Part shown: positions 1-64,000 of the stretch, piece after piece
Position numbering within the stretch: position 1 is the stretch's first letter
Layout: each line of letters opens with the position of its first letter
Origin: an uncultured Lachnospiraceae bacterium
GTDB lineage: Bacteria > Bacillota > Clostridia > Lachnospirales > Lachnospiraceae
Length of the DNA stretch: 64,000 nucleotides
NCBI GenBank assembly: GCA_947567595.1
Contig: CANOMQ010000013.1
Coordinates: forward strand, 1 to 64,000
Direction of reading: 5' to 3'
Program-made: the position numbers and the translations under genes
Notes under the pieces: generated by a model
Seen by the model: only the letters and a program-made list of their open reading frames with translations
Told to the model about the DNA's origin: nothing
The model's database searches: none

Positions 1-61
1 AGATCTTTGACCTGTTCTTTTATTACCTATCATACCCAAAGTTCAGAAAGAACCACATACA

Positions 62-76
62 AACGGATAATCCGTT
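62..76. promoter_or_regulatory. Inverted repeat, possible operator in the mobile element
   Basis: AACGGAT-A-ATCCGTT is a perfect 7-bp dyad around one base. It lies about 150 bases before the first small gene of the element. A repressor site is the natural guess, but no cognate regulator is visible in the window. Confidence 0.3.
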
Positions 77-229
77 AAAAATGGAAATCCCATATGTGAG
101 GTGAACAACATGGACAGGACATAGAAAGAATAAAGGAACTGATAAACAGACAGGGAGAGCTTGAAAGACAGCTCTCTTTTATTATGCAAAAACATTAAAA
201 GTTATGTAAACCTAGACATGGAGGCACAA

Positions 230-478
230 ATGAATATGAAAAATACCGAATGCAACAAGCCCTCATCCAATATCATGAAAGTAAAAGGACTTGGTAAGGA
301 AAGACATATGAAAGAACTAAAACAGGACGTGGACTACGGCAGCAAAACAATCCGCCTTATCCTGCAGTTCCCCGACGAACCGCAGGATACCATGCAGGCG
401 CAGGAAGAAGTAAAATCAATCCTGACATGCGCATTGCGCGAGCAGATACGAAACAGCGCAGCTATGTACGGCGCATAA
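230..478 (+). CDS. Small accessory protein of the recombinase element (TnpW-like?)
   Basis: An 82-residue protein. GGAGG at 220-224 is five bases before this ATG, so it is preferred over the upstream in-frame ATG at 161. ATG 308 also has a reasonable AAGGA and would give a 56-residue protein. The second half (TIRLILQF, then an acidic helix) resembles the very small conserved proteins that precede large serine recombinases in Tn4451/Tn5397-type elements (TnpW family). That resemblance is a weak impression from composition, length and position. It ends 44 bases before the recombinase and is probably cotranscribed with it. Confidence 0.5.
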   Translation: MNMKNTECNKPSSNIMKVKGLGKERHMKELKQDVDYGSKTIRLILQFPDEPQDTMQAQEEVKSILTCALREQIRNSAAMYGA

Positions 479-522
479 AAAGGAATACACGAATATATAA
501 AATATAGAAGGGAGACGGTTTC

Positions 523-2226
523 ATGCAAAAGAAAAAAACAGTCCGAATGCTGCTGCGTGTCAGCTCAAACCAGCAGTTGGAGGCGGACGGAGATTTATCC
601 GTACAAAGACGCATTGTAACAGAATATGTCGCAAAACAAAGCGACTGGAAACTGGATAAAAAAGAATATTTCGAGGGCAGCAAGAGCGGATACAAAACTG
701 CCGTCAGTGACAGGGATGTCCTTCAGGAGGCAATGGAGGATGCCAAGAACGGCGAATATGACATCCTCGTTGCCTATAAGGACGACCGTATCGGCAGGCG
801 CATGTGGGAAATCGGCGCATATGTGATGACGCTCAAAAGTTACGGCGTGGACATCTATACAGTCAAGGACGGCTGCATATCACCCGCGGGCGACGACATC
901 ATGGGGCAGATGATGCTCGCACTGCGGTTCGGGAATGCGCAGAAAAGCAGTTCGGATACCGCCATGCGCGTAAAGGATACGGCGCAGAAGCTGGTGCAGC
1001 AGGGGCGCTTTATGGGTGGAACAGCCCCATACGGGTATGAACTGGTCTTATCGGGAGAACTCAGCAAGCACGGGCGCGCGCTGCATAAACTGGTGGTTGT
1101 GCCGGAACGGGCAGAGGTGGTAAAACATATCTATGACTTATCACTTAATAAAGAGTTCGGTTCCGCGAAAATCGCAAAGACCTTAAATGAGGACAGCTAC
1201 TATCAAACAATGGCGCCAAACGACGTATGGAAAAGCGGAACAATTACAAGCATATTGACCAATCCGGTCTATGCAGGACACGTCGCATATAAACGACGTG
1301 AACGGATAAACGGGATATACCGCAGGTTAGGCGACCATGAATGGATAATATCAAACCAGCCTGACGAAAACATACAGATTATTGACAGCGTGGTATGGGA
1401 TAGGGTACAGGAAAAGCGCAAAAGCAGGGCAGATAAATACATCAAGACCTTGGAACATCAGGAAGCCAATATTATCCGGCGCAATGATGGTATGCTGTCG
1501 CTGATTGATGTCATTCACTGCGGATACTGCGGGGGAAAGATGACAAACGGCACAAAGTACAGCTATTGGAAAATAAAAGGCACGGGAGAAACGCGGGCGA
1601 GCAAAACACCCGTATACCGCTGCCAACGGGCAAGGGAGGGTGCTCTGCATCAGGGCTTCACGCAATACCGCGCGGATATGGTGGAAACGGTTGTCTTTGA
1701 CAGCCTGTTGGAGTATATCGGGCGTTTACAGGAAAAGGAAGACGTTTTTGAAACAATAGAGCGGAACCAAAGCATGGAAAAAAAGGCACAGGAAACGGAG
1801 CTGAAACGCTTAAAGAAAGAACTGGAAAAAACAGTACAAGGAATTACGACAATGGAGCAGCACATTCCCGAAGCCATGACAGGGGATTATGCGTTATCGC
1901 TTGAGGAGCTTGTCGCAGTGATACACAGGCAGCAGGAAAAAAAAGAGGAGCAGGAGGCACAGATACAGGAAAAGAAAGAGCGGTTAGAGCAGATGGCAGT
2001 CACGGCGGGAGAGTGGGAGGAGCTGCGGACACAGATTCCCACATGGCAGCAGGTCTTCAAGGAGGCGGGAAGGGAGACGCAGCGTGTATTGGTGAACAGG
2101 CTGATTGACAGGATTGACGTAACGGATGACCAAATCGTAATCCGCTTCAAAATCAACCTGAACGATTTTTTACCACGAATGAGTGACGGTTCCGGTACCA
2201 CTCCGTATAGACCCTGTTTAACGTAA
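523..2226 (+). CDS. Large serine recombinase (site-specific integrase/excisionase)
   Basis: A 567-residue member of the large serine recombinase family, which integrates and excises mobile elements through a 5'-phosphoserine intermediate. The resolvase domain opens the protein: LLRVSSNQQ places the nucleophile at Ser14, and KDDRIGRR carries conserved arginines. The recombinase domain follows (GTAPYGYEL, TSILTNPVYAGH). A zinc-ribbon region begins with CGYCGGKM near residue 333; its second half shows Cys (YRCQRA) but His where the fourth Cys is usual. A coiled coil spans roughly residues 405-500. A GGGAG site precedes the ATG. The final 12 or so residues (GSGTTPYRPCLT) appear to be read from the interrupted host gene rather than from the element, because the gene runs past the inferred junction near 2190. 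It is the outermost gene of an element that extends left beyond the window. Confidence 0.92.
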   Translation: MQKKKTVRMLLRVSSNQQLEADGDLSVQRRIVTEYVAKQSDWKLDKKEYFEGSKSGYKTAVSDRDVLQEAMEDAKNGEYDILVAYKDDRIGRRMWEIGAYVMTLKSYGVDIYTVKDGCISPAGDDIMGQMMLALRFGNAQKSSSDTAMRVKDTAQKLVQQGRFMGGTAPYGYELVLSGELSKHGRALHKLVVVPERAEVVKHIYDLSLNKEFGSAKIAKTLNEDSYYQTMAPNDVWKSGTITSILTNPVYAGHVAYKRRERINGIYRRLGDHEWIISNQPDENIQIIDSVVWDRVQEKRKSRADKYIKTLEHQEANIIRRNDGMLSLIDVIHCGYCGGKMTNGTKYSYWKIKGTGETRASKTPVYRCQRAREGALHQGFTQYRADMVETVVFDSLLEYIGRLQEKEDVFETIERNQSMEKKAQETELKRLKKELEKTVQGITTMEQHIPEAMTGDYALSLEELVAVIHRQQEKKEEQEAQIQEKKERLEQMAVTAGEWEELRTQIPTWQQVFKEAGRETQRVLVNRLIDRIDVTDDQIVIRFKINLNDFLPRMSDGSGTTPYRPCLT

Positions 2227-2881
2227 ACGACATAATCACCAGTGTATTCGCGTAAATGGTATTCTCCGGCCACGTTGCATAAATCTCAGAAGAGACAACA
2301 TTCTTGATATAATCCGTATACCGCACATAATAATTCGGTGCACTCGAATCCTGCGGAACGCCGTCATGGACGACAATATACTCAGGAATGACCACACGGC
2401 TTAAGACAATTTCGCCGCTCTCGTTTGTCGGTTTGATTTCCTCCTCCGGAATTTTGGGCGGATACTCCCCATATAAGGTATGATCTGGTATGACAATATC
2501 CTCCGCCGCCGGAGCATCTGGCCCCTCCAGTTCCAGCGGTGTCATGGAAACAGGCTGCACCGCCGTGACATCGGGAAGGATTTCCGTGCCCGAAATGACC
2601 ACAGGCTCATAGCCCGGTGCCGTGACGGTGATGTTGTACTCGGAGTAAGGCTGTACCTCGCTTGGCTCCGTGCTGTAATTGATGTTTGGTGCGGGCAGCG
2701 ATACGGTATCGGTCTGCCCGGACTCGTTTGTGGTAAGGGTGGTTACAACATCATCAGGCTCCCTCGTGTAGGAGATTGTGATGGCAGCATTCGGGATGGG
2801 AATGAGTCCCTGAGAAGACGTAACGTTTATGGTGAGATTTCCCGTATAAGCGGGAGCTTCGGTTTTGACGATTTTAGACAT
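2153..2881 (-). pseudogene. SleC-like spore cortex-lytic protein, N-terminal part, interrupted by the mobile element
   Basis: The reading frame encodes 242 residues from ATG 2881, which follows an AGGGG site. An earlier in-frame ATG (2896) lies inside a hairpin. The protein resembles the N-terminal half of clostridial SleC-type spore cortex-lytic proteins: a beta-rich segment (NLTINVTSSQGLIPI, TVTAPGYEPVVISGTEILPD), a linker with VIPEYIVVHDGVPQ, then DYIKNVVSSEIYATWPE and LNRVYTEWYRN. I recall family members as roughly 400 or more residues, so the catalytic remainder and any peptidoglycan-binding domain are missing. Loss coincides with the end of the serine recombinase element. The rest is expected beyond the left end of that element. 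It is either a disrupted gene or one restored by excision. The family assignment is from remembered motifs. Confidence 0.7.
2186..2200. other. Inferred attachment junction of the recombinase element
   Basis: On the minus strand the SleC-like reading runs through LNRVYTEWYRN and then diverges to HSFVVKNRSG and a stop, where family members continue with a GY-F-I-like sequence. The switch falls at about 2186-2194. On the plus strand the recombinase C-terminus crosses the same point. The conserved gene side contains GTTCCGGTACCA (2189-2200). The exact crossover dinucleotide needs the other end of the element, which is not in the window. Confidence 0.6.
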
Positions 2882-2885
2882 AAAA

Positions 2886-2924
2886 ATCCCCTGCATATAC
2901 TTTTTGTTAGTATATGCAGGGGAT
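2886..2924 (-). terminator. 16-bp perfect hairpin: terminator that also covers a ribosome binding site
   Basis: ATCCCCTGCATATACT (2886-2901) pairs perfectly with AGTATATGCAGGGGAT (2909-2924) around a 7-base loop. On the minus strand the stem is followed by TTTT, so it can end transcription of the gene at 2947-3513. The same stem contains the AGGGG ribosome binding site of the SleC-like reading frame, which starts at 2881. Confidence 0.75.
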
Positions 2925-2946
2925 AATACTGTTGTGAATAATTTGA

Positions 2947-3513
2947 TTAAACAGACTCGTCGATAACTGCGCCGGCAGTTGCTTCCGTAACTGTGCCGTT
3001 GTTTGTTGCCGTGGTGGTATCAGTCTTGTCCGTAACCTTGCCGTCTGTGGCAGCTTCCGTTTTGTTCTTATCTTTTTGCAAAAGCTCATTTAATACCTTA
3101 TTTGTACTTGTCGTCTTTTTCTTCTCCGACTTGTCAAGCAGGTTGTCAAGCACCTTGTTTCTGACAGTAGAGATTGTGCTTCTCTGCGGATCGTATGTGT
3201 AGGTACATGCGTGTCTTGACTTGCTTGAGCTTGAGGAAGAAGAGCTGCTCTTGTCAGTAGAAGATGACGTGCCTTCCTTCGGATCAAATGTATAGCTGTT
3301 CGCATGTCTTGACGTGCTGGTGCTTTTCTTTGCGGTATCGTCCGTGTCTACTTCCTCGAAGTAGGACTTCATAAGCTTCTTGTACGTACCTGATTTAATC
3401 ATCTTCGAGTCGCCAATCGTATTGAAAATACTATTTGTACCCGATGACTTTAGATTTAATGAATTATTGAAAAAACTGTTCACTGAAGATGAATTCCATG
3501 AAACTCCTGCCAT
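2947..3513 (-). CDS. Low-complexity Ser/Lys/Thr-rich protein, possibly of the flagellar regulon
   Basis: A 188-residue protein of unknown function. ATG 3513 is chosen over the first in-frame codon (3600) because it has an AGGAGTG site seven bases upstream. The N-terminus (MAGVSWNSSSVNSFFNN; GDSKMIKSGTYKKLMKSYF) reads like a short conserved head. It is followed by two copies of a unit of the type SRHA-YT-DP and a Ser run near residues 115-125, then Lys- and Thr-rich sequence. There is no signal peptide or membrane segment. A sigma-D-like promoter lies upstream (3628-3655), which would place expression with motility genes. That link is inference. Confidence 0.7.
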   Translation of the reverse strand: MAGVSWNSSSVNSFFNNSLNLKSSGTNSIFNTIGDSKMIKSGTYKKLMKSYFEEVDTDDTAKKSTSTSRHANSYTFDPKEGTSSSTDKSSSSSSSSSKSRHACTYTYDPQRSTISTVRNKVLDNLLDKSEKKKTTSTNKVLNELLQKDKNKTEAATDGKVTDKTDTTTATNNGTVTEATAGAVIDESV

Positions 3514-3627
3514 ATGTATCACTCCTTTGACTAAATAATCCTTGCGTCCATGCCGTTGGTATTCTATCGTATCCATGCCCGAACGAAAAGGCACGCCCAA
3601 AAAGCAGCTACGATATTCTTTATTAAC

Positions 3628-3655
3628 ATATCGGCTGTTTTATGAAAAATATTTA
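3628..3655 (-). promoter_or_regulatory. Sigma-D (sigma-28)-like promoter
   Basis: On the minus strand TAAA (3655-3652), 16 bases, then GCCGATAT (3635-3628). The sigma-28 consensus is TAAA-N15-GCCGATAA, so one -10 base and the spacer length differ. It lies 115 bases before the start of the gene ending at 2947. Confidence 0.5.
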
Positions 3656-3800
3656 TAGTTTCGCGTAACATTTTCCAAGAAACAGCCACTGCGGCATAAA
3701 GTACGCTTTTTATGCCACTATATTACCATAAAAGGTAGAAAATGGCAAACCCTTTTTCATATCTTTTATGGTATGTTTGTGCATGATAAAATATGACATG

Positions 3801-5630
3801 TTATTTTTTAAATGCGGAACGCTTGCGCAGCGTCGGATCAAGGATTTTCTTGCGGATTCGAAGGCTTTCCGGCGTGACCTCAAGAAGCTCGTCCGTGTCG
3901 ATAAAGTCAAGCGCCTGCTCAAGGCTTAAAATTTTGGGCGGTGTCAGGCGCAGCGCTTCGTCAGCACTTGATGAACGTGTGTTTGTAAGCTGCTTTTTCT
4001 TGCAGACATTCAGCTCAATATCCTCACCCTTGCCGTTTTGCCCGACCACCATGCCGGAGTACACTTTTTCGCCCGGCCCGATAAAGAGGGTGCCGCGCTC
4101 CTGCGCATTAAAAAGCCCGTACGTGATAGCCTCACCTGCCTCAAACGCTATCAGGGAGCCTTGCTTGCGGTACTGGATATCGCCCTTGTAAGGACCGTAG
4201 CCGTCAAAAATCGTATTTAAAATACCGTTGCCCTTCGTGTCCGTCATAAATTCGCCGCGGTAGCCAATCAGACCGCGTGACGGAATGGAGAACTCCAGTC
4301 TTGCATAGCCGCCGCTTGCCTTGCCCATGTTTTGCAGCTCGCCCTTTCTTTGGCTGAGCTTTTCGATGACTGTTCCGGAAAATTCCTCGGGAACATCAAT
4401 ATAGGCAAGCTCCATCGGCTCAAGCGTCTTGCCGTTTTCGTCCTTCTTATAAAGAACCTCCGCCTTGCTGACGGCAAACTCATAACCCTCGCGGCGCATA
4501 TTTTCGATTAAAACGGACAAATGCAGCTCGCCGCGCCCGGAAACCTTGAAGGAATCGGGGCTGTCCGTTTCCTCCACACGCAGGGAAACGTCGGTGTTGA
4601 GCTCCTTAAAAAGCCGGTCCCTTAAATGGCGGCTTGTGACATATTTTCCCTCCTGCCCCGCAAGCGGAGAGTCGTTGACGATAAACTGCATGGCAATCGT
4701 CGGCTCGCTGATTTTTTGGAACGGAATGGGCACAACGTTGTCCACGGCGCAGAGCGTATCGCCGATATGAATGTCGGCAATGCCGGAAATTGCGACAATG
4801 GAGCCAATCCCTGCTTCTTTCACTTCGACCTTATTCAATCCGTCAAATTCGTAGAGCTTGCTGACCTTGACCTTCTTTTGCTTGTCCGGCTCGTGGTGGT
4901 TGCAGATGATAACCTCCTGATTGACCTTGATGGTGCCGTTATCCACTTTGCCGACGCCGATACGCCCGACATAATCATTATAATCGATGGTGCTGATTAG
5001 AACTTGCGTTCCTGCATCGGGGTCGCCTTCGGGGGCGGGGATATAGTCCAAAATGGTCTCAAAAAGCGGCGTCATGTCAGAGCCCTGCCCGTCATCCTCA
5101 AGGGACGCGACGCCTGATTTTGCGGACGCATAGACAAACGGACAGTCAAGCTGCGAGTCGTCGGCATCAAGCTCCAAAAACAGCTCAAGCACTTCATCGA
5201 CAACCTCTGCGGCGCGCGCCTCGGGGCGGTCGATTTTATTAATGCAGACAATGACAGGGAGCTTGAGCTCCAATGCTTTTTTCAACACAAATTTCGTCTG
5301 CGGCATGGCGCCCTCAAACGCGTCAACCACAAGGATTACGCCGTTGACCATTTTGAGCACACGCTCCACCTCGCCGCCAAAATCGGCATGTCCCGGCGTG
5401 TCGATGATGTTGATTTTCGTATCCTTATACATGACGGCTGTATTTTTTGACAAAATCGTAATGCCGCGCTCACGCTCAATGTCATTTGAGTCCATGACGC
5501 GCTCCGCGACCTCCTGATTTTCGCGGAAAACGCCGCTCTGCTTCAAAAGCTCGTCCACCAGCGTTGTCTTGCCGTGGTCTACGTGGGCGATGATTGCAAT
5601 GTTTCTGACGTCCTCTCTTTTCTGTATCAT
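3801..5630 (-). CDS. typA: Ribosome-associated translational GTPase TypA/BipA
   Basis: A 609-residue elongation-factor-like GTPase that acts on the ribosome, with reported roles in ribosome assembly and stress or low-temperature growth. The G domain carries HVDHGKTT (G1), RERGITI (G2), DTPGHADFGG (G3) and NKIDRP (G4). The beta-barrel and EF-G-like domains follow, with the family-specific SRGLIGYRGEF near residue 440. Length and motif order are normal. CGGAGG precedes the ATG. A good promoter (TTGCAA-17-TATACT) lies upstream, so it is probably a single-gene transcript. Confidence 0.96.
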   Translation of the reverse strand: MIQKREDVRNIAIIAHVDHGKTTLVDELLKQSGVFRENQEVAERVMDSNDIERERGITILSKNTAVMYKDTKINIIDTPGHADFGGEVERVLKMVNGVILVVDAFEGAMPQTKFVLKKALELKLPVIVCINKIDRPEARAAEVVDEVLELFLELDADDSQLDCPFVYASAKSGVASLEDDGQGSDMTPLFETILDYIPAPEGDPDAGTQVLISTIDYNDYVGRIGVGKVDNGTIKVNQEVIICNHHEPDKQKKVKVSKLYEFDGLNKVEVKEAGIGSIVAISGIADIHIGDTLCAVDNVVPIPFQKISEPTIAMQFIVNDSPLAGQEGKYVTSRHLRDRLFKELNTDVSLRVEETDSPDSFKVSGRGELHLSVLIENMRREGYEFAVSKAEVLYKKDENGKTLEPMELAYIDVPEEFSGTVIEKLSQRKGELQNMGKASGGYARLEFSIPSRGLIGYRGEFMTDTKGNGILNTIFDGYGPYKGDIQYRKQGSLIAFEAGEAITYGLFNAQERGTLFIGPGEKVYSGMVVGQNGKGEDIELNVCKKKQLTNTRSSSADEALRLTPPKILSLEQALDFIDTDELLEVTPESLRIRKKILDPTLRKRSAFKK

Positions 5631-5705
5631 ATAAAATCCTCCGTTTTTAACCTTTGCTTCTTTTTAGTATGCTCATTTTATCCATATTCTGTTCAAAACT
5701 TTAAT

Positions 5706-5734
5706 AGTATAGCACCGATAAAGGCATTTTGCAA
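5706..5734 (-). promoter_or_regulatory. Vegetative promoter of typA
   Basis: Minus strand TTGCAA (5734-5729), 17-base spacer, TATACT (5711-5706), about 75 bases before the typA ATG. Confidence 0.65.
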
Positions 5735-5818
5735 CACGATTTTCCATATTTCCAGTCCATTTCCAGTCCATAAATAAGGCTTTGTAAAAAAACTACCAGA
5801 ACTCAAAAAACACAACGA

Positions 5819-5847
5819 TTGATTTTTAAATACACCAGTAGTATAAT
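5819..5847 (+). promoter_or_regulatory. Vegetative promoter of the hybrid histidine kinase gene
   Basis: TTGATT (5819-5824), 17-base spacer, TATAAT (5842-5847). It is followed 82 bases later by the chosen start at 5930. Confidence 0.65.
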
Positions 5848-5929
5848 GAGATAAAATATCGTTCTCTTAATGACGGAATTACCGACTGATACGGAGAAGA
5901 TGTACGGATTTGAGGAGGAAGCTTTATAT

Positions 5930-8900
5930 ATGAAAGGAAAAAAAACATTACAGGAGGTTATATCCGTTGTTGTTCTTTTAATAGCTATTGTTATTTTATT
6001 TCAGTGGTACACCGTGCAGAATAAGGCGCGAATTGAGGAGCAGAATAAAAACTATGCAGCGGACTCTGCGTGGCAGACAGCGGTGAAGATTAACGAGGAA
6101 TTAAACAACGCGCTTGATTTGATAAAAACATATACATTTTTTATTGAAAAAAGTCTGACGGAGCCGTCGGTCAGCCCGCAGATGATTCGGGATTTGGAGC
6201 AGAATTCCATGTTTGATGCCTGCATTTTTACGGATGTGCATGGTAAGAATTATACCTCGGACGGGCGGACTTCAGAGGCGGATACACATAATTATTATAT
6301 CAACGGTATGAAGGGTGAAAGCGGGATTACCGTGGTGTCTGACTCCGACTTTTTTAATGAGACAATGGTCAGCTTTTATGCGCCTGTGCGCTATGAGGGG
6401 GAAATTATCGGCGTTTTGCGCGGAACATATCTTGCAGAGGAATATCTGATGGATATGTTAAAGACCACGTATTTCGGCGAGGCGGCAAACGTGTATCTTT
6501 GTATGCCGGACGGGCAGATTATCGCAAGCTCGAACGGCAGTGAAAACAATGACAATGTTTTGGTTATGATGACGCAAAACGGCATGATTGACCAAAAGAC
6601 GGCAGATGCGGTCGAGCTGCTTTTCGTAAACGACAGATCGGATGCGCTTGTCTGCTCTCCGGACAGTAAGACAGATAATATCTGCGTGGTGTCATTGCCG
6701 GACAGCAAGTATTTTCTGGTGCAGACGTTTCCGAAAAATGTCACGCAGCAAATGGTACGGAGCGGGAATCTTGCCGGCATTCAGCTTGAGGGAATGCTGA
6801 TTGCGCTGTTTGCCATTTATATATTGATTTTGTTAATCCGTGCAGGGCGTGAAAAAAAGCTTTTGGAGGCGGAAAACCGGGAGATGGGATACATCATCAG
6901 CGGTGTCAGTACGCTGTTTCCCCGCTTTGTGCTTGCGGATTTTGAGGAAAATACCTATCAGTATCTTGCAGGCACCAAACCGCAGGACGCCAGTCTTGCA
7001 GTAAGAGGCGACTATAAAATGCTGCACCGGTATTTATGCAGCATTCAGCTTGACGAGGAGGAGCGTGCGGCTTTTACAAAACAGCTTGACAGGGATGCGA
7101 TTATCGAGGCGCTTGCGCAGCATAGTGATTTGCGTTTTGAATGTCATGTCATGCGGGACGGAAAGGCGCAGTGGGAGCACATGAACATTATCTGTCTTGA
7201 GCGTAAGGAGGGCAGCGCGGTCAAGGTGCTGATTATTCGTCAGGACATTACGGAAGTCAAGGAAAAGGAGCTGCGCATTCAGGCGGAAATGGCAATTGCG
7301 GACCGCAAGGACAGGCAGTACCGGATTGCGATAATGTCTAACGCGTTTTGCACATATGAGTTTAATTTGACGCAAGATTTGGTAGAAAATGACATTGTAC
7401 GTGAAATTGACGGGAAAGAAATTTTGCTTTTGGAACGCTCTGGGTTGAAGGCACCGTGCAAGGCATCAGAGTGTTTTACAGGATGGAGAACATTTGTTTT
7501 ACCGGAGTCCTTAGAGGATTATGACTGTATTGTCAATGTTGAACATTTGAAGGAATGCTTTGAACAGGGCGAGGCGGAAGTGGACGTGGATTACTGGGCG
7601 AATGTCGAAGAAGGAAAACAGATGTGCGTTCGTCAGTCATTTATTATGACAAGGGATTACGACACGGATGACATTCTGGTGATGGTTGTATCAAAGGACA
7701 TCACCGAACAGGTGCAAAAGCAGCGGGAGCAGACGCAGGCATTGCAGGATGCGCTGATGCAGGCACAGCACGCAAACAAGGCAAAGACAACGTTCCTTTC
7801 CAATATGTCGCATGATATCCGTACGCCGATGAACGCGATTATCGGGTTTGCGACAATTGCGGTGAGCCACATTGACAATAAGGATCAGGTGCGTGACTGC
7901 TTACAGAAGGTGCTTTCATCAAGCAATCATTTGCTTAGCCTGATTAATGATATTCTTGATATGAGCCGCATTGAGAGCGGACGGGTACAGATTAAAGAGC
8001 AGGAGTGCAACATTTCAGAACTGATGCACAACCTTGTAAACATTATTCAGCCGCAGGTGAAGGCAAAGCAGTTAGAGCTGTTTATTGATACGTTTGAGGT
8101 GACAAATGAGGACGTGGTTGCGGACTCGCTAAAATTAAATCAGGTGTTTATCAACCTGCTTAGCAATGCCGTGAAATACACGCCGGCGGGAGGGACGGTG
8201 ACGTTTCGGATTATGCAGAAAACGACCTTCCGTCATGGTTATGGTGATTATGTGTTTATCATCAAGGATAATGGTATCGGGATGTCGCAGGAGTTTGTGC
8301 AGCATATTTTCGAGCCGTTTGAGCGCGAAGTGACGGTGACGCAGTCGGGCATTCAGGGAACGGGGCTTGGCATGGCAATCACGAAGAATATTGTTGAGAT
8401 GATGAACGGTACTATCCATGTTGAGAGCGAGACAGGTAAGGGCAGTACGTTTATTGTGGAGTTGACGCTGCGGCTGCAGGATGTGGAAAAGAATGCGGAG
8501 CAGTTAAAGGAGCTGCATGGTTTGCGTGCTTTGGTGGTAGATGATGACTTTAACGTGTGTGACAGCGTGAGCAAGATGTTAAAGAAAATCGGATTGCGTT
8601 CAGAGTGGACGACGTCGGGAAGAGAGGCGGCGTACCGCGCGAAAATTGCGTATGAGGAGGGTGATTCATACCACACATACATTATTGACTGGCAAATGCC
8701 GGAGCTTAGCGGCGTGGAAACGGCACGCCGTATCCGCAAGGTGGTTGGGGACGGGGCGCCGATTATCATTTTGACGGCGTACGACTGGACGGACATCGAG
8801 GCGGAGGCGAAGGAAGCGGGGATTACCGCATTCTGTGCAAAGCCGCTGTTTATGTCGGATTTGAAGTCCGCACTGCTTGCTGCAAACAATCTGGCCGATA

Positions 8901-9319
8901 AGGATGAGACCGTCGCGGCATGGACGCTTGCGGATTTCAGCGGAAAGCGCGTGCTTTTGGTGGAGGATATTGAGTTGAACCGCGAGATTGCGGAAGTGAT
9001 TTTGACGGAGGCAGGATTTATCGTGGAAACGGCGCTGGACGGAACGGATGCGGTTTCGATGGTGAGCAAGTCAGAGGAATACTATTATGATGTTGTCCTG
9101 ATGGATGTACAAATGCCCATCATGGACGGCTACGAAGCGACACGGACCATTCGGAGTATGCCGAGAAAGGACGTTAAGGACTTGCCGATTATTGCCATGA
9201 CGGCAAATGCATTGGAGGAGGATAAGGAGGCGGCACTTAAGAACGGCATGAACGCACATATTGCAAAGCCGCTGGATATGGATATTTTTATTTCGGTGCT
9301 GCATCGTTTTTTGGATTAG
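5930..9319 (+). CDS. Membrane hybrid sensor histidine kinase with two receiver domains
   Basis: The 1129-residue reading starts at ATG 5930, which has GAGGAGGAA a few bases upstream; an earlier in-frame ATG (5870) lacks a site. A first membrane helix (VVVLLIAIVILFQWY), an extracytoplasmic Cache-like sensor of about 250 residues and a second helix near residue 287-305 come first. PAS-like regions and the HisKA domain follow (SHDIRTPMNAIIGFA, phospho-His about 628). HATPase motifs are complete (N box NLLSNAVKYT, DNGIGMS, GTGLGMAITKN). Two receiver domains end the protein, with acceptor Asp in IIDWQMPEL (about 918) and VLMDVQMPIMDGYEA (about 1058). No DNA-binding output is fused and no separate response regulator is adjacent. 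The bile salt hydrolase starts 42 bases downstream, so the two may share a transcript. Confidence 0.93.
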   Translation: MKGKKTLQEVISVVVLLIAIVILFQWYTVQNKARIEEQNKNYAADSAWQTAVKINEELNNALDLIKTYTFFIEKSLTEPSVSPQMIRDLEQNSMFDACIFTDVHGKNYTSDGRTSEADTHNYYINGMKGESGITVVSDSDFFNETMVSFYAPVRYEGEIIGVLRGTYLAEEYLMDMLKTTYFGEAANVYLCMPDGQIIASSNGSENNDNVLVMMTQNGMIDQKTADAVELLFVNDRSDALVCSPDSKTDNICVVSLPDSKYFLVQTFPKNVTQQMVRSGNLAGIQLEGMLIALFAIYILILLIRAGREKKLLEAENREMGYIISGVSTLFPRFVLADFEENTYQYLAGTKPQDASLAVRGDYKMLHRYLCSIQLDEEERAAFTKQLDRDAIIEALAQHSDLRFECHVMRDGKAQWEHMNIICLERKEGSAVKVLIIRQDITEVKEKELRIQAEMAIADRKDRQYRIAIMSNAFCTYEFNLTQDLVENDIVREIDGKEILLLERSGLKAPCKASECFTGWRTFVLPESLEDYDCIVNVEHLKECFEQGEAEVDVDYWANVEEGKQMCVRQSFIMTRDYDTDDILVMVVSKDITEQVQKQREQTQALQDALMQAQHANKAKTTFLSNMSHDIRTPMNAIIGFATIAVSHIDNKDQVRDCLQKVLSSSNHLLSLINDILDMSRIESGRVQIKEQECNISELMHNLVNIIQPQVKAKQLELFIDTFEVTNEDVVADSLKLNQVFINLLSNAVKYTPAGGTVTFRIMQKTTFRHGYGDYVFIIKDNGIGMSQEFVQHIFEPFEREVTVTQSGIQGTGLGMAITKNIVEMMNGTIHVESETGKGSTFIVELTLRLQDVEKNAEQLKELHGLRALVVDDDFNVCDSVSKMLKKIGLRSEWTTSGREAAYRAKIAYEEGDSYHTYIIDWQMPELSGVETARRIRKVVGDGAPIIILTAYDWTDIEAEAKEAGITAFCAKPLFMSDLKSALLAANNLADKDETVAAWTLADFSGKRVLLVEDIELNREIAEVILTEAGFIVETALDGTDAVSMVSKSEEYYYDVVLMDVQMPIMDGYEATRTIRSMPRKDVKDLPIIAMTANALEEDKEAALKNGMNAHIAKPLDMDIFISVLHRFLD

Positions 9320-9360
9320 TTTCATGATACTTTCGGCTGGCAATCAGGGAGGGCGTTTCT

Positions 9361-10335
9361 ATGTGTACTGCGGCGACATATCGAACGAAAGATTTTTATT
9401 TTGGAAGGACACTGGATTATGAGTTTTCCTATGGCGACGAGGTGGTGGTCACGCCGCGTGGTTATGCGTTCTCGTTCCGGCATATGGACGCGGTGGCGCA
9501 GCATTATGCGATGATTGGCATGGCTTGCAATATGGCGGACTGTCCGCTTTATTATGACGCGGTGAATGAAAAAGGGCTTGGTATGGCGGGGCTTAATTTT
9601 GTGGGGAATGCGTGTTACAAGGATGTGGAGCCGAGCAGGGATAACGTGGCGCAGTTTGAGTTTATTCCGTGGATTTTGGGAAAATGTGCCACTGTGCAGG
9701 AGGCGCGGGCTTTGCTGGAGCGTATCAATCTTGTGAACACGCCGTTTAGTAAGGAGCTTCCGGTGGCGCAGCTCCATTGGCTGATTGCAGACCGCAATGA
9801 GGCGATTGTGGTGGAGGCTGTCCGGGAAGGGCTTCGGGTTTATGATAATCCGGTGGGGATTCTGACCAACAATCCGCCGTTTGATGAACAGATGCTTCGT
9901 CTGAATGATTATATGCACTTATCGGCGAAGCAGCCACAGAACCATTTTTCGGACAAGCTGCATTTGGAGCCATATAGCCGCGGCATGGGGGCGCTTGGAC
10001 TGCCGGGGGATTTGTCGTCGCAGTCGCGCTTTGTGCGGGCGGCGTTTGTGCGGATGAATGCGGTGTCGGGCGATTCGGAGGAGGAGAGTGTCAGCCAGTT
10101 TTTCCATATTCTTGGCGCGGTTGACCAGCAGCGCGGGTGTTGTGAGGTTGTGGACGGGAAGTATGAGATTACGATTTATACGTCCTGCTGCAATGCGGAT
10201 AAAGGGATTTATTATTATACAACTTATGACAACCATCAGATTACGGCGGTGGATATGGGAAAGGAAGATTTGGACGGCGCGCAGCTTGTGTGGTTCCCGC
10301 TTGTCCGCGGGGAGCAGATTTTGCGGCAGAATTGA
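9361..10335 (+). CDS. bsh: Bile salt hydrolase (choloylglycine hydrolase family)
   Basis: A 324-residue Ntn hydrolase that cleaves the amide bond of glycine- or taurine-conjugated bile acids. The nucleophile is Cys2, exposed by removal of Met1 (MCTAATYRTKDFYFGRTLDYE). Expected active-site residues are present: Arg16, Asp19, Asn171 in ILTNNPPF and Arg223 in SSQSRFVRAAF. GLPGDLSS before that Arg is typical of bile salt hydrolases rather than penicillin V acylases, although the acylase alternative cannot be excluded. There is no signal peptide, so it acts in the cytoplasm. GGGAGG precedes the ATG. No transporter is adjacent. Confidence 0.9.
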   Translation: MCTAATYRTKDFYFGRTLDYEFSYGDEVVVTPRGYAFSFRHMDAVAQHYAMIGMACNMADCPLYYDAVNEKGLGMAGLNFVGNACYKDVEPSRDNVAQFEFIPWILGKCATVQEARALLERINLVNTPFSKELPVAQLHWLIADRNEAIVVEAVREGLRVYDNPVGILTNNPPFDEQMLRLNDYMHLSAKQPQNHFSDKLHLEPYSRGMGALGLPGDLSSQSRFVRAAFVRMNAVSGDSEEESVSQFFHILGAVDQQRGCCEVVDGKYEITIYTSCCNADKGIYYYTTYDNHQITAVDMGKEDLDGAQLVWFPLVRGEQILRQN

Positions 10336-10373
10336 GCACAATGCAAGGAAATTGAATAATAACAGGCGAAAAG

Positions 10374-10399
10374 AGTGTTGTCATGTGCAGCGCTTTTTT
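10374..10399 (+). terminator. Intrinsic terminator after the bile salt hydrolase
   Basis: AGTGTTG (10374-10380) pairs with CAGCGCT (10388-10394), with two G-U pairs and a 7-base loop, and runs into six T. Confidence 0.6.
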
Positions 10400-10568
10400 C
10401 TATGTGCAGAAATTGTGGAAATAATTCGAATGCAAAGAATTTTATAAAATTTGAAAATATTTGAAGGAAATCAACAAGCAAACTCGTTCTATATAATGTA
10501 AGACGATATATCGAAACTGCAAAAGGAAAAAGCATGAAAAAAGTCAAAGGAGAAGGGAGGCGGATAAA

Positions 10569-11099
10569 ATTAACGATTCGGAATGTTTATCCTATTGGAT
10601 TGACACATATCAAAATCTGATATTCAGCATTTGCTATAAGCTGACCGGCAATTATTTTGACGCGGAAGATTTGACGCAGGAAACGTTTTTATCCGCATAC
10701 AGGAACCGTTCGCGATTTGACGGGACAAATGAGAAGGCATGGCTTGCAAGGATTGCTACAAACAAATGTTTAGATTATCAAAAGAAAGGCGCACGAAAAG
10801 AGGTACCGACACAGGAGGAATTTTTTGCAGTGCAGCCCCCAAGCGGCGATAACGCCTGCGAAACGGTCTGTATGCAGAATTTGGTCATGGAGGAGCTGAA
10901 GCGGTGCTGCAGCATGCTCAAACCGCCGTACGACGAGGTTGCCGAGCGGTATTTTTACCGGGAGATGAGTATCGGTGAAATCGCGGGGGCGCTGGGCAGG
11001 AACGAGAAAACCGTGCAGACGCAGGTATACCGCGCAAAGGCAATGCTGCGCAGGCTCTATCAGAAAGCAGGATTTGGTGAAAGGAGGGACGACCGATGA
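10569..11099 (+). CDS. ECF-type RNA polymerase sigma factor, no canonical start codon
   Basis: Region 2 reads YQNLIFSICYKLTGNYFDAE and DLTQETFLSAYRNRSRFDG. Region 4 reads SIGEIAGALGRNEKTVQTQVYRAKAMLRRL. The conserved sequence begins upstream of the first ATG, GTG or TTG-class codon (TTG 10671), so that TTG cannot be the true start. The frame is open back to a TAA at 10494 and holds no ATG or GTG. The best site is AGAAGGGAGG (10551-10560), which places an ATT at 10569 at ideal spacing and gives 176 residues. A separate ATG at 10534, with AAGGA, opens a 28-codon overlapping frame in another phase, so leader-peptide coupling or frameshifting is also possible. TATAAT at 10492-10497 suggests the promoter. 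The stop overlaps the next gene. Confidence 0.8.
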   Translation: MNDSECLSYWIDTYQNLIFSICYKLTGNYFDAEDLTQETFLSAYRNRSRFDGTNEKAWLARIATNKCLDYQKKGARKEVPTQEEFFAVQPPSGDNACETVCMQNLVMEELKRCCSMLKPPYDEVAERYFYREMSIGEIAGALGRNEKTVQTQVYRAKAMLRRLYQKAGFGERRDDR

Positions 11100-11473
11100 G
11101 GCAGGTCACGGATTATGAACTGGAGTGCCTGATTGCGGAAACGGAGCAGGCAGGTCTTTTGCAGGCGCCGGGCAGGATGAAGGGCGAAATCATGGAAAAG
11201 AGCAAAACGATACAGACGCAGGCGGCGCGGCAGGTGACAAGGGCGTCCGTCCGCATGGAGCTGTTGCTTTATGGTTTAAAAACCGCGGCGGCGGTTGCGA
11301 CGGCAATCCTGTTGTTTGGCGTTATCAGCCATCCGACGCTACAGTCCGCGATTGAGCAGAATGAGGTGTGGACGCAGGAAAATACGTTTTCCGATACGTT
11401 TGAGCGCGTGAACAAAAAGCTTTGGCAGGGAACGGGCGAAAACAGGTTTAGACAGTATGATAATGAAAAGTAG
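11096..11473 (+). CDS. Probable anti-sigma factor-like membrane protein
   Basis: A 125-residue protein whose ATG overlaps the sigma-factor stop by four bases (ATGA), with GAAAGGAGG upstream. That is strong evidence for translational coupling. It has a charged N-terminal half with an amphipathic helix, one membrane span near residues 58-80 (LKTAAAVATAILLFGVISHP) and a short extracytoplasmic tail. No zinc anti-sigma HxxxCxxC motif is present. The anti-sigma role is inferred from position and topology; no family was recognised. Confidence 0.7.
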   Translation: MRQVTDYELECLIAETEQAGLLQAPGRMKGEIMEKSKTIQTQAARQVTRASVRMELLLYGLKTAAAVATAILLFGVISHPTLQSAIEQNEVWTQENTFSDTFERVNKKLWQGTGENRFRQYDNEK

Positions 11474-11493
11474 AAGGGAGCAGAAGTTATTTT

Positions 11494-12069
11494 ATGAGTA
11501 AAAAGAGTGGTTTATTTCGATTTTTATTTTCTCTCATTCCGGGAGCGGGGGAGATGTACATGGGTTTTATGAAGCAGGGGATAACGCTGATGGCGCTGTT
11601 TTGGGGCATTATCTTTTTTGGCGGGTGCTTAAACATTCCGCTGGTGATGTTTCCGCTTCCGGTGATTTGGGCGTACAGCTTTTTCCATGTGCATAACCTT
11701 GCGGGTATGAGTGATGAGGAGTTTTATGCGCAGGAGGACAGCTTATTGTTTGACTGGAATGTATTCGGGCAGATTGAGCCGGAGAAGGGCAGGAAGATTT
11801 TGGCGTGGGTGTTGATTTTCCTCGGGGTGTCGGTTTTGTGGAATTTTATGAAGGATATGGTTTTCGAGGTGCTTGAAATGCTGCATATCCCGACCTATTT
11901 TTGGAATCAGATTACGCGTTCGGTGCCGCAGGTGATCTTTGCGTTTCTGATGATTTATCTTGGCGTGCTGCTGATCCGCGGCAAGAAGAAGGCGCTCGAG
12001 CAGAAGCTGATTGAGGAGCAGCTTATAGAGGAGCAGGTGAGGAAGGGAGATGAGTCGCATGACGCATAG
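11494..12069 (+). CDS. TM2-like membrane protein of the sigma-factor operon
   Basis: A 191-residue protein. The opening (FLFSLIPGAGEMYMGFMKQG) matches the TM2-type pattern of a helix, a Pro-Gly turn and Gly-Tyr/Met-Gly. Three further hydrophobic segments follow (LMALFWGIIFFGGCL, ILAWVLIFLGVSVLW, VIFAFLMIYLGVLLI). The C-terminus is a Glu/Gln/Lys-rich helix. It lies 20 bases after the anti-sigma candidate and overlaps the next gene. Function is unknown; the operon suggests an envelope-stress response. Confidence 0.75.
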   Translation: MSKKSGLFRFLFSLIPGAGEMYMGFMKQGITLMALFWGIIFFGGCLNIPLVMFPLPVIWAYSFFHVHNLAGMSDEEFYAQEDSLLFDWNVFGQIEPEKGRKILAWVLIFLGVSVLWNFMKDMVFEVLEMLHIPTYFWNQITRSVPQVIFAFLMIYLGVLLIRGKKKALEQKLIEEQLIEEQVRKGDESHDA

Positions 12070-12355
12070 GGTCGGGACGATTACGCTTGGCGTGACGATG
12101 GTTGCAATCGGGGTGTTATATCTGGTACAGATTTTTTTCGGCGTGATGGAATATGGGTGGATTTGCAAGCTGTGGCCGGTGATTTTCATTCTGCTCGGGG
12201 TGGAGATTTTGTTTGCAAATGCGAGAAAGAGCGGGGCGTTTGTGTATGATAAGGTCGGGATTGTGCTGACGTTTGTGCTGACGGTGTTTGCGTTTGTCTT
12301 GGCGGCGGTACAGCAGGCGGTTGAAATGAGCGTGCGGTATGGGTGGTGGATATAG
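12059..12355 (+). CDS. Small membrane protein (LiaF/DUF5668-like N-terminal region)
   Basis: A 98-residue protein with three hydrophobic helices, including LWPVIFILLGVEILF, the Trp-Pro pattern of LiaF/YvqF-type proteins. ATG 12059 is preferred because GGAAGGGAG lies ten bases upstream; ATG 12050 is too close to it. It overlaps the previous gene by 11 bases and closes the sigma-factor operon. No terminator was seen after it. Confidence 0.65.
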   Translation: MTHRVGTITLGVTMVAIGVLYLVQIFFGVMEYGWICKLWPVIFILLGVEILFANARKSGAFVYDKVGIVLTFVLTVFAFVLAAVQQAVEMSVRYGWWI

Positions 12356-12684
12356 GATTATGACAGTATCGGTTCAGACTTGAATTTACAGCAATAAAAT
12401 GATAAGATGAAGGCGAAAATTTTGTGGGTAACAGCGCTGACCTGCGGTGCGGTTTTTGGTTTGCCACAGTCTCCAAATCTATCCCGTCAATTGTTATCGC
12501 TGCGACTTTTTTCTGATAACTGTTAAAATCAATGATATATGTCGTAAAATGCCCGATGATACCAATTGCCATGTGCATGTTCATCAGCAGCATATCCGCT
12601 TTTTGAAAATGTAGCTTTGCGGTCACTGCTTTTACGGATAGCAGGCAAAAACTAGAATTGATTTTATATGGATGATATAAGGAA

Positions 12685-12727
12685 AGAAAAAACAGTGGTA
12701 AATCCGTATGATTGGTTTACCACTGTT
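12685..12727 (-). terminator. Leftward intrinsic terminator in the relic region
   Basis: AACAGTGGTAAA (12691-12702) pairs with TTTACCACTGTT (12716-12727), 12 perfect pairs. On the minus strand the stem runs into six T. It lies just after the decayed minus-strand fragments. Confidence 0.7.
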
Positions 12728-12875
12728 TGGCTTGTTATAATGCGGTATTCTGTTTTTAGCATTTTCCGTAAATGTACTCTCTTTTTGGAAACCGATTACG
12801 AAAGCAAAGCCGTCTTGTCAGCAATTTTGCGTTTCACCGCAAGCACGGTATCCTGAATGGAAGCGGTTGTCGTAT

Positions 12876-12992
12876 CTACAAATCATCCGTATGCATATAC
12901 ACGGATTTTTTCATATCAGATGTTTGGGCAACGATTGCTGAAATGGTCGTTTTCCGGTTCTCGGTGATGATAATAATTCTCCCATGCCTCAT
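12876..12992 (-). pseudogene. Fragment of a P-loop nucleotide kinase-like protein
   Basis: The 38-codon reading (RIIIITENRKTTISAIVAQ, then KKSVYMHTDDL and a stop) resembles the first 40 residues of zeta-toxin/AAA-type kinases, in which a hydrophobic strand leads into a GxxxxGKTT loop and later an HxDD segment. The P-loop is damaged (ENRKTT) and the frame then stops. Family recognition is by pattern only. Confidence 0.35.
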
Positions 12993-13074
12993 CGTTTGGT
13001 TTTTCCTTTCTGCCTGCTGGTTTGCTGTAATTTTTTATACTAAAATGATAGCACACATGAGACATCATATTCCA

Positions 13075-13164
13075 TCACTTCAAGCATACGCCGTATATAT
13101 TCGAAAGTAACCTTTTACTCAGCATTTTGTTTGAAATGATATAAGGTGGCACATAATCGCTCAT
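13075..13164 (-). pseudogene. Fragment of a Fic-family protein N-terminus
   Basis: After a GAGTGAT site, the minus-strand ATG at 13164 gives MSDYVPPYIISNKMLS, very like the first residues of Fic/DOC-family proteins. It then degenerates to an unrelated 13-residue tail and stops. No FIC catalytic motif (HPFxxGNG) is present. Confidence 0.45.
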
Positions 13165-13400
13165 ATTTATCACTCCGTCTTGCTTATTATCTTGCTTACT
13201 ATCTTACGCTTTTTCATAGAAATATCAATAGCTTGTTACTATAAAATGTTAAATTTTGTTTTGCAAATATTCGAAATATCTGTCCTTTTCTTTCATGAAA
13301 AAGTCTGAAAAAGTCAAGCTTTTTTGTTCGCACAGCCGTTCATACTGTGTTATAATATGTTACATGATTTTTGAATAAAGCGAGATACAGGAGTACAGAT

Positions 13401-13925
13401 ATGGAACGTTTGATTATCTATGGCAGTCGATACGGTACGACAAAGGCATATGCGGAACAATTTGCAAAACTGACAGGGATTTCAGTTGTAAATTATGAAA
13501 CGGTCAAAGACCTTGCCGGTTATGGGCAAATCATATATTTTGGTGGGTTATATGCAGGCGGAGTGAAGGGGCTGAAAAGGACGGTCAAAAAGCTGGAGGA
13601 TTGCAACGAAAGGCTCGTGGTTGTGACAGTTGGATTGGCGGATGTGAGCCGTAAGGAAAATACGGAGCATATTAAAAATTCTGTTGCAAAGCAGGTTGGG
13701 GAACCCCTTCTAAAGCGGACAACGATGTTTCATTTAAGGGGCGGTATTGATTATGGGAAATTAAGCTTTAAGCATAAAATGATGATGCGTGCTTTGTATC
13801 ATTCACTGAAGAATAAGCCTGCCGAAAAAATGACGCAGGAGGACAAGGCATTGATTGAGACATACAACACCAAGGTGGATTTTGTTGATTTTCGTTCTTT
13901 GGAGAAGATTGCAAAGGCACTTTAA
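13401..13925 (+). CDS. Flavodoxin-like (HemG-type) FMN-binding protein
   Basis: A 174-residue protein. ATG 13401 has an AGGAG site ten bases upstream, unlike the earlier in-frame codon. The N-terminal strand-loop (IIYGSRYGTTKAYAEQFA) is the FMN phosphate-binding signature of flavodoxins. IIYFGGLYAGGVKGLKRTVKK matches the second flavin loop of the flavodoxin-domain/protoporphyrinogen oxidase-like family. TATAAT lies at 13351-13356. Redox partner and substrate are not evident from context. Confidence 0.8.
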   Translation: MERLIIYGSRYGTTKAYAEQFAKLTGISVVNYETVKDLAGYGQIIYFGGLYAGGVKGLKRTVKKLEDCNERLVVVTVGLADVSRKENTEHIKNSVAKQVGEPLLKRTTMFHLRGGIDYGKLSFKHKMMMRALYHSLKNKPAEKMTQEDKALIETYNTKVDFVDFRSLEKIAKAL

Positions 13926-13993
13926 GCTTTTTGGTCTGCCGGGAAATGTGTTACGGATTATGGGGGAAGTGCGTTTCTTATAAAGAATTTTTA

Positions 13994-14022
13994 TTGACTT
14001 ATAAGTCTTACAGATGTAATAT
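13994..14022 (+). promoter_or_regulatory. Promoter with BlaI-type operator (TACAGATGTA) over the -10
   Basis: TTGACT (13994-13999), 17-base spacer, TAATAT (14017-14022). The operator core TACA-GA-TGTA (14009-14018) overlaps the -10, so a bound repressor would block it. The context CTTACAGATGTAATATT nearly repeats that at 15429-15445. Confidence 0.7.
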
Positions 14023-14071
14023 TAAAGAAAACATATAGTGAGTTTTTCATAGGAAATGGAGTGTGAGATGT

Positions 14072-14779
14072 ATGGGAGCTGACTTGAATTTTTGGAAATA
14101 CCAAGATGGCATTTCCTTGGACAATGCGGTTGTATATGAAAAGGCGTGTTGCAATCAGGAGCATGTCGAGGGCTTGGCAGATTTGCCGATAGCGGAAATT
14201 TTAAACGAAATGGCAGCAGCTTTTGCGGACCGGAATGCGATTGATTTATACAATTACGAGAAAAAGGAAGGGCAGGGTTCTTTCCAAATCACAGCAACGC
14301 CGCAAGCGGTGCGGTTTGACTGTTATGCGATGGAGCAGGCACAGCAGAAACGGTTTTCAGCGATAATGGCAAAATTTGGCTGTCCGCTGTATGACCCGCA
14401 GTTAAGCGTCCGGTTTGATAAAATTGTCCTTTTCCTGATTGACGAGGCGGGGGAATATCAGGCACAGGTGGAGCAGGAATTTGCCCGTCTGCTTCCGCGG
14501 TTTGAGGTGGCGGCGCAGGTGCTTTCTTGGGAGGAATATGTACAGCGTGCAAAAAAATGCGGGCATATCCATTACAATGCAGTCATTCACCGCGCGAAAA
14601 GCATAACAAAGGTGACATCATTTATGCAGTTTGGGAATGCTTGGGCAAACCGCCCCTGCCAGTGCAAAACGGCACAGCTTGCAGACGAGGAACAGGCGCA
14701 CGGGATTTTGGCGGAATTGCTGCGAAAGTCGATTGGACGCGTTGTGGGCGATTTTTTGGAGCGGACGAGTTATGAATGA
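14072..14779 (+). CDS. Unknown 235-residue protein under predicted BlaI control
   Basis: No family was recognised. The protein is soluble, with no signal peptide or membrane helix. ATG 14072 is chosen; a GTG at 14063 is in frame but is only one base from GGAG. The C-terminal half has a Cys/His pattern (KKCGHIHYN, NRPCQCKTA) that could bind metal. The promoter upstream carries a BlaI-type operator, so induction by cell-wall antibiotics is predicted. An acetyltransferase gene follows 65 bases downstream. Confidence 0.7.
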   Translation: MGADLNFWKYQDGISLDNAVVYEKACCNQEHVEGLADLPIAEILNEMAAAFADRNAIDLYNYEKKEGQGSFQITATPQAVRFDCYAMEQAQQKRFSAIMAKFGCPLYDPQLSVRFDKIVLFLIDEAGEYQAQVEQEFARLLPRFEVAAQVLSWEEYVQRAKKCGHIHYNAVIHRAKSITKVTSFMQFGNAWANRPCQCKTAQLADEEQAHGILAELLRKSIGRVVGDFLERTSYE

Positions 14780-14844
14780 TTTGGTCATACGGCAGATAAA
14801 GCTTTTACAATCAAACAGGTCAACTGGAATTTAAGGAGATGAAT

Positions 14845-15354
14845 ATGATACTGGAAACAAAACGATTATATCTGCGCGAGATGGTTCAGTCTGATTTTGA
14901 CTCTTTGTGTAAAATCATGCAGGACAAAGATACAATGTATGCATATGAGGGGGCATTCCGCGACGATGAAGTCCATGAATGGCTCGACAGGCAGATTGCC
15001 CGTTATCAAAACTGGGGTTTTGGCTTATGGGCAGTTATTTTGAAAGAGACAAATGAAATGATTGGGCAGTGCGGGCTTACAATGCAGCCATGGAAAGACG
15101 ATGAGGTACTTGAAATCGGTTATCTTTTTGAGCGGGCATACTGGCATAATGGGTATGCGACTGAGGCGGCAAAGGCGTGCAAAAAGTATGCGTTTGAAAC
15201 GTTAAATGCAGCGGAAGTATGTTCCATTATCCGAGATACGAATATAGCGTCTCAAAATGTAGCCATAAGAAATGGAATGACAAAGACGGATACATGGACA
15301 AAGCATTACAGAGGTGTGGATATGCCGCATTATCGTTACATGGTTTGCCGATAA
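14845..15354 (+). CDS. GNAT-family N-acetyltransferase (RimJ/RimL-like)
   Basis: A 169-residue protein. AAGGAG sits exactly before an ATG at 14839, so the ATG at 14845, six bases further on, is taken as the start. MILETKRLYLREM opens the RimJ/RimL-type fold and RAYWHNGYATEAAKACKKYA is the acetyl-CoA pyrophosphate-binding loop. The acceptor is unknown. It shares its transcription unit with the preceding BlaI-regulated gene, so a resistance-linked acetyltransferase is possible but not shown. Confidence 0.85.
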   Translation: MILETKRLYLREMVQSDFDSLCKIMQDKDTMYAYEGAFRDDEVHEWLDRQIARYQNWGFGLWAVILKETNEMIGQCGLTMQPWKDDEVLEIGYLFERAYWHNGYATEAAKACKKYAFETLNAAEVCSIIRDTNIASQNVAIRNGMTKTDTWTKHYRGVDMPHYRYMVCR

Positions 15355-15430
15355 ATCCAGCTGATAGAACTGTTAAACTGCTGCATATTAGGGGATTTAC
15401 ACGGCAATGTATTTTCATACCCTTAAATCT

Positions 15431-15444
15431 TACAAATGTAATAT
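15431..15444 (+). promoter_or_regulatory. BlaI-type operator upstream of the lipoprotein gene
   Basis: TACA-AA-TGTA (15431-15440) overlaps a TAATAT -10 candidate (15439-15444). The arrangement matches the operator at 14009. The -35 region is weak. Confidence 0.65.
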
Positions 15445-15530
15445 TTGCAAAAAAGGAAGACAAAAACGAACAGTAGAAAGGATAACAATTTACAATGATG
15501 ATGTGGAAAAAATATGATAGGAAGCAAAAG

Positions 15531-17888
15531 ATGAATATTACAAAAAAGGCTGTCATTTTACGGTCAGTTCTCATACTAAGCATTGTTACACTTTTATTGT
15601 CGAGTTGCGGGAGACAGCCGCCGGAAGCTTCCGACACAAGAGCCACGAAAACAGAAATGCCCGCGACAGCCCCCCCAATCACAGACCCCTCAACCGACAG
15701 TGCACCCCCCATGCTAAGGGAACAAAATACAAAAACCGCAGAGCAAGTCCTATCAATCTACAACGACATCCTCACCGAACCCTCAAAAACTGACACGCAT
15801 GTCAGTTTATCAGCAATGCGCCAAATCATCACCCGACTCGGTGAATGCGGCTACGCAGCGGTTGACGGCGAAAATCAGATTGACATGGCAGGCGCGCAGC
15901 AGGTGGCATCATTTTGCAGCGCGGCACAGCAGCAAAAAACAGCGGAATGCACCATCATTGTCACCATGCAAACCAGCTTTCGCATTTTCAATTTGCAGAA
16001 CGAAAACGGAATGCTCAATGTTGTGAGAACGCATTACCAATTCGACGAAAACAGACATATAAAAAGTACCGATACGGCAAGCTACCCCGCTGACTTTTGG
16101 CAGTATACGCAGGAGGGGTATTTCCTCTTTTCGGGCACATATTATTCCAACACCGATTTTGTCCTGACAATGAGCGACGCGCAGGAGCATACCGCGCTGC
16201 GTGTCCTGCCGTTAAACGAGACCTGTCGGGAACACAACCGCACGTACATTCTGCCCGTCGGTTATGAGCGGAACAATCTCTTCCTATGCGACTGGAGCGA
16301 GGACGATTTCGGGGCGGTTGATTTTTATGATGTCTTTGACCGTTTCTACCCGATTTTATACGGTCAGCCCGTCCCCTACACCGCAGCGGACAGCACGGTG
16401 GACGAAACCGTGTACCAAATCCCCGAAACCGAATTTGAGACGGTGATTATGACCTATTTCAATATCGACCCAAAAACCTTGCGCGCAAAGACCGCCTATC
16501 TTGCGGAAGATAGGGCATATGCGTACAGACCGCGCGGGTTTTATGAAGCAGAATACCCCGACATTCCGTTTCCGGAGGTTGTAAGCAGCAGCGAAAATCC
16601 GGACGGGACAATCACGCTGCTCGTCAACGCCGTTTATCCATATGGCGACACGTCAAAGTCCTTTACGCACAGAACGGTAGTCCGTCCAATGAAGGACGGC
16701 AGTGTCCGGTATGTATCCAACCAAATCTTGACGCGCCAAGAGGAATACAATACATGGTGGCATTGCGACCGTCTCACGCAGGAGGAGCGCGCGGCGGAAA
16801 CGGCGACAACGGAAACCGCCGCAGATTTGTCTTTGTGGCAGGCGCAGGATTGTCTGATAACGGACGAAGAAAAGGCGCAACTCCAAACCACCGCGCTCGC
16901 CGCCGCCGAACAGGTCAGGGAAGTGTACCGCGAAATTGAGCTTGTCGGCAATTCGGCATACGGCTCTAATATCAAAACCTTCACAAAGGAGCAGCGAAAA
17001 GCCGTTGTGGCACTGCTTGGCGACGCGGGATATGTCAGCGTGACGGAGGGCAGGAACATGGAAAATTACCAAAAAGTGGAGGACTTTTACGCCGCTTACC
17101 AAAACAATCAAAACGCAATGGTGACGGTTTTCCAAGTCGATTTGGACGGATTGCTGCGCGTGGTTACGTTTGTGTACCGCGAGGGCAGATTGCAGACCTG
17201 TTATATGGGAATTGACTGGCAGGAAGGCGGTGTTCCGATGATAAAGGACACGTCCGTCAGCGACCTTGCCGAAATCAACCTGACCAAGAAAGGCTATTTT
17301 ATTTACCAGTATCAGGAGCTTCTCATGCATTCCAGTCTCCGACAGTATTGGCGCGTCAAGCCGCTTTCCGACAAGTGCAGGGAGCTGACTGAAAAGTATG
17401 TACAGGGACTGAGTTATGTAAACTACAACATGCTTGTGACAGACTGGGACAGTCGCAATGTCGAGGACATTTTAATGCCGTGCATGTTCGAGGACATTTA
17501 CCGCATTGACACGGGCGAGAACCTTAGGGCGCAGGACTGGCGCATTCCGGCGGACACCTACGAACGGATTATGACGACATATTTTCCCGTGTCCGCAGAA
17601 ACCCTGCGCGCGGTGTGCGGGTACGATTTTGACAGCGATACCTATCCATATGAAATGATTTCGTCAAGCCCCTATCCGGCATTTGGAGAGGTCGTTGCGT
17701 ATACGGAAACCGCCGACGGGACAATCACGCTTACCGTGGACGGCGTCTGGCCGGATTACAATTCCGACTGCGCTTTCACTAACACGATTGTGGTTTTGCC
17801 CCTTGCTGACGGAAAATTTCGCTATCTGTCCAATGCCATCGAGCAAAAGGAGCTGTCGCTGCCTCCGGTTGCGGCGGCAAAAAAGTAG
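15531..17888 (+). CDS. Large lipoprotein made of two tandem homologous halves, predicted BlaI regulon
   Basis: A 785-residue protein with a type II signal peptide (basic start, hydrophobic core, lipobox LLLSSC), so it is anchored outside the cytoplasmic membrane. ATG 15531 has AGGA eight bases upstream; ATG 15495 lacks good spacing. The mature protein is an internal duplication. Paired segments include PETEFETVIMTYFNIDPKTL with PADTYERIMTTYFPVSAETL, and DGTITLLVNAVYPYG with DGTITLTVDGVWPDYN. The last also pairs VRYVSNQI with FRYLSNAI. I recall similar proteins of unknown function (DUF6070-type) beside BlaR1 genes. Its 3' end overlaps the convergent blaR1 gene by 67 bases. Confidence 0.8.
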   Translation: MNITKKAVILRSVLILSIVTLLLSSCGRQPPEASDTRATKTEMPATAPPITDPSTDSAPPMLREQNTKTAEQVLSIYNDILTEPSKTDTHVSLSAMRQIITRLGECGYAAVDGENQIDMAGAQQVASFCSAAQQQKTAECTIIVTMQTSFRIFNLQNENGMLNVVRTHYQFDENRHIKSTDTASYPADFWQYTQEGYFLFSGTYYSNTDFVLTMSDAQEHTALRVLPLNETCREHNRTYILPVGYERNNLFLCDWSEDDFGAVDFYDVFDRFYPILYGQPVPYTAADSTVDETVYQIPETEFETVIMTYFNIDPKTLRAKTAYLAEDRAYAYRPRGFYEAEYPDIPFPEVVSSSENPDGTITLLVNAVYPYGDTSKSFTHRTVVRPMKDGSVRYVSNQILTRQEEYNTWWHCDRLTQEERAAETATTETAADLSLWQAQDCLITDEEKAQLQTTALAAAEQVREVYREIELVGNSAYGSNIKTFTKEQRKAVVALLGDAGYVSVTEGRNMENYQKVEDFYAAYQNNQNAMVTVFQVDLDGLLRVVTFVYREGRLQTCYMGIDWQEGGVPMIKDTSVSDLAEINLTKKGYFIYQYQELLMHSSLRQYWRVKPLSDKCRELTEKYVQGLSYVNYNMLVTDWDSRNVEDILMPCMFEDIYRIDTGENLRAQDWRIPADTYERIMTTYFPVSAETLRAVCGYDFDSDTYPYEMISSSPYPAFGEVVAYTETADGTITLTVDGVWPDYNSDCAFTNTIVVLPLADGKFRYLSNAIEQKELSLPPVAAAKK

Positions 17889-19693
17889 TCGCTCCTGTCT
17901 GACAGGACGGACGCGGTGATGTCTGCGGCGTTTGTGCCGTTTGCACCTTCACTGCTTTGAATATTTGTCGCAAAGAAATATGCCCCGTTTTGCGTCTGCA
18001 CATAGCCGACAAACCAGCCGTTCACGTCTTTCCCGTCCACGCGCCCCGTTCCGGTCTTGCCGTAAACCTGTACACTTTCAGAGGAAAGCAGGCAAATGGA
18101 TTGTTTCACAGCCGCGATATTTTCCGGGCAAAAGCCGAAACGGTTGTCGTACAGGTCTGTCAGAAGCTGCACCTGTTCGACAGGGGAGATTTTCAGGGAG
18201 GATTGTAGCCAGTACGCGCGGTTTCCAAAGCGGATGCATTCGTTGCCATATCCGATTGTTTTGATATAATCGCGGATAGCGGACGCGCCAAGCCGTTTGT
18301 CAATTTCCTCAAAATACCAGTTGACGGAGTTTTGCATGGCGGAGTGCAAATCCTGACTGGCGTTCCAAGCCGCAAACGGATAGACCGTCTTGTCCCAAGC
18401 AATCATTGAATGGTTCGGGGAAATGATGCCCTCCTCTAACCCGAACAGCGCATTGTACGGCTTAAAGGTGGAGTTTGGCGGCGTGCGCAGTGTGGCGCGT
18501 TCCATATCGTGGACATACCACGTATCGTTTGCGCGGTCGTAGAGGACGAAGCTGCCTTCGTATTCCTGAAAATAGGCGGACAAATCAATTGTGAAAACTT
18601 TATCAGACGAAACAGTCCACAAAGCATGCTCCTGCACTGCGGCATTGGCGGACAGCGCGGGCGCAATTCCCCAAAACAAAACGGCGACCGTGCAGAAGAC
18701 AGCAAGTCCAATTTTGGTTTTTCGGGCAAAGGATTTTGCGCTCTGCATTTGCTGTTGATATGAAACAATCTGCACAATCCGCCGCCGCAACTGTTTCGCA
18801 CTACGGCTCATGCCTGCCGCAAACGGGAAGGGGGTGCGCGAGATGGTTTCCGCGAAGGTAATCAGGGCGTTGCCGTAAGCCGTATATTCGTTTTTTGCAA
18901 GAACGCCAAGAACCGCCGCGTCACAGGCAGTCTCGCGGTCATTTTGCATTTCGCACAGCGCAAGCCATACTAACGGATTGCACCAGTACAGGACGGCGGC
19001 GGCATTCATCAGGCAGTTTGCAAACAAATCCTTATGACGGTAGTGCTGTAATTCGTGCAAAAGTGCAAAGCGCAGGTCGGCAGCAGTGCAGTCTGACACG
19101 AAGCGGATTGGCAGGAAAATACGCGGGCGCAGCACGCCTGTAATGATGGGCGACTGCAAGAAGGCGGTACTGTAAACCGGAATGTTCCTTGTGATGCCAA
19201 GTTCGGATAAGCACTTGTTGTATAAGGCGCGGACAGTCTCATTTTGTAGCGGGAGCGCGGATTTTTGAATGCGGGTCAGGCGGGCGGCGGACTTTAAGAA
19301 AAAGAATAACATGACAAAAACGCCAAGCAGCCATATCCCGCAAAAAAGCAGCCCGACGACGGACGGCAGCCTGTTGCTGACAGAGAGGGTAAGGTCATGG
19401 AAGGGGCTGACGCCGGCATAGGTGTGTGTATTTGCAATGGTCGGCGCTATGGCGGTTTTGCCTGTAAAGGAATGATTTTTCAGGTGCTGAAACCATACGA
19501 AAAGCCGCGAAAAGCCGACCGGGCGAACCGGAAGAAAGGGGACGGCGAGCAGGCAGAACAACAGAAACCATAGGCAAAACTGCATACGGCTTGTCAGATG
19601 GTTTTTGAGCGCGCATTTTACGCCAAGCAGGAGTGTGATGATTGCGCAAAGGTAGAGATTGCTCAGTAGAAAACGAATACCAAATGCTGCCAT
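17822..19693 (-). CDS. blaR1: BlaR1-family beta-lactam sensor/transducer metalloprotease
   Basis: A 623-residue integral membrane signal transducer. Binding of a beta-lactam to the external penicillin-binding domain activates the cytoplasmic-facing zinc protease, leading to loss of the BlaI repressor. An N-terminal multi-helix M56 domain contains HELQH at residue 213 and ENxTxCD-like NDRETACDAAVL. The C-terminal class D-like sensor has STFK (Ser408, Lys411), YGN and KTGTG, so acylation looks possible. The start lies four bases after the blaI stop, with AGAAAGGA inside the end of blaI. The last 20 or so residues are read from DNA that also encodes the end of the convergent lipoprotein. No beta-lactamase gene is present in the window. 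Confidence 0.93.
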   Translation of the reverse strand: MAAFGIRFLLSNLYLCAIITLLLGVKCALKNHLTSRMQFCLWFLLFCLLAVPFLPVRPVGFSRLFVWFQHLKNHSFTGKTAIAPTIANTHTYAGVSPFHDLTLSVSNRLPSVVGLLFCGIWLLGVFVMLFFFLKSAARLTRIQKSALPLQNETVRALYNKCLSELGITRNIPVYSTAFLQSPIITGVLRPRIFLPIRFVSDCTAADLRFALLHELQHYRHKDLFANCLMNAAAVLYWCNPLVWLALCEMQNDRETACDAAVLGVLAKNEYTAYGNALITFAETISRTPFPFAAGMSRSAKQLRRRIVQIVSYQQQMQSAKSFARKTKIGLAVFCTVAVLFWGIAPALSANAAVQEHALWTVSSDKVFTIDLSAYFQEYEGSFVLYDRANDTWYVHDMERATLRTPPNSTFKPYNALFGLEEGIISPNHSMIAWDKTVYPFAAWNASQDLHSAMQNSVNWYFEEIDKRLGASAIRDYIKTIGYGNECIRFGNRAYWLQSSLKISPVEQVQLLTDLYDNRFGFCPENIAAVKQSICLLSSESVQVYGKTGTGRVDGKDVNGWFVGYVQTQNGAYFFATNIQSSEGANGTNAADITASVLSDRSDYFFAAATGGSDSSFCSMALDR

Positions 19694-19696
19694 TGC

Positions 19697-20101
19697 CTAT
19701 TCCTTTCTGTTGTCTTGACCGTCTTGACCGTCCTGACCGTCCGCGAGCAGCGCGCGCAAGTCGGCAAGTTCCTGTTCGGACAGCTTGTCATCGGCAATAT
19801 AGGCGGAGAGCATGGCGGCGATATTCCCGTCATAAAACCGCGCGAGGAACGAACGGCGCTGCTGTCCGAGGTATTCGGTTTCGTTGATTAAGGGCGTGTA
19901 GACAAACATTCTGCCCTGTTTTTCATAGGAGAGAGCGCCCTTTGTGACAAGGCGTTTGATGAGCGTTTGGATGGTCTTGGGGCTCCATGCGGTTGTTTTG
20001 GTCAGCTTTTCAGTGATGTCGTTCGTGCTGATGGGGGCGTGCTTCCATATCAGCTTCATGACTTCAAATTCGGATTCGGAAATTTGGGGGAGTGGTTTCA
20101 T
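19697..20101 (-). CDS. blaI: BlaI/MecI-family transcriptional repressor
   Basis: A 134-residue winged-helix repressor (ISESEFEVMKLIWKHAPIS, TAWSPKTIQTLIKRLVTKGAL, YTPLINETEYL). The dimerisation tail ends with three QDG repeats. The start is ATG 20101, although its AAGGAG is 14 bases away; a TTG at 20125 is the alternative. It is the first gene of blaI-blaR1. Its own operator lies at 20149-20166, and the same operator type is found at 14009 and 15431. Confidence 0.93.
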   Translation of the reverse strand: MKPLPQISESEFEVMKLIWKHAPISTNDITEKLTKTTAWSPKTIQTLIKRLVTKGALSYEKQGRMFVYTPLINETEYLGQQRRSFLARFYDGNIAAMLSAYIADDKLSEQELADLRALLADGQDGQDGQDNRKE

Positions 20102-20148
20102 GGGTGTTTGTGAAGCTCCTTTCAATTGCTTTGGGGTAGGGAGAAGAA

Positions 20149-20195
20149 ATATTACAACTGTAATATAGTATAGTGAGAAGGGGGAGGCGTGTCAA
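20149..20195 (-). promoter_or_regulatory. blaI-blaR1 promoter and BlaI operator
   Basis: Minus strand TTGACA (20195-20190), 17-base spacer, TATACT (20172-20167). Directly adjacent is the dyad ATATTACA-AC-TGTAATAT (20149-20166), whose core TACA-N2-TGTA is the known BlaI/MecI recognition pattern. It would give autorepression. Confidence 0.85.
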
Positions 20196-20226
20196 TGGAT
20201 TCCGGCAGAACAAACGCTATAAAGAG

Positions 20227-20252
20227 AAAAGGGTAAAAGAAAAGGGTAAAAG
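20227..20252. repeat. Perfect 13-bp tandem duplication
   Basis: AAAAGGGTAAAAG is present twice head to tail, just upstream of the promoter of the EAL gene. Confidence 0.8.
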
Positions 20253-20264
20253 TTTTCATAATGA

Positions 20265-20293
20265 TTGAATTGCCCAATAAGTTGTGCTAAAAT
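20265..20293 (+). promoter_or_regulatory. Promoter of the EAL-domain gene
   Basis: TTGAAT (20265-20270), 17-base spacer, TAAAAT (20288-20293), 48 bases before the start codon. Confidence 0.55.
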
Positions 20294-20340
20294 CAATCAT
20301 AAGAGCTGCTATGGGATCATTCATCAGGGAGGGATTTCGC

Positions 20341-22275
20341 ATGAACTATATTATTCACTATGATATAGCTGCAATTATCGTGACGATAGTAATCGGTATC
20401 CATTTCTATATGAAAAAGAACATCAGTACGATACAAAACCGGATTTTCAAGCTGCTGCTGGGAGTGGAGCTGGTGGCGTCCCTGCTTGATTTGATTACGG
20501 TTTACACTATAAAACACCCCTTATCTGTCGGGCAGGCTGTGCATTACGGGCTGAATATGCTCTACCTTGCGATGTTTAACCTGACTCCGGTGGTTTATTT
20601 TACATACATTCTGAAGGTCATCAAAAAGACTGCGTCAACAAGCCGCAAGGAGAAGGTGCTCATCATTGCGCCAATCAGCATTTGCGAGCTTTTGATTATC
20701 ACGACGCCGCTTCACGGGCTTGTTTTTCATGTCGGTGAAAACGGCGAATATATCCACGGCGTGCTGTTTTGGTTTCTTTACGCGGTGTCGCTTTACTATG
20801 TCTCCTTGTCACAATTATATACCCTGCGGTTTCGCAAGTTTTTCTCGACGGGGCAGATTGTGTCCGTGAGCTGTTACACGGTGTTCTGTTTCCTGTTAAT
20901 TCTTGTGCAGGCGGTGGCGCCGCATCTTTTGCTGACGCAGTTTGCAGTGTCGATTGCGGTGCTTTTGATTTATTTTTCACTGGAAAATCCGCTCAACTAC
21001 GAGGAGAAGGATTTGGGAACCTACAACAAGACCGCGTTTGAAAAAGTGGCGCTTGAGCTGATTTACAGTGAAACGCCGTTTCAGGTGCTTGGCATGGAAA
21101 TCGAGGGAATGCGCTATATCACGGATGCGCTTGGCGTGGAGAATGCGAACAGGCTTTTGGTACAGTTCTCGGAGCTGCTTTTGGGGATTGTGGATAAGGA
21201 AAAGGTGTTTTTCCTGGGCGGCTACCGCTTTGCCATTCTTTCGGAACGCAGCGGGAACTGGGGCGGAATCATCGCGGAAATACAGAACCGTTTCAGCGTG
21301 CCGTTTCTGACGGATACGGTTTCTGTCACGATGTCGGCGCCGATGTGCGTGGTGGCTTATCCGGAAAATGCAAAGCGGCTGGCGGACATCATGACGCTTA
21401 TCGAGACAGGAATTGTCGAGGCAAATCAGGCTTCGGGGACGCCTGTTGTCTATGCGAATGACGAGCTGCTAAAGAAGGGGCGCAGGGAAGCAGAGATTGT
21501 GCAGATTATGAAGTATGCACTTCATGAACGTAAGTTCGAGGTTTATTATCAGCCGATTTATTCCGTGAAGAAAAAGCGTTATGTGTCGGCGGAGGCGTTA
21601 ATCCGTCTGCGCCATGAGGATTTTGGCTTTATCAGCCCGGAGGAGTTTATTCCGATTGCGGAGCGAAACGGACTGATTTTGGAAATTGGCGAGTTTGTGT
21701 TCTGCGAGGTGTGCCGTTTTATTTCGGAGGCAAGGCTTTTAGAGCGGGGCATTGAGTATATTGATGTGAATTTGTCGGTGGTGCAGTGCATGCAGTCCAC
21801 GCTTTACATGCAGCTTTTGGAGATTATGAACCGGTTTGGTCTGCCGTATAACTGCATTAATCTTGAGATTACGGAGACGGCTGCGGTCATGTCGCAGGAG
21901 ACGCTGATTGAAAACATGGATAAGCTTCGGGAGTATGGCATTCACTTTTCACTGGACGATTATGGAACCGGCTTTGCGAACACGGCGGCGGTTGTCAAAT
22001 ATCCGTTCCATACCGTAAAGCTTGACAAGTCGATGGTCTGGTCGGCGATGGACGACAATAAGGCGATGTCGGCGCTCAAGTATTCGATTGCAATGCTCAA
22101 GGAGATGGGCATGGAGCTGATTGCCGAGGGCGTGGAGGAGCTTCGGCAGGCACAGCTTTTGGAGGAAATGGGGTGCGACTTCTTTCAGGGATATTATTAC
22201 TCAAGACCGGTGTGTGGTGAGGAATTTTTGGCAAAGCTTGCACAGATGGAGCAGCAGAGTGTCAATTCAATTTAA
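20341..22275 (+). CDS. Membrane c-di-GMP phosphodiesterase (EAL) with degenerate GGDEF
   Basis: A 644-residue protein with ATG 20341 after GGGAGGG. About seven membrane helices fill residues 1-230. A GGDEF-like domain follows in which the signature is GGYRF, so cyclase activity is not expected. The EAL domain looks competent: EALIRLRH, NLEITETA, DDYGTGFA, LDKSMVW, EGVE and DFFQGYYYSRP. It should hydrolyse c-di-GMP, with the degenerate domain possibly regulatory. araA starts 27 bases downstream, close enough for a shared transcript although the functions are unrelated. Confidence 0.9.
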   Translation: MNYIIHYDIAAIIVTIVIGIHFYMKKNISTIQNRIFKLLLGVELVASLLDLITVYTIKHPLSVGQAVHYGLNMLYLAMFNLTPVVYFTYILKVIKKTASTSRKEKVLIIAPISICELLIITTPLHGLVFHVGENGEYIHGVLFWFLYAVSLYYVSLSQLYTLRFRKFFSTGQIVSVSCYTVFCFLLILVQAVAPHLLLTQFAVSIAVLLIYFSLENPLNYEEKDLGTYNKTAFEKVALELIYSETPFQVLGMEIEGMRYITDALGVENANRLLVQFSELLLGIVDKEKVFFLGGYRFAILSERSGNWGGIIAEIQNRFSVPFLTDTVSVTMSAPMCVVAYPENAKRLADIMTLIETGIVEANQASGTPVVYANDELLKKGRREAEIVQIMKYALHERKFEVYYQPIYSVKKKRYVSAEALIRLRHEDFGFISPEEFIPIAERNGLILEIGEFVFCEVCRFISEARLLERGIEYIDVNLSVVQCMQSTLYMQLLEIMNRFGLPYNCINLEITETAAVMSQETLIENMDKLREYGIHFSLDDYGTGFANTAAVVKYPFHTVKLDKSMVWSAMDDNKAMSALKYSIAMLKEMGMELIAEGVEELRQAQLLEEMGCDFFQGYYYSRPVCGEEFLAKLAQMEQQSVNSI

Positions 22276-22302
22276 AAATTTATTTTAGGAGGTTTTAGGA
22301 GC

Positions 22303-23799
22303 ATGAAAACAGGAAAGAGCTACAAGTTTTGGTTTGCGACAGGTTCACAGGATTTGTATGGTGACGAGTGTCTCAAAAAGGTGGCGGAGCACTCAAAAAT
22401 CATTGTTGACGGGCTGAACCAGTCGGGACTGCTGCCGTATGAGGTTGTGTGGAAGCCGACGTTGATTACCAATGCGGTAATCCGGCAGACCTTTAACGAG
22501 GCGAATGCGGATGCGGAATGTGCGGGCGTTATCACATGGATGCATACGTTTTCCCCGGCAAAGTCATGGATTTTAGGGTTACAGGAGTACAGAAAGCCTT
22601 TGATGCATTTCCACACGCAGTTTAACGAGGAAATTCCCTACGATACGATTGACATGGATTTCATGAACGAAAACCAGTCGGCGCATGGCGACCGTGAGTA
22701 CGGGCATATCGTGAGCCGCATGGGGATTGAGCGCAAGATTGTGGTTGGACACTGGCAGAATAAGGACGTGATTAAGAAAATTGCGCAGTGGATGGTTACG
22801 GCGGTTGGCGTGATGGAGTCTTCCCACATCAGGGTATGCCGTTTTGGCGATAACATGAATAATGTTGCCGTGACAGAGGGCGACAAGGTTGAGGCGCAGA
22901 TTAAGTTTGGCTGGGAAATTGACCATTATAATGTAAATGATTTGGTGGAATATGTGGACGCTGTTTCTGCAGCGGACACAAAGGCGCTTACTGATGAATA
23001 TTACAGTAAATATCAGATTTTGCTTGAGGGCAGGGACGAGGCTGAATTCAGAAAGCACGTTGAGGTGCAGGCGGCAATTGAGCTTGGTCTTGAAAAGTTC
23101 CTTGAGGAGCGGGATTATCATGCGATTGTGACACATTTTGGTATGCTTGGCGGATTGAAGCAGCTTCCCGGTCTTGCAATCCAGCGGCTGATGGAAAAGG
23201 GCTACGGCTTTGGTGCGGAGGGTGACTGGAAAACGGCGGCGATGGTGCGTCTGATGAAGATTATGGCGTCGAATGTGAAGGACGCAAAGGGTACTTCGTT
23301 TATGGAGGATTACACCTATAATTTCGTTCCCGGAAAAGAGGGCATTTTGCAGGCGCATATGCTTGAGGTTTGTCCTACAATTGCGGAAGGCGATATTTCG
23401 ATTAAGGTATGCCCGCTTTCGATGGGCAACAGGGAGGATCCCGCAAGGCTTGTGTTCACATCAAAGACCGGTCCGGCAGTGGCGACATCGCTTGTGGATC
23501 TTGGCAACCGATTCCGTCTGATTATCAATGCGGTTGACTGCAAGAAGGTGGAGAAGCCAATGCCCAAGCTTCCGGTAGCGACTGCATTTTGGACACCGCA
23601 GCCAAACCTCACGGTCGGTGCGGAGGCTTGGATTTTGGCAGGCGGCGCGCACCATACGGCATTCTCGTATGATTTGAGCGTGGAGCAGATGATTGACTGG
23701 GCGGACGCGATGGGCATTGAATCGGTTGTGATTGACAACAATACCGACATCAGAGCCTTTAAGAACGAGCTTCGCTGGAATGCCATCGCCTATAAATAA
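22303..23799 (+). CDS. araA: L-arabinose isomerase
   Basis: A 498-residue enzyme that converts L-arabinose to L-ribulose. The start reads KFWFATGSQDLYGDE, and the family segments GVITWMHTFSPAKSWI, HFHTQFNEEIPYD and GGAHHTAFSYDL are all present, with normal length. AGGAGG precedes the ATG. The other arabinose genes (araB, araD, transport) are not in the window, so this is an orphan copy or the rest is elsewhere. It ends 13 bases from the convergent prodomain gene. Confidence 0.96.
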   Translation: MKTGKSYKFWFATGSQDLYGDECLKKVAEHSKIIVDGLNQSGLLPYEVVWKPTLITNAVIRQTFNEANADAECAGVITWMHTFSPAKSWILGLQEYRKPLMHFHTQFNEEIPYDTIDMDFMNENQSAHGDREYGHIVSRMGIERKIVVGHWQNKDVIKKIAQWMVTAVGVMESSHIRVCRFGDNMNNVAVTEGDKVEAQIKFGWEIDHYNVNDLVEYVDAVSAADTKALTDEYYSKYQILLEGRDEAEFRKHVEVQAAIELGLEKFLEERDYHAIVTHFGMLGGLKQLPGLAIQRLMEKGYGFGAEGDWKTAAMVRLMKIMASNVKDAKGTSFMEDYTYNFVPGKEGILQAHMLEVCPTIAEGDISIKVCPLSMGNREDPARLVFTSKTGPAVATSLVDLGNRFRLIINAVDCKKVEKPMPKLPVATAFWTPQPNLTVGAEAWILAGGAHHTAFSYDLSVEQMIDWADAMGIESVVIDNNTDIRAFKNELRWNAIAYK

Positions 23800-23812
23800 G
23801 CGTGGTCAGCAA

Positions 23813-24121
23813 TCAGCGTGATGAAGTAGCGTCAAAATAAAGGCGTTTTGGTTTTTCGATATATTCGACTTCATCGAGGTCTGCAAACGCTTCGATAAAG
23901 TCATCGCGCACGGTGGCGATACAGTAGCCGTTAATCAGCGGTTCAATGCTGATGACGTCGGACGCAAGCTGTTCAAGGCTTCCGTGGTATTTGACAATCA
24001 ATTCCCAAGTTCTCGTGGACGGGGTGTATCCTGTCCCGAGAATTTGGGATTTTTCTTTTTCCTCCGTGGTGGCGGCGAGCGCTAAATTCAGGAGATTTTC
24101 CAGCTTTGCATTGTTTGGCAT
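23813..24121 (-). CDS. Stand-alone prodomain-like protein of a Csp-type subtilisin
   Basis: A 102-residue protein with AGGA eight bases before ATG 24121. The sequence (LENLLNLALAATTEEKEKS, RTWELIVKYHGSLEQL, INGYCIATVRDDF, VEYIEKPKRLYF) matches the N-terminal prodomain of clostridial Csp-like S8 proteases. In these the segment EYIEKPKRL normally runs straight into the catalytic domain. Here it stops after DATSSR. The matching catalytic domain starts on the opposite strand at 24276, with the two start codons about 155 bases apart. It could act in trans as chaperone or inhibitor of that protease. The relationship is inferred from remembered family architecture. Confidence 0.75.
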   Translation of the reverse strand: MPNNAKLENLLNLALAATTEEKEKSQILGTGYTPSTRTWELIVKYHGSLEQLASDVISIEPLINGYCIATVRDDFIEAFADLDEVEYIEKPKRLYFDATSSR

Positions 24122-24275
24122 ATCCGTTTTCCTGTGACTGTTCTTGATAACAGTATATGTACGTTTTGAAAATCGGGGAAAGTCTGCAACAGATGCGGGC
24201 GTTTTCCATATGATAAATAGGACGAAAACGAATGCCCTGCCAATTCGCGGGGAGTGGAAAGGAATGGTCGCGTAG

Positions 24276-25766
24276 ATGAATGAATATGAGAGAACGGCTT
24301 CGTGTATTACACAGGTGACGCAGCGGGAACCGTATCTGACAGGGGAGGGCGTGATTGTGGCGGTGCTTGACAGCGGCATAGACTATTTCCTTCCCGAATT
24401 TCGCAACAGGGCAAATGAGACGCGGATACTGGCGATTTGGGATCAAAGCGCGCAGCCCGACGAGCAGGCAGGGCTTTTGCCGCCAAAGGGGTATCAGATC
24501 GGTGTGCTCTACACAAGGGAGATGATTAATGAGGCGCTTTCCATGGGCAGGGAGGAGGGGATCAAAAAGGTGCCTGTTATTGACTACTCCGGTCATGGAA
24601 CGGCTGTTGCGGCTGTTGCGGCGGGAATGCAGAGTGGTATTGCCACGGGCGCGGACATTCTTGTGGTAAAGCTTGGGACGGCGTCGCCGGACGGTTTTCC
24701 GCGGACAACACAGCTCATGCGCGGGATTGATTTCTGTGTGAAGTTGGGGGTGGAGCTAAACCGTCCGGTGGCGCTCAACATCAGCTTCGGCAATACATAC
24801 GGTGACCATCAAGGCAACTCGCTTTTGGAGCGTTTTATTGACAATGCGTCGGAAATCGGGCGCAGCGTGATTGTCGTGGGGAGTGGCAATGAGGGCTCGT
24901 CAAACGGGCATACGGCAGGAGTGGCGTTTACGGAGAAAAAGGTGGAGTTTTCGATTGCCGATTATGAGACGGGAATGAGTATCCAGCTTTGGAAGTATGC
25001 GCAGGATATTATGGACATGACGCTTGTGTCACCCTCCGGTGAGCGCGTGATTTTTTCGTTATCGGGGGAGAATACGGCGCGGACAGTGCGGCAGCGTCTT
25101 CAAAATACGATGCTTTTATGCTATTTGGGAGAACCGCTTCCCTATAATATGACACAGGAAATTTTTATTGACATGATACCGGAGGATACGTATGTTGACA
25201 GCGGTGTGTGGAGCATCGTCCTCTCTCCCGTCAATGTGGTGACAGGAGAGTACCGTTTTTATCTGCCAAGCTATGCGGCAAGGAATAGGGGGACGGGATT
25301 TTTCCTGCCGACACCGGAAATGACGTTGACCATTCCGTCCACGGCAAGGCGGGCGGTGACGGTGGGAGCGTATGATGTCTCTTTGAGAAGCTACGCGGAT
25401 TTTTCCGGAAGGGGTTATGTTTATCGTTATGACGGCGGACGAAGCGATACAGTCGGGGAGGGGCAGATTGTGGCAGATGTCAAGCCGGAGCTTTTGGCGC
25501 CGGGCGTCAATATCACGGTGCCGATGCCAAACGGCGGCTATGAAAACGTGTCGGGTACGTCTTTTGCGGCACCGTTTGTGACGGGGGCAGCGGCATTGAT
25601 GATGGAGTGGGGGATTGTGCGCGGGAATGATCGTTTTTTGTATGGAGAGCGGCTGAAGGCGCTTTTGGTAAAGGGAACAAGAGTTCTTGCCGGCGCGCCA
25701 AACCGTCCCAATTCCCAAGCAGGATGGGGGACGCTTTGCTTAGAGAGGGCTTTGGCGCGCGGCTGA
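24276..25766 (+). CDS. Csp-type subtilisin-like serine protease lacking its own prodomain
   Basis: A 496-residue S8 protease. The triad is intact: Asp32 (AVLDSGIDYF), His107 (YSGHGTAVA), Ser429 (VSGTSFAAP), with the oxyanion Asn in VVGSGNEG. The long insertion between the Asp and His motifs and the jelly-roll-like middle (residues 210-350) match the clostridial Csp family, whose best-known members process SleC during spore germination. The protein begins with ten residues (MNEYERTASC) and goes directly into the catalytic core; no signal peptide or prodomain is attached. The start has only a poorly spaced AAGGA (12 bases). A CATATGATA element at 24207, with AC 16 bases upstream, resembles a sigma-K promoter but is weak evidence. 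Confidence 0.88.
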   Translation: MNEYERTASCITQVTQREPYLTGEGVIVAVLDSGIDYFLPEFRNRANETRILAIWDQSAQPDEQAGLLPPKGYQIGVLYTREMINEALSMGREEGIKKVPVIDYSGHGTAVAAVAAGMQSGIATGADILVVKLGTASPDGFPRTTQLMRGIDFCVKLGVELNRPVALNISFGNTYGDHQGNSLLERFIDNASEIGRSVIVVGSGNEGSSNGHTAGVAFTEKKVEFSIADYETGMSIQLWKYAQDIMDMTLVSPSGERVIFSLSGENTARTVRQRLQNTMLLCYLGEPLPYNMTQEIFIDMIPEDTYVDSGVWSIVLSPVNVVTGEYRFYLPSYAARNRGTGFFLPTPEMTLTIPSTARRAVTVGAYDVSLRSYADFSGRGYVYRYDGGRSDTVGEGQIVADVKPELLAPGVNITVPMPNGGYENVSGTSFAAPFVTGAAALMMEWGIVRGNDRFLYGERLKALLVKGTRVLAGAPNRPNSQAGWGTLCLERALARG

Positions 25767-25770
25767 TTGT

Positions 25771-26910
25771 TTAAATGCGGTGAATGTCGAAGGTATCGGC
25801 GAGCAGAAGCCAGTTTGCGCGAAACAGCCGCATAATCTGCCAGTATCCCATTCCGCGCAGACCGTAATCCGTGATGAGTTGGAACTTCTCTTTTATGCTG
25901 CGCACGTCCTCAAACCATACTTCATGCTGTACGCCGTCTTTTTCATAGCGAAAATAGGGAGACATTGCCGTCTGGTCAAACTGAATTACCGCGTCATTTT
26001 CGATAGCAATCTGCACGGCTTCTACATTGCTGATGGCGCGTGCTTTGGAGGTGCCTTGGACAAAAGGAAGTGCCCAGTCATATCCATAATTGGGAATGCC
26101 AAGGTCAATCTTTTCGGTTGGAATTTCCGTGACGGCATATTCTACGACCTCGCGCACCTTGTTGATGGGGGCGACAGCCATAGGAGGGCCATAGGTATAC
26201 CCCCATTCATAAGTCATGAGCAGAACACTGTCCGCCGCGGCGCCAAGCAGCTTATAATCTTTTCCTTCATATAAAAGCCCTCTTTGGTTTGCAGAAGTTT
26301 TGGGCGCGAGCGCCACGGAGACAGGATACCCCTTGGGGGACGCCTGTGCCCTGACATTTGCGACAAACTCTGCGTAGGCGACGCGGTCTTCAGGCAGGAT
26401 ATATTCAAAGTCGAGATCAATGCCGGAAAACCCCTTTTCCTCCATCAAAAGAAGCATTTCGTCAATTAAGGTTTGCTGTGCGGTCATGTTGTGGGTGATT
26501 TCACTGATGAGATAATTGTTGAACATTCCTGTTTGGTCAAAGGGCGTCAAAACCAAAATGGGTGCGACGTCCTGTGTCTGTGCTTCCTGAATCATCCGAC
26601 TGTCATCTGTTTTGGGCGGTATCAGAGTTCCGTCGGCAGTAAAGCCGTAAGAAAATACGGAAAGCGTAGTCAGATAGGGCAGTGTTTCAGAAAGTACATC
26701 AGTTCGAATGTACGGATAGGCGTAGCCATTGACATGCACTTCTCGTTTTGGAACGACTTCATCTTCTGTCGGTATCAACAGTGCCTGACCAACAGCCAGC
26801 GGATAGGGCGCGGCGATTTGGTTATCGTAGGCGATATCCGCTGCATTGACCATAAACGTGGCAGCAATACTGTCGAGCGTGTCATTTTCCTTGACGACGT
26901 AGATTTGCAT
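25771..26910 (-). CDS. LysM-GH18 spore cortex-fragment hydrolase (YaaH/SleL-like)
   Basis: A 379-residue protein. One LysM (IYVVKENDTLDSIAATFMVN ... GQALLIPT) is followed by a glycoside hydrolase 18 domain with the catalytic DxxDxDxE-type motif in FSGIDLDFEYI and the end segment GLRGMGYWQIMRL. Spore germination proteins YaaH and SleL have this layout and cleave cortex muropeptides at N-acetylglucosamine. There is no signal peptide, as expected for mother-cell-made spore proteins. It is convergent with the subtilisin gene, four bases apart. ATG 26910 is used; a TTG at 26931 is in frame. Confidence 0.87.
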   Translation of the reverse strand: MQIYVVKENDTLDSIAATFMVNAADIAYDNQIAAPYPLAVGQALLIPTEDEVVPKREVHVNGYAYPYIRTDVLSETLPYLTTLSVFSYGFTADGTLIPPKTDDSRMIQEAQTQDVAPILVLTPFDQTGMFNNYLISEITHNMTAQQTLIDEMLLLMEEKGFSGIDLDFEYILPEDRVAYAEFVANVRAQASPKGYPVSVALAPKTSANQRGLLYEGKDYKLLGAAADSVLLMTYEWGYTYGPPMAVAPINKVREVVEYAVTEIPTEKIDLGIPNYGYDWALPFVQGTSKARAISNVEAVQIAIENDAVIQFDQTAMSPYFRYEKDGVQHEVWFEDVRSIKEKFQLITDYGLRGMGYWQIMRLFRANWLLLADTFDIHRI

Positions 26911-26965
26911 ATAGGATTTGATTCCTCTCAAATATTATCCATTATTAATAATATGAAGAGCAAAG

Positions 26966-28114
26966 TCAAATCATGTAAAAAGAATCTTTATATTGTTCCA
27001 CAATCGCCGCCATTTTGTCCCATTTCGCCTCCATATCCGCGACAAGCCGAAACTGCGTCCTCGCCCGGTCGAGATTGTGGTGCTCGCGGTGTGTTTTGAA
27101 ATAGTGGTCTCCGGTCAGGTAATCAGCAAGAAAACGGATACCACACTCATAGGTCATCAGCTTTGCGCCCATAGGAAGCAGCTCGATTTCTTTTGCCGTA
27201 AGGCTTCCGGCGCAGCCCTCCAAGTAGCCCTTTGTAAAAGCTTCAAACAGCGACAAATCAAGCCCTACCTTTGACAAGTCTGTCTCGTCCTCCGCCCCGG
27301 TGTTTGCGCCGAACCGGATAGAGTCGCCAAAGTCGTAGAGGGAAAGTCCGGGCATGACCGTGTCAAGGTCGATAATGCACAGCGCCTTGTGCGTGTCCGC
27401 GTCAAAGAGAATATTGTTTAGCTTGGTATCATTGTGCGTGACGCGAAGCGGCAGCGCCCCCTCGGCAAGCAGCTTGGTCAGCACGGCGGTATCTTCCTTG
27501 CGTTCAAGGGCAAAGGCAATCTCTGCCTGCGCAAGCGCTAAGCGTTCTTTGCTGCCCTCCGAGACCGCCTTTTGGAAGTCTGCAAAGCGCGAGGCAGTGT
27601 TGTGGAAATTGGGAATGGTTTCATGCAGCACCGCAACAGGAAAGTCTGCAAGCTGCTTTTGGAAATTGCCAAAAGTGACAGCACTGTCATAAAAGTCTTT
27701 TTCATTTTCTACCTTTTCCAAGCAGACAGAACGCTCGATAAACGGGAAAACGCGCCAGTAATTATGGTTGTTGTCCAAATACCAGTTCGCACCGTCCCTT
27801 GTCTGCAAAACGTTCAAGGTCTCCCTGTCCGGGTCGCCGCCTTGTGCGAGAATGATTTTTCGCAGGTACTGCGTAACGTGAACCACGTTTTCCATAAGCT
27901 GTGGCGGATTTTTGAAAATCGAGTGGTTCATGCGCTGTAAGATGAATTTTTTTTCAAGCTTCTCGGGCGTCTCGCAGCGCAGCAGGAAGGTATCGTTGAT
28001 ATGGCCGTTCCCGTAAGGACGTTTCTCCACGAGACTGCCGTTTTGGGCAGTCTCCATGGGAAATGCGGCAATCACCTCCGCTAGTTTGTCACAGGTTTCG
28101 TGTTTTGTATTCAT
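26966..28114 (-). CDS. nahK: N-acetylhexosamine 1-kinase (phosphotransferase family)
   Basis: A 382-residue aminoglycoside-phosphotransferase-fold kinase. It has the catalytic loop THNDTKLNNILFD and the metal-binding segment IIDLDTVMPG. The conserved N-terminal GNGHINDTFLL is seen in NahK of the lacto-N-biose pathway. It should phosphorylate the GlcNAc or GalNAc released by the phosphorylase encoded just before it. Its ATG overlaps the stop of that gene by four bases, with GGAG upstream. Confidence 0.88.
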   Translation of the reverse strand: MNTKHETCDKLAEVIAAFPMETAQNGSLVEKRPYGNGHINDTFLLRCETPEKLEKKFILQRMNHSIFKNPPQLMENVVHVTQYLRKIILAQGGDPDRETLNVLQTRDGANWYLDNNHNYWRVFPFIERSVCLEKVENEKDFYDSAVTFGNFQKQLADFPVAVLHETIPNFHNTASRFADFQKAVSEGSKERLALAQAEIAFALERKEDTAVLTKLLAEGALPLRVTHNDTKLNNILFDADTHKALCIIDLDTVMPGLSLYDFGDSIRFGANTGAEDETDLSKVGLDLSLFEAFTKGYLEGCAGSLTAKEIELLPMGAKLMTYECGIRFLADYLTGDHYFKTHREHHNLDRARTQFRLVADMEAKWDKMAAIVEQYKDSFYMI

Positions 28115-30282
28115 GCGTTCTCCTTCATCGAAATCCACCGCAGCTCCATCGGCGCCAAATCCAGTTGTGCAAAAAGCGTGCCCTGCACATACAAATCGGT
28201 CGTCTGCGGCTCTTTTGCGTTGTTGATGACAGCAATTTTGCCCGTCTGTTCAAAGACAGCAAGCTCCGTGTTCACGTTGGAGACATAATACTTTTTCAGC
28301 TCCTCCTCGTGGTGTGCGGCAAAATAAATCGTGCGCAGCAAAAGGCGGCAGTTTTGCGGGGAGTACGGAAGCCCCGTGAAGTAGACGCTTCTGCCCTTGC
28401 CGTATTCGTTCACGACAAGACGGCTGTACTTCCCGTCCATGTCAAGGATTTGGTAATGCTCGCCCTGTGCGTAAATGCGGCTCTTGCCCTCGCCAAAATC
28501 AATGTCGCCGGGAATGTCCTCCAAGATAAAATGTTCCTTATTTAAGGTATTGTACTTGTCGGTACTCATGGAGAAACCAAGCTCCCTGTCCACGCCAAGC
28601 ACGTCGCTGAGCTGGAAATAACGCCCCTGATACTGGTACGCGCTTGGCTCACCCACGCCGATAAAGCCGCCGCCCTCGTCGACAAAACGGCGGATTGCGC
28701 AGACGACTTTTTCGTCCTTCCAGTTCTCGGCGCCGCTCCATGAAGTGTAGGCGTCCCCGGCATTGATGATGACGCGGATTTCGGGCGCAATGCCGTTTTT
28801 GACCTGTTCAAAGTCTATAAATTCCACGTCAATCGGCATACCGCTCAGGCATTCGATGACGCCGACATACGAGTAGATTTCCCGGTACCACAGTGCATGG
28901 TGTACTTGGTTGGACATCCAGCGCCGGATGCCGCCCCAGCAGTTTAGGATTGCCACTTTAAAAGGGGCGGTGTACGCAGGCGTTCCCTGCATGTTTTGGT
29001 GAATTTGGCGAAATTCGTCCACCACCCTTTGGATTTGGTCGATAAAGCCCGGCCACTGCGCGGCAAGCTTGAGATAGCCGCCGTATCCAATGCGGTCAAG
29101 GGGGGAACGCAAAATTGCCCTTCGCGCCTTTAACCAGTTGTCCTGCGCTTCTCCAATCGGGTCGCCGCCCTCGGTGAATACATCGGGGAAAAAGTAGGGC
29201 AGCAGGCGTCCTTCGGTATAGCTTACGCCCTTGATGTCCGAAATCATGCGCAGCGTGACGCCGTCCCCCACCGAGCCGACAACCGCGTCAAGCCCGATGT
29301 TCTTAAAATACTTGCCAAACGGCTCTGTCCCAATCCAGTGGTCGCCCAAAAACATCATTGCTTCCTTGCCGTAGCTATGCACAATGTCCACAAGCTCCTT
29401 TGCAAGCTTGGAAACCTCAATCTGCTGAAATTCGATAAAGTCACGAAATTCCTTTGAGGGCACGCGGAAGGTGGAGTTGTGGTAGCCTTGGTCAACGATA
29501 TATTCCGGACGGAAGGGATAGCCTGCCCATTTTTCAAACTGCTCCAAAATATAGGGGCTGACGCTGGCGCTGTAGCCAAACCATTCCACAAATTTTTCGC
29601 GTTTTTGGTCGTCAAAGGTCAGGGTGAACTGGTGGAAAAAGGTCGTAAAACGCACAACATTGACATGGGGATTATCCTCGCACCATTTTTTGAGCTTTTC
29701 CTTGACATAGGCTTGCGTTTTGGGCTGGCGCACGTCGTAGGTGAGCTGGTGGGGCGCCTCTTTCCAGTCGTTTGTGATAAAATTGTACATGTGGACAGGA
29801 TCCCAAATCAGGAACGCAAGGAAGCTTACGGTGTATTGATGGTAGGGAATGGTCTCAATGACAACCTCGCCTGTTGCTTCATCATAGTCCCAGCGATTAG
29901 TCGGGACTACCTCGCCTGTCGTGCGGTCAATGACCTCCCACCAGCGCTTCGGGGAATCGATGGTGTTGACCTTGAGCTGTTCGGTGTGGAAGCCCTTCAT
30001 CAGCGCAATGCGCAGCGTCGTTGATTTTGTCGTGACGCGGTCGCTGATGAGATACTCCTGCTGGATTTCCTCAGGGTTGCGCATTGCCCAGTTGTTGTCC
30101 TTGCGGGTAGTGTAGTAGGTTGCGTAGATTTTGGCGTCCTGACTTAGCAATTCCTCGGGCATGGTTGTTCCGTCGCAGTCCCTTAAAGCGTCTGCACCAA
30201 GCAGATTTTTTAGCCGTATGGTTTCGTCCACCATATCGACATCTGTGGGCAGGGTGAGTCTGCCTGTTGTTTCCGTATTCAT
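28111..30282 (-). CDS. lnpA: 1,3-beta-galactosyl-N-acetylhexosamine phosphorylase (GH112)
   Basis: A 723-residue phosphorylase, the usual GH112 length. It cleaves lacto-N-biose or galacto-N-biose with phosphate to give alpha-galactose 1-phosphate and the free N-acetylhexosamine. AAGGAGG places the start at 30282; the open frame continues upstream without support. The LGDHWIGTEPFGKYF segment, containing the family's catalytic Asp, is present, as are WYREIYSYVGVIECLSG and GEPSAYQYQGRYFQLSDVLG. A coupled kinase gene follows. Some GH112 enzymes act instead on galactosyl-rhamnose, but the nahK partner favours an N-acetylhexosamine substrate. No transporter or galT/galE gene is nearby, so uptake is encoded elsewhere. 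Confidence 0.93.
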   Translation of the reverse strand: MNTETTGRLTLPTDVDMVDETIRLKNLLGADALRDCDGTTMPEELLSQDAKIYATYYTTRKDNNWAMRNPEEIQQEYLISDRVTTKSTTLRIALMKGFHTEQLKVNTIDSPKRWWEVIDRTTGEVVPTNRWDYDEATGEVVIETIPYHQYTVSFLAFLIWDPVHMYNFITNDWKEAPHQLTYDVRQPKTQAYVKEKLKKWCEDNPHVNVVRFTTFFHQFTLTFDDQKREKFVEWFGYSASVSPYILEQFEKWAGYPFRPEYIVDQGYHNSTFRVPSKEFRDFIEFQQIEVSKLAKELVDIVHSYGKEAMMFLGDHWIGTEPFGKYFKNIGLDAVVGSVGDGVTLRMISDIKGVSYTEGRLLPYFFPDVFTEGGDPIGEAQDNWLKARRAILRSPLDRIGYGGYLKLAAQWPGFIDQIQRVVDEFRQIHQNMQGTPAYTAPFKVAILNCWGGIRRWMSNQVHHALWYREIYSYVGVIECLSGMPIDVEFIDFEQVKNGIAPEIRVIINAGDAYTSWSGAENWKDEKVVCAIRRFVDEGGGFIGVGEPSAYQYQGRYFQLSDVLGVDRELGFSMSTDKYNTLNKEHFILEDIPGDIDFGEGKSRIYAQGEHYQILDMDGKYSRLVVNEYGKGRSVYFTGLPYSPQNCRLLLRTIYFAAHHEEELKKYYVSNVNTELAVFEQTGKIAVINNAKEPQTTDLYVQGTLFAQLDLAPMELRWISMKENA

Positions 30283-30325
30283 TGTGAGACACCTCCTTAT
30301 TGTATTTTCATTGTAACATGGTTTT

Positions 30326-30354
30326 AGTATAGCGGAATCATACGCAATATGCAA
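30326..30354 (-). promoter_or_regulatory. Promoter of the phosphorylase-nahK operon
   Basis: Minus strand TTGCAT (30354-30349), 17-base spacer, TATACT (30331-30326), 44 bases before the phosphorylase ATG. Confidence 0.65.
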
Positions 30355-30488
30355 TTCAATTGTTGCCAGATATTTTAGATATATTGAGATAAGCGGTTTG
30401 CGAAAATTGGTGGACATCACCCGGATTTTGGTGTAGACTAGAACTGTATACAATGGGAAAAAGGAATTGCCAATAAACGTGAGAGGGA

Positions 30489-31604
30489 GTGGGCACTCTG
30501 GTAACAAGAAGATTTGTCAGGACGCGTTCTTTGCAGGTAGGAATGATTATAGACCAGTCGATTATAGACCGGGCAGGAAGGGTATTGATTGCAAGGAATA
30601 CGCCGATGGATACGTTTCATAAGGAAGCGTTGCTAAAAATGGGAATCGGCGGTGTCTATATCCGTGAAGGGGAAGAGGACGAGGAGAACGAGGAAAAGGG
30701 CGGCAGTGTCGTCGTCTCTGTGGCGGTGCAGAAGGTCATCGAAAAAAATACCGTACAGGACAGGGCAAAGGTCAATCTGTCCGAGAGCGTGAAGGCGCGT
30801 GTCGCGGAGGGTATCCAGTACCTGTACAACGATACGGAGTCAGAGGGCTTTACGGACACCACGAAGAACATTACGGACGATTTGATGAAGGCGATTGACA
30901 GCAACAATGCGCTTGCGGTGGACATCAGCGCGCTGAAGGTGAGCGACGAATATACGTTCAAGCACAGCGTCGATGTTGCCACAATGGCAATGATTGTGGC
31001 AAAAAAGCACGGGCTGAGCGACGCCGACGTCTATGAAATCGGGATTTCGGGTCTTTTGCATGATGTCGGGAAATCAAAAATCCCGAATGAGATTTTGAAT
31101 AAAGCGGGAAAGCTGACCGATGACGAGTTTGCCATGATGAAGCAGCATTCCCTGTTTGGATACAGCATTTTAAAGGAAAAGGACGATTTGTCCAAGCAGA
31201 TTAAGCTGGGCGTTTTGCAGCACCACGAGAAGATGAACGCCAGAGGTTATCCGATGGGCGTGGGCGCGGACAGCATTAATATTTTTGCGCGCATTATATC
31301 GGTGGCGGACATTTATGACGCGCTGGTGACGGAGCGTCCGTATAAAAAGCCGTTTTCGCCGCGCGACGCGGTGGAGATGATTATGTCCATGACGGAGGAG
31401 CTTGACATCAATGTGATGAGAAGCTTTTTGGAGAGCGTCATTTTGTACCCAGTGGGGACGGATGTGGAGCTTAGCACGGGAGAGCTTGCACGGGTGGTTG
31501 AGAATAACCCGCAATACGTGCTGCGCCCGAAGGTTGTCGGGATTAAGAGCGGCACAACCTATGATTTGTCGGATATTAAGAACGCAAGCATTGTGATTTT
31601 ATAA
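30489..31604 (+). CDS. HD-GYP domain protein, probable c-di-GMP phosphodiesterase
   Basis: The N-terminal domain (RSLQVGMIIDQSIIDRAGRVLI) is the usual adaptor of this group. The HD-GYP domain has HSVDVA, LLHDVGKSKIP, HHEKMNARGYPMG and SVADIYDALVTERPYK, so metal and GYP residues are present. The start is uncertain: GTG 30489 is the only standard codon before the conserved sequence (371 residues), but its purine-rich site abuts it. CTG 30498 would be better spaced. A promoter candidate is TGGACA-17-TAGACT (30412-30440). hydE follows after 29 bases, so the gene may lead the hyd operon. Confidence 0.87.
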   Translation: MGTLVTRRFVRTRSLQVGMIIDQSIIDRAGRVLIARNTPMDTFHKEALLKMGIGGVYIREGEEDEENEEKGGSVVVSVAVQKVIEKNTVQDRAKVNLSESVKARVAEGIQYLYNDTESEGFTDTTKNITDDLMKAIDSNNALAVDISALKVSDEYTFKHSVDVATMAMIVAKKHGLSDADVYEIGISGLLHDVGKSKIPNEILNKAGKLTDDEFAMMKQHSLFGYSILKEKDDLSKQIKLGVLQHHEKMNARGYPMGVGADSINIFARIISVADIYDALVTERPYKKPFSPRDAVEMIMSMTEELDINVMRSFLESVILYPVGTDVELSTGELARVVENNPQYVLRPKVVGIKSGTTYDLSDIKNASIVIL

Positions 31605-31633
31605 GGTGATAAAAAGTGATATAAAGGACTGGC

Positions 31634-32686
31634 ATGGGACTTAAGTTAGAAAACATTGTGGACAGACTCGAAGCAGGCGGCGGACTGCAAAGGGACGAGC
31701 TTGCGGCACTGCTTTTTGATGATGATTTGGAGGGCATTACCTATTTAAAAAGGCGCGCAAGACATGTGACAGACCGCATTTATGGAACGGACATTTACAT
31801 CAGAGGTCTGATTGAGTTTACAAGCTATTGCAAAAATAACTGCCTTTACTGCGGTATCCGCTGTGCAAACAAAAAGGCGCAGCGCTATCGCCTGACGAAG
31901 GAACAAATCATGGAATGCTGCAAGCAAGGCTACGCACTTGGATTTAGAACGTTTGTTCTACAAGGCGGCGAGGACGCCTATTTTGATGAAAAGACGGTCT
32001 GCGGCATTGTCCATGACATCAAAGCGGCATTTCCCGACTGCGCGATAACCCTGTCAATCGGTGAAAAAAGCCGTGCGCAGTATCAGGCGTATTTTGACGC
32101 GGGTGCAGACCGCTACCTCTTGCGCCACGAGACGGCAAATGAGACGCATTACGGGAAGCTTCACCCGAAGGAAATGCGTTTGGAAAACAGGAAACGATGT
32201 CTGGTGGATTTAAAGGAAATCGGTTATCAGGTAGGGGCGGGCTTTATGGTAGGCTCGCCGTTTCAGACGGTGGAAACAATCTATGAGGACTTGCAGTTCC
32301 TCAAAGAACTGAAACCGCATATGGTCGGCATTGGCCCGTTTATACCGCACAAGGATACACCGTTTGCTGGTGAGCATGCAGGAACACTTGAGATGACGCT
32401 GCGGCTGCTTAGTATCATACGGCTGCAAAATCCACGCGTGCTTCTCCCTGCAACGACAGCGCTTGGAACCATTCACCCGATGGGGCGTGAGCTTGGGATT
32501 GCGGCGGGGGCAAATGTCGTAATGCCAAATCTTTCCCCTGCCACAATGCGGGAAAAATACCGGCTTTATGACAACAAGCTTTGCACAGGCGACGAGGCGG
32601 CGCAGGGACTTAGCGGCTTGGCAAAGCGTATGCGTGATATCGGCTATCAGGTTGTTGTGGACAGGGGAGACTATAGAAGGGAGTAA
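31634..32686 (+). CDS. hydE: [FeFe] hydrogenase H-cluster maturase HydE (radical SAM)
   Basis: A 350-residue radical SAM enzyme needed for building the di-iron subcluster of [FeFe] hydrogenase. The cluster motif is CKNNCLYC near residue 65. TFVLQGGED and HETANETHYGKLHP are typical of HydE, and GPFIPHKDTPF identifies it against BioB and PylB. AAGGA precedes the ATG. The next gene, hydG, starts six bases after its stop. Confidence 0.95.
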   Translation: MGLKLENIVDRLEAGGGLQRDELAALLFDDDLEGITYLKRRARHVTDRIYGTDIYIRGLIEFTSYCKNNCLYCGIRCANKKAQRYRLTKEQIMECCKQGYALGFRTFVLQGGEDAYFDEKTVCGIVHDIKAAFPDCAITLSIGEKSRAQYQAYFDAGADRYLLRHETANETHYGKLHPKEMRLENRKRCLVDLKEIGYQVGAGFMVGSPFQTVETIYEDLQFLKELKPHMVGIGPFIPHKDTPFAGEHAGTLEMTLRLLSIIRLQNPRVLLPATTALGTIHPMGRELGIAAGANVVMPNLSPATMREKYRLYDNKLCTGDEAAQGLSGLAKRMRDIGYQVVVDRGDYRRE

Positions 32687-32692
32687 TCGGAA

Positions 32693-34111
32693 ATGTACAA
32701 TAGCAAATCGCTTAAGGCGCAGGAGTTTATTTGCGACGAGGAAATTCGGGAAACACTGGCGTACGCGGACAAAAACTGTGACAATATGGAGCTTGTAGAC
32801 GCCATTCTTGAGAAGGCAAGGCAGAGAAAGGGCTTAGACCACAGGGAGGCGTCGGTGCTGCTTGCGTGTCAGAATGAGGAGAAAATTCAGGAAATCTACG
32901 CGCTTGCCAATCAGATCAAAAATGATTATTACGGAAACCGTATCGTGATGTTTGCGCCGCTTTATCTTTCGAATTACTGCGTAAACGGCTGCCTGTACTG
33001 CCCGTACCACTTGAAAAACAAGCATATCACGCGCAGGAAGCTCACGCAGGAGGAGATTGTAAAGGAAGTGACGGCGTTACAGGACATGGGGCATAAGCGC
33101 CTTGCAATCGAGGCGGGCGAAGACCCTGTCAATAACCCGATTGAGTATATTTTGGAGTGCATTCAGACGATTTACGGTATCAGGCACAAAAACGGGGCAA
33201 TCCGGCGCGTCAATGTCAATATTGCGGCGACGACGGTGGAAAATTACAGAAAGCTCCACGACGCGGGAATTGGCACGTATATTCTTTTTCAGGAAACATA
33301 TCATAAAGAGAGCTACGAGCGGCTGCACCCGACAGGACCAAAGCATGATTACGCCTATCACACCGAAGCGATGGACAGGGCGATGGAGGGCGGCATTGAT
33401 GATGTGGGGCTTGGCGTGTTGTTTGGGCTAGAGATGTACCGTTATGAGTTTGCGGGGCTATTAATGCACGCAGAACACCTTGAGGCAGTGCATGGCGTGG
33501 GTCCCCATACCATCAGCATGCCGCGCGTAAAGCCGGCGGACGACATCAATCCCGATGATTTTGACAATGGAATCAGCGATGATATTTTTGCAAAAATCTG
33601 CGCGTTAATCCGTATCAGCGTCCCGTATACGGGAATGATTATTTCAACGAGGGAGAGCCAGAGCCTGCGCGAGCGGGTGCTGCCGCTTGGCGTGTCGCAG
33701 ATTAGCGGGGCGTCTCGTACAAGCGTGGGCGGTTACGCAGAGCCGCAGGAGGACAACAGCACAAGTGAGCAGTTTGACGTGAGCGACAAGCGCACGCTTG
33801 ACGAGGTTGTAGGCTGGCTGATAAAGCTTGGCTATATCCCGAGCTTCTGCACGGCGTGCTACCGTGAGGGAAGGACGGGCGACCGCTTCATGACGCTCTG
33901 TAAAAACATGCAGATTTTAAACTGCTGCCACCCGAATGCATTGATGACCTTGAAGGAATACCTTGAGGACTATGCAAGTGACGAGACAAGGCGGCTTGGC
34001 ATGGAGCTGATTGCACGGGAGCTTGAAAAGATACCAAATGAGAAGGTGCGGGAGCGTGCGCGGCAGTATATCCATGAGATAGAAGGCGGGGCGCGGGATT
34101 TCCGGTTTTAG
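32693..34111 (+). CDS. hydG: [FeFe] hydrogenase H-cluster maturase HydG (radical SAM tyrosine lyase)
   Basis: A 472-residue enzyme that cleaves tyrosine to supply CO and cyanide ligands for the H-cluster. The N-terminal radical SAM motif is CVNGCLYC. The C-terminal auxiliary cluster ligands are in SFCTACYREGRTGDRFM and the following Cys (TLCK), which distinguishes HydG from ThiH. Spacing to hydE and hydF (six and 30 bases) indicates one operon. No hydrogenase structural gene is in the window. Confidence 0.96.
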   Translation: MYNSKSLKAQEFICDEEIRETLAYADKNCDNMELVDAILEKARQRKGLDHREASVLLACQNEEKIQEIYALANQIKNDYYGNRIVMFAPLYLSNYCVNGCLYCPYHLKNKHITRRKLTQEEIVKEVTALQDMGHKRLAIEAGEDPVNNPIEYILECIQTIYGIRHKNGAIRRVNVNIAATTVENYRKLHDAGIGTYILFQETYHKESYERLHPTGPKHDYAYHTEAMDRAMEGGIDDVGLGVLFGLEMYRYEFAGLLMHAEHLEAVHGVGPHTISMPRVKPADDINPDDFDNGISDDIFAKICALIRISVPYTGMIISTRESQSLRERVLPLGVSQISGASRTSVGGYAEPQEDNSTSEQFDVSDKRTLDEVVGWLIKLGYIPSFCTACYREGRTGDRFMTLCKNMQILNCCHPNALMTLKEYLEDYASDETRRLGMELIARELEKIPNEKVRERARQYIHEIEGGARDFRF

Positions 34112-34141
34112 GATTTTGGGACGCCAAAAGGGAGGAACACA

Positions 34142-35347
34142 ATGAGTAGCCTGAATGAAACGCCGGGCAGCGTGCGTCTGCATATCGGCGTATTTGGAAA
34201 AACGAACAGCGGGAAGTCCTCGTTTGTCAATGCGTTTACGGGGCAGCAGGTGTCCATCACGGCAGACGTGGCAGGCACGACGACGGACGCGGTCAGTAAG
34301 CCAATGGAAATCCAGCCGCTTGGCGCGTGCGTGATTATTGACACGGCAGGCTTTGACGACGAGAGCGCTTTAGGAAAAAGCAGGGTGGAAAAGACAAGGA
34401 TTGCCGCGGAAAAAAGTGACATTGGTGTCATTTTGTTTGACAGCATGGATATGGAGGCAGAGCTGGACTGGGTGCGGTATTTCCGGGAAAAAAAGACGCC
34501 CGTGCTGCCGGTTGTCACAAAATCGGACATCAGGGACGAAGGGGCGCTGCGGCAGCTTTGCGACGCGGTAAATAAAAGGACAGGCGTGTTTCCGGTCGTT
34601 GTCAGCGCGGCGACGGGCGAGGGCATGGAAGCTGTCAGGGAGGCGCTTGCGCGTCTTGTGCCGGAGGATTTTGACGCACGTCTGATTACGGGCAGCCTTG
34701 TCGGTGCAGATGATGTGGTCATGCTTGTCATGCCGCAGGACATTCAGGCGCCAAAGGGACGGCTGATTTTGCCGCAGGTGCAGACAATCCGGGAGCTTTT
34801 GGACAAAAAATGTATTGTGATAAGCGTCACGGCGGATAAGATGGAGGAGGGCTTAAGGCGTCTTGCAAGCCCGCCCAAGCTGATTATTACAGACTCGCAG
34901 GCGTTTGGCTTTGTGTATGAAAGGAAGCCAAGGGAGAGCATGCTGACCTCCTTCTCCGTGCTTTTTGCCGCGTATAAGGGCGATTTGCCTTATTATATGG
35001 AAGGGGCAGGGGCGATTGACACCCTGACGGAGCATTCCAAGGTGCTGATTGCGGAGTGCTGCACGCACGCGCCGCTTTCGGAGGACATCGGGCGTGTCAA
35101 AATCCCGCGTATGCTAAAAAAGCGGTTTGGACAGGGACTGACGGTGGAGCATAAGAGCGGGACGGATTTTCCGGCAGACTTGTCGGCGTATGATTTGGTA
35201 ATCCAGTGCGGTGCCTGTATGTTTAATCGAAAATATGTTCTATCAAGAGTGGAACGGGCAAAAGCGCAGGGGGTGCCGATGACGAATTACGGCGTGACGA
35301 TTGCGCACCTTACCGGGATTTTGGATAAGGTTGTAACGCCTGTGTAG
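34142..35347 (+). CDS. hydF: [FeFe] hydrogenase maturation GTPase HydF
   Basis: A 401-residue scaffold on which the di-iron precursor is assembled and delivered to apo-hydrogenase. The GTPase domain has GKTNSGKSS, DTAGFDDES and TKSDI. The cluster-binding domain supplies the ligands in AECCTHAPLSEDIGR and QCGACMFNRK. GGGAGG precedes the ATG. It completes the maturase set hydE-hydG-hydF in consecutive order. Confidence 0.95.
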   Translation: MSSLNETPGSVRLHIGVFGKTNSGKSSFVNAFTGQQVSITADVAGTTTDAVSKPMEIQPLGACVIIDTAGFDDESALGKSRVEKTRIAAEKSDIGVILFDSMDMEAELDWVRYFREKKTPVLPVVTKSDIRDEGALRQLCDAVNKRTGVFPVVVSAATGEGMEAVREALARLVPEDFDARLITGSLVGADDVVMLVMPQDIQAPKGRLILPQVQTIRELLDKKCIVISVTADKMEEGLRRLASPPKLIITDSQAFGFVYERKPRESMLTSFSVLFAAYKGDLPYYMEGAGAIDTLTEHSKVLIAECCTHAPLSEDIGRVKIPRMLKKRFGQGLTVEHKSGTDFPADLSAYDLVIQCGACMFNRKYVLSRVERAKAQGVPMTNYGVTIAHLTGILDKVVTPV

Positions 35348-35356
35348 AAATACCAC

Positions 35357-35385
35357 TTGTACATCTGTTTTTGTTGTGCTATAAT
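35357..35385 (+). promoter_or_regulatory. Promoter of the GntR-family gene
   Basis: TTGTAC (35357-35362), 17-base spacer, TATAAT (35380-35385), 40 bases before the ATG at 35426. Confidence 0.7.
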
Positions 35386-35425
35386 TCGTATAACAGTTGA
35401 CGGATAGGAAGGAGCGTAAAAACAG

Positions 35426-35803
35426 ATGTTCATTGAGATTGACTTTAACAGTGACGAGGCGTTGTATTTACAACTGCGCAATCAGATTATCATCGGGATT
35501 GCCACGTCCCGGTTTCAGGAGGGCGACGCGCTCCCTTCGGTGCGGCAGCTTGCAGATACGATTGGCATCAATATGCATACGGTCAACAAGGCGTATGCGG
35601 TGCTAAAGCAGGAGGGGTTTGTAAAGGTGGATCGCCGCAAGGGCGCGGTGATTGCCCTGGATATTGACAAGATACAGGCGCTTGAGGAGCTAAAGCGCGA
35701 CATGCAGGTGCTTTTGGCAAAGAGTAGCTGCAAGCGGATTTCGCGCAGCGAGGTTCATGCGCTGATTGATGAAATATATGAGGATTATGTAACTGTTCAG
35801 TAG
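35426..35803 (+). CDS. GntR-family transcriptional regulator (YtrA-like)
   Basis: A 125-residue regulator. The winged helix reads YLQLRNQIIIGIATSRFQEGD, ALPSVRQLADTIGINMHTVNKAYAVLKQEGFV and DRRKGAV. The C-terminal 45 residues form a short helical dimerisation segment, which places it in the YtrA subfamily rather than with ligand-sensing FadR or HutC types. AAGGAG precedes the ATG. YtrA members often control adjacent ABC transporters, but none is here; clpC follows. Shared elements upstream of clpC and of the gene at 38536 are candidate targets. Confidence 0.87.
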   Translation: MFIEIDFNSDEALYLQLRNQIIIGIATSRFQEGDALPSVRQLADTIGINMHTVNKAYAVLKQEGFVKVDRRKGAVIALDIDKIQALEELKRDMQVLLAKSSCKRISRSEVHALIDEIYEDYVTVQ

Positions 35804-35850
35804 GTCTGCGCATTTACTGCGCTGACCGTGAGAAAACGTAGATTTAGCAG

Positions 35851-35892
35851 GCAAAAATCCATTACCGAAGGTAATTTTGCATGGATTTTTGC
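35851..35892 (+). terminator. 12-bp hairpin between gntR and clpC
   Basis: GCAAAAATCCAT (35851-35862) pairs perfectly with ATGGATTTTTGC (35881-35892). A small inner stem TACC-GAA-GGTA is also present. The U-run is inside the stem rather than after it, so it may be an attenuator or an RNA structure rather than a plain terminator. Confidence 0.45.
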
Positions 35893-35894
35893 GT

Positions 35895-35923
35895 GTAACT
35901 ATGAGGGTACTGAATAGTTACAG
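35895..35923. promoter_or_regulatory. Dyad element before clpC (GTAACTAT ... ATAGTTAC)
   Basis: GTAACTAT (35895-35902) and ATAGTTAC (35914-35921) form a perfect 8-bp dyad. The 17-mer GTACTGAATAGTTACAG (35907-35923) recurs with two changes at 38483-38499. A promoter candidate TTGCAT-17-TATGAG (35877-35905) overlaps it, so a regulator bound here would interfere with clpC transcription. Confidence 0.5.
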
Positions 35924-35949
35924 GATTATGAGTAAATCGGAGGTTAATC

Positions 35950-38412
35950 ATGCAGCAGTTTACGGATAAGGCGAAGGTCGCTTTGCAGAAGGCGGCAAAG
36001 ACGGCGCGGGATTTGCGCCAGAGCTATATCGGAAGCGAGCACATTCTTGTCGGGCTTGTCAGGGAAAAGACAGGCGTTGCGGCGAAGGTGCTTGCGGAAA
36101 ACGGCGTTGACGAGGTGCAGCTTATCGATATGATTAAGGAGCTGATTGCGCCGGAGGGCAATGTCGCGACAATGGAGCGGGACGGCTATTCGCCGCGTGC
36201 CACGAAAATTTTGGAGGAAAGCCACAGACTGGCGCATAAATATAAAAGCCCGCTTACGGGGACGGAGCATATTCTGCTTTCCATTCTGAGGGAGGGTGAA
36301 AATGTCGGTCTAAGGCTGTTAAACACGATTGGAATTAACGTACAAAAGCTCTATATGGACACGCTGATTGCAATGGGCGAGGACATTAACCGTCACAAGG
36401 ACGACCTAAGCCGCAACAAGAAAAAGAAAAACGGCGTGACGCAGACCTTGAACCAGTACAGCAGGGATTTGACGCAGCTTGCAAAGGACGGGAAGCTCGA
36501 CCCTGTGATTGGCAGGGAGACGGAGATTTTGCGCGTGGTGCAGATTTTATCAAGGCGGACGAAAAACAATCCGTGCCTGATTGGTGAGCCGGGCGTTGGA
36601 AAGACTGCGATTGCGGAGGGGCTTGCGCTTCGCATTGTCAATGGCGATGTGCCGGATACCGTGAAAAACAAGCGCGTTGTGACGCTTGACCTTGCGGGAA
36701 TGGTGGCAGGCTCGAAATACCGCGGCGAGTTTGAGGAGCGCATTAAGCGGGTTATCCGCGAGGTGATTGAGGCGGGGAATATTTATCTGTTCCTTGACGA
36801 AATCCATACGCTGATTGGCGCGGGCGGTGCGGAGGGTGCGATTGACGCGTCCAATATCTTAAAGCCGTCGCTTTCGAGAGGCGAAATCCAGCTAATCGGC
36901 GCGACGACAGTTGCCGAGTACCGCAAATACATTGAGAAGGACGCGGCGCTTGAGCGCAGGTTCCAACCTGTGATGGTGGAGGAGCCCACAGAGAGCGAGG
37001 CGGTGGAAATCCTTGAGGGCATTGCCTATAAATATGCCCAGCACCATCAGGTGACCATCACGCACGAGGCGCTTGAGGCGGCAGTCAAGCTTTCTGACCG
37101 TTACATCAATGACCGCAACCTGCCGGATAAGGCGATTGACCTGATTGACGAGGCTTCTGCGGCAATCAAGCTAAAAAACATGCACCTGCCCGACACCTTT
37201 AAGGAAATGACGGAGCAGATTAAGCGGTTTGATTTGCAGATTGAGCGCTCGATTCGAATGGAGGCGTACACACAGGCGGCGGAGCTTCGCCAGAAGCAGG
37301 ATGAGCTGATAAAAAAATACGACAAGGCGTATATCCGTTATGAAAAGACACAGACCGAGAAAAACCTTGTGGTGACGGAGAATGATATTGCCGAGGTTGT
37401 GGCAAACTGGACAAAGATACCTGTTAAAAAATTAACACAGAAGGAGAGCGAGCGGCTTTTAAAGCTCGAAAGCATTCTGCATAAGCGCGTGATTGGTCAG
37501 GAGGAGGCTGTAACAGCAGTCGCACAGACCATGAAGCGCGGGCGCGTGGGCTTACAGGACCCCAACCGCCCGATTGGTTCGTTCTTGTTTTTGGGACCTA
37601 CGGGCGTCGGGAAAACGGAGCTTTCCAAGGCGCTTGCGGAGGCGATGTTTGGCTCGGAGAATGCGTTAATCCGTGTTGACATGTCGGAGTACATGGAGTC
37701 GCATTCCGTATCAAAGATGGTCGGCTCGCCGCCGGGCTATGTCGGCTTTGAGGAGGGCGGGCAGCTCAGCGAGAAGGTGCGCAGGAACCCGTATTCGGTC
37801 GTCTTGTTTGACGAGATTGAGAAGGCGCACCCCGATGTGTTCAATATCCTTTTGCAGGTGCTTGACGACGGGCATATCACGGACTCGAAGGGCAGGAAGG
37901 TTAGCTTTAAGAATACCATCTTAATCATGACCTCCAACGCGGGCGCAAAGCGGATAGTTGACCCCAAGAATTTGGGTTTTGCGACGGTGACGGACGAGAA
38001 GGCGGACTACAATAAAATGAAGTCCAACGTCATGGAGGAGGTAAAGCGCTTGTTTAAGCCGGAGTTTATCAACCGGATTGACGAGATTATGGTATTCCAC
38101 CCGCTGACACAGCAGGATATGAAGCAGATTATCACGCTGCTTTCCAAGAATTTGTGCGAGCGCTGCAAGGCGCAGCTTGACATTGATCTGACGCTGACGG
38201 GGACGCTTAAGGAGTATCTTGTAAAGAAACACTCCGATCCCAAAATGGGCGCAAGACCGTTAAAGCGGGCAATTCAGAACGTCGTGGAGAACGAGCTTGC
38301 GACGGCGATTTTGGAGGGCAGGGTAAAGGCAGGCGATGTGGTTTCGGCAGGCGTGCGCAACGATAAAGTGTCGTTTTCGGTGAAGGAGCCAAAGGAAGAA
38401 GAGTCTGTGTGA
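35950..38412 (+). CDS. clpC: ClpC-type AAA+ ATPase, Clp protease unfoldase
   Basis: An 820-residue class I Clp/Hsp100 ATPase that unfolds substrates for ClpP. It has two N-terminal repeats (residues 1-145). The first AAA+ module has GEPGVGKTA and [12 protein letters not shown]. The middle domain is short (residues 395-455, one coiled-coil wing), as in ClpC rather than ClpB. The second AAA+ module has GPTGVGKTE and [13 protein letters not shown]. The usual neighbours ctsR, mcsA and mcsB are absent; a GntR regulator gene precedes it instead. CGGAGG lies before the ATG. Confidence 0.95.
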
Positions 38413-38482
38413 TTTTTGTGTGATTTTTATATAAAATTGTGGAAATTCATCAAAATATGTTATATGATAGAAGTGTAACCAT

Positions 38483-38499
38483 GTAATGAGTAGTTACAG
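38483..38499. promoter_or_regulatory. Copy of the clpC upstream element
   Basis: GTAATGAGTAGTTACAG matches the clpC element at 35907-35923 at 15 of 17 positions. It lies about 20 bases downstream of a weak promoter (TTGTGG, 38437; TATATG, 38461) and 37 bases before the next gene. Confidence 0.5.
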
Positions 38500-38535
38500 T
38501 TAATTAGCATTTATTGTTTTAGGAGGACAAAAGAA

Positions 38536-38949
38536 ATGTCAGCAGTCACAGAATTACTACGTTCCGAGAGTAATGGCAGCATCAGTTTTGGAAATCATGA
38601 ACTTGCCGCAAAGGCAAAGCTTGAGGATTACAAGCATGCAGGGGATACGTACAAGGTCAAGACCTATCAGGCAATTACAAAGCTGGAGAAAAACGGATTG
38701 TTTTTGTATGAGTCCGTTCCGGGTACATCTGTCCATGATTTTAGCAGTGATAAGGAGAGTATCTCGTTTGTAGTAGAGGGCGCACAGGACGCACAGATTA
38801 CGCTGGGCGTGGAGGAAGATGCAGAGTATGAGGTTTTTGTGGCAGGAGAGAGCGCAGGAACGATGAAAACAAACCTTTCAGGAAAACTCAGCGTCAGTGT
38901 GGAGCTGGAAGGCGCAGGAGCGGTTGAGGTGAGACTGAATAAAAAATAA
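38536..38949 (+). CDS. Conserved Lachnospiraceae protein of unknown function
   Basis: A 137-residue protein with a perfect AGGAGG site. I recall similar short proteins in related genomes, sometimes mislabelled endosialidase; nothing in this sequence supports that activity. Its N-terminal part has ISFGNHELAAKAKLEDYKH and a YKVKTY segment. The C-terminal half is beta-strand rich (AQITLGVEEDAEYEVFVAGE). It is predicted soluble and cytoplasmic. A terminator follows it, so it is a single-gene unit. Confidence 0.75.
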   Translation: MSAVTELLRSESNGSISFGNHELAAKAKLEDYKHAGDTYKVKTYQAITKLEKNGLFLYESVPGTSVHDFSSDKESISFVVEGAQDAQITLGVEEDAEYEVFVAGESAGTMKTNLSGKLSVSVELEGAGAVEVRLNKK

Positions 38950-38973
38950 TTGCAGTAGACAAATACAGATGAG

Positions 38974-39009
38974 AAAATACCTCCTCAAAACCAAAGGGGA
39001 GGTATTTTT
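38974..39009 (+). terminator. Intrinsic terminator before radA
   Basis: AAAATACCTCC (38974-38984) pairs with GGAGGTATTTT (38998-39008) and continues in T. It ends the 137-residue protein gene. Confidence 0.8.
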
Positions 39010-39029
39010 ATGCAACTTGGAGGAATAAT

Positions 39030-40403
39030 ATGGCTAAAAAAATAACTACCGTTTTCTTTTGTCAGGAATGCGGGTATGAGTCGTCAAAGTGGATGGGGCA
39101 GTGCCCGGGCTGTAAGCAGTGGAACACACTTGTGGAGGAAAAAGTCAGCGTGACGGGCAGCGGCATGGGCGGCGCGTCAAAGACTGCCGCTGTCAGGGAG
39201 GCGCCAAAGCCCGTTGCAATCGGGGAGGTCTCGTTAAACGACGGGGAGCGCATGATGACGGGGATTGAGGAGCTTGACAGGGTGCTTGGCGGCGGCATTA
39301 TGCAGGGCTCGCTCATTCTTGTCGGCGGCGACCCCGGTATCGGGAAATCGACGCTGCTGCTACAGACATGCCGGCAGCTTTCCATGAACGGCAGGCGCGT
39401 GCTCTATATTTCCGGCGAGGAGTCCCTAAAGCAGATTAAGCTGCGCGCCATGCGGATTGGAACCTTTGGGGACAACCTGCTTTTGCTGTGTGAGACGAAT
39501 TTAAGCCTTGTGGAGGAGGTCATACAGCGCACAAATCCGCAGGTCGTCATCATTGACTCGATACAGACCATGTATCAGGAGGCGGTATCGTCCGCGCCCG
39601 GAAGCGTCTCGCAGGTGCGGGAGGCAACGAACGTGTTTTTGCAGCTTGCAAAACGGCTTGGCATTTCCATTTTTATCGTGGGGCATGTGACGAAGGAGGG
39701 CACGGTGGCAGGGCCGCGCGTCTTGGAGCATATGGTTGATACGGTGCTTTATTTTGAGGGAGACCGATTTGCGTCCTACCGGATTTTGCGCGGCGTGAAA
39801 AACCGCTTTGGCTCAACGAATGAGATTGGTGTGTTTGAAATGCGCAAGGAAGGGCTGGTGGAGGTCAAAAACCCGTCCGAGTACATGCTAAGCGGAAAGC
39901 CTGTCGGGGCAAGCGGCTCCGTGGTGGTGTGCTCCGTGGAGGGCACGCGCCCGATTTTGGTGGAAATTCAGGCGCTTGTGTGCCATACGAATTTCGGCAT
40001 ACCGCGCCGTCAGACGACAGGGACGGACTTTAACCGGGTAAATCTGCTGATGGCAGTGCTGGAAAAGCGGCTTGGGTTACAGATTGGTGACTGTGACGCG
40101 TATGTGAACATTGCAGGCGGCATGAAGCTTAACGAGCCTGCGATTGATTTGGGGATTATCATGGCAATCGTCTCAAGCTTTCGCAACAGGGCGGTTGACG
40201 AGAAAACGCTTGTGTTCGGCGAGGTCGGGCTAAGCGGGGAGGTGCGTGCCGTCACAATGGCGGCGCAGCGCGTACAGGAAGCCAAAAAGCTCGGCTATTC
40301 GACGGTAATCATGCCGCGCGTGAACCTAGAGGGCATGGAGCCTGTGGAGGGAATAAAGGTTATCGGCGTGGGCGGTATTGGGGAAGCGATTGATTTGATA
40401 TAA
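39030..40403 (+). CDS. radA: DNA repair protein RadA (Sms)
   Basis: A 457-residue RecA-like helicase that promotes branch migration during recombination. It has an N-terminal zinc finger (CQECGYESSKWMGQCPGC) and Walker A GGDPGIGKST. The RadA-specific KNRFGSTNEIGVFEM is present, and a C-terminal Lon-like domain follows (residues 290-457). The length is normal. TTGGAGG precedes the ATG. The start is only 20 bases after the preceding terminator, so its promoter must lie in or before that hairpin, or it depends on readthrough. Confidence 0.96.
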   Translation: MAKKITTVFFCQECGYESSKWMGQCPGCKQWNTLVEEKVSVTGSGMGGASKTAAVREAPKPVAIGEVSLNDGERMMTGIEELDRVLGGGIMQGSLILVGGDPGIGKSTLLLQTCRQLSMNGRRVLYISGEESLKQIKLRAMRIGTFGDNLLLLCETNLSLVEEVIQRTNPQVVIIDSIQTMYQEAVSSAPGSVSQVREATNVFLQLAKRLGISIFIVGHVTKEGTVAGPRVLEHMVDTVLYFEGDRFASYRILRGVKNRFGSTNEIGVFEMRKEGLVEVKNPSEYMLSGKPVGASGSVVVCSVEGTRPILVEIQALVCHTNFGIPRRQTTGTDFNRVNLLMAVLEKRLGLQIGDCDAYVNIAGGMKLNEPAIDLGIIMAIVSSFRNRAVDEKTLVFGEVGLSGEVRAVTMAAQRVQEAKKLGYSTVIMPRVNLEGMEPVEGIKVIGVGGIGEAIDLI

Positions 40404-40445
40404 TTTGCCATCATATATTAGAACAGGATTTTTGGAGGGAGGATT

Positions 40446-41789
40446 ATGGAAATGGAACAGGATTGGAACATCGATATGGAAGTGATTGGGGAGCTTATGC
40501 GGTTCCTAGACAGCTCGATTACCTGCTACCATGCGGTATGCGAGGTGGAGAAGCGTTTGCAGGAGGCGGGCTTTACAAGGCTTAGCGAAAAAAGCGCATG
40601 GACGCTTGCGGGCGGACGCGGGTATTATGTGATACGCAATGACTCGTCCATCATGGCATTTCGCGTGCCGCAGTGTGCGGTAAGTGATATCAAGGGCTTT
40701 CATATCTTTGCGGCACATTCGGACTCTCCGGCATTTAAATTAAAGGAATGCCCGGAGCTGACAAAGGAGGGCGTGTATGTGAGCCTCAACACGGAAAAAT
40801 ACGGCGGCATGATTTTGTCCTCGTGGCTTGACAGACCTTTAACAATCGCAGGCAGGGTGTGCATAGAGGAAAAGGGGGAAATTGTGTCCTATCCGGTCAG
40901 GCTAAAGGACAATACCTGCCTGATACCAAGTCTTTCCATTCATCTAAACCGCGATATGAATAACGGCATTGCGCTCAATCCGCAGACGGACATGCTGCCG
41001 CTTCTGATGATGTGCCCAGAGCATGAGCAAAACGCAGAAATTGTCAGACAAATGCTTGCTGACGCGCTGAACCGTCAGTATCAAAAGAACATTACGGCAG
41101 ATGATATTCTGTCGTCAGATCTTTTTGTCCAAAACAGCCAGAAGGCGGTGCTTGCGGGGGCGTCGGACGAGTTTCTCATGTCCGCAAGGTTTGACGATTT
41201 GGCGTGTGTCTTTGCGGGGATAAAGGCAATGTGTCAGGCGCAGTCAAGCCAGTACATCAATGTGCTTGCCGTGTTTGACAACGAGGAGGTCGGAAGCCTT
41301 ACAAGGCAGGGGGCGGACTCGACCTTTTTGCGCGATACGCTTGAAAATATCAGCGACGCGCTCGGGGCAGACCAAAGGGCTTACCGGATTTGGAAGGCGG
41401 ACAGCTTTCTGATGAGCGCGGACAATGCGCACGCCTGCCACCCCAATCAGGGAGCAAAGTCGGATCCGGTGAACAGACCTTGCCTTAACGGCGGTATTGT
41501 GTTAAAATATCACGGCGGGCAGAAGTATGCGACAGACGCGTATTCGGCGGCTGTTGTGAAGAGGCTCTGCAAGGCGCAGGGCATTGCATGTCAGGTTTAC
41601 ACGAACCGCTCCGACATTGCCGGGGGCTCGACGCTTGGAAACCTCTCGATGGCGCAGGTGAGTGTGGCTGCCGCGGATATCGGACTGCCGCAGCTTGCAA
41701 TGCATTCCGCGTTTGAGACGGGGGGAACAAGGGATATTGCGGATATGATAAGGCTTGCGGAAGCGTTTTATGCGATGGGACAGCAATAG
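40446..41789 (+). CDS. apeB: M18-family aminopeptidase (aspartyl aminopeptidase-like)
   Basis: A 447-residue cytosolic zinc aminopeptidase. Metal-ligand segments are AAHSDSPAFKLK, FDNEEVGS, SADNAHACHPN and the C-terminal MHSAFETGG. RFDDLACVFAGI completes the family set. Specificity for N-terminal Asp or Glu is usual in the family but cannot be read here. GGAGGGAGG lies before the ATG. It lies 42 bases after radA, and a terminator follows. Confidence 0.93.
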   Translation: MEMEQDWNIDMEVIGELMRFLDSSITCYHAVCEVEKRLQEAGFTRLSEKSAWTLAGGRGYYVIRNDSSIMAFRVPQCAVSDIKGFHIFAAHSDSPAFKLKECPELTKEGVYVSLNTEKYGGMILSSWLDRPLTIAGRVCIEEKGEIVSYPVRLKDNTCLIPSLSIHLNRDMNNGIALNPQTDMLPLLMMCPEHEQNAEIVRQMLADALNRQYQKNITADDILSSDLFVQNSQKAVLAGASDEFLMSARFDDLACVFAGIKAMCQAQSSQYINVLAVFDNEEVGSLTRQGADSTFLRDTLENISDALGADQRAYRIWKADSFLMSADNAHACHPNQGAKSDPVNRPCLNGGIVLKYHGGQKYATDAYSAAVVKRLCKAQGIACQVYTNRSDIAGGSTLGNLSMAQVSVAAADIGLPQLAMHSAFETGGTRDIADMIRLAEAFYAMGQQ

Positions 41790-41827
41790 GGTTGTTTTGA
41801 TAAGATATATTTTGATAAGATATAAAA

Positions 41828-41856
41828 AAGTTCCTCAAATTACTGAGGAACTTTTT
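41828..41856 (+). terminator. Intrinsic terminator between apeB and tRNA-Trp
   Basis: AAGTTCCTC pairs with GAGGAACTT and is followed by T. An A-run on the other side makes it usable from both strands, so it may also end the tRNA transcript. Confidence 0.8.
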
Positions 41857-41859
41857 TAG

Positions 41860-41930
41860 CAGGGGCAGAAGGAATCGAACCCTCGTTGACGGTTTTGGAG
41901 ACCGCTGTTCTACCGCTGAACTATGCCCCT
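41860..41930 (-). tRNA. tRNA-Trp (anticodon CCA)
   Basis: On the minus strand the acceptor AGGGGCA pairs with TGCCCCT. The anticodon stem GCGGT/ACCGT encloses CTCCAAA (anticodon CCA), and the T arm is GAGGG-TTCGATT-CCTTC. The 3' CCA is not encoded. Confidence 0.95.
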
Positions 41931-42040
41931 TTGTTCAGTTTATGCTATGTGAGACATATTTTCTCACCAACGAATAATATTATAGCATAGACTGATATTA
42001 AAATGCAAGTAAAAACAAAAAATATTTGACAAAATCGTGT

Positions 42041-42259
42041 TTATTTTTTGTTTGCGGCTGCCTTGAGCTGGTTTTGAACGATATACCTTCTGACGGTTTT
42101 TTCCGTATGTGTGAACATGACATACATAATTTCGTCAAGGTTCATTCCAGCCTCGAACGCGTCATGCAGCACCGTGTCAAGCCCAGTCCTTGAGATTGCC
42201 GTTTCTAAATCCGATGCGGCTTCATTTAAAGTGGCTCTGTCATCATTAAAAATACTCAT
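42041..42259 (-). CDS. Small helical protein of unknown function
   Basis: A 72-residue protein from ATG 42259, which has CAGGGGG seven bases upstream; the frame is open further upstream without support. It is predicted all-helical and soluble (SDLETAISRTGLDTVLHDAF, TEKTVRRYIVQNQLKAA). No family was recognised. Confidence 0.6.
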   Translation of the reverse strand: MSIFNDDRATLNEAASDLETAISRTGLDTVLHDAFEAGMNLDEIMYVMFTHTEKTVRRYIVQNQLKAAANKK

Positions 42260-42422
42260 AAAAAAACCCCCTGTTCTGTTACATCTATGCATGATTATAG
42301 CAATACTGGACGTAATCGTCAAGAACGTGCAAAAAATTAACACGGTGATGACGGTGGTTTTGGTTTTATTTGACAAAAAACAATTGCGTATTCTGACAAT
42401 TATGTAATTTGTGATATATTAA

Positions 42423-42451
42423 TTGACACTATTTTTCCCATGTCGTATAAT
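42423..42451 (+). promoter_or_regulatory. Consensus promoter of the HTH gene
   Basis: TTGACA (42423-42428), 17-base spacer, TATAAT (42446-42451); both boxes are perfect. Confidence 0.85.
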
Positions 42452-42512
42452 GATATATATATACAGGAATGTTATGAGAAGGGGATGTTCAATATGATGG
42501 AGGAGGCAGCGT

Positions 42513-43016
42513 ATGCCGGGGTTTGACAGAGACGAGTTTTGGAAGAAAATTTTATCAATGTACCAGTCAGCAAAGGAAAATAATTATCTCATAAAGCTCA
42601 ATGAGGAGCAGGTGCGGGAGCTTAAGGAAATATTTGTGGACGTCTATATTCCGATTGAAAATCTGCGGTTTTACGATGACGAAAAGCTGATGAAGAAAAT
42701 AATGGAGGCAATCGTTTCCATTTATGTACATGACAAAGATGCAATGAATAATGGAGGTGATATCATCCATCTTGTGAGTGCCGTAAACTTTGACGGGAAA
42801 AATCTCTATCTGCATTACGCGAAAATTGCGGCTGCCAAGATGCGCCGTTTTGAGCTTGGGAAAACGCAGCAGCAGATTGCAGAGCGAATGGGATGCAGCG
42901 TATCGGCGGTGAGAAGCTGCGAGCTGCCTTACTGTGACCTTTCAAGGCAGTCGGAGTCGATTGTGCGTAAGCTTGCAAAAGCGTTGGAATGTGATATAGA
43001 AAGTCTTATGAACTAA
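42513..43016 (+). CDS. Helix-turn-helix (Xre-like) DNA-binding protein
   Basis: A 167-residue protein with GGAGGAGG before the ATG. The N-terminal 100 residues are of unknown fold. The C-terminal 65 form a helix-turn-helix (RFELGKTQQQIAERMGCSVS, AVRSCE, SIVRKLAKALECDIESLM). This is an unusual layout because Xre domains are mostly N-terminal. cheC follows 48 bases downstream and may share its consensus promoter. Confidence 0.75.
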   Translation: MPGFDRDEFWKKILSMYQSAKENNYLIKLNEEQVRELKEIFVDVYIPIENLRFYDDEKLMKKIMEAIVSIYVHDKDAMNNGGDIIHLVSAVNFDGKNLYLHYAKIAAAKMRRFELGKTQQQIAERMGCSVSAVRSCELPYCDLSRQSESIVRKLAKALECDIESLMN

Positions 43017-43064
43017 CAGTGATGTAACAGTGGCAAAAGGAAATGGGAAAATTGGAGGACTTTT

Positions 43065-43682
43065 ATGGGTGAATATGTATTTTCGGATATTGAAATAGAC
43101 GCGATTGGGGAAATTTCGAATATCTGTTTGGGAAACTCCGCTACGACCTTGGGAATGCTGGTGCGCCAGCCGGTGGATATCACGCCGCCAAAGGTTACGA
43201 TTATTGAGAAGAGCGAGTATGTCAAAAATGTGTCTTACAAGCGGGTATTCGTGAAGGTAAGCTATGTGGAGGGCATACAGGGCTGCAGCATTCTGATGCT
43301 CAATGAGGAGGACGCAAAGGCAATCGCGGATTTGATGATGGGCAGCGACGGGCATGGAAGCTTTGCGCAGATGGAATTGAGTGAAATGCATCTTAGTGCG
43401 GTTTCGGAGGCGATGAACCAGATGATGGGTGCTGCCGCAACCTCGATGAGCGTGATGCTTGACCGAAAGACGGATATTTCCATTCCGGATACAAAGTTTA
43501 TGGAAGATGGCGAGTACCTTGCATGTGAATTTCCCAATGATGATAAGTTCGTGAAGGTGAACTTCCGAATGAAGGTAGGCAATATCATTGATAGTCCGGT
43601 CGTGCAGCTTTATCCGCACAATCTCGGAAAGGCAATAAGCGATTTGTTCCTCATGAAGAAAGCGAGAGAAAAACAGGCATAG
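43065..43682 (+). CDS. cheC: CheC-family CheY-P phosphatase
   Basis: A 205-residue chemotaxis adaptation protein that dephosphorylates CheY-P. Both active-site helices keep the D/S-x3-E-x2-N-x22-P pattern: Asp12, Glu16, Asn19, Pro42 and Ser111, Glu115, Asn118, Pro141. The length matches CheC; a FliY would carry an additional C-terminal FliN domain. No other chemotaxis gene is near, so it is an isolated copy. GGAGG precedes the ATG. Confidence 0.85.
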   Translation: MGEYVFSDIEIDAIGEISNICLGNSATTLGMLVRQPVDITPPKVTIIEKSEYVKNVSYKRVFVKVSYVEGIQGCSILMLNEEDAKAIADLMMGSDGHGSFAQMELSEMHLSAVSEAMNQMMGAAATSMSVMLDRKTDISIPDTKFMEDGEYLACEFPNDDKFVKVNFRMKVGNIIDSPVVQLYPHNLGKAISDLFLMKKAREKQA

Positions 43683-44630
43683 ATGCGTGTGGTGACAAAG
43701 AGAACAATAAGAATTACATACGAAATCATATACAGCTTTATACGGAAAATACGGTATGACCACGTGTCCTCGTTTGCAGGGCACGCGGCGCTGTTTATTC
43801 TGATGTCTTTTTTTCCGATGGCAATGTTTTTTGTGTCGGTGTTTCAATATCTGCCGTTCAATTCGGGGGTGGTATCCTCTTATATCATGACCGTGATGCC
43901 GGGGGGATTAAGACCGCTTCTAATTCAGATTTTACAGGAGGCATATACGGAGAGCACTACGGTTATGGTACAATCGGTTACCATGCTTGTAATGCTTTTT
44001 TGCGCGTCTAAGGGCGTGTATGCGGTGCTGCTTGGCATGAACGCGGTGTACGGGATACGGGAGACAAGGAATATTGTGGTCATATACCTGCTCGCGATTG
44101 TGTATGTAATCGCGTTTTTTGCAATGATAGGGTTGATGATGCTTCTGATTGTGCTTGGAAATAATCTGTTTAACGGATTGATGCATTTTATTCCGGGGCT
44201 TATCATGTTTCAGAATTTTTTCAAATATGGAAAGTATCTGTGCATGCTGGTGCTATTGATGATCTTCTTTCTGGTGCTTTACATGACCGTGCCAAACAGA
44301 AGGTCAAAGCTGCGCTATGAGCTTTTGGGCGCCGTGTTTTCCGCGGTGGCGTGGCTTGGGTTTTCGTGGGCGTTTTCCTTTTACATCGGGCACTACGCAA
44401 ATTATTCGGTGACGTATGGAAGTCTTGCGACGATTGTGATTTTTATCCTGTGGCTTTACGGGACGATGAATATTGTGTTTATCGGTGCGGAGCTGAATGT
44501 GGTGCTTCGGACGTTTGTGGAGTACGGATACAATTATAAAAGGGCGTACGAGTATTACAGGGACGAGTATGAGGGCGATTTGCTCAAGGGAAATTTACTG
44601 GAGCATTTTGATATGATAAAAAGAAAATGA
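43683..44630 (+). CDS. YihY/BrkB-family inner membrane protein
   Basis: A 315-residue protein with six predicted membrane helices. It has the family landmarks SSFAGHAALFILMSFFPMA near the N-terminus, ASKGVYAVLLGMNAVYG in the middle and IFILWLYGTMNIVFIGAELN at the end. Function in the family is unsettled; it is not an RNase. Its ATG directly follows the cheC stop, so translation is probably coupled. Confidence 0.9.
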   Translation: MRVVTKRTIRITYEIIYSFIRKIRYDHVSSFAGHAALFILMSFFPMAMFFVSVFQYLPFNSGVVSSYIMTVMPGGLRPLLIQILQEAYTESTTVMVQSVTMLVMLFCASKGVYAVLLGMNAVYGIRETRNIVVIYLLAIVYVIAFFAMIGLMMLLIVLGNNLFNGLMHFIPGLIMFQNFFKYGKYLCMLVLLMIFFLVLYMTVPNRRSKLRYELLGAVFSAVAWLGFSWAFSFYIGHYANYSVTYGSLATIVIFILWLYGTMNIVFIGAELNVVLRTFVEYGYNYKRAYEYYRDEYEGDLLKGNLLEHFDMIKRK

Positions 44631-44648
44631 CAAAGGGGGAGTGCCATT

Positions 44649-44822
44649 ATGATGTGTGTGTTTTGCGGCAACAGGCAAAAATGCTGGGAGGACAAGCCGG
44701 ACGAGGAGCTTGAGCTGGAATGGGTAAAGTGCGGATACGACGATTATGTGCTTGATGATGCAATCGAGTTCGAGGATTTGCTTGGCGAGTCCCAAAGAAG
44801 AATGGATGCGGCTCAGTCTTAG
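44649..44822 (+). CDS. 57-residue cysteine-containing acidic protein
   Basis: A short gene with GGGGGAG upstream of tandem ATG codons (44649, 44652). It starts MMCVFCGNRQKCWED and has one more Cys (VKCGYDDYV), followed by an acidic tail. The Cys-x2-Cys-x5-Cys cluster could bind metal. It lies 18 bases after the BrkB-like gene. Its last codons form the first arm of the downstream terminator. No family was recognised. Confidence 0.6.
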   Translation: MMCVFCGNRQKCWEDKPDEELELEWVKCGYDDYVLDDAIEFEDLLGESQRRMDAAQS

Positions 44823-44843
44823 ACTAAACCGCATCCGTTTTTT
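44804..44843 (+). terminator. Intrinsic terminator overlapping the end of the 57-residue gene
   Basis: GGATGCGG (44804-44811) pairs with CCGCATCC (44829-44836), then GTTTTTT. The loop holds an inner AGTCT-T-AGACT stem that includes the stop codon. The opposite-strand SH3 gene ends at its far edge. Confidence 0.8.
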
Positions 44844-45276
44844 AATCGCTCGTGATAATGACATATGCTGACGAAATATAGGCGTCAGTATCTTCATAAA
44901 GGATATGCGTCCATCCGTTGTCAAGCACCTCGACGATTTCAAAGGTGGTGCCTTCCTCAACGGTGTCAAGCACCTTCGCGTCTTCCGAGGCACGGTCGCG
45001 GATGTTTACCCTTGTGGAGGTTTTTCCACGCATGGTGTCTGCCAAAGGAGCGGCTTCTGTTGTGGAAGCACCGGCATCCGGCAGCTCGATGGCGTTTCCT
45101 TCCTTTGCGATGCTGCTGACCGGGCTTTCCGGAATTTCAGCAATAACGGCTGTTTCCGACTGCGTTGCTTCGATATAGCGCGGTCGCTTTACGATACAGA
45201 AGATTAAAAAACAAATCGAAATACATAGGACAACGATAATTCCCATTAGGATGCTGTTGAGGGTTGTTTTTTTCAT
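44842..45276 (-). CDS. Membrane-anchored SH3-domain protein
   Basis: A 144-residue protein with a single N-terminal membrane helix (ILMGIIVVLCISICFLIFCI), a flexible Glu/Pro/Thr linker and a bacterial SH3b domain from about residue 80 (STRVNIRDRASEDAKVLDT, TTFEIVEVLDNGWTHILYE, AYISSAYV). Such domains usually bind cell-wall peptides. The absence of an enzyme domain leaves its role unknown. Confidence 0.83.
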   Translation of the reverse strand: MKKTTLNSILMGIIVVLCISICFLIFCIVKRPRYIEATQSETAVIAEIPESPVSSIAKEGNAIELPDAGASTTEAAPLADTMRGKTSTRVNIRDRASEDAKVLDTVEEGTTFEIVEVLDNGWTHILYEDTDAYISSAYVIITSD

Positions 45277-45449
45277 AGGTCATCATGCCTTTCTAAAATC
45301 TGTGGTGTATAAGCTGTGGGCAGAGCGGGTGTCCGATAAACAATTATAATGTAGTATAACGTATGATGGGATAATTGGCAAGAAATCGCATTATATTAAT
45401 AATATTGTAATAAATTTGAAAATAATTATGGGAAACTTTGCGTGGAAAA

Positions 45450-45498
45450 TTTTGAAAAGGAATTTTGAAAAGGAATGTTGAAGGAATGTTGAAAAAAT
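45450..45498. repeat. Short tandem repeat block
   Basis: TTTTGAAAAGGAA occurs twice in succession (45450-45475), followed by the related units TGTTGAAGGAA and TGTTGAAAAAA. It lies immediately upstream of the tRNA-Thr promoter. Confidence 0.7.
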
Positions 45499-45505
45499 AA
45501 GGGTG

Positions 45506-45534
45506 TTGACAAAGCATCCGATATATGTTATTAT
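45506..45534 (+). promoter_or_regulatory. Promoter of tRNA-Thr
   Basis: TTGACA (45506-45511), 17-base spacer, TATTAT (45529-45534). The mature tRNA starts 38 bases downstream, leaving a short leader with a CAGCAG/CTGCTG hairpin (45547-45564). Confidence 0.8.
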
Positions 45535-45571
45535 ATTTCTCGGTGACAGCAGCTTGGTCTGCTGGAAACGA

Positions 45572-45644
45572 GCTGCTATAGCACAGTCGGTAGTGCGTCG
45601 CATTGGTAGTGCGGAGGTCACGGGTCCGATTCCCGTTAGCAGCT
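45572..45644 (+). tRNA. tRNA-Thr (anticodon GGT)
   Basis: The acceptor GCTGCTA pairs with TAGCAGC. The anticodon stem TCGCA/TGCGG encloses TTGGTAG (anticodon GGT), and the T arm is ACGGG-TCCGATT-CCCGT. CCA is not encoded. A run of seven T follows directly. Confidence 0.95.
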
Positions 45645-45679
45645 TTTTTTAATGCATATCATATAATACGTATCATATG

Positions 45680-45717
45680 AAAAATCCCCCAATACCATGC
45701 GGTATTTGGGGGATTTT
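45680..45717 (-). terminator. Terminator of the class A PBP gene
   Basis: AAAATCCCCCAATACC pairs with GGTATTTGGGGGATTTT with one bulge. On the minus strand it ends in T. It could also catch transcripts from the tRNA side. Confidence 0.8.
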
Positions 45718-45751
45718 GTATTGCCATTATCATTATCATTAAGCAGTACCG

Positions 45752-48418
45752 TTAGTCCGTATCCGAAGCAGGAAGCGGAGCGCTTGCCGCTGCTGCCTCG
45801 GCGGCAGCGGGATTTGCCCGAAGCTGCATCTCAAGCATTTGCTGCTGTAGTACCTCCTGTGCGTTTGGCAGTGCAAAGAAAGCGGCTGTGTGCGGACACA
45901 TCTGCGCTGCGTCCTGTGTGGGCGCCGTTTCGTCGGTGGCGGCAAGGTGGCTTCCAAGGTTGTTGTCCTGCAGCCTTGCAGGGATTGTCTCGACAATTGA
46001 TGCACTCTTGAACGGACATTCCTCCGTTGCAGTCAGACCAGAGTACGTACATACATTCGAAAAGGAATGCACATCACAATAGCCCGTGGGAACGGTGCCT
46101 TCCGCGAAGTATTCCGTAGTCACGCAGCCGTCGCAGACGCCGGAAATCGGAAGGCGTCCTGATTTTGAGCATACCCTTGCGGTCACAATGCCGTTTGTCA
46201 TAGGAAAGGCTTTGTATTCCAGATTTTCATGTATTTTGGACATCACTGCCTTCCACATTTTTTTGGAAAGATTTTTTTCTGCCGAAGAGGTCATGTTGAC
46301 ATTGTTGTCGTAGCCTGTCCATGTGGTAGCCGTATAGTATGGCGTGAAACCGGAAAACCATACGTCCTTGTAGTCGGTGGTAGTACCTGTCTTTCCGGCG
46401 ATTGCCATGTTGCCGAAATTGACCGAGCCGCCGGTACCGGAGGTGACAACATCAACCATTGCGTCTGTCAGAAGCCATGCGGTTGATTCCTTGATGACCT
46501 GCGTCGTCTGAGGCGCCGTGTTGTCAATCAGCACGTTGCCGTCATGGTCGATAATCTTTGTATAGAGCTTAGGCTTGATGTAGGTACCGTTGTTTGCGAT
46601 GGCGGCGTAGGCAGCGTTTAGCTCCATGTTTGTGACGCCATCTGTAATACCGCCAAGCGCGAGCGGCTGACCGATATCGGAGACAACGGTTCCGTCATTT
46701 TCCACGCGTTTGTCAACGAGCGTTGTAAATCCAAAGTTTTGCAGATAGTCAAAGCCAAGCTGCGGTGAAATCTGTGTGAGTGTCTTGACTGCCAGAATGT
46801 TTGCCGATTGCACAATCCCGTAGCGCAGGCTTAAAAGCCCCCTGTAGGAGCTGCCCCACCAGTTTCTGACAGGACGTCCGCTTGCGTAGTTAAAGGGTGC
46901 GTCATTCTGCACGTCGGCAAGTGTCAGCCCCGCGCTGTCCAAGGCAGGAGCGTAGGTCGAAACCACCTTGAAGGTCGAACCGGGCTGGCGCGTCGTGTTG
47001 GAGGCGCGGTTTAAGGTACGGCTTGCCTCCTTAACGCCGCGTCCGCCGACCATTGCGACAACATAGCCTGTGGACTGGTCCTCGACGGTGATGGAAACCT
47101 GCGGCTGCGGTGTAAGCGTCACGCGTTCGCCGTCCACCTTATCTCCCTTTTCCATTACCTCCGCCTTGTAGACCTCAATTGCCTCGTATGCTTCCTCCTT
47201 GGAGTCGTAGAGGAGATTGAAGCCGGAGTTTTGTTCCTTGTAAAATGCCTTGAACATTTCCGTGCTGTGGTTTTCCTTCTCACCGTTTGCCTTTTCGATG
47301 GTCAGCACGTAATTTAAATACCACTTGACGTTTTCGGGATAATTTTCCTCGTCCCCGTACACCTCGTCGCAGATTGCCTGAATGTCGGGATCCTGCGTGG
47401 TATAGATGGTTAAGCCCCCGCTGTACAAAAGATTGTAAGCCTGTGTCTCGTTAAAGCCTTTGATTTCAATAAGATCCGCCAAAACCTGTTCCGTCACCTC
47501 GTCTACGAAATATGTATAGACGGATTTTGAATCGTTTTCCTCGTTAACTGCGGCAATCCTGCTGTATACGTTGTCCGCGATCGCTTCGTCAAATTCTGCG
47601 TCAGAGATGTAACCCTGCTCATTCATATGATCTAACACCTTCTGACGCCGCTCGGCATTCTTTTCGGGGTGCGTAATCGGGTTGTACTTTGACGGATTTT
47701 GTGTAATTGCCGCGATTACGGCGCATTCGGAGAGCGTGAGCTGATAGGGCTGCTTGTTGAAATAACGCATTGCTGCTGCTTTAACGCCGAGCGTATTTTG
47801 CCCAAGATTGATGGTATTCATGTAAATTTCCAAAATCTTCTCTTTGGACATTTTCTTCTCAAGCTCCATGGCAAGGGACTGTTCCTGTATTTTTCGCTTG
47901 ATTTTCTGAATGGTGTTTTCATTTACCCAGTCGTCAAATACGTTATTTTTGATAAGCTGCTGTGTAATGGTTGATGCGCCCTGTGCGGACTGTCCTTTGG
48001 TCTCGATAAAAGTGACGCCTGCACGCAGCATCCCCTTTAAATCAATGCCGTTGTGGGTATAGAAGCGCTCGTCCTCGATTGCAACAAAGGCGTCGGCGAG
48101 GTGCTGCGGGATTTTGGACATATCCTCATAGCTTCTGTTTGAGTTTGCTGCCACAAGTTTGGCAATATCGTTTCCCTTTGCGTCGTAAACGACAGTTGCA
48201 TAGCCTGTCGGCAGAACGGATGCAGGGTCAATGTCGGGCACGGACGAGAGAATTCCCTTGAACATGCCAAGCCCAAGACAAACGCCGATGACTGCTATAG
48301 AGAGCATGGTAATCAGGATAAGCTTTAAGGCTGTGACGACAACCATTTTTTTTAGCTTTATTTTTTTTGAAGTCAGGGATTTCTGGATTTTTGAAATTCC
48401 TTTTTTCCCATAATTCAT
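45752..48418 (-). CDS. Class A penicillin-binding protein (transglycosylase/transpeptidase)
   Basis: An 888-residue bifunctional peptidoglycan synthase from ATG 48418, preceded by GGAGG; the open frame upstream lacks support. One N-terminal membrane helix (residues 26-52) is followed by the GT51 domain (EDERFYTHNGIDLKG, QGASTITQQLIKN). The transpeptidase domain has SxxK in PGSTFK, SAN in VQSANILA and KTGT in IAGKTGTTTDYKDVWFSG. The C-terminal region carries seven Cys in about 60 residues (residues 755-820), then a low-complexity tail. A promoter candidate is TTGCAT-18-TATAAT on the minus strand (48533-48504). No BlaI operator is seen upstream. Confidence 0.95.
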   Translation of the reverse strand: MNYGKKGISKIQKSLTSKKIKLKKMVVVTALKLILITMLSIAVIGVCLGLGMFKGILSSVPDIDPASVLPTGYATVVYDAKGNDIAKLVAANSNRSYEDMSKIPQHLADAFVAIEDERFYTHNGIDLKGMLRAGVTFIETKGQSAQGASTITQQLIKNNVFDDWVNENTIQKIKRKIQEQSLAMELEKKMSKEKILEIYMNTINLGQNTLGVKAAAMRYFNKQPYQLTLSECAVIAAITQNPSKYNPITHPEKNAERRQKVLDHMNEQGYISDAEFDEAIADNVYSRIAAVNEENDSKSVYTYFVDEVTEQVLADLIEIKGFNETQAYNLLYSGGLTIYTTQDPDIQAICDEVYGDEENYPENVKWYLNYVLTIEKANGEKENHSTEMFKAFYKEQNSGFNLLYDSKEEAYEAIEVYKAEVMEKGDKVDGERVTLTPQPQVSITVEDQSTGYVVAMVGGRGVKEASRTLNRASNTTRQPGSTFKVVSTYAPALDSAGLTLADVQNDAPFNYASGRPVRNWWGSSYRGLLSLRYGIVQSANILAVKTLTQISPQLGFDYLQNFGFTTLVDKRVENDGTVVSDIGQPLALGGITDGVTNMELNAAYAAIANNGTYIKPKLYTKIIDHDGNVLIDNTAPQTTQVIKESTAWLLTDAMVDVVTSGTGGSVNFGNMAIAGKTGTTTDYKDVWFSGFTPYYTATTWTGYDNNVNMTSSAEKNLSKKMWKAVMSKIHENLEYKAFPMTNGIVTARVCSKSGRLPISGVCDGCVTTEYFAEGTVPTGYCDVHSFSNVCTYSGLTATEECPFKSASIVETIPARLQDNNLGSHLAATDETAPTQDAAQMCPHTAAFFALPNAQEVLQQQMLEMQLRANPAAAEAAAASAPLPASDTD

Positions 48419-48550
48419 GAAGTCACCTCCAAATTTGTGCAATAACAATAATACATTCCATTTATTATAACAAATTATGGCAATGAAATAAAGGTTTTTT
48501 TTCATTATAACCATGTGCCCCCTTTTTATGCAAATTTATTCCTTGAATCC

Positions 48551-48564
48551 CATACGGGAGTATG
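48551..48564. promoter_or_regulatory. Inverted repeat upstream of the TetR gene
   Basis: CATAC-GGGA-GTATG lies 56 bases before the TetR-type gene, between it and the PBP gene. It could be the autoregulatory operator; it is short, so chance is not excluded. Confidence 0.35.
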
Positions 48565-48619
48565 TTAAGATAAGTATTAATCGACTGGAAAAGTCAACGA
48601 GATAAAAATGGAGGTTTTG

Positions 48620-49234
48620 ATGAACGAAAAATTTTTTGACCTTGCGAGGGAAAAGCAGGACAGAATGATAAACGGGGCGATTGAGGTCTTTGCAAAAAAC
48701 GGATACAGGCATTCCGCCACGGACGACATGGTAAAGGCGGTCGGAGTGAGCAAGGGGCTTTGGTTCCACTATTTTGGATCAAAAGAGGGCATTTATGTAT
48801 TTGTGTATGATTACAGTGTGAAATATATGATGCTTGAGCTTTCAACCGTGGTTGACGGGCGTGTAACGGATTATTTTGAGATGGTGCGTCAGATTGAGCA
48901 GGTGAAAGCGCGGGTGAGGAAAACCTATCCGTATATGCCGGAATTTCTAAATCAGGCAGAATTTGAGAGTGATACGGCAGTGACGCAAAAGACGACGCAG
49001 GTAAGGCAGGTTTACCGGGAACGCATGGACGGGCTTTTGAAAAATACGGAAATGGAAGCGGTACCTGACAAGGCAAGGCGCGAACGCATCAAAAGCATGC
49101 TTACCTATAGTATAGAAGGCATCGCACGCGAAAAGCAGGGAACGGAGCCGGACGCGGTGTATCGGGAGATCAAGACCTATATCGAGCTGATGCGCGATAT
49201 GTCGCGGGGGCTTGCGGGGACAGGAAGAGCCTGA
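48620..49234 (+). CDS. TetR/AcrR-family transcriptional regulator
   Basis: A 204-residue regulator. ATG 48620 follows GGAGG by five bases; the ATG at 48608 is part of that site. The DNA-binding domain is standard (INGAIEVFAKNGYRHSATDD, MVKAVGVSKGLWFHYFGSKE). The ligand domain gives no hint of an effector. It is divergent from the PBP gene, and its target is unknown. Confidence 0.88.
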   Translation: MNEKFFDLAREKQDRMINGAIEVFAKNGYRHSATDDMVKAVGVSKGLWFHYFGSKEGIYVFVYDYSVKYMMLELSTVVDGRVTDYFEMVRQIEQVKARVRKTYPYMPEFLNQAEFESDTAVTQKTTQVRQVYRERMDGLLKNTEMEAVPDKARRERIKSMLTYSIEGIAREKQGTEPDAVYREIKTYIELMRDMSRGLAGTGRA

Positions 49235-49392
49235 AACGACAAAATTTCAGATATTTTTAATTAAATTTTGACAAATAGATGTTAAACCTTTGATAAATAT
49301 GATATAATGAATTTAACGAGAAGGTGTTTTCGCAATGGAAAGGGTTTTGCCAGAAACCCTGTGGACAGCTTCTGAAAGGATGGTGATGTGTA

Positions 49393-50310
49393 ATGAGCAA
49401 GTTCATGGTAGCAGGTTTTGTGCAGTTTGAGACAATCGTAAAGGTGGATGACCTTCCACTGCCTTATAAGGAGTTTGAAAGCATACCGGAAACAATCAAC
49501 ACGGATATCGGCGGTGCCGGATTTAACGAGGCGATGGCGCTTCGGTGGCTTGGGGACGACGTGGATTTCATGAGCATGGTGGCAAAAAATATGTCGCGGA
49601 CGCAGATCCATGCATATCTTGAGGAAAATGAAGTCAATCTGAGCACGGAATACGTACTGCGCAAGCTTGATGGTATGCCCACGGCGGTCGTGCTTTACAA
49701 GTCAAGCGGCAAGAAACAGATTTTTGAGGACGTAAAGGACATCAGGACAGTGGAATATGATGTGGGTTTGTTTGAGAGCCAGATTCAGGACAAGGACATG
49801 GTGCTGATTTCCAACTGTAATTTCTGCCGTCCGGTACTGGCGCTTGCAAAGAAGTACAATAAGCCGATTGCGCTCAATGTAAGAAGCATGCGCGCGGAAA
49901 AGATTGCGAACAAGGAGGATTTCCTGGCGGCTGCCAATATTGTTTACATAAGTGATGATGATTTGGAAGGCGATCCGTACGACTGCATTGACGAATGCAA
50001 GAGAAAATACAATCCCGAAATCGTTATCATGGGACTGGGTTCAAAGGGTGTCATTCTTTACATCAGGGAGGACAACAGCGTTATCGAGTATAAACCGGTA
50101 AAGACATATGACGTCGTCAACACGGTCGGCGCCGGAAACGCGATGTTTTCTTCGTTCCTGCATTATTATGTAAAAACAAAGGACGCAAGGGACGCGATTA
50201 AGAACGCGCTGCTGTTTGTTTCCTACAAAATCAGCTTTGTCGGCACCTCAAACGGTTTTATGACGGAGGAACAGATTGAGCAGTGGAGAAAGCTTATCTG
50301 GAAAGAATAA
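49393..50310 (+). CDS. PfkB/ribokinase-family protein with altered catalytic motif
   Basis: A 305-residue protein with the ribokinase fold. The N-terminal substrate lid and GGAGFNEAMALRWLG match the family glycine motif. The C-terminal signature, normally DTxGAGDAF, is NTVGAGNAMF. Both the leading Asp and the catalytic base are therefore Asn (catalytic position 249). Kinase activity is doubtful, although I recall such Asn variants as a recurring subgroup. It is a single gene between TetR and a convergent membrane protein gene. Confidence 0.85.
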   Translation: MSKFMVAGFVQFETIVKVDDLPLPYKEFESIPETINTDIGGAGFNEAMALRWLGDDVDFMSMVAKNMSRTQIHAYLEENEVNLSTEYVLRKLDGMPTAVVLYKSSGKKQIFEDVKDIRTVEYDVGLFESQIQDKDMVLISNCNFCRPVLALAKKYNKPIALNVRSMRAEKIANKEDFLAAANIVYISDDDLEGDPYDCIDECKRKYNPEIVIMGLGSKGVILYIREDNSVIEYKPVKTYDVVNTVGAGNAMFSSFLHYYVKTKDARDAIKNALLFVSYKISFVGTSNGFMTEEQIEQWRKLIWKE

Positions 50311-50321
50311 AAGGAAAAAAT

Positions 50322-50347
50322 GAGCAGGGAAGCATTCTTCCCTGCTC
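50322..50347 (-). terminator. Shared hairpin terminator
   Basis: GAGCAGGGAAG (50322-50332) pairs with CTTCCCTGCTC (50337-50347). On the minus strand it is followed by ATTTTTT, a strong terminator for the gene at 50351. On the plus strand the tail is weaker. Confidence 0.85.
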
Positions 50348-50350
50348 GTT

Positions 50351-51055
50351 CTACGTTTTCATATAAAGATACTGCAAAAATGCGATTACATTGTCGATTT
50401 TGTCCGAGTTAATCACAAAGCTAAGGATTGCCGTTTTATCCATATAGTAGTAGTGCTCCTTGAGCTTTGGCGCGTCGGAGATATCAATTCCGGCAGCGAT
50501 TTTGTCCCCCTCGCCTGTTTCGGCATAATACAGATGCTCCTCGAAGGTCTTTAATAAATCCTCGGGAAGTATGGTCGTGATATCGCCGATACAGTTGCAT
50601 TGGGTAAAGTAGTCAACCGTCGTAGCGTCACCTACGATGATGTCAAGGTCGCTTGCCGTGATGGAAGCCATCGCTTTCTCAAGCCCGGCGTAGGCGTCGA
50701 GGTCGGAAAAATCTGCACAGTAGGACATGCTCGCGTCAAGAAAGACACTCTGCTTGGAGGTGTCAATTCCCATGTACCCTGCAAATCCGTCAATCAGTCC
50801 GGTGTCTGACGAGTCCCCCGTGTCATTGTAGAAAAACACGCCAAGGGCAGTGTCACGCGGCGCGGTGAGCATGGTATATCCAAGGGAGCCTAAAAATGCG
50901 CAGACTGCGATGACGATGATGGTTGTCAACAAGTAATAATCCTTGAAATATAAAAGCTTTTCCTTTAAGGACGCGTCCTTAAGCTTTGCATTCTGTTCCC
51001 GGATTTCATCGGATAAGGATTGGTTTTTGTCCCGGTTTTTATTATAAACATCCAT
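50351..51055 (-). CDS. Membrane-anchored protein of unknown function
   Basis: A 234-residue protein from ATG 51055 with GGAG seven bases upstream. A charged cytoplasmic start leads into one membrane helix (YLLTTIIVIAVCAFLGSLGY). The extracytoplasmic domain of about 160 residues resembles a solute-binding-like fold in its alternating strands and SDLDIIVGDATTVDYF, but no family was assigned. It is convergent with the PfkB-like gene. Confidence 0.7.
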   Translation of the reverse strand: MDVYNKNRDKNQSLSDEIREQNAKLKDASLKEKLLYFKDYYLLTTIIVIAVCAFLGSLGYTMLTAPRDTALGVFFYNDTGDSSDTGLIDGFAGYMGIDTSKQSVFLDASMSYCADFSDLDAYAGLEKAMASITASDLDIIVGDATTVDYFTQCNCIGDITTILPEDLLKTFEEHLYYAETGEGDKIAAGIDISDAPKLKEHYYYMDKTAILSFVINSDKIDNVIAFLQYLYMKT

Positions 51056-51226
51056 AAAGGTTCTCCGTTTCTTGGGAAATATTTTTTTCACGTCATTAAA
51101 ATGATAGCCTTTCTTTGGGCGCGGTGTCAAATAAAATTTTTCTAAAAGCAGGGGAAAGGCTTGCATAATAGGTTGATTTATTCTAAGATAGAAGAAATAT
51201 CAAAATGCATCTAAATAAGGAAGGAT

Positions 51227-51736
51227 ATGGTTGAGAACATGAATGACAGTTATAAGGAATTGCTGGTAAAAAGGGAACGCGGGATTCAGGGAACCATCAT
51301 GCGGATTGTGTGTGTGGTGCCTACGGTGCTGCTTGCGTTTTTAATGCTTTCGGGAAATATGATTATTTTCCTTGCGGTGGTGGCACTGGGTGTCTTTGAT
51401 TATTTTGTGTTCCAGTGGACAGATGTGGAGTTTGAGTATCTTTATCTTGACAAGGAAATTACGGTGGACAAGGTTATGGCAAAGACAAGGAGAAAGCGTG
51501 CCGCGGTTTTGGACGTCAACAAGATTGAGATGATGGCTCCGCAAAATTCCAGCCAGCTTACCTATTATAAGAACAGGCAGGTGAAGACAACGGATTTGAG
51601 CGCAGGGCATGATCTTCCCGGCCAGAAGCTCTATATGGTGTATTATGAAGGAAATGAGTGCTATCTGCTCAACCTCGATGAGGACTTTGCAAAGACCGTC
51701 AAGGCAGTGGCTCCGCGCAAGGTTTATATGGAATAA
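51227..51736 (+). CDS. Conserved two-helix membrane protein (DUF6106-like)
   Basis: A 169-residue protein. Two hydrophobic helices (IVCVVPTVLLAFLML, IIFLAVVALGVFDYFVF) are followed by a soluble domain containing DVEFEYLYLDKEITVDKVM and ending in VAPRKVYME. I recall this layout from uncharacterised Lachnospiraceae proteins. The start is ATG 51227 with AAGGA; ATG 51239 is an alternative. Confidence 0.7.
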   Translation: MVENMNDSYKELLVKRERGIQGTIMRIVCVVPTVLLAFLMLSGNMIIFLAVVALGVFDYFVFQWTDVEFEYLYLDKEITVDKVMAKTRRKRAAVLDVNKIEMMAPQNSSQLTYYKNRQVKTTDLSAGHDLPGQKLYMVYYEGNECYLLNLDEDFAKTVKAVAPRKVYME

Positions 51737-51744
51737 TTTTAGGC

Positions 51745-53285
<1,541 letters not shown>

Positions 53286-53291
53286 AAAACG

Positions 53292-53317
53292 ACGCTGTCA
53301 CACAAACGTGGCAGCGT
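53292..53317 (+). terminator. Terminator after guaB
   Basis: ACGCTGTCAC (53292-53301) pairs with GTGGCAGCGT (53308-53317) with one G-U pair. It is followed by TTG rather than a long T-run, so termination may be partial. Confidence 0.6.
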
Positions 53318-53341
53318 TTGCATTGTAAGGGAGTAACTGTT

Positions 53342-53800
53342 ATGCAGTATGAGACGTACCACTTTTATGATGACGGGGTGGAGATGATGATACCGTTTGA
53401 CCTGAAGGAACAGCCGTCACAGTTTGGGGTTCAGAACAGCTTTGTTTCAGAGAACAGGAGGGTGGTGCTCAATGTTGCAAGGGGTAAGGACGGCATGACG
53501 CAGGCTCAGGTGGAGCTGCGCATGGACGCGTATTACAGGGAATTTGAGCAGGATGTGCCCGCGTTTGAGTGTCTGAAACGAAAGAAAAGGCAGTTTCTGG
53601 GCGAGTCGTTTGCTGATTTGCGTTATCGCTCCAATATGATGGGATATCAGTTTTACAATGCGTTTCTTTTAGGGATTTATGACAGCAGGGAGCTGATTGT
53701 GACAATGCAGAGTGTCGGGAATGAGGCAGCGGAGATTGAACATACATTCGATATGATTGCGGAGTCCATAAGGATTTTAAAGAAAGAAAAAAGTGCGTAG
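53342..53800 (+). CDS. Small soluble protein of unknown function
   Basis: A 152-residue protein from ATG 53342 (GGAG, nine bases). It alternates strands and one long C-terminal helix (EAAEIEHTFDMIAESIRIL), a layout reminiscent of DcrB/PsbP-type folds, although no motif proves it. There is no signal peptide. It lies between guaB and the 2-oxoacid oxidoreductase operon and may be read through from either. Confidence 0.65.
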   Translation: MQYETYHFYDDGVEMMIPFDLKEQPSQFGVQNSFVSENRRVVLNVARGKDGMTQAQVELRMDAYYREFEQDVPAFECLKRKKRQFLGESFADLRYRSNMMGYQFYNAFLLGIYDSRELIVTMQSVGNEAAEIEHTFDMIAESIRILKKEKSA

Positions 53801-53838
53801 CACAAATTTACGGATTTTGGCAGGAATGGAGGATTCAG

Positions 53839-54411
53839 ATGAAAGATACAGTGGAAATCAGATGGCACGGCAGAGGCGGACAGGGTGCAAAGACGGCGGC
53901 GCTTCTGCTTGCAGATGTGGCATTCAAGACGGGAAAATATGTACAGGGCTTCCCGGAGTACGGCCCCGAGCGAATGGGGGCGCCGATTACGGCGTACAAC
54001 CGGATTAGCAGTGAGCCGATTACGGTGCATTCGAATATTTATGAGCCGGATTATGTGGTCGTGGTAGATGAGAGCCTGTTGGAGAGCATTGATGTCACAA
54101 AGGGACTGAGCAAGGAGGGTGCGGTCATTATTAATTCGGAGCGCACAAAGGAAGAGCTTACGCCGTTTCTGCATGGCTACGAGGGCGCGGTGTATACGGT
54201 GGACGCGAAAGAAATTTCCATCAAGGCACTTGGAAAGAATTACCCGAACTCACCGATGCTTGCGGCGACGGTTGCCGTGTCAGGGATTATGGATAAGGCT
54301 GCGTTTTTGGGCGAGATGCGGGCGTCGTTTGAACACAAGTTTGCAAAAAAGCCCGAGGTGATTGACGGAAATATGCAGGCGCTTGAGATGGCTTTTCAGG
54401 AAGCGGTGTAG
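53839..54411 (+). CDS. porC: 2-oxoacid:ferredoxin oxidoreductase, gamma subunit
   Basis: A 190-residue subunit. RWHGRGGQGAKTAALLLADV and FPEYGPERMGAPITAYNRIS are the signature of the gamma subunit of pyruvate-type oxidoreductases. It is the first of four consecutive subunit genes (gamma, delta, alpha, beta), the order of archaeal-type and some clostridial enzymes. The enzyme decarboxylates a 2-oxoacid to acyl-CoA and reduces ferredoxin, which can feed hydrogenase. Confidence 0.92.
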   Translation: MKDTVEIRWHGRGGQGAKTAALLLADVAFKTGKYVQGFPEYGPERMGAPITAYNRISSEPITVHSNIYEPDYVVVVDESLLESIDVTKGLSKEGAVIINSERTKEELTPFLHGYEGAVYTVDAKEISIKALGKNYPNSPMLAATVAVSGIMDKAAFLGEMRASFEHKFAKKPEVIDGNMQALEMAFQEAV

Positions 54412-54431
54412 AAAGGAGCTTGGAAATCGGA

Positions 54432-54734
54432 ATGGAACGGATACAGGACAGAATTAATGAACAAAGCCCGTGGGAGCATATCACGGAGGGAAATAAAATT
54501 TTTGAGGCGGCGACCGCAAGGGAATTTTGTACGGGGGAATGGCGCACGTCAACACCCGTGTTTGAGCGGGAAAAGTGCAAGCAGTGCCTGCTGTGCGTGC
54601 CGGTCTGCCCGGACTCCTCAATTCCTGTAAGCGCGGGAAAGAGAGCGGATTTTGACTATGAGCACTGCAAGGGCTGCGGTATCTGCGCAAAGGTCTGCCC
54701 GTTTGGTGCAATTACGATGAGGGAGGGAAAGTAA
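54432..54734 (+). CDS. porD: 2-oxoacid:ferredoxin oxidoreductase, delta (ferredoxin-like) subunit
   Basis: A 100-residue subunit with two [4Fe-4S] motifs, CKQCLLCVPVCPD and CKGCGICAKVCPFGAI. It passes electrons from the catalytic core to ferredoxin. ATG 54432 is used; a TTG at 54420 is too close to the AAGGAG. The alpha-subunit ATG follows the stop directly. Confidence 0.92.
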   Translation: MERIQDRINEQSPWEHITEGNKIFEAATAREFCTGEWRTSTPVFEREKCKQCLLCVPVCPDSSIPVSAGKRADFDYEHCKGCGICAKVCPFGAITMREGK

Positions 54735-55937
54735 ATGGCAATCAGAGAACGTTTATCCGGCAATGAGGCGGTTGCATACGCAATCAAGCAGATTAATCCC
54801 GATGTAATGCCTGCGTTTCCGATTACGCCGTCAACGGAAATTCCGCAGTATGTTGCGACCTATATTGCAAATGGTGAGATCGATACGGAGTTTATCCATG
54901 TGGAGAGCGAGCACAGTGCGATGAGTGCGACAATCGGCGCCTCGGCGGCGGGGGCAAGGGCGCTTACGGCAACGTCCTCGTGCGGAATGGCGCTGATGTG
55001 GGAGGAGCTTTATGTGGCGGCTTCTGACAGGCTCCCGATTGTGCTTGCGCTTGTGAACAGGGCGCTTACGGGACCGATTAACATCAATGCCGACCATTCG
55101 GACAGTATGGGCGCAAGGGACAGTGGCTGGATACAGATTTACGCGGAGTCCAATCAGGAGGTCTATGATAATTTTATTCAGGCGTTTCCGATTGCGGAGC
55201 ATGAAAAAGTCCATCTTCCTGTCATGATTTGTCAGGACGGTTTTATCACAAGCCACGGCGTGGAAAACATCCTGCTTGTGGAAGATGACAAGGTAAAGGC
55301 GTTTGTGGGCGAGTATGAGCCCGAGCATTATCTGTTAAATCCGAATGAGAAGATGGCAGTAGGGCCTTATGCGGTGTCCAACTATTATATGGAAACAAAG
55401 CGTGCGCAGCGTCAGGCGATGCTTGAGGCAAGGCAGGTAATCCTTGACGTGGCGAAGAAATTCGAGGAAATGACAGGCAGGCATTATGCGTTTTTTGAGG
55501 AATACCGAATGGAGGACGCGGAGTATGCCGTTGTGATTATCGGCTCTGCGGCGGGAACGTGTAAGGCAGCGATTGAGCATATCAGAAGCACGACGGGGAA
55601 AAAGGTCGGGCTTGTGAAAATCAGGGTGTTCCGCCCATTCCCGGAGGAGGAGCTTGCCAAGGCGCTCGCACATGTGAAGGCGGTTGCGATTATGGACAGG
55701 AGCGAGATGTTTTCGGCAACCAGCGGACCGCTTGGCGCGGAGGTCAGGGCAGCGCTTTATCAGGCAAAGAGCAGTGTGGATACGGTCAACTACTTCTACG
55801 GGCTTGGCGGAAGGGATATCACGGTCGCCGATTTTGAGCAGGTGTATGAGAACCTTGAGAAGATGGCAAGGACACATGAGCCTGTCGGAATGTATGGCTA
55901 TATCGGGCTTCGCAGCGAGCAGGGCAAGGAGGTTTAA
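54735..55937 (+). CDS. porA: 2-oxoacid:ferredoxin oxidoreductase, alpha subunit (pyruvate type likely)
   Basis: A 400-residue subunit. The opening GNEAVAYAIKQINPDVM and AFPITPSTEIPQYV, the conserved TATSSCGMALMWEELYVAA and NRALTGPININADHSDSMGA segments are those of pyruvate:ferredoxin oxidoreductase. The latter resembles the pyruvate rather than the 2-ketoglutarate version. Substrate assignment remains inferred, and branched-chain 2-oxoacids (VOR) are the main alternative. Confidence 0.92.
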   Translation: MAIRERLSGNEAVAYAIKQINPDVMPAFPITPSTEIPQYVATYIANGEIDTEFIHVESEHSAMSATIGASAAGARALTATSSCGMALMWEELYVAASDRLPIVLALVNRALTGPININADHSDSMGARDSGWIQIYAESNQEVYDNFIQAFPIAEHEKVHLPVMICQDGFITSHGVENILLVEDDKVKAFVGEYEPEHYLLNPNEKMAVGPYAVSNYYMETKRAQRQAMLEARQVILDVAKKFEEMTGRHYAFFEEYRMEDAEYAVVIIGSAAGTCKAAIEHIRSTTGKKVGLVKIRVFRPFPEEELAKALAHVKAVAIMDRSEMFSATSGPLGAEVRAALYQAKSSVDTVNYFYGLGGRDITVADFEQVYENLEKMARTHEPVGMYGYIGLRSEQGKEV

Positions 55938-55943
55938 TTGGTT

Positions 55944-56882
55944 ATGGTACAGACAGCGTATAATTTCAAGGAAGTGATGAGTAAGCCGGAACGTCTTGCG
56001 CCGGGACATCGTATGTGTGCAGGCTGCGGCGGCACAATTACGGTCAGGAATGTGCTTCGGGCGCTTAAGGAAGGGGATAAGGCGGTCATTGGAAACGCGA
56101 CGGGCTGCCTTGAGGTTTCTTCCTATATGTATCCCTACACGGCATATGAGGACAGCTATATCCACAATGCGTTTGAAAACGCGGGTGCGACATTATCCGG
56201 CGTGGAGACGGCATACAATGTGCTGAAGAAAAAGGGAAAAATCAAGGATACCTATAAATTCATCACGTTTGGCGGCGATGGCGGTACATATGATATTGGT
56301 TTCCAGTCGCTTTCGGGTGCGATGGAGCGCGGGCATGATATGGTGTATGTGTGCTATGACAATGGCGCGTACATGAATACAGGCACGCAGCGTTCTTCCG
56401 CGACACCACAGTTTGCGGACACGACGACGACGCCGGCGGGGAGCGTTTCGGCTGGAAAGGTGCAGATTCGGAAGGATTTGGCGGCAATTATTGCGGAGCA
56501 TCATGTGCCGTATGTCGGGCAGACGACGTTTACCTCCAATTTCAAGGATTTGTATACAAAGGCGCAGAAGGCAATCTATACACCGGGTGCGGCGTTCTTG
56601 AATGTCATGTCGCCATGTCCGAGGGGCTGGGGGTATGAGACAAGCGAGCTGATGAATATCTGCAAGCTTGCCATTGATACCTGCTACTGGCCGTTGTTTG
56701 AGGTGATAGACGGGCAGTGGATTTTAAGCTATGAGCCGAAAAAGAAGCTGCCGATTGAGGAGTTCTTAAAACCGCAGAGGCGTTTCCGGCATTTGTTCAA
56801 GAAGGAGAATGAGGAGCTGATTGGGCTGTTTCAGGAGGAAGTGGACAGACGCTGGGAGGAGTTGAAAAACAGGTGTAATTAA
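55944..56882 (+). CDS. porB: 2-oxoacid:ferredoxin oxidoreductase, beta (TPP-binding) subunit
   Basis: A 312-residue subunit. The cluster-binding Cys pair is in HRMCAGCGGTITVRN. The thiamine diphosphate motif is GGDGGTYDIGFQSLSGAMER with YDNGAYMNTG closing it. ATG 55944 is preferred; a TTG two codons earlier is in frame. It completes the enzyme, and a terminator at 56893 ends the operon. Confidence 0.93.
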   Translation: MVQTAYNFKEVMSKPERLAPGHRMCAGCGGTITVRNVLRALKEGDKAVIGNATGCLEVSSYMYPYTAYEDSYIHNAFENAGATLSGVETAYNVLKKKGKIKDTYKFITFGGDGGTYDIGFQSLSGAMERGHDMVYVCYDNGAYMNTGTQRSSATPQFADTTTTPAGSVSAGKVQIRKDLAAIIAEHHVPYVGQTTFTSNFKDLYTKAQKAIYTPGAAFLNVMSPCPRGWGYETSELMNICKLAIDTCYWPLFEVIDGQWILSYEPKKKLPIEEFLKPQRRFRHLFKKENEELIGLFQEEVDRRWEELKNRCN

Positions 56883-56892
56883 ATAAGACGTA

Positions 56893-56928
56893 AAAATGCA
56901 GGCTGTGATAAAAATCAGCCTGCATTTT
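56893..56928 (+). terminator. Bidirectional terminator after porB
   Basis: AAAATGCAGGCTG (56893-56905) pairs with CAGCCTGCATTTT (56916-56928). Both ends carry A or T runs. The stop codon of the opposite gene (56927-56929) lies in the stem. Confidence 0.85.
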
Positions 56929-57508
56929 ATGTTTCCTGCTCCTGCTCGACCTGCCTGCGCACTGCTTCGATTTCCGCCTGCTTTTTTGCCTCGTCCTCCG
57001 CGGCCTCCCGCAGCAGCCGTTCATAGATGGCATTTGCCTCTTTCACGATATCGTCCTGCTCCGGTGGGAGAACTACGTCAAGGTTCTCTTTTTTTTTTAA
57101 CGACTCCGGCTCATCGGCATCATTGCCTAAGAGGAGCGAGTCAACCGTGTTCTGGTTATTGGATATGCTCAAAATCGCGTTCAGGGCTTCCTTTGTCTGA
57201 TCGTCAACAGGTCCTTTCCCGTAGAGACCGGAGTAAGAGCCTGTGGTAGCATTGTAGGCAGAGTCATCTAAGCCGCTGTCAGGGCTTTGACCGACTGCCT
57301 GCGGTTTGTAGGCAGAAGCGTTTTCTTGTTCTTTTTCCTTTTGCTCGAGCGCAAGCTTTTCTTTTTTTAGCGCCTCTTTTCGCTCAGCCTCTTTTCGTTC
57401 TGCCTTGGTAGGCCATACGCGGACAACCTCGGGGTTGTACGAAACCAGCCACCATTTAATCACATGTGGATAATATTTTTTTAAGAAATATGCTGTTGTT
57501 GCATCCAT
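56927..57508 (-). CDS. Charged coiled-coil protein of unknown function
   Basis: A 193-residue protein from ATG 57508; its ribosome binding site is weak (AGATGG at distance). A hydrophobic, Tyr/Trp-rich start (YFLKKYYPHVIKWWLVSY) is followed by a Lys/Glu helix (residues 33-65). A Ser/Gly-rich linker, SGLYGKGPVDDQTKEALNAI and a second acidic helix complete it. There is no signal peptide. No family was recognised. Confidence 0.65.
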   Translation of the reverse strand: MDATTAYFLKKYYPHVIKWWLVSYNPEVVRVWPTKAERKEAERKEALKKEKLALEQKEKEQENASAYKPQAVGQSPDSGLDDSAYNATTGSYSGLYGKGPVDDQTKEALNAILSISNNQNTVDSLLLGNDADEPESLKKKENLDVVLPPEQDDIVKEANAIYERLLREAAEDEAKKQAEIEAVRRQVEQEQET

Positions 57509-57691
57509 AATTATTTTGCACCATCTTTCATGCCATTTTCGGCAAAAAATTACACACACCTATTATAGCATATATTGTCTAAAAACGATACAAAAAATAA
57601 AAAATTCTATCCATATTTTACGTCTTTTTGTGCTATGCCTTCCCTAAATTCTAAATTTGAAATAAAAAATGTTATAAAAGTATAAACTAAA

Positions 57692-57719
57692 TTGACAAAT
57701 TACGAAATGGTGTTATATT
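57692..57719 (+). promoter_or_regulatory. Promoter of clpB
   Basis: TTGACA (57692-57697), 16-base spacer, TATATT (57714-57719). No CIRCE or CtsR heptad repeat was seen near it. Confidence 0.7.
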
Positions 57720-57765
57720 AGATGTAGAACAGATAAAACAAAAAGAATCGAAGGAGGAAGGCGTT

Positions 57766-60360
57766 ATGAATATTCAGAAATTTACACAAAAGTCGATTGA
57801 AGCAGTCAACACCTGCGAGAAGCTTGCGATGGAATATGGCAATCAGGAGCTAGAGCAGGAGCACCTTCTGTATGCGCTTTTGACGATAGACGACAGCTTG
57901 ATTTTAAAGCTTGCGGAAAAAATGGAAATCAATACGGAATATTTTTTGGAGCGTGCGAGAAAAGCGATTGAAAAGCGCGTGAAGGTACAGGGCGGGCAGA
58001 TTTATGTCGGGCAGTATTTAAACAAGGTGCTAATCAGCGCGGAGGACGAGGCGAAGCGCATGGGGGACGAGTATGTTTCGGTAGAACATCTGTTTCTTGC
58101 AATGCTGCAAAGCCCGAACAAGGAAATCAAGGAGATTTTCCGCGAGTACGGTATCACAAGGGAGCGGTTTTTAAAGGCGCTTTCGCAGGTCCGGGGCAAT
58201 CAGAAGGTTGTGAGCGATAACCCGGAGGCGACGTATGACACGCTGGAAAAATACGGGCAGGACTTGGTGGAAAAGGCGAGAAACCAAAAGCTGGACCCCG
58301 TTATCGGGCGTGACAATGAAATCAGGAACATTATCCGTATTTTATCAAGAAAGACGAAAAACAATCCGGTCTTGATTGGCGAACCGGGCGTTGGCAAAAC
58401 GGCTGTGGTGGAAGGACTGGCGCAGCGGATTGTGCGGGGGGACGTGCCGCAGGGGTTAAAGGACAAAAAGATTTTTTCGCTGGACATGGGTGCGCTTGTG
58501 GCGGGTGCGAAGTACCGCGGCGAGTTTGAGGAACGCCTGAAGGCAGTGCTTGAGGACGTGAAAAACAGCGACGGGCAGATTATCCTGTTCATTGACGAGC
58601 TGCACACGATTGTGGGCGCGGGAAAGACGGACGGCGCAATGGACGCGGGCAACATGCTAAAGCCAATGCTTGCAAGGGGCGAGCTGCACTGTATCGGTGC
58701 GACGACGCTCGACGAGTACCGCCAGTATATCGAGAAGGACGCGGCGTTGGAGCGGCGGTTCCAGCCTGTGATGGTCAATGAGCCGACGGTGGAAGACACG
58801 ATTAGTATTTTAAGGGGCTTGAAGGAGCGCTATGAGGTGTTTCACGGCGTAAAAATCATGGACAATGCGCTTGTGAGCGCGGCGGTGCTTTCCAACCGTT
58901 ACATTACCGACCGTTTTTTGCCGGATAAGGCGATTGACCTTGTGGACGAGGCGTGTGCCCTGATTAAGACGGAGCTTGATTCCATGCCGGCGGAGCTTGA
59001 CGAGCTGCAGCGAAGGATTATGCAGATGGAGATTGAGGTTGCCGCGCTAAAAAAGGAGGAGGACCGGCTGAGCGCGGAGCGTCTTGAGGCATTGCAGGCA
59101 GAGCTTGCGGAGCAGAAGGCGGAGTATGACAACCGCAAGGCGCAGTGGGACAACGAGAAATCCTGCGTGGAAAAGCTTTCCAAGTTAAGGGAGGATATTG
59201 AGGACTTAAACAATCAGATACAGATTGCCCAAAGGGAGGGAAATCTTGAGAAGGCGGCGGAATTAAGCTATGGAACGCTTCCGCAGTTAAAAAAGCAGTT
59301 AGAGGCAGAAGAGCAGGCGGCAGGCGCGCGCGAAATGCGGCTTGTGCACGAGAGTGTTTCGGAGGAGGAGATTGCAAGGATTATCTCGCGCTGGACAGGA
59401 ATTCCCGTGACAAAGCTAAACGAGAGCGAGCGCAACAAGACGCTTCACCTTGACGAGGAGCTTCATAAACGCGTTGTGGGACAGGATGAGGGCGTCACAA
59501 AGGTTACGGAGGCGATTATCCGTTCGAAGGCGGGGATTAAAGACCCCGAAAAGCCGATTGGTTCGTTCCTGTTTTTAGGACCTACGGGTGTCGGAAAGAC
59601 GGAGCTTGCAAAGGCGCTTGCGGCATCGCTGTTTGACGATGAGTCAAATATGGTGCGGATTGACATGAGTGAGTATATGGAGAAGCATTCCGTTTCAAGG
59701 CTGATTGGGGCGCCTCCCGGATATGTCGGATATGACGAGGGCGGACAGCTTACGGAGGCGGTGCGCAGGAAGCCGTATAGTGTTGTGCTGTTTGACGAGG
59801 TGGAAAAGGCGCATCCTGATGTGTTTAATATTCTGCTGCAAGTGCTTGACGATGGGCGTATTACCGATTCGCAGGGGCGTACTGTGGATTTTAAGAATAC
59901 GATATTGATTATGACCTCTAATATCGGGGCGCAGTATCTGCTTGAGGGCATTGACGAGGGCGGCAATATCAGCGAACAGGCACAGGAGCTGGTGATGGGA
60001 GAGCTTCGCGCGCATTTTCGACCGGAATTTCTGAACCGGTTGGACGAAACGATTTTGTTTAAGCCGCTTACGAAGGACAATATCGGCGGTATTATCAAGC
60101 TGATTTTGGCAGATTTAAACAGAAGGCTTGCAGACAGGGAGCTTTCGATTGAGCTGACCGGCCGTGCGCAGGGCTATATTGTGGAAAACGGGTATGATCC
60201 GGTATATGGCGCAAGACCGTTGAAGCGGTATATCCAAAAATATGTGGAGACACTCGCGGCAAAGCTTATTCTGTCAGATCAGGTCAGGACAGGAGATGTC
60301 ATACAGATTGATTTGAATGAGCGCGGTGATGCATTGGAGGCTTTGGTAAAAGGAGAATAA
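57766..60360 (+). CDS. clpB: ClpB disaggregase (Hsp100 AAA+ ATPase)
   Basis: An 864-residue chaperone that, with DnaK, resolves protein aggregates. N-terminal repeats occupy residues 1-150. The first AAA+ module has GEPGVGKTA and [12 protein letters not shown]. The full-length coiled-coil middle domain (residues 405-525) separates it from ClpC. The second AAA+ module has GPTGVGKTE and [13 protein letters not shown]. There is no ClpP-docking loop pattern. AAGGAGG precedes the ATG. Confidence 0.96.
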
Positions 60361-60374
60361 AATAACATGGAAAT

Positions 60375-60412
60375 AAAAATAACGCACGGTTCTGAAATGT
60401 GCGTTATTTTTT
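60375..60412 (+). terminator. Terminator after clpB
   Basis: AAAAATAACGCAC (60375-60387) pairs with GTGCGTTATTTTT (60399-60411). A and T runs on both sides let it also serve the opposite SGNH hydrolase gene. Confidence 0.85.
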
Positions 60413-60428
60413 GTAAGTCTGTTGTAAT

Positions 60429-61331
60429 TTAGATGATTATCGCATGTCTTAACAAAAAGTCCTTCCAAATCGGATAATACTGCGCCCGGATATGTACCTG
60501 ATCCCACGTATAATCTGAAACCAAGGAGCCGTCCGCGCAAAGGCTGCTTTCATTAATATCAATATAAAAGATATCCTTTTGGTTGGCGAGCGTGGAAATC
60601 AGCCTGTTCCTTGCGGAAATGTTTTCATTTGTAATGTTTTCATCTTCACTGGACTTGCTTTCCGTCACAAGCAGGTTTCCCTGTATGAAAATCAGCGCGT
60701 CAGGCTGGAGATTACGGATATCCGTTACGACCTCCTTGTACTGCTCAAAAAAGGTCTCCGGCGTGCCCGTGCCGCACTCGTTGATGCCGACCATAAGGTA
60801 AATCTTTGAGAACTCCTGTTCCGACAAAATTTCCCGTATGGTCTTTTTTTCGCCCTCGTAAGGGAATTTTTTCTTATCATAATCGTAAATGGAAAGGGAA
60901 TTTTTGCATAAAAAGGTAGCGTCTTCTATACCGGAATACTGGCTGATTCCAACCGTGCGGGAGTCGCCGATAAAGCAGGCGTCCTTAAAATAATTGTCAT
61001 CAGCGGTTGTAAAGTTATATGTTTTGATACTGGTGGACATTGCCTCCACCGCCGAAAGATCCGTCTCGCTGATGCGAAAGGCAATGTTGCCCAAAAGCAG
61101 GGAATCATTGTCGATAAAGGACGCCGATACAAATGCCCTGCTGCCAAAAAGCTCCGATAGATATGTGCCGTCATGGATTGCCTTCATCGCCGTGACAAGC
61201 GGAATGTTTGGAACGGTATACGTCTCAGCGTTGTTATAGTACAACGCATTCCAGCGTGTTCCAAGCAGACTGAAAGCCAGTGCCGATATGACAATCAATG
61301 AAAGGAGCGCATAATTTTTTCTGTCACTCAT
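60429..61331 (-). CDS. Membrane-anchored SGNH/GDSL hydrolase
   Basis: A 300-residue protein from ATG 61331 (GGAGG 11 bases upstream; the earlier ATG is part of that site). One N-terminal membrane helix exposes an SGNH domain with the nucleophile in CFIGDSRTVGI, the block III Asn in MVGINECG and the Asp/His pair in YTWDQVHIRAQYY. It follows the MBOAT gene in the same direction (53 bases). Together they suggest O-acylation or de-acylation of an extracellular polymer. Confidence 0.86.
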   Translation of the reverse strand: MSDRKNYALLSLIVISALAFSLLGTRWNALYYNNAETYTVPNIPLVTAMKAIHDGTYLSELFGSRAFVSASFIDNDSLLLGNIAFRISETDLSAVEAMSTSIKTYNFTTADDNYFKDACFIGDSRTVGISQYSGIEDATFLCKNSLSIYDYDKKKFPYEGEKKTIREILSEQEFSKIYLMVGINECGTGTPETFFEQYKEVVTDIRNLQPDALIFIQGNLLVTESKSSEDENITNENISARNRLISTLANQKDIFYIDINESSLCADGSLVSDYTWDQVHIRAQYYPIWKDFLLRHAIII

Positions 61332-61384
61332 AAAGAAAGCTGCCTCCATTAAACCTAAAATCTAAAAATAAAATCCAAATCTGT

Positions 61385-62803
61385 TTAAAACCGGAAATAT
61401 AAAAACGGGTTGTTAATGCCGATGGCTAATAAATATACAGCGTACCAAAATACCGCCAGCAGCAGGATAATGCCAAGTGCCTTGTCGCGTACCTTCTCAA
61501 ACAGCTTCATAGGAGAACTGAGAGAAAAAATAACACTTGCTATCAACAGTGGTGCATAAATCTCCAAAAGTCTCCAAAAATCAGTCAGCGGAGCAGCCTG
61601 CACACCGCTAAAGAACGGAAACATTTTGAGTAAATAGACACGCAGCTCGGAAAAATCGGTTATGGCAAAAATAATCCAGCTTACCGGAATATAGAGCATG
61701 ACATACAAATGCGACAAAAGCCATGCGACAATGTTGTTCCCGTTTAAAAACCGGAGTGTAATCGTCTTTTCAATCACTAAAAGGACAAAAATCAGAAGTC
61801 CCCACAGCACAAAATTCCATGCCGCCCCATGCCAGAAGCCGACGAGCAGCCACACGACAAACAGGTTTGCGATGGTGCGAAGTGTCCCTTTGCGGTTTCC
61901 GCCAAGCGGAATGTAGACATATTCGCGAAACCACGAGCCAAGCGTGATATGCCAGCGCCGCCAAAATTCCGTGACGCTCCTTGCCGTGTAAGGATAGCGG
62001 AAGTTTTCCGGCATCGTAAAGCCAAGCATATCGCCCAAGCCGATTGCCATCACCGAATATCCCCAAAAATCAAAATAAAGCTGCATCGAGTAGGCAAAGG
62101 CGCCAAGCCATGCAAGCGGTGTGGAAATACTCTCAAAGCCGATAGTACACACCTCGTTCCAAAGCGTACCGATGCGGTTTGCGATAATGACCTTGTAACC
62201 AAGCCCGATGATAAAGGTCTTTAGCCCGCGGTCAATGTTCTCAATCGATATCTTTCGTTCCTTCAGGGACTCTGAAATATCAGAGTACACGACAATCGGC
62301 CCCGCAATGAGCTGCGGAAACATACATATGTACGCACCAAGGCTGACAATGGATTTGTCTGCCTTGACCTTATCGCGGTATACGTCAATGATATAGGACA
62401 CAATCTGAAACGTATAAAAGCTAATCCCAAGTGGCAAACTAACATTGAGCCTGAAAAACTGCCAGTGAATGCCGCACACCTTAAGGAGCAGGTTGATATT
62501 TTCCAAAAAGAAGTTTGCGTATTTAAAAAAAAGCAGCAAGCCAAAATTATATAAAAGTGCAATCCAAAACAAAAAGAGCCGTTCCGCCCTGCCCCTTTTA
62601 TACCTTGCAATGCCAAGACCAAACAGGTAATTGAGCACGGTCGAGGCAAAGATTAAAAGGATATAAAAAGGCTCGCCAAAGCTGTAAAACAACAGACTGC
62701 CCAAAAAAAGCAGGGTGTTTTTACTTTTTGCGGGTACACAATAATATAACGCCAAAAAGGCGGGAAGAAAAGCAAAAATAAAAGAAAGACTGCTGAAAAC
62801 CAT
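61385..62803 (-). CDS. MBOAT-family membrane O-acyltransferase (AlgI/DltB-like)
   Basis: A 472-residue protein with about ten membrane helices. The family core SVTEFWRRWHITLGSWFREY, YIPLGGNRKG and the catalytic His segment GFWHGAAWNFVLWG are present. AlgI-type members transfer acetyl groups across the membrane to alginate, peptidoglycan or other envelope glycans. DltB would be accompanied by dltA, dltC and dltD, which are absent, so the AlgI/PatA-like role is more likely. A TATAAT box lies upstream on the minus strand near 62887. Confidence 0.92.
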   Translation of the reverse strand: MVFSSLSFIFAFLPAFLALYYCVPAKSKNTLLFLGSLLFYSFGEPFYILLIFASTVLNYLFGLGIARYKRGRAERLFLFWIALLYNFGLLLFFKYANFFLENINLLLKVCGIHWQFFRLNVSLPLGISFYTFQIVSYIIDVYRDKVKADKSIVSLGAYICMFPQLIAGPIVVYSDISESLKERKISIENIDRGLKTFIIGLGYKVIIANRIGTLWNEVCTIGFESISTPLAWLGAFAYSMQLYFDFWGYSVMAIGLGDMLGFTMPENFRYPYTARSVTEFWRRWHITLGSWFREYVYIPLGGNRKGTLRTIANLFVVWLLVGFWHGAAWNFVLWGLLIFVLLVIEKTITLRFLNGNNIVAWLLSHLYVMLYIPVSWIIFAITDFSELRVYLLKMFPFFSGVQAAPLTDFWRLLEIYAPLLIASVIFSLSSPMKLFEKVRDKALGIILLLAVFWYAVYLLAIGINNPFLYFRF

Positions 62804-63076
62804 GAGCTCCCCCTAAAGCGGCATTTTATGTCCCGTATGGCAGAATGCAAAACCTCGTGGCGTTTGTATACGCTGCCGCGAAAATATTATAGCAAAATTA
62901 CGGACGAAATTCTACTGAAAACGCAGAATTTATGTATACGAATTTTAGTTTGCAAAAGGCTTTTGTTTTGATACTTTTTACCAAAGATATTGCACAAGGT
63001 ATCCAAAATATGCTAAAGTTTTTATGGAAAATCATTTTTTGACAGGGACGGCATCAAAGAGAAGGGAGGATATCCA

Positions 63077-64000
63077 TTGAAAAGAACATACATTCTGATA
63101 TTATTGCTTGTCTTGGGACTTATGGGCTGTGCGGACAAGGGGCAGTCTGCGGGCGGCACGACAAGGGTGGTACTGACCACAGGATTTGGCAGGGACGAGG
63201 TCTTTCGGATTGAGAAAAGCTCCTGCTCGCTTGCGGAAATCATGGTGTATCTGACAAACACGAAAAACCAGTATGAAAATACGTTCGGTGAGGAGATTTG
63301 GAATGCCTCCTACAACGGCGAGACTTTGGAGGGAAACATCAAGGAGACGGTGCTTGCGAGAATGGCGCGGATTAAGGCGTTAAACCTCCTTGCCGCGGAT
63401 TATGGCATCACGCTTGACCACAACGAGAGCGAGCAGGCAAGGCAGGCGGCGCAGATTTATTATGCCTCTTTAAATGACGCGGAGAAAAAGGCAATGGGCG
63501 TGGACGAGGCGCTTCTATGTAAAATGTATGAGGAGTACGCGCTGTCCGAAAAGGTCTACCAGTATCTGATAGCGGACATCAACCCCGAAATCAGCGATGA
63601 CGAGGCGCGCACAATCACGGTGCAGCACATTCTGATTAAGACCTACTCGTTAAATGAAAACGGCGAGCGGGTGGAGTATACGAAGCAGGCAAAAAGCGAA
63701 GCGTACCAAAGGGCGCTCGAGGCGCTTTCGCGCGCGCAGGACGGGGACGAGTTCACAAGCCTGATTGCCGAGTACAGTGAGGACAGCAATCCTTCCTATT
63801 CCTTCATCAAGGGAACCTTGGATCCTGCCTTTGAGGAGGCGGCGTTTAACCTTGGAACCGATGAAATCAGCGGGATTGTGGAGAGCGCGCACGGGTATCA
63901 TATCATCAAGTGCATCAGCACCTTTGACCGTGACGAGACGGACAGGAACAAGGTCGCGATTGTGGAGCAGCGCCGCAGGGAGGTGTTTAACGAGGAGTAT
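63077..64000 (+). CDS. PrsA-like peptidyl-prolyl isomerase lipoprotein (runs off the window)
   Basis: The first 308 codons of an extracytoplasmic foldase. The start is TTG 63077, seven bases after GGGAGG; no ATG fits. The lipoprotein signal peptide ends in LMGC. An N-terminal chaperone-like helical region (residues 20-175) precedes a parvulin domain (TVQHILIKTYS, FTSLIAEYSEDSNPS, ISGIVESAHGYHIIKCI). The protein probably assists folding of secreted proteins. The C-terminus lies beyond the right end. Confidence 0.87.
   Translation, partial: MKRTYILILLLVLGLMGCADKGQSAGGTTRVVLTTGFGRDEVFRIEKSSCSLAEIMVYLTNTKNQYENTFGEEIWNASYNGETLEGNIKETVLARMARIKALNLLAADYGITLDHNESEQARQAAQIYYASLNDAEKKAMGVDEALLCKMYEEYALSEKVYQYLIADINPEISDDEARTITVQHILIKTYSLNENGERVEYTKQAKSEAYQRALEALSRAQDGDEFTSLIAEYSEDSNPSYSFIKGTLDPAFEEAAFNLGTDEISGIVESAHGYHIIKCISTFDRDETDRNKVAIVEQRRREVFNEEY

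Follow-up and report, generated by a model that had tools for sequence, protein, structure and literature searches.

A gene for a SleC-type spore cortex-lytic enzyme, with a SpoIID-like and a peptidoglycan-binding domain, is interrupted in an uncultured Lachnospiraceae bacterium by an element that is probably a gene-intervening element of the skin, SPbeta and gin kind, excised from sleC in the mother cell; both the excision and its timing are what we infer. The window, by which we mean the whole stretch of DNA analysed (64,000 nucleotides, beginning at the first base of contig C13 of the 4.16-Mb, 99-contig source genome, G000), holds the edge of this element. By its anatomy the element belongs with the sporulation gene-intervening elements: the sequence shows site-specific insertion, a recombinase at the element edge, the other half of the gene elsewhere in the genome, a core common to both junctions, a frame that stays open on joining, and selection on both halves. 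In the model that we propose, the element's own large serine recombinase would insert it into one fixed site in sleC. During sporulation, the recombinase and a directionality factor, for which the protein encoded at 230-478 is a candidate, would excise the element in the mother cell; sleC would be re-joined exactly, SleC would be loaded into the spore, and the forespore genome would keep the element. A gene used only in a doomed cell would be a low-cost docking site, which would explain its reuse by distant recombinase lineages and phages.

The element edge and the missing half of sleC

The original prediction placed a recombinase gene at the boundary of the element, next to a minus-strand frame for the N-terminal part of a SleC-like protein, and both placements held up (Table 1). 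The recombinase has Resolvase, Recombinase and Zn-ribbon domains, and its nearest solved relative is YokA (E 2e-10, residues 57-304 of 567). Its frame crosses into antisense sleC, so that it and the truncated sleC frame overlap across the junction at 2193-2199. The sleC frame (2153-2896, minus strand) best matched, among solved proteins, 9h68, the SleC pre-pro-form (E 6.4e-65), and its N-half is 89-91% identical to those of the nearest intact relatives (G010 and G031). Codons are numbered here from the upstream ATG at 2896; in two whole genes (G015 and G060) the upstream ATG is soon followed by an in-frame TAG, as would be expected if translation began at the second ATG. Likeness to relatives stops at about codon 237 (TEWYRN), and the later codons are element-coded, in agreement with the predicted loss of resemblance near the boundary of recombinase and sleC. 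An intact relative has a SpoIID domain at 191-266 (24.3 bits against a cut-off of 23) and PG_binding_1 at 351-411, and the break at 237 cuts the former.

Table 1. Features at the element edge, in window coordinates
Feature	Positions	Strand	Remarks
IS-like end repeat	1..54		Recurs at 6 other contig ends of this genome, with 49-54 bases identical
Small conserved protein, 82 aa	230..478	+	Directly upstream of the recombinase
Large serine recombinase, 567 aa	523..2226	+	At the element edge; ends in codons antisense to sleC
Element-coded tail of the truncated SleC frame	2153..2192	-	Without match to intact relatives
attL core	2193..2199		GGTACCG on the sleC strand, common to the junction on C28
sleC N-terminal half	2193..2881	-	SleC-type N-terminal match; start ATG 2881-2879
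Sigma-K-like -10 (CATATACTA)	2908..2916	-	AC of the -35 at 2934-2935

The element had also been predicted to extend to the left of the window, with the matching C-terminal half of sleC at its other end. A continuation does exist, but the contig itself begins at position 1, inside the IS-like repeat. The occurrence of this repeat at other contig ends indicates that the assembly broke there, and the far end of the element therefore lies on another contig. With the C-terminal part of an intact relative as the query, the predicted half was found in the same genome, at 43003-43569 (minus strand) of contig C28, which also carries 12.7 kb of the element. Joining C13 and C28 within the GGTACCG common to their junctions gave an open frame of 425 aa, in which TEWYRNQGYNF reads as it does in intact relatives. 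Order and orientation are consistent with C28 followed by C13, which are separate contigs in this assembly. We repeated the joining for other genomes broken at this position (site 1) and at a second position described below (site 2); leaving out G061 and G222, both of which have two halves, the joined frame was open and free of stops in 12 of 12 cases at site 1 (nine from the genus and three others) and in 6 of 6 at site 2. The trinucleotide GTA, at 2196-2198 in the window, occupies the same gene position in the site-1 junctions compared.

A relative of the small protein precedes the recombinase in all 14 elements looked at (by eye, from translations), and in G014 and L104 it forms the end of a longer frame. 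Nine of these proteins aligned around a VxLxFPE-type core, with a mean column identity of 30%, and the protein at 230-478 had no family match above chance level. We propose it as a candidate directionality (RDF) or accessory factor.

Recurrence of the break and selection on the halves

With an intact SleC protein as the query, we surveyed 38 genomes of the genus. The gene was whole in 22, split at the same codon in 12 (G000, G003, G005, G006, G012, G014, G022, G023, G024, G027, G030 and G061), without an orthologue in three (G004, G007 and G018) and cut by a contig end in one (G011). Breakage at the same codon in 12 of 38 genomes indicates that the position of the break is not due to chance. 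Lachnospiraceae bacterium A4 (G022) is split and Lachnospiraceae bacterium COE1 (G010) is whole. The C-half was present in 11 of the 12 split genomes, G014 being the exception; the N-half of G006 was a fragment only. Where both halves lie on one contig (G003, G012, G022 and G030, 3.1-20.1 kb apart), they share one orientation, as expected from the original prediction, and the 22 whole genes are the uninterrupted relatives that it looked for. No relative was seen whose gene ends naturally at the break without an element, and all 12 split genomes carry the recombinase family. Two simpler origins of the truncated frame were ruled out: a natural C-terminal end at codon 237, by the 22 full-length genus relatives, and an assembly error, by the same break in 12 genus genomes, including an 833-kb scaffold of A4 that holds both halves.

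We searched the same 38 genomes for the recombinase family, using the window and G030 recombinases as queries (E at most 1e-40), and found it in all 12 split genomes and nowhere among the remaining 26. Eleven of the 12 have the gene at the sleC break, and G023 has it on the same contig as the C-half; a second copy, 28-33% identical, occurs only in G000, as part of an element in an M23 peptidase gene (below). The best 80 named loci retained out of 205 relatives comprised 64 whole genes, 15 broken at site 1 and one (L145) with a frameshift only. One of these 15, the locus of G061 (L098), ends at the break, with the element on another contig. Three split loci, L123, L143 and L146, which are probably from other genera, have N-halves 74%, 64% and 67% identical to the COE1 protein, respectively. 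The sporulation gene spoIVA was present in 18 of 19 split genomes.

Plain insertional inactivation would leave a dispensable sleC with decaying halves. In its favor, five of the 12 split genomes (G003, G005, G006, G012 and G024) hold a longer sleC paralogue; against it, G000 and six others show no long paralogue, some of these genomes being incomplete. The state of the halves also speaks against decay. Neither a stop nor an indel occurred in the C-halves of 13 split genomes, a set that leaves out L096 and L104, and 16 N-halves were free of stops. In 18 within-group comparisons (like elements) with finite dS, dN/dS of the halves was 0.024-0.086, values that are rough, as many dS estimates are near saturation, and that mostly include pre-insertion time; decaying halves would not be expected to show such ratios. 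As a control we took pairs with dS of 0.2-2, which are non-independent and include time before insertion: median dN/dS was 0.064 for N-halves (52 pairs) and 0.040 for C-halves (38 pairs) of split genes, against 0.106 (124 pairs) and 0.076 (110 pairs) in intact genes, which indicates that split genes are not relaxed. In the site-2 pair G105/G084, the halves have stayed intact over a long divergence with undiminished constraint (dN/dS 0.021 for N, 0.041 for C and 0.099 for the recombinase). By these estimates both halves show strong purifying selection, which disfavors simple inactivation, as do the joined frames, open in every case tested; we consider inactivation very unlikely.

Since both frames are open, the halves might instead act as two separate polypeptides of a split enzyme. 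The break, however, cuts the SpoIID domain. In addition, the element supplies both the 5' extension of the C-half and the N-half tail, and these stretches vary from one element family to another; we regard a split enzyme as extremely improbable.

Recombinase lineages, cargo and further target sites

The sleC recombinases surveyed at site 1 form two groups that share about 36% identity. The recombinase gene is at the 3'-half end in L123 and L143 and at the 5'-half end in the others placed. Phage and plasmid records gave only distant recombinase matches, all below 60% identity. A scan of viral_contigs gave one 59% relative, preceded by a small protein, and the record that holds it had no sleC match. 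Recombinase and sleC divergence disagree in several pairs: dS was 0.01 for the recombinase and 2.35 for the sleC N-half in L096/G022, and 0.56 and 2.06 in G027/G005, while G012 and G005 hardly differ in sleC (N-half dS 0.33) and have recombinases only 65% identical. This discordance shows that elements move between species and that the site is refilled. The elements of G003, G014 and L104 (dS 0.77-1.17 for the recombinase, 0.54-0.87 for the sleC N-half) and those of G105/G084 at site 2 (1.81 for the recombinase, 1.63 and 1.26 for sleC; like cargo) look inherited, the latter apparently from an old insertion.

Cargo varies widely among site-1 elements. We found a RelE-like protein (below the cut-off) in G030, a MATE transporter and a DASS-like permease (the permease below the cut-off) in G003, a DUF5722 protein in L143, CHASE2-cyclase, HD/GAF and lactamase-fold proteins in L146, an ABC transporter and a thymidine kinase in L123, and a D12 methylase and DUF927 in L104 and, judging by similar frames, G014. 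There were no phage structural or lysis genes among the 20 site-1 cargo proteins scanned, which are a subset of the frames. A prophage origin of the window element was considered; five of its frames, scanned in Pfam, gave two hits above the cut-off (WYL and AAA) and nothing phage-like.

Of 246 genomes sampled across the order, at least 153 had a SleC match (E 1e-45). Among the matches listed, one family member (G222) was split at site 1, with its halves on two contigs, and at least six genomes (G077, G131, G105, G084, G048 and G189) had a break near codon 297-300, which we call site 2. All six have the C-half 3.6-7.9 kb from the N-half, on one contig and in one orientation, and the site-2 recombinases, of about 480 aa, form a different group. 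The cargo in G189 is a germinant receptor operon of gerC-gerB-gerA-gerB type. Four IMG/VR contigs (L200-L203) also have sleC broken at site 2, and two of them, L200 and L201, were scanned for phage genes. L200 has endolysin, holin, tail tape measure and distal tail matches beside the broken sleC and, at its far end, a serine integrase 40-43% identical to the site-2 cassette recombinases; the matches in L201 were weaker. As judged by gene content, site 2 is elsewhere in the order a carrier of both cassettes and tailed prophages. Other partial sleC matches were also among those listed for the order, for example some starting near codon 160-200.

A second gene is affected as well. On contig C8 of G000, a 15,885-base element sits inside an M23 peptidase gene, the halves of which lie on one contig in one orientation and join into an open frame of 344 aa. 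Also in this element are a related recombinase, a small protein of the same kind, a D12 methylase and DUF927. The C-half of the M23 gene was matched in 30 of the 38 genus genomes, in frames of 338-396 aa in 20 and of 148-214 aa in 10, and the short frames break at two sites, near codons 177 and 199. At least 2.5 kb of other sequence adjoins the break in seven of the ten (G000, G002, G005, G007, G015, G030 and G060); in G018, G021 and G061 the contig ends within 242 bases of it, and these breaks may be assembly ends. The N-half beyond the insert was seen in G000 and partly in G002 only. Phage endolysin genes adjoin the break in G015 and G060, and three serine recombinase frames stand in a row (by eye) in G002 and G007.

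Spore-gene splitting by mobile DNA thus looks common in gut Lachnospiraceae, not a rare curiosity. We lean slightly toward a broader reading, in which these are widespread sporulation-gated cassettes: lineages of recombinases, each specialised for fixed sites in genes for mother-cell hydrolases of the cell wall (two sites in sleC, two in the M23 gene), would move between Lachnospirales species with diverse cargo, and the genes would be restored in each terminal mother cell. If so, a cargo such as the germinant receptor operon (one case) would be retained by the forespore, split spore genes would be a normal state of the genome in gut commensals, and the ability to germinate would depend on the recombinase of a mobile element. 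Automatic annotation may call such split genes pseudogenes, and spore formers would then be miscalled. Two questions become testable: whether evolution leads mobile elements to dock in genes that only a dying cell uses, and whether germination of gut commensals, and with it their transmission, hinges on a mobile element's recombinase.

Known elements, promoters and signs of excision

The original prediction likened the element to skin and SPbeta, a likeness that the anatomy supports. SPbeta of Bacillus subtilis sits in spsM, with SprA/YokA as its recombinase and SprB/YotN as its RDF. It shares with the present element a large serine recombinase and a sporulation gene as target; it differs in that the 20 site-1 cargo proteins are free of phage structural genes and the YokA match spans less than half of the protein. 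The excerpted text of PMC10747680 describes skin in sigK (B. subtilis and C. difficile), vfbin in spoVFB and yin in yabG, likewise with a recombinase beside the 5' half of the gene and with gene restoration shown or predicted. The targets here, the genes for a germination enzyme and an M23 peptidase, with two sites each, fall outside those listed in that text, and excision is predicted from sequence. Also close in kind is gin in gerE of Bacillus cereus ATCC10987, which, as excerpts of its report have it, is likewise non-phage, has serine recombinases, targets a mother-cell sporulation gene and is re-joined precisely at a short core, with a small extra factor, GirX, being needed (PMC5595907). 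Gene and order differ here, and many recombinase lineages and cargo sets share one target, in 12 of 38 species genomes of a single genus; excision of gin has been demonstrated (PMC5595907, in part), whereas the sleC element is known from its sequence alone. The titles and abstract openings of open-access literature, a set without subscription papers or preprints, mention interruptions of gerE, spsM, sigK and yabG and no interrupted sleC or M23 gene. New here are the target, its recurrence, the site-tied recombinase, the second site and the second gene. In these partial sources, regulated spore-gene splitting is reported for single strains and single genes, and here it appears to recur across gut commensal species.

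That the target is a late sporulation gene, as predicted, is borne out by a conserved sigma-K-like promoter of sleC and by experiment in C. difficile, where sleC is sigma-K dependent and essential for germination (PMC3789822, in part). Of 79 sleC loci, 69 have the motif CATANNNTA no more than 150 bases upstream, compared with 9.5% of mononucleotide shuffles, and 63 of them have an AC at -35 spacing as well; a sigma-E-like motif preceded the M23 gene in 13 of 21 upstream stretches, against 1% of shuffles. The patterns are consensus forms from Bacillus, fixed after some stretches had been inspected, and the counts, coming from related sequences, are non-independent. Both genes thus seem to have mother-cell-like promoters. 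Under the same consensus, sigma-E-like or sigma-K-like promoters were not above chance in 20 stretches upstream of recombinases, and 13 such motifs were seen anywhere in the elements against 19.7 expected. These results count against simple sporulation control of the recombinase. In SPbeta and C. difficile skin, the recombinases are constitutive and the RDFs controlled, according to the part of PMC5595907 that treats them.

Alternatively, excision could proceed at a low steady rate or on phage or conjugative cues, with the excised fraction alone making germinating spores and keeping sleC under selection. The absence of sporulation-type promoters above chance in the elements would fit, as would C. 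botulinum yin, which at every time point is excised in some of the cells (PMC10747680, in part), and a possible mixed population in G061. Steady excision would not, however, predict mother-cell-like promoters at both recurrently hit genes, and inherited-looking elements such as those of G105/G084 would tend to be lost under it. On balance we regard this alternative as unlikely, and favor excision in the mother cell.

Among the genomes that carry the element, none showed a re-joined junction, and no excised circle was seen. In G061, the N-half contig ends exactly where integrated and re-joined sequences would diverge, and the 55 bases that close it also open the attL contig. The branch is where a mixture of integrated and re-joined states predicts one, and a strain mixture would look the same. 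The contig with attR and the C-half of this genome runs unbroken through the junction. In G006, one contig starts inside sleC.

A second split gene in the window genome

We found that a second gene of the window genome, encoding an M23 peptidase, is split by a second, complete element of 15.9 kb that carries a related recombinase. Among the 30 genomes of the genus with a match to the C-terminal half of the M23 gene, 10 have this half only as a short frame, and in 7 of these at least 2.5 kb of other sequence lies at the break.

Islands adjoining the M23 break in genomes G002 and G007 were viewed by eye and contain three consecutive serine recombinase frames; that of G002 also has frames resembling a sugar ABC transporter and a two-component system.

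Cargo and a relative on a viral contig

The element inserted near codon 297-300 of sleC (site 2) in genome G189 carries a germinant receptor operon as cargo. A 68-kb IMG/VR contig, L204, encodes a similar small protein along with a recombinase that shares 59% identity with the window recombinase; a search of its IMG/VR record for a sleC match found none.

Locations of the features described
Feature	Location	Strand	Details
Germinant receptor operon, G189	L253:3079-7889		order GerAC, spore permease, GerA, spore permease
M23-splitting element	G000:C8:94245-111161 (L284, L285)		related recombinase, same genome as window
Island at M23 break, G002	L319:2984-7717	minus	three serine recombinase frames
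Island at M23 break, G007	L320:8311-13296		three serine recombinase frames
Small protein and recombinase	L204:2651-4629		
Frameshifted sleC	L145:9998-11217		
Ser/Lys-rich frame	window 2947-3600		217 aa, directly upstream of sleC

The sleC locus and its upstream region

In genome G061, contigs C217 and C340 share a 55-base overlap at a branch (end of L195, start of L196) that falls at precisely the point where attL, the junction of the element with the N-terminal half of sleC, and a restored sleC site would part. The sleC gene of locus L145 carries no insertion; its lesion is a frameshift near codon 281.

An inverted repeat, CCCCTGCATATAC...GTATATGCAGGGG (window 2888-2922), contains the -10 and Shine-Dalgarno region of sleC and is possibly an operator. 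By eye, the 15 members of the genus that were viewed have kept it, not always perfectly, and in locus L091 both arms are altered together. A Pfam search with the Ser/Lys-rich frame returned nothing above the cut-off; viewed by eye, this frame is seemingly missing between typA and sleC in some members of the genus.
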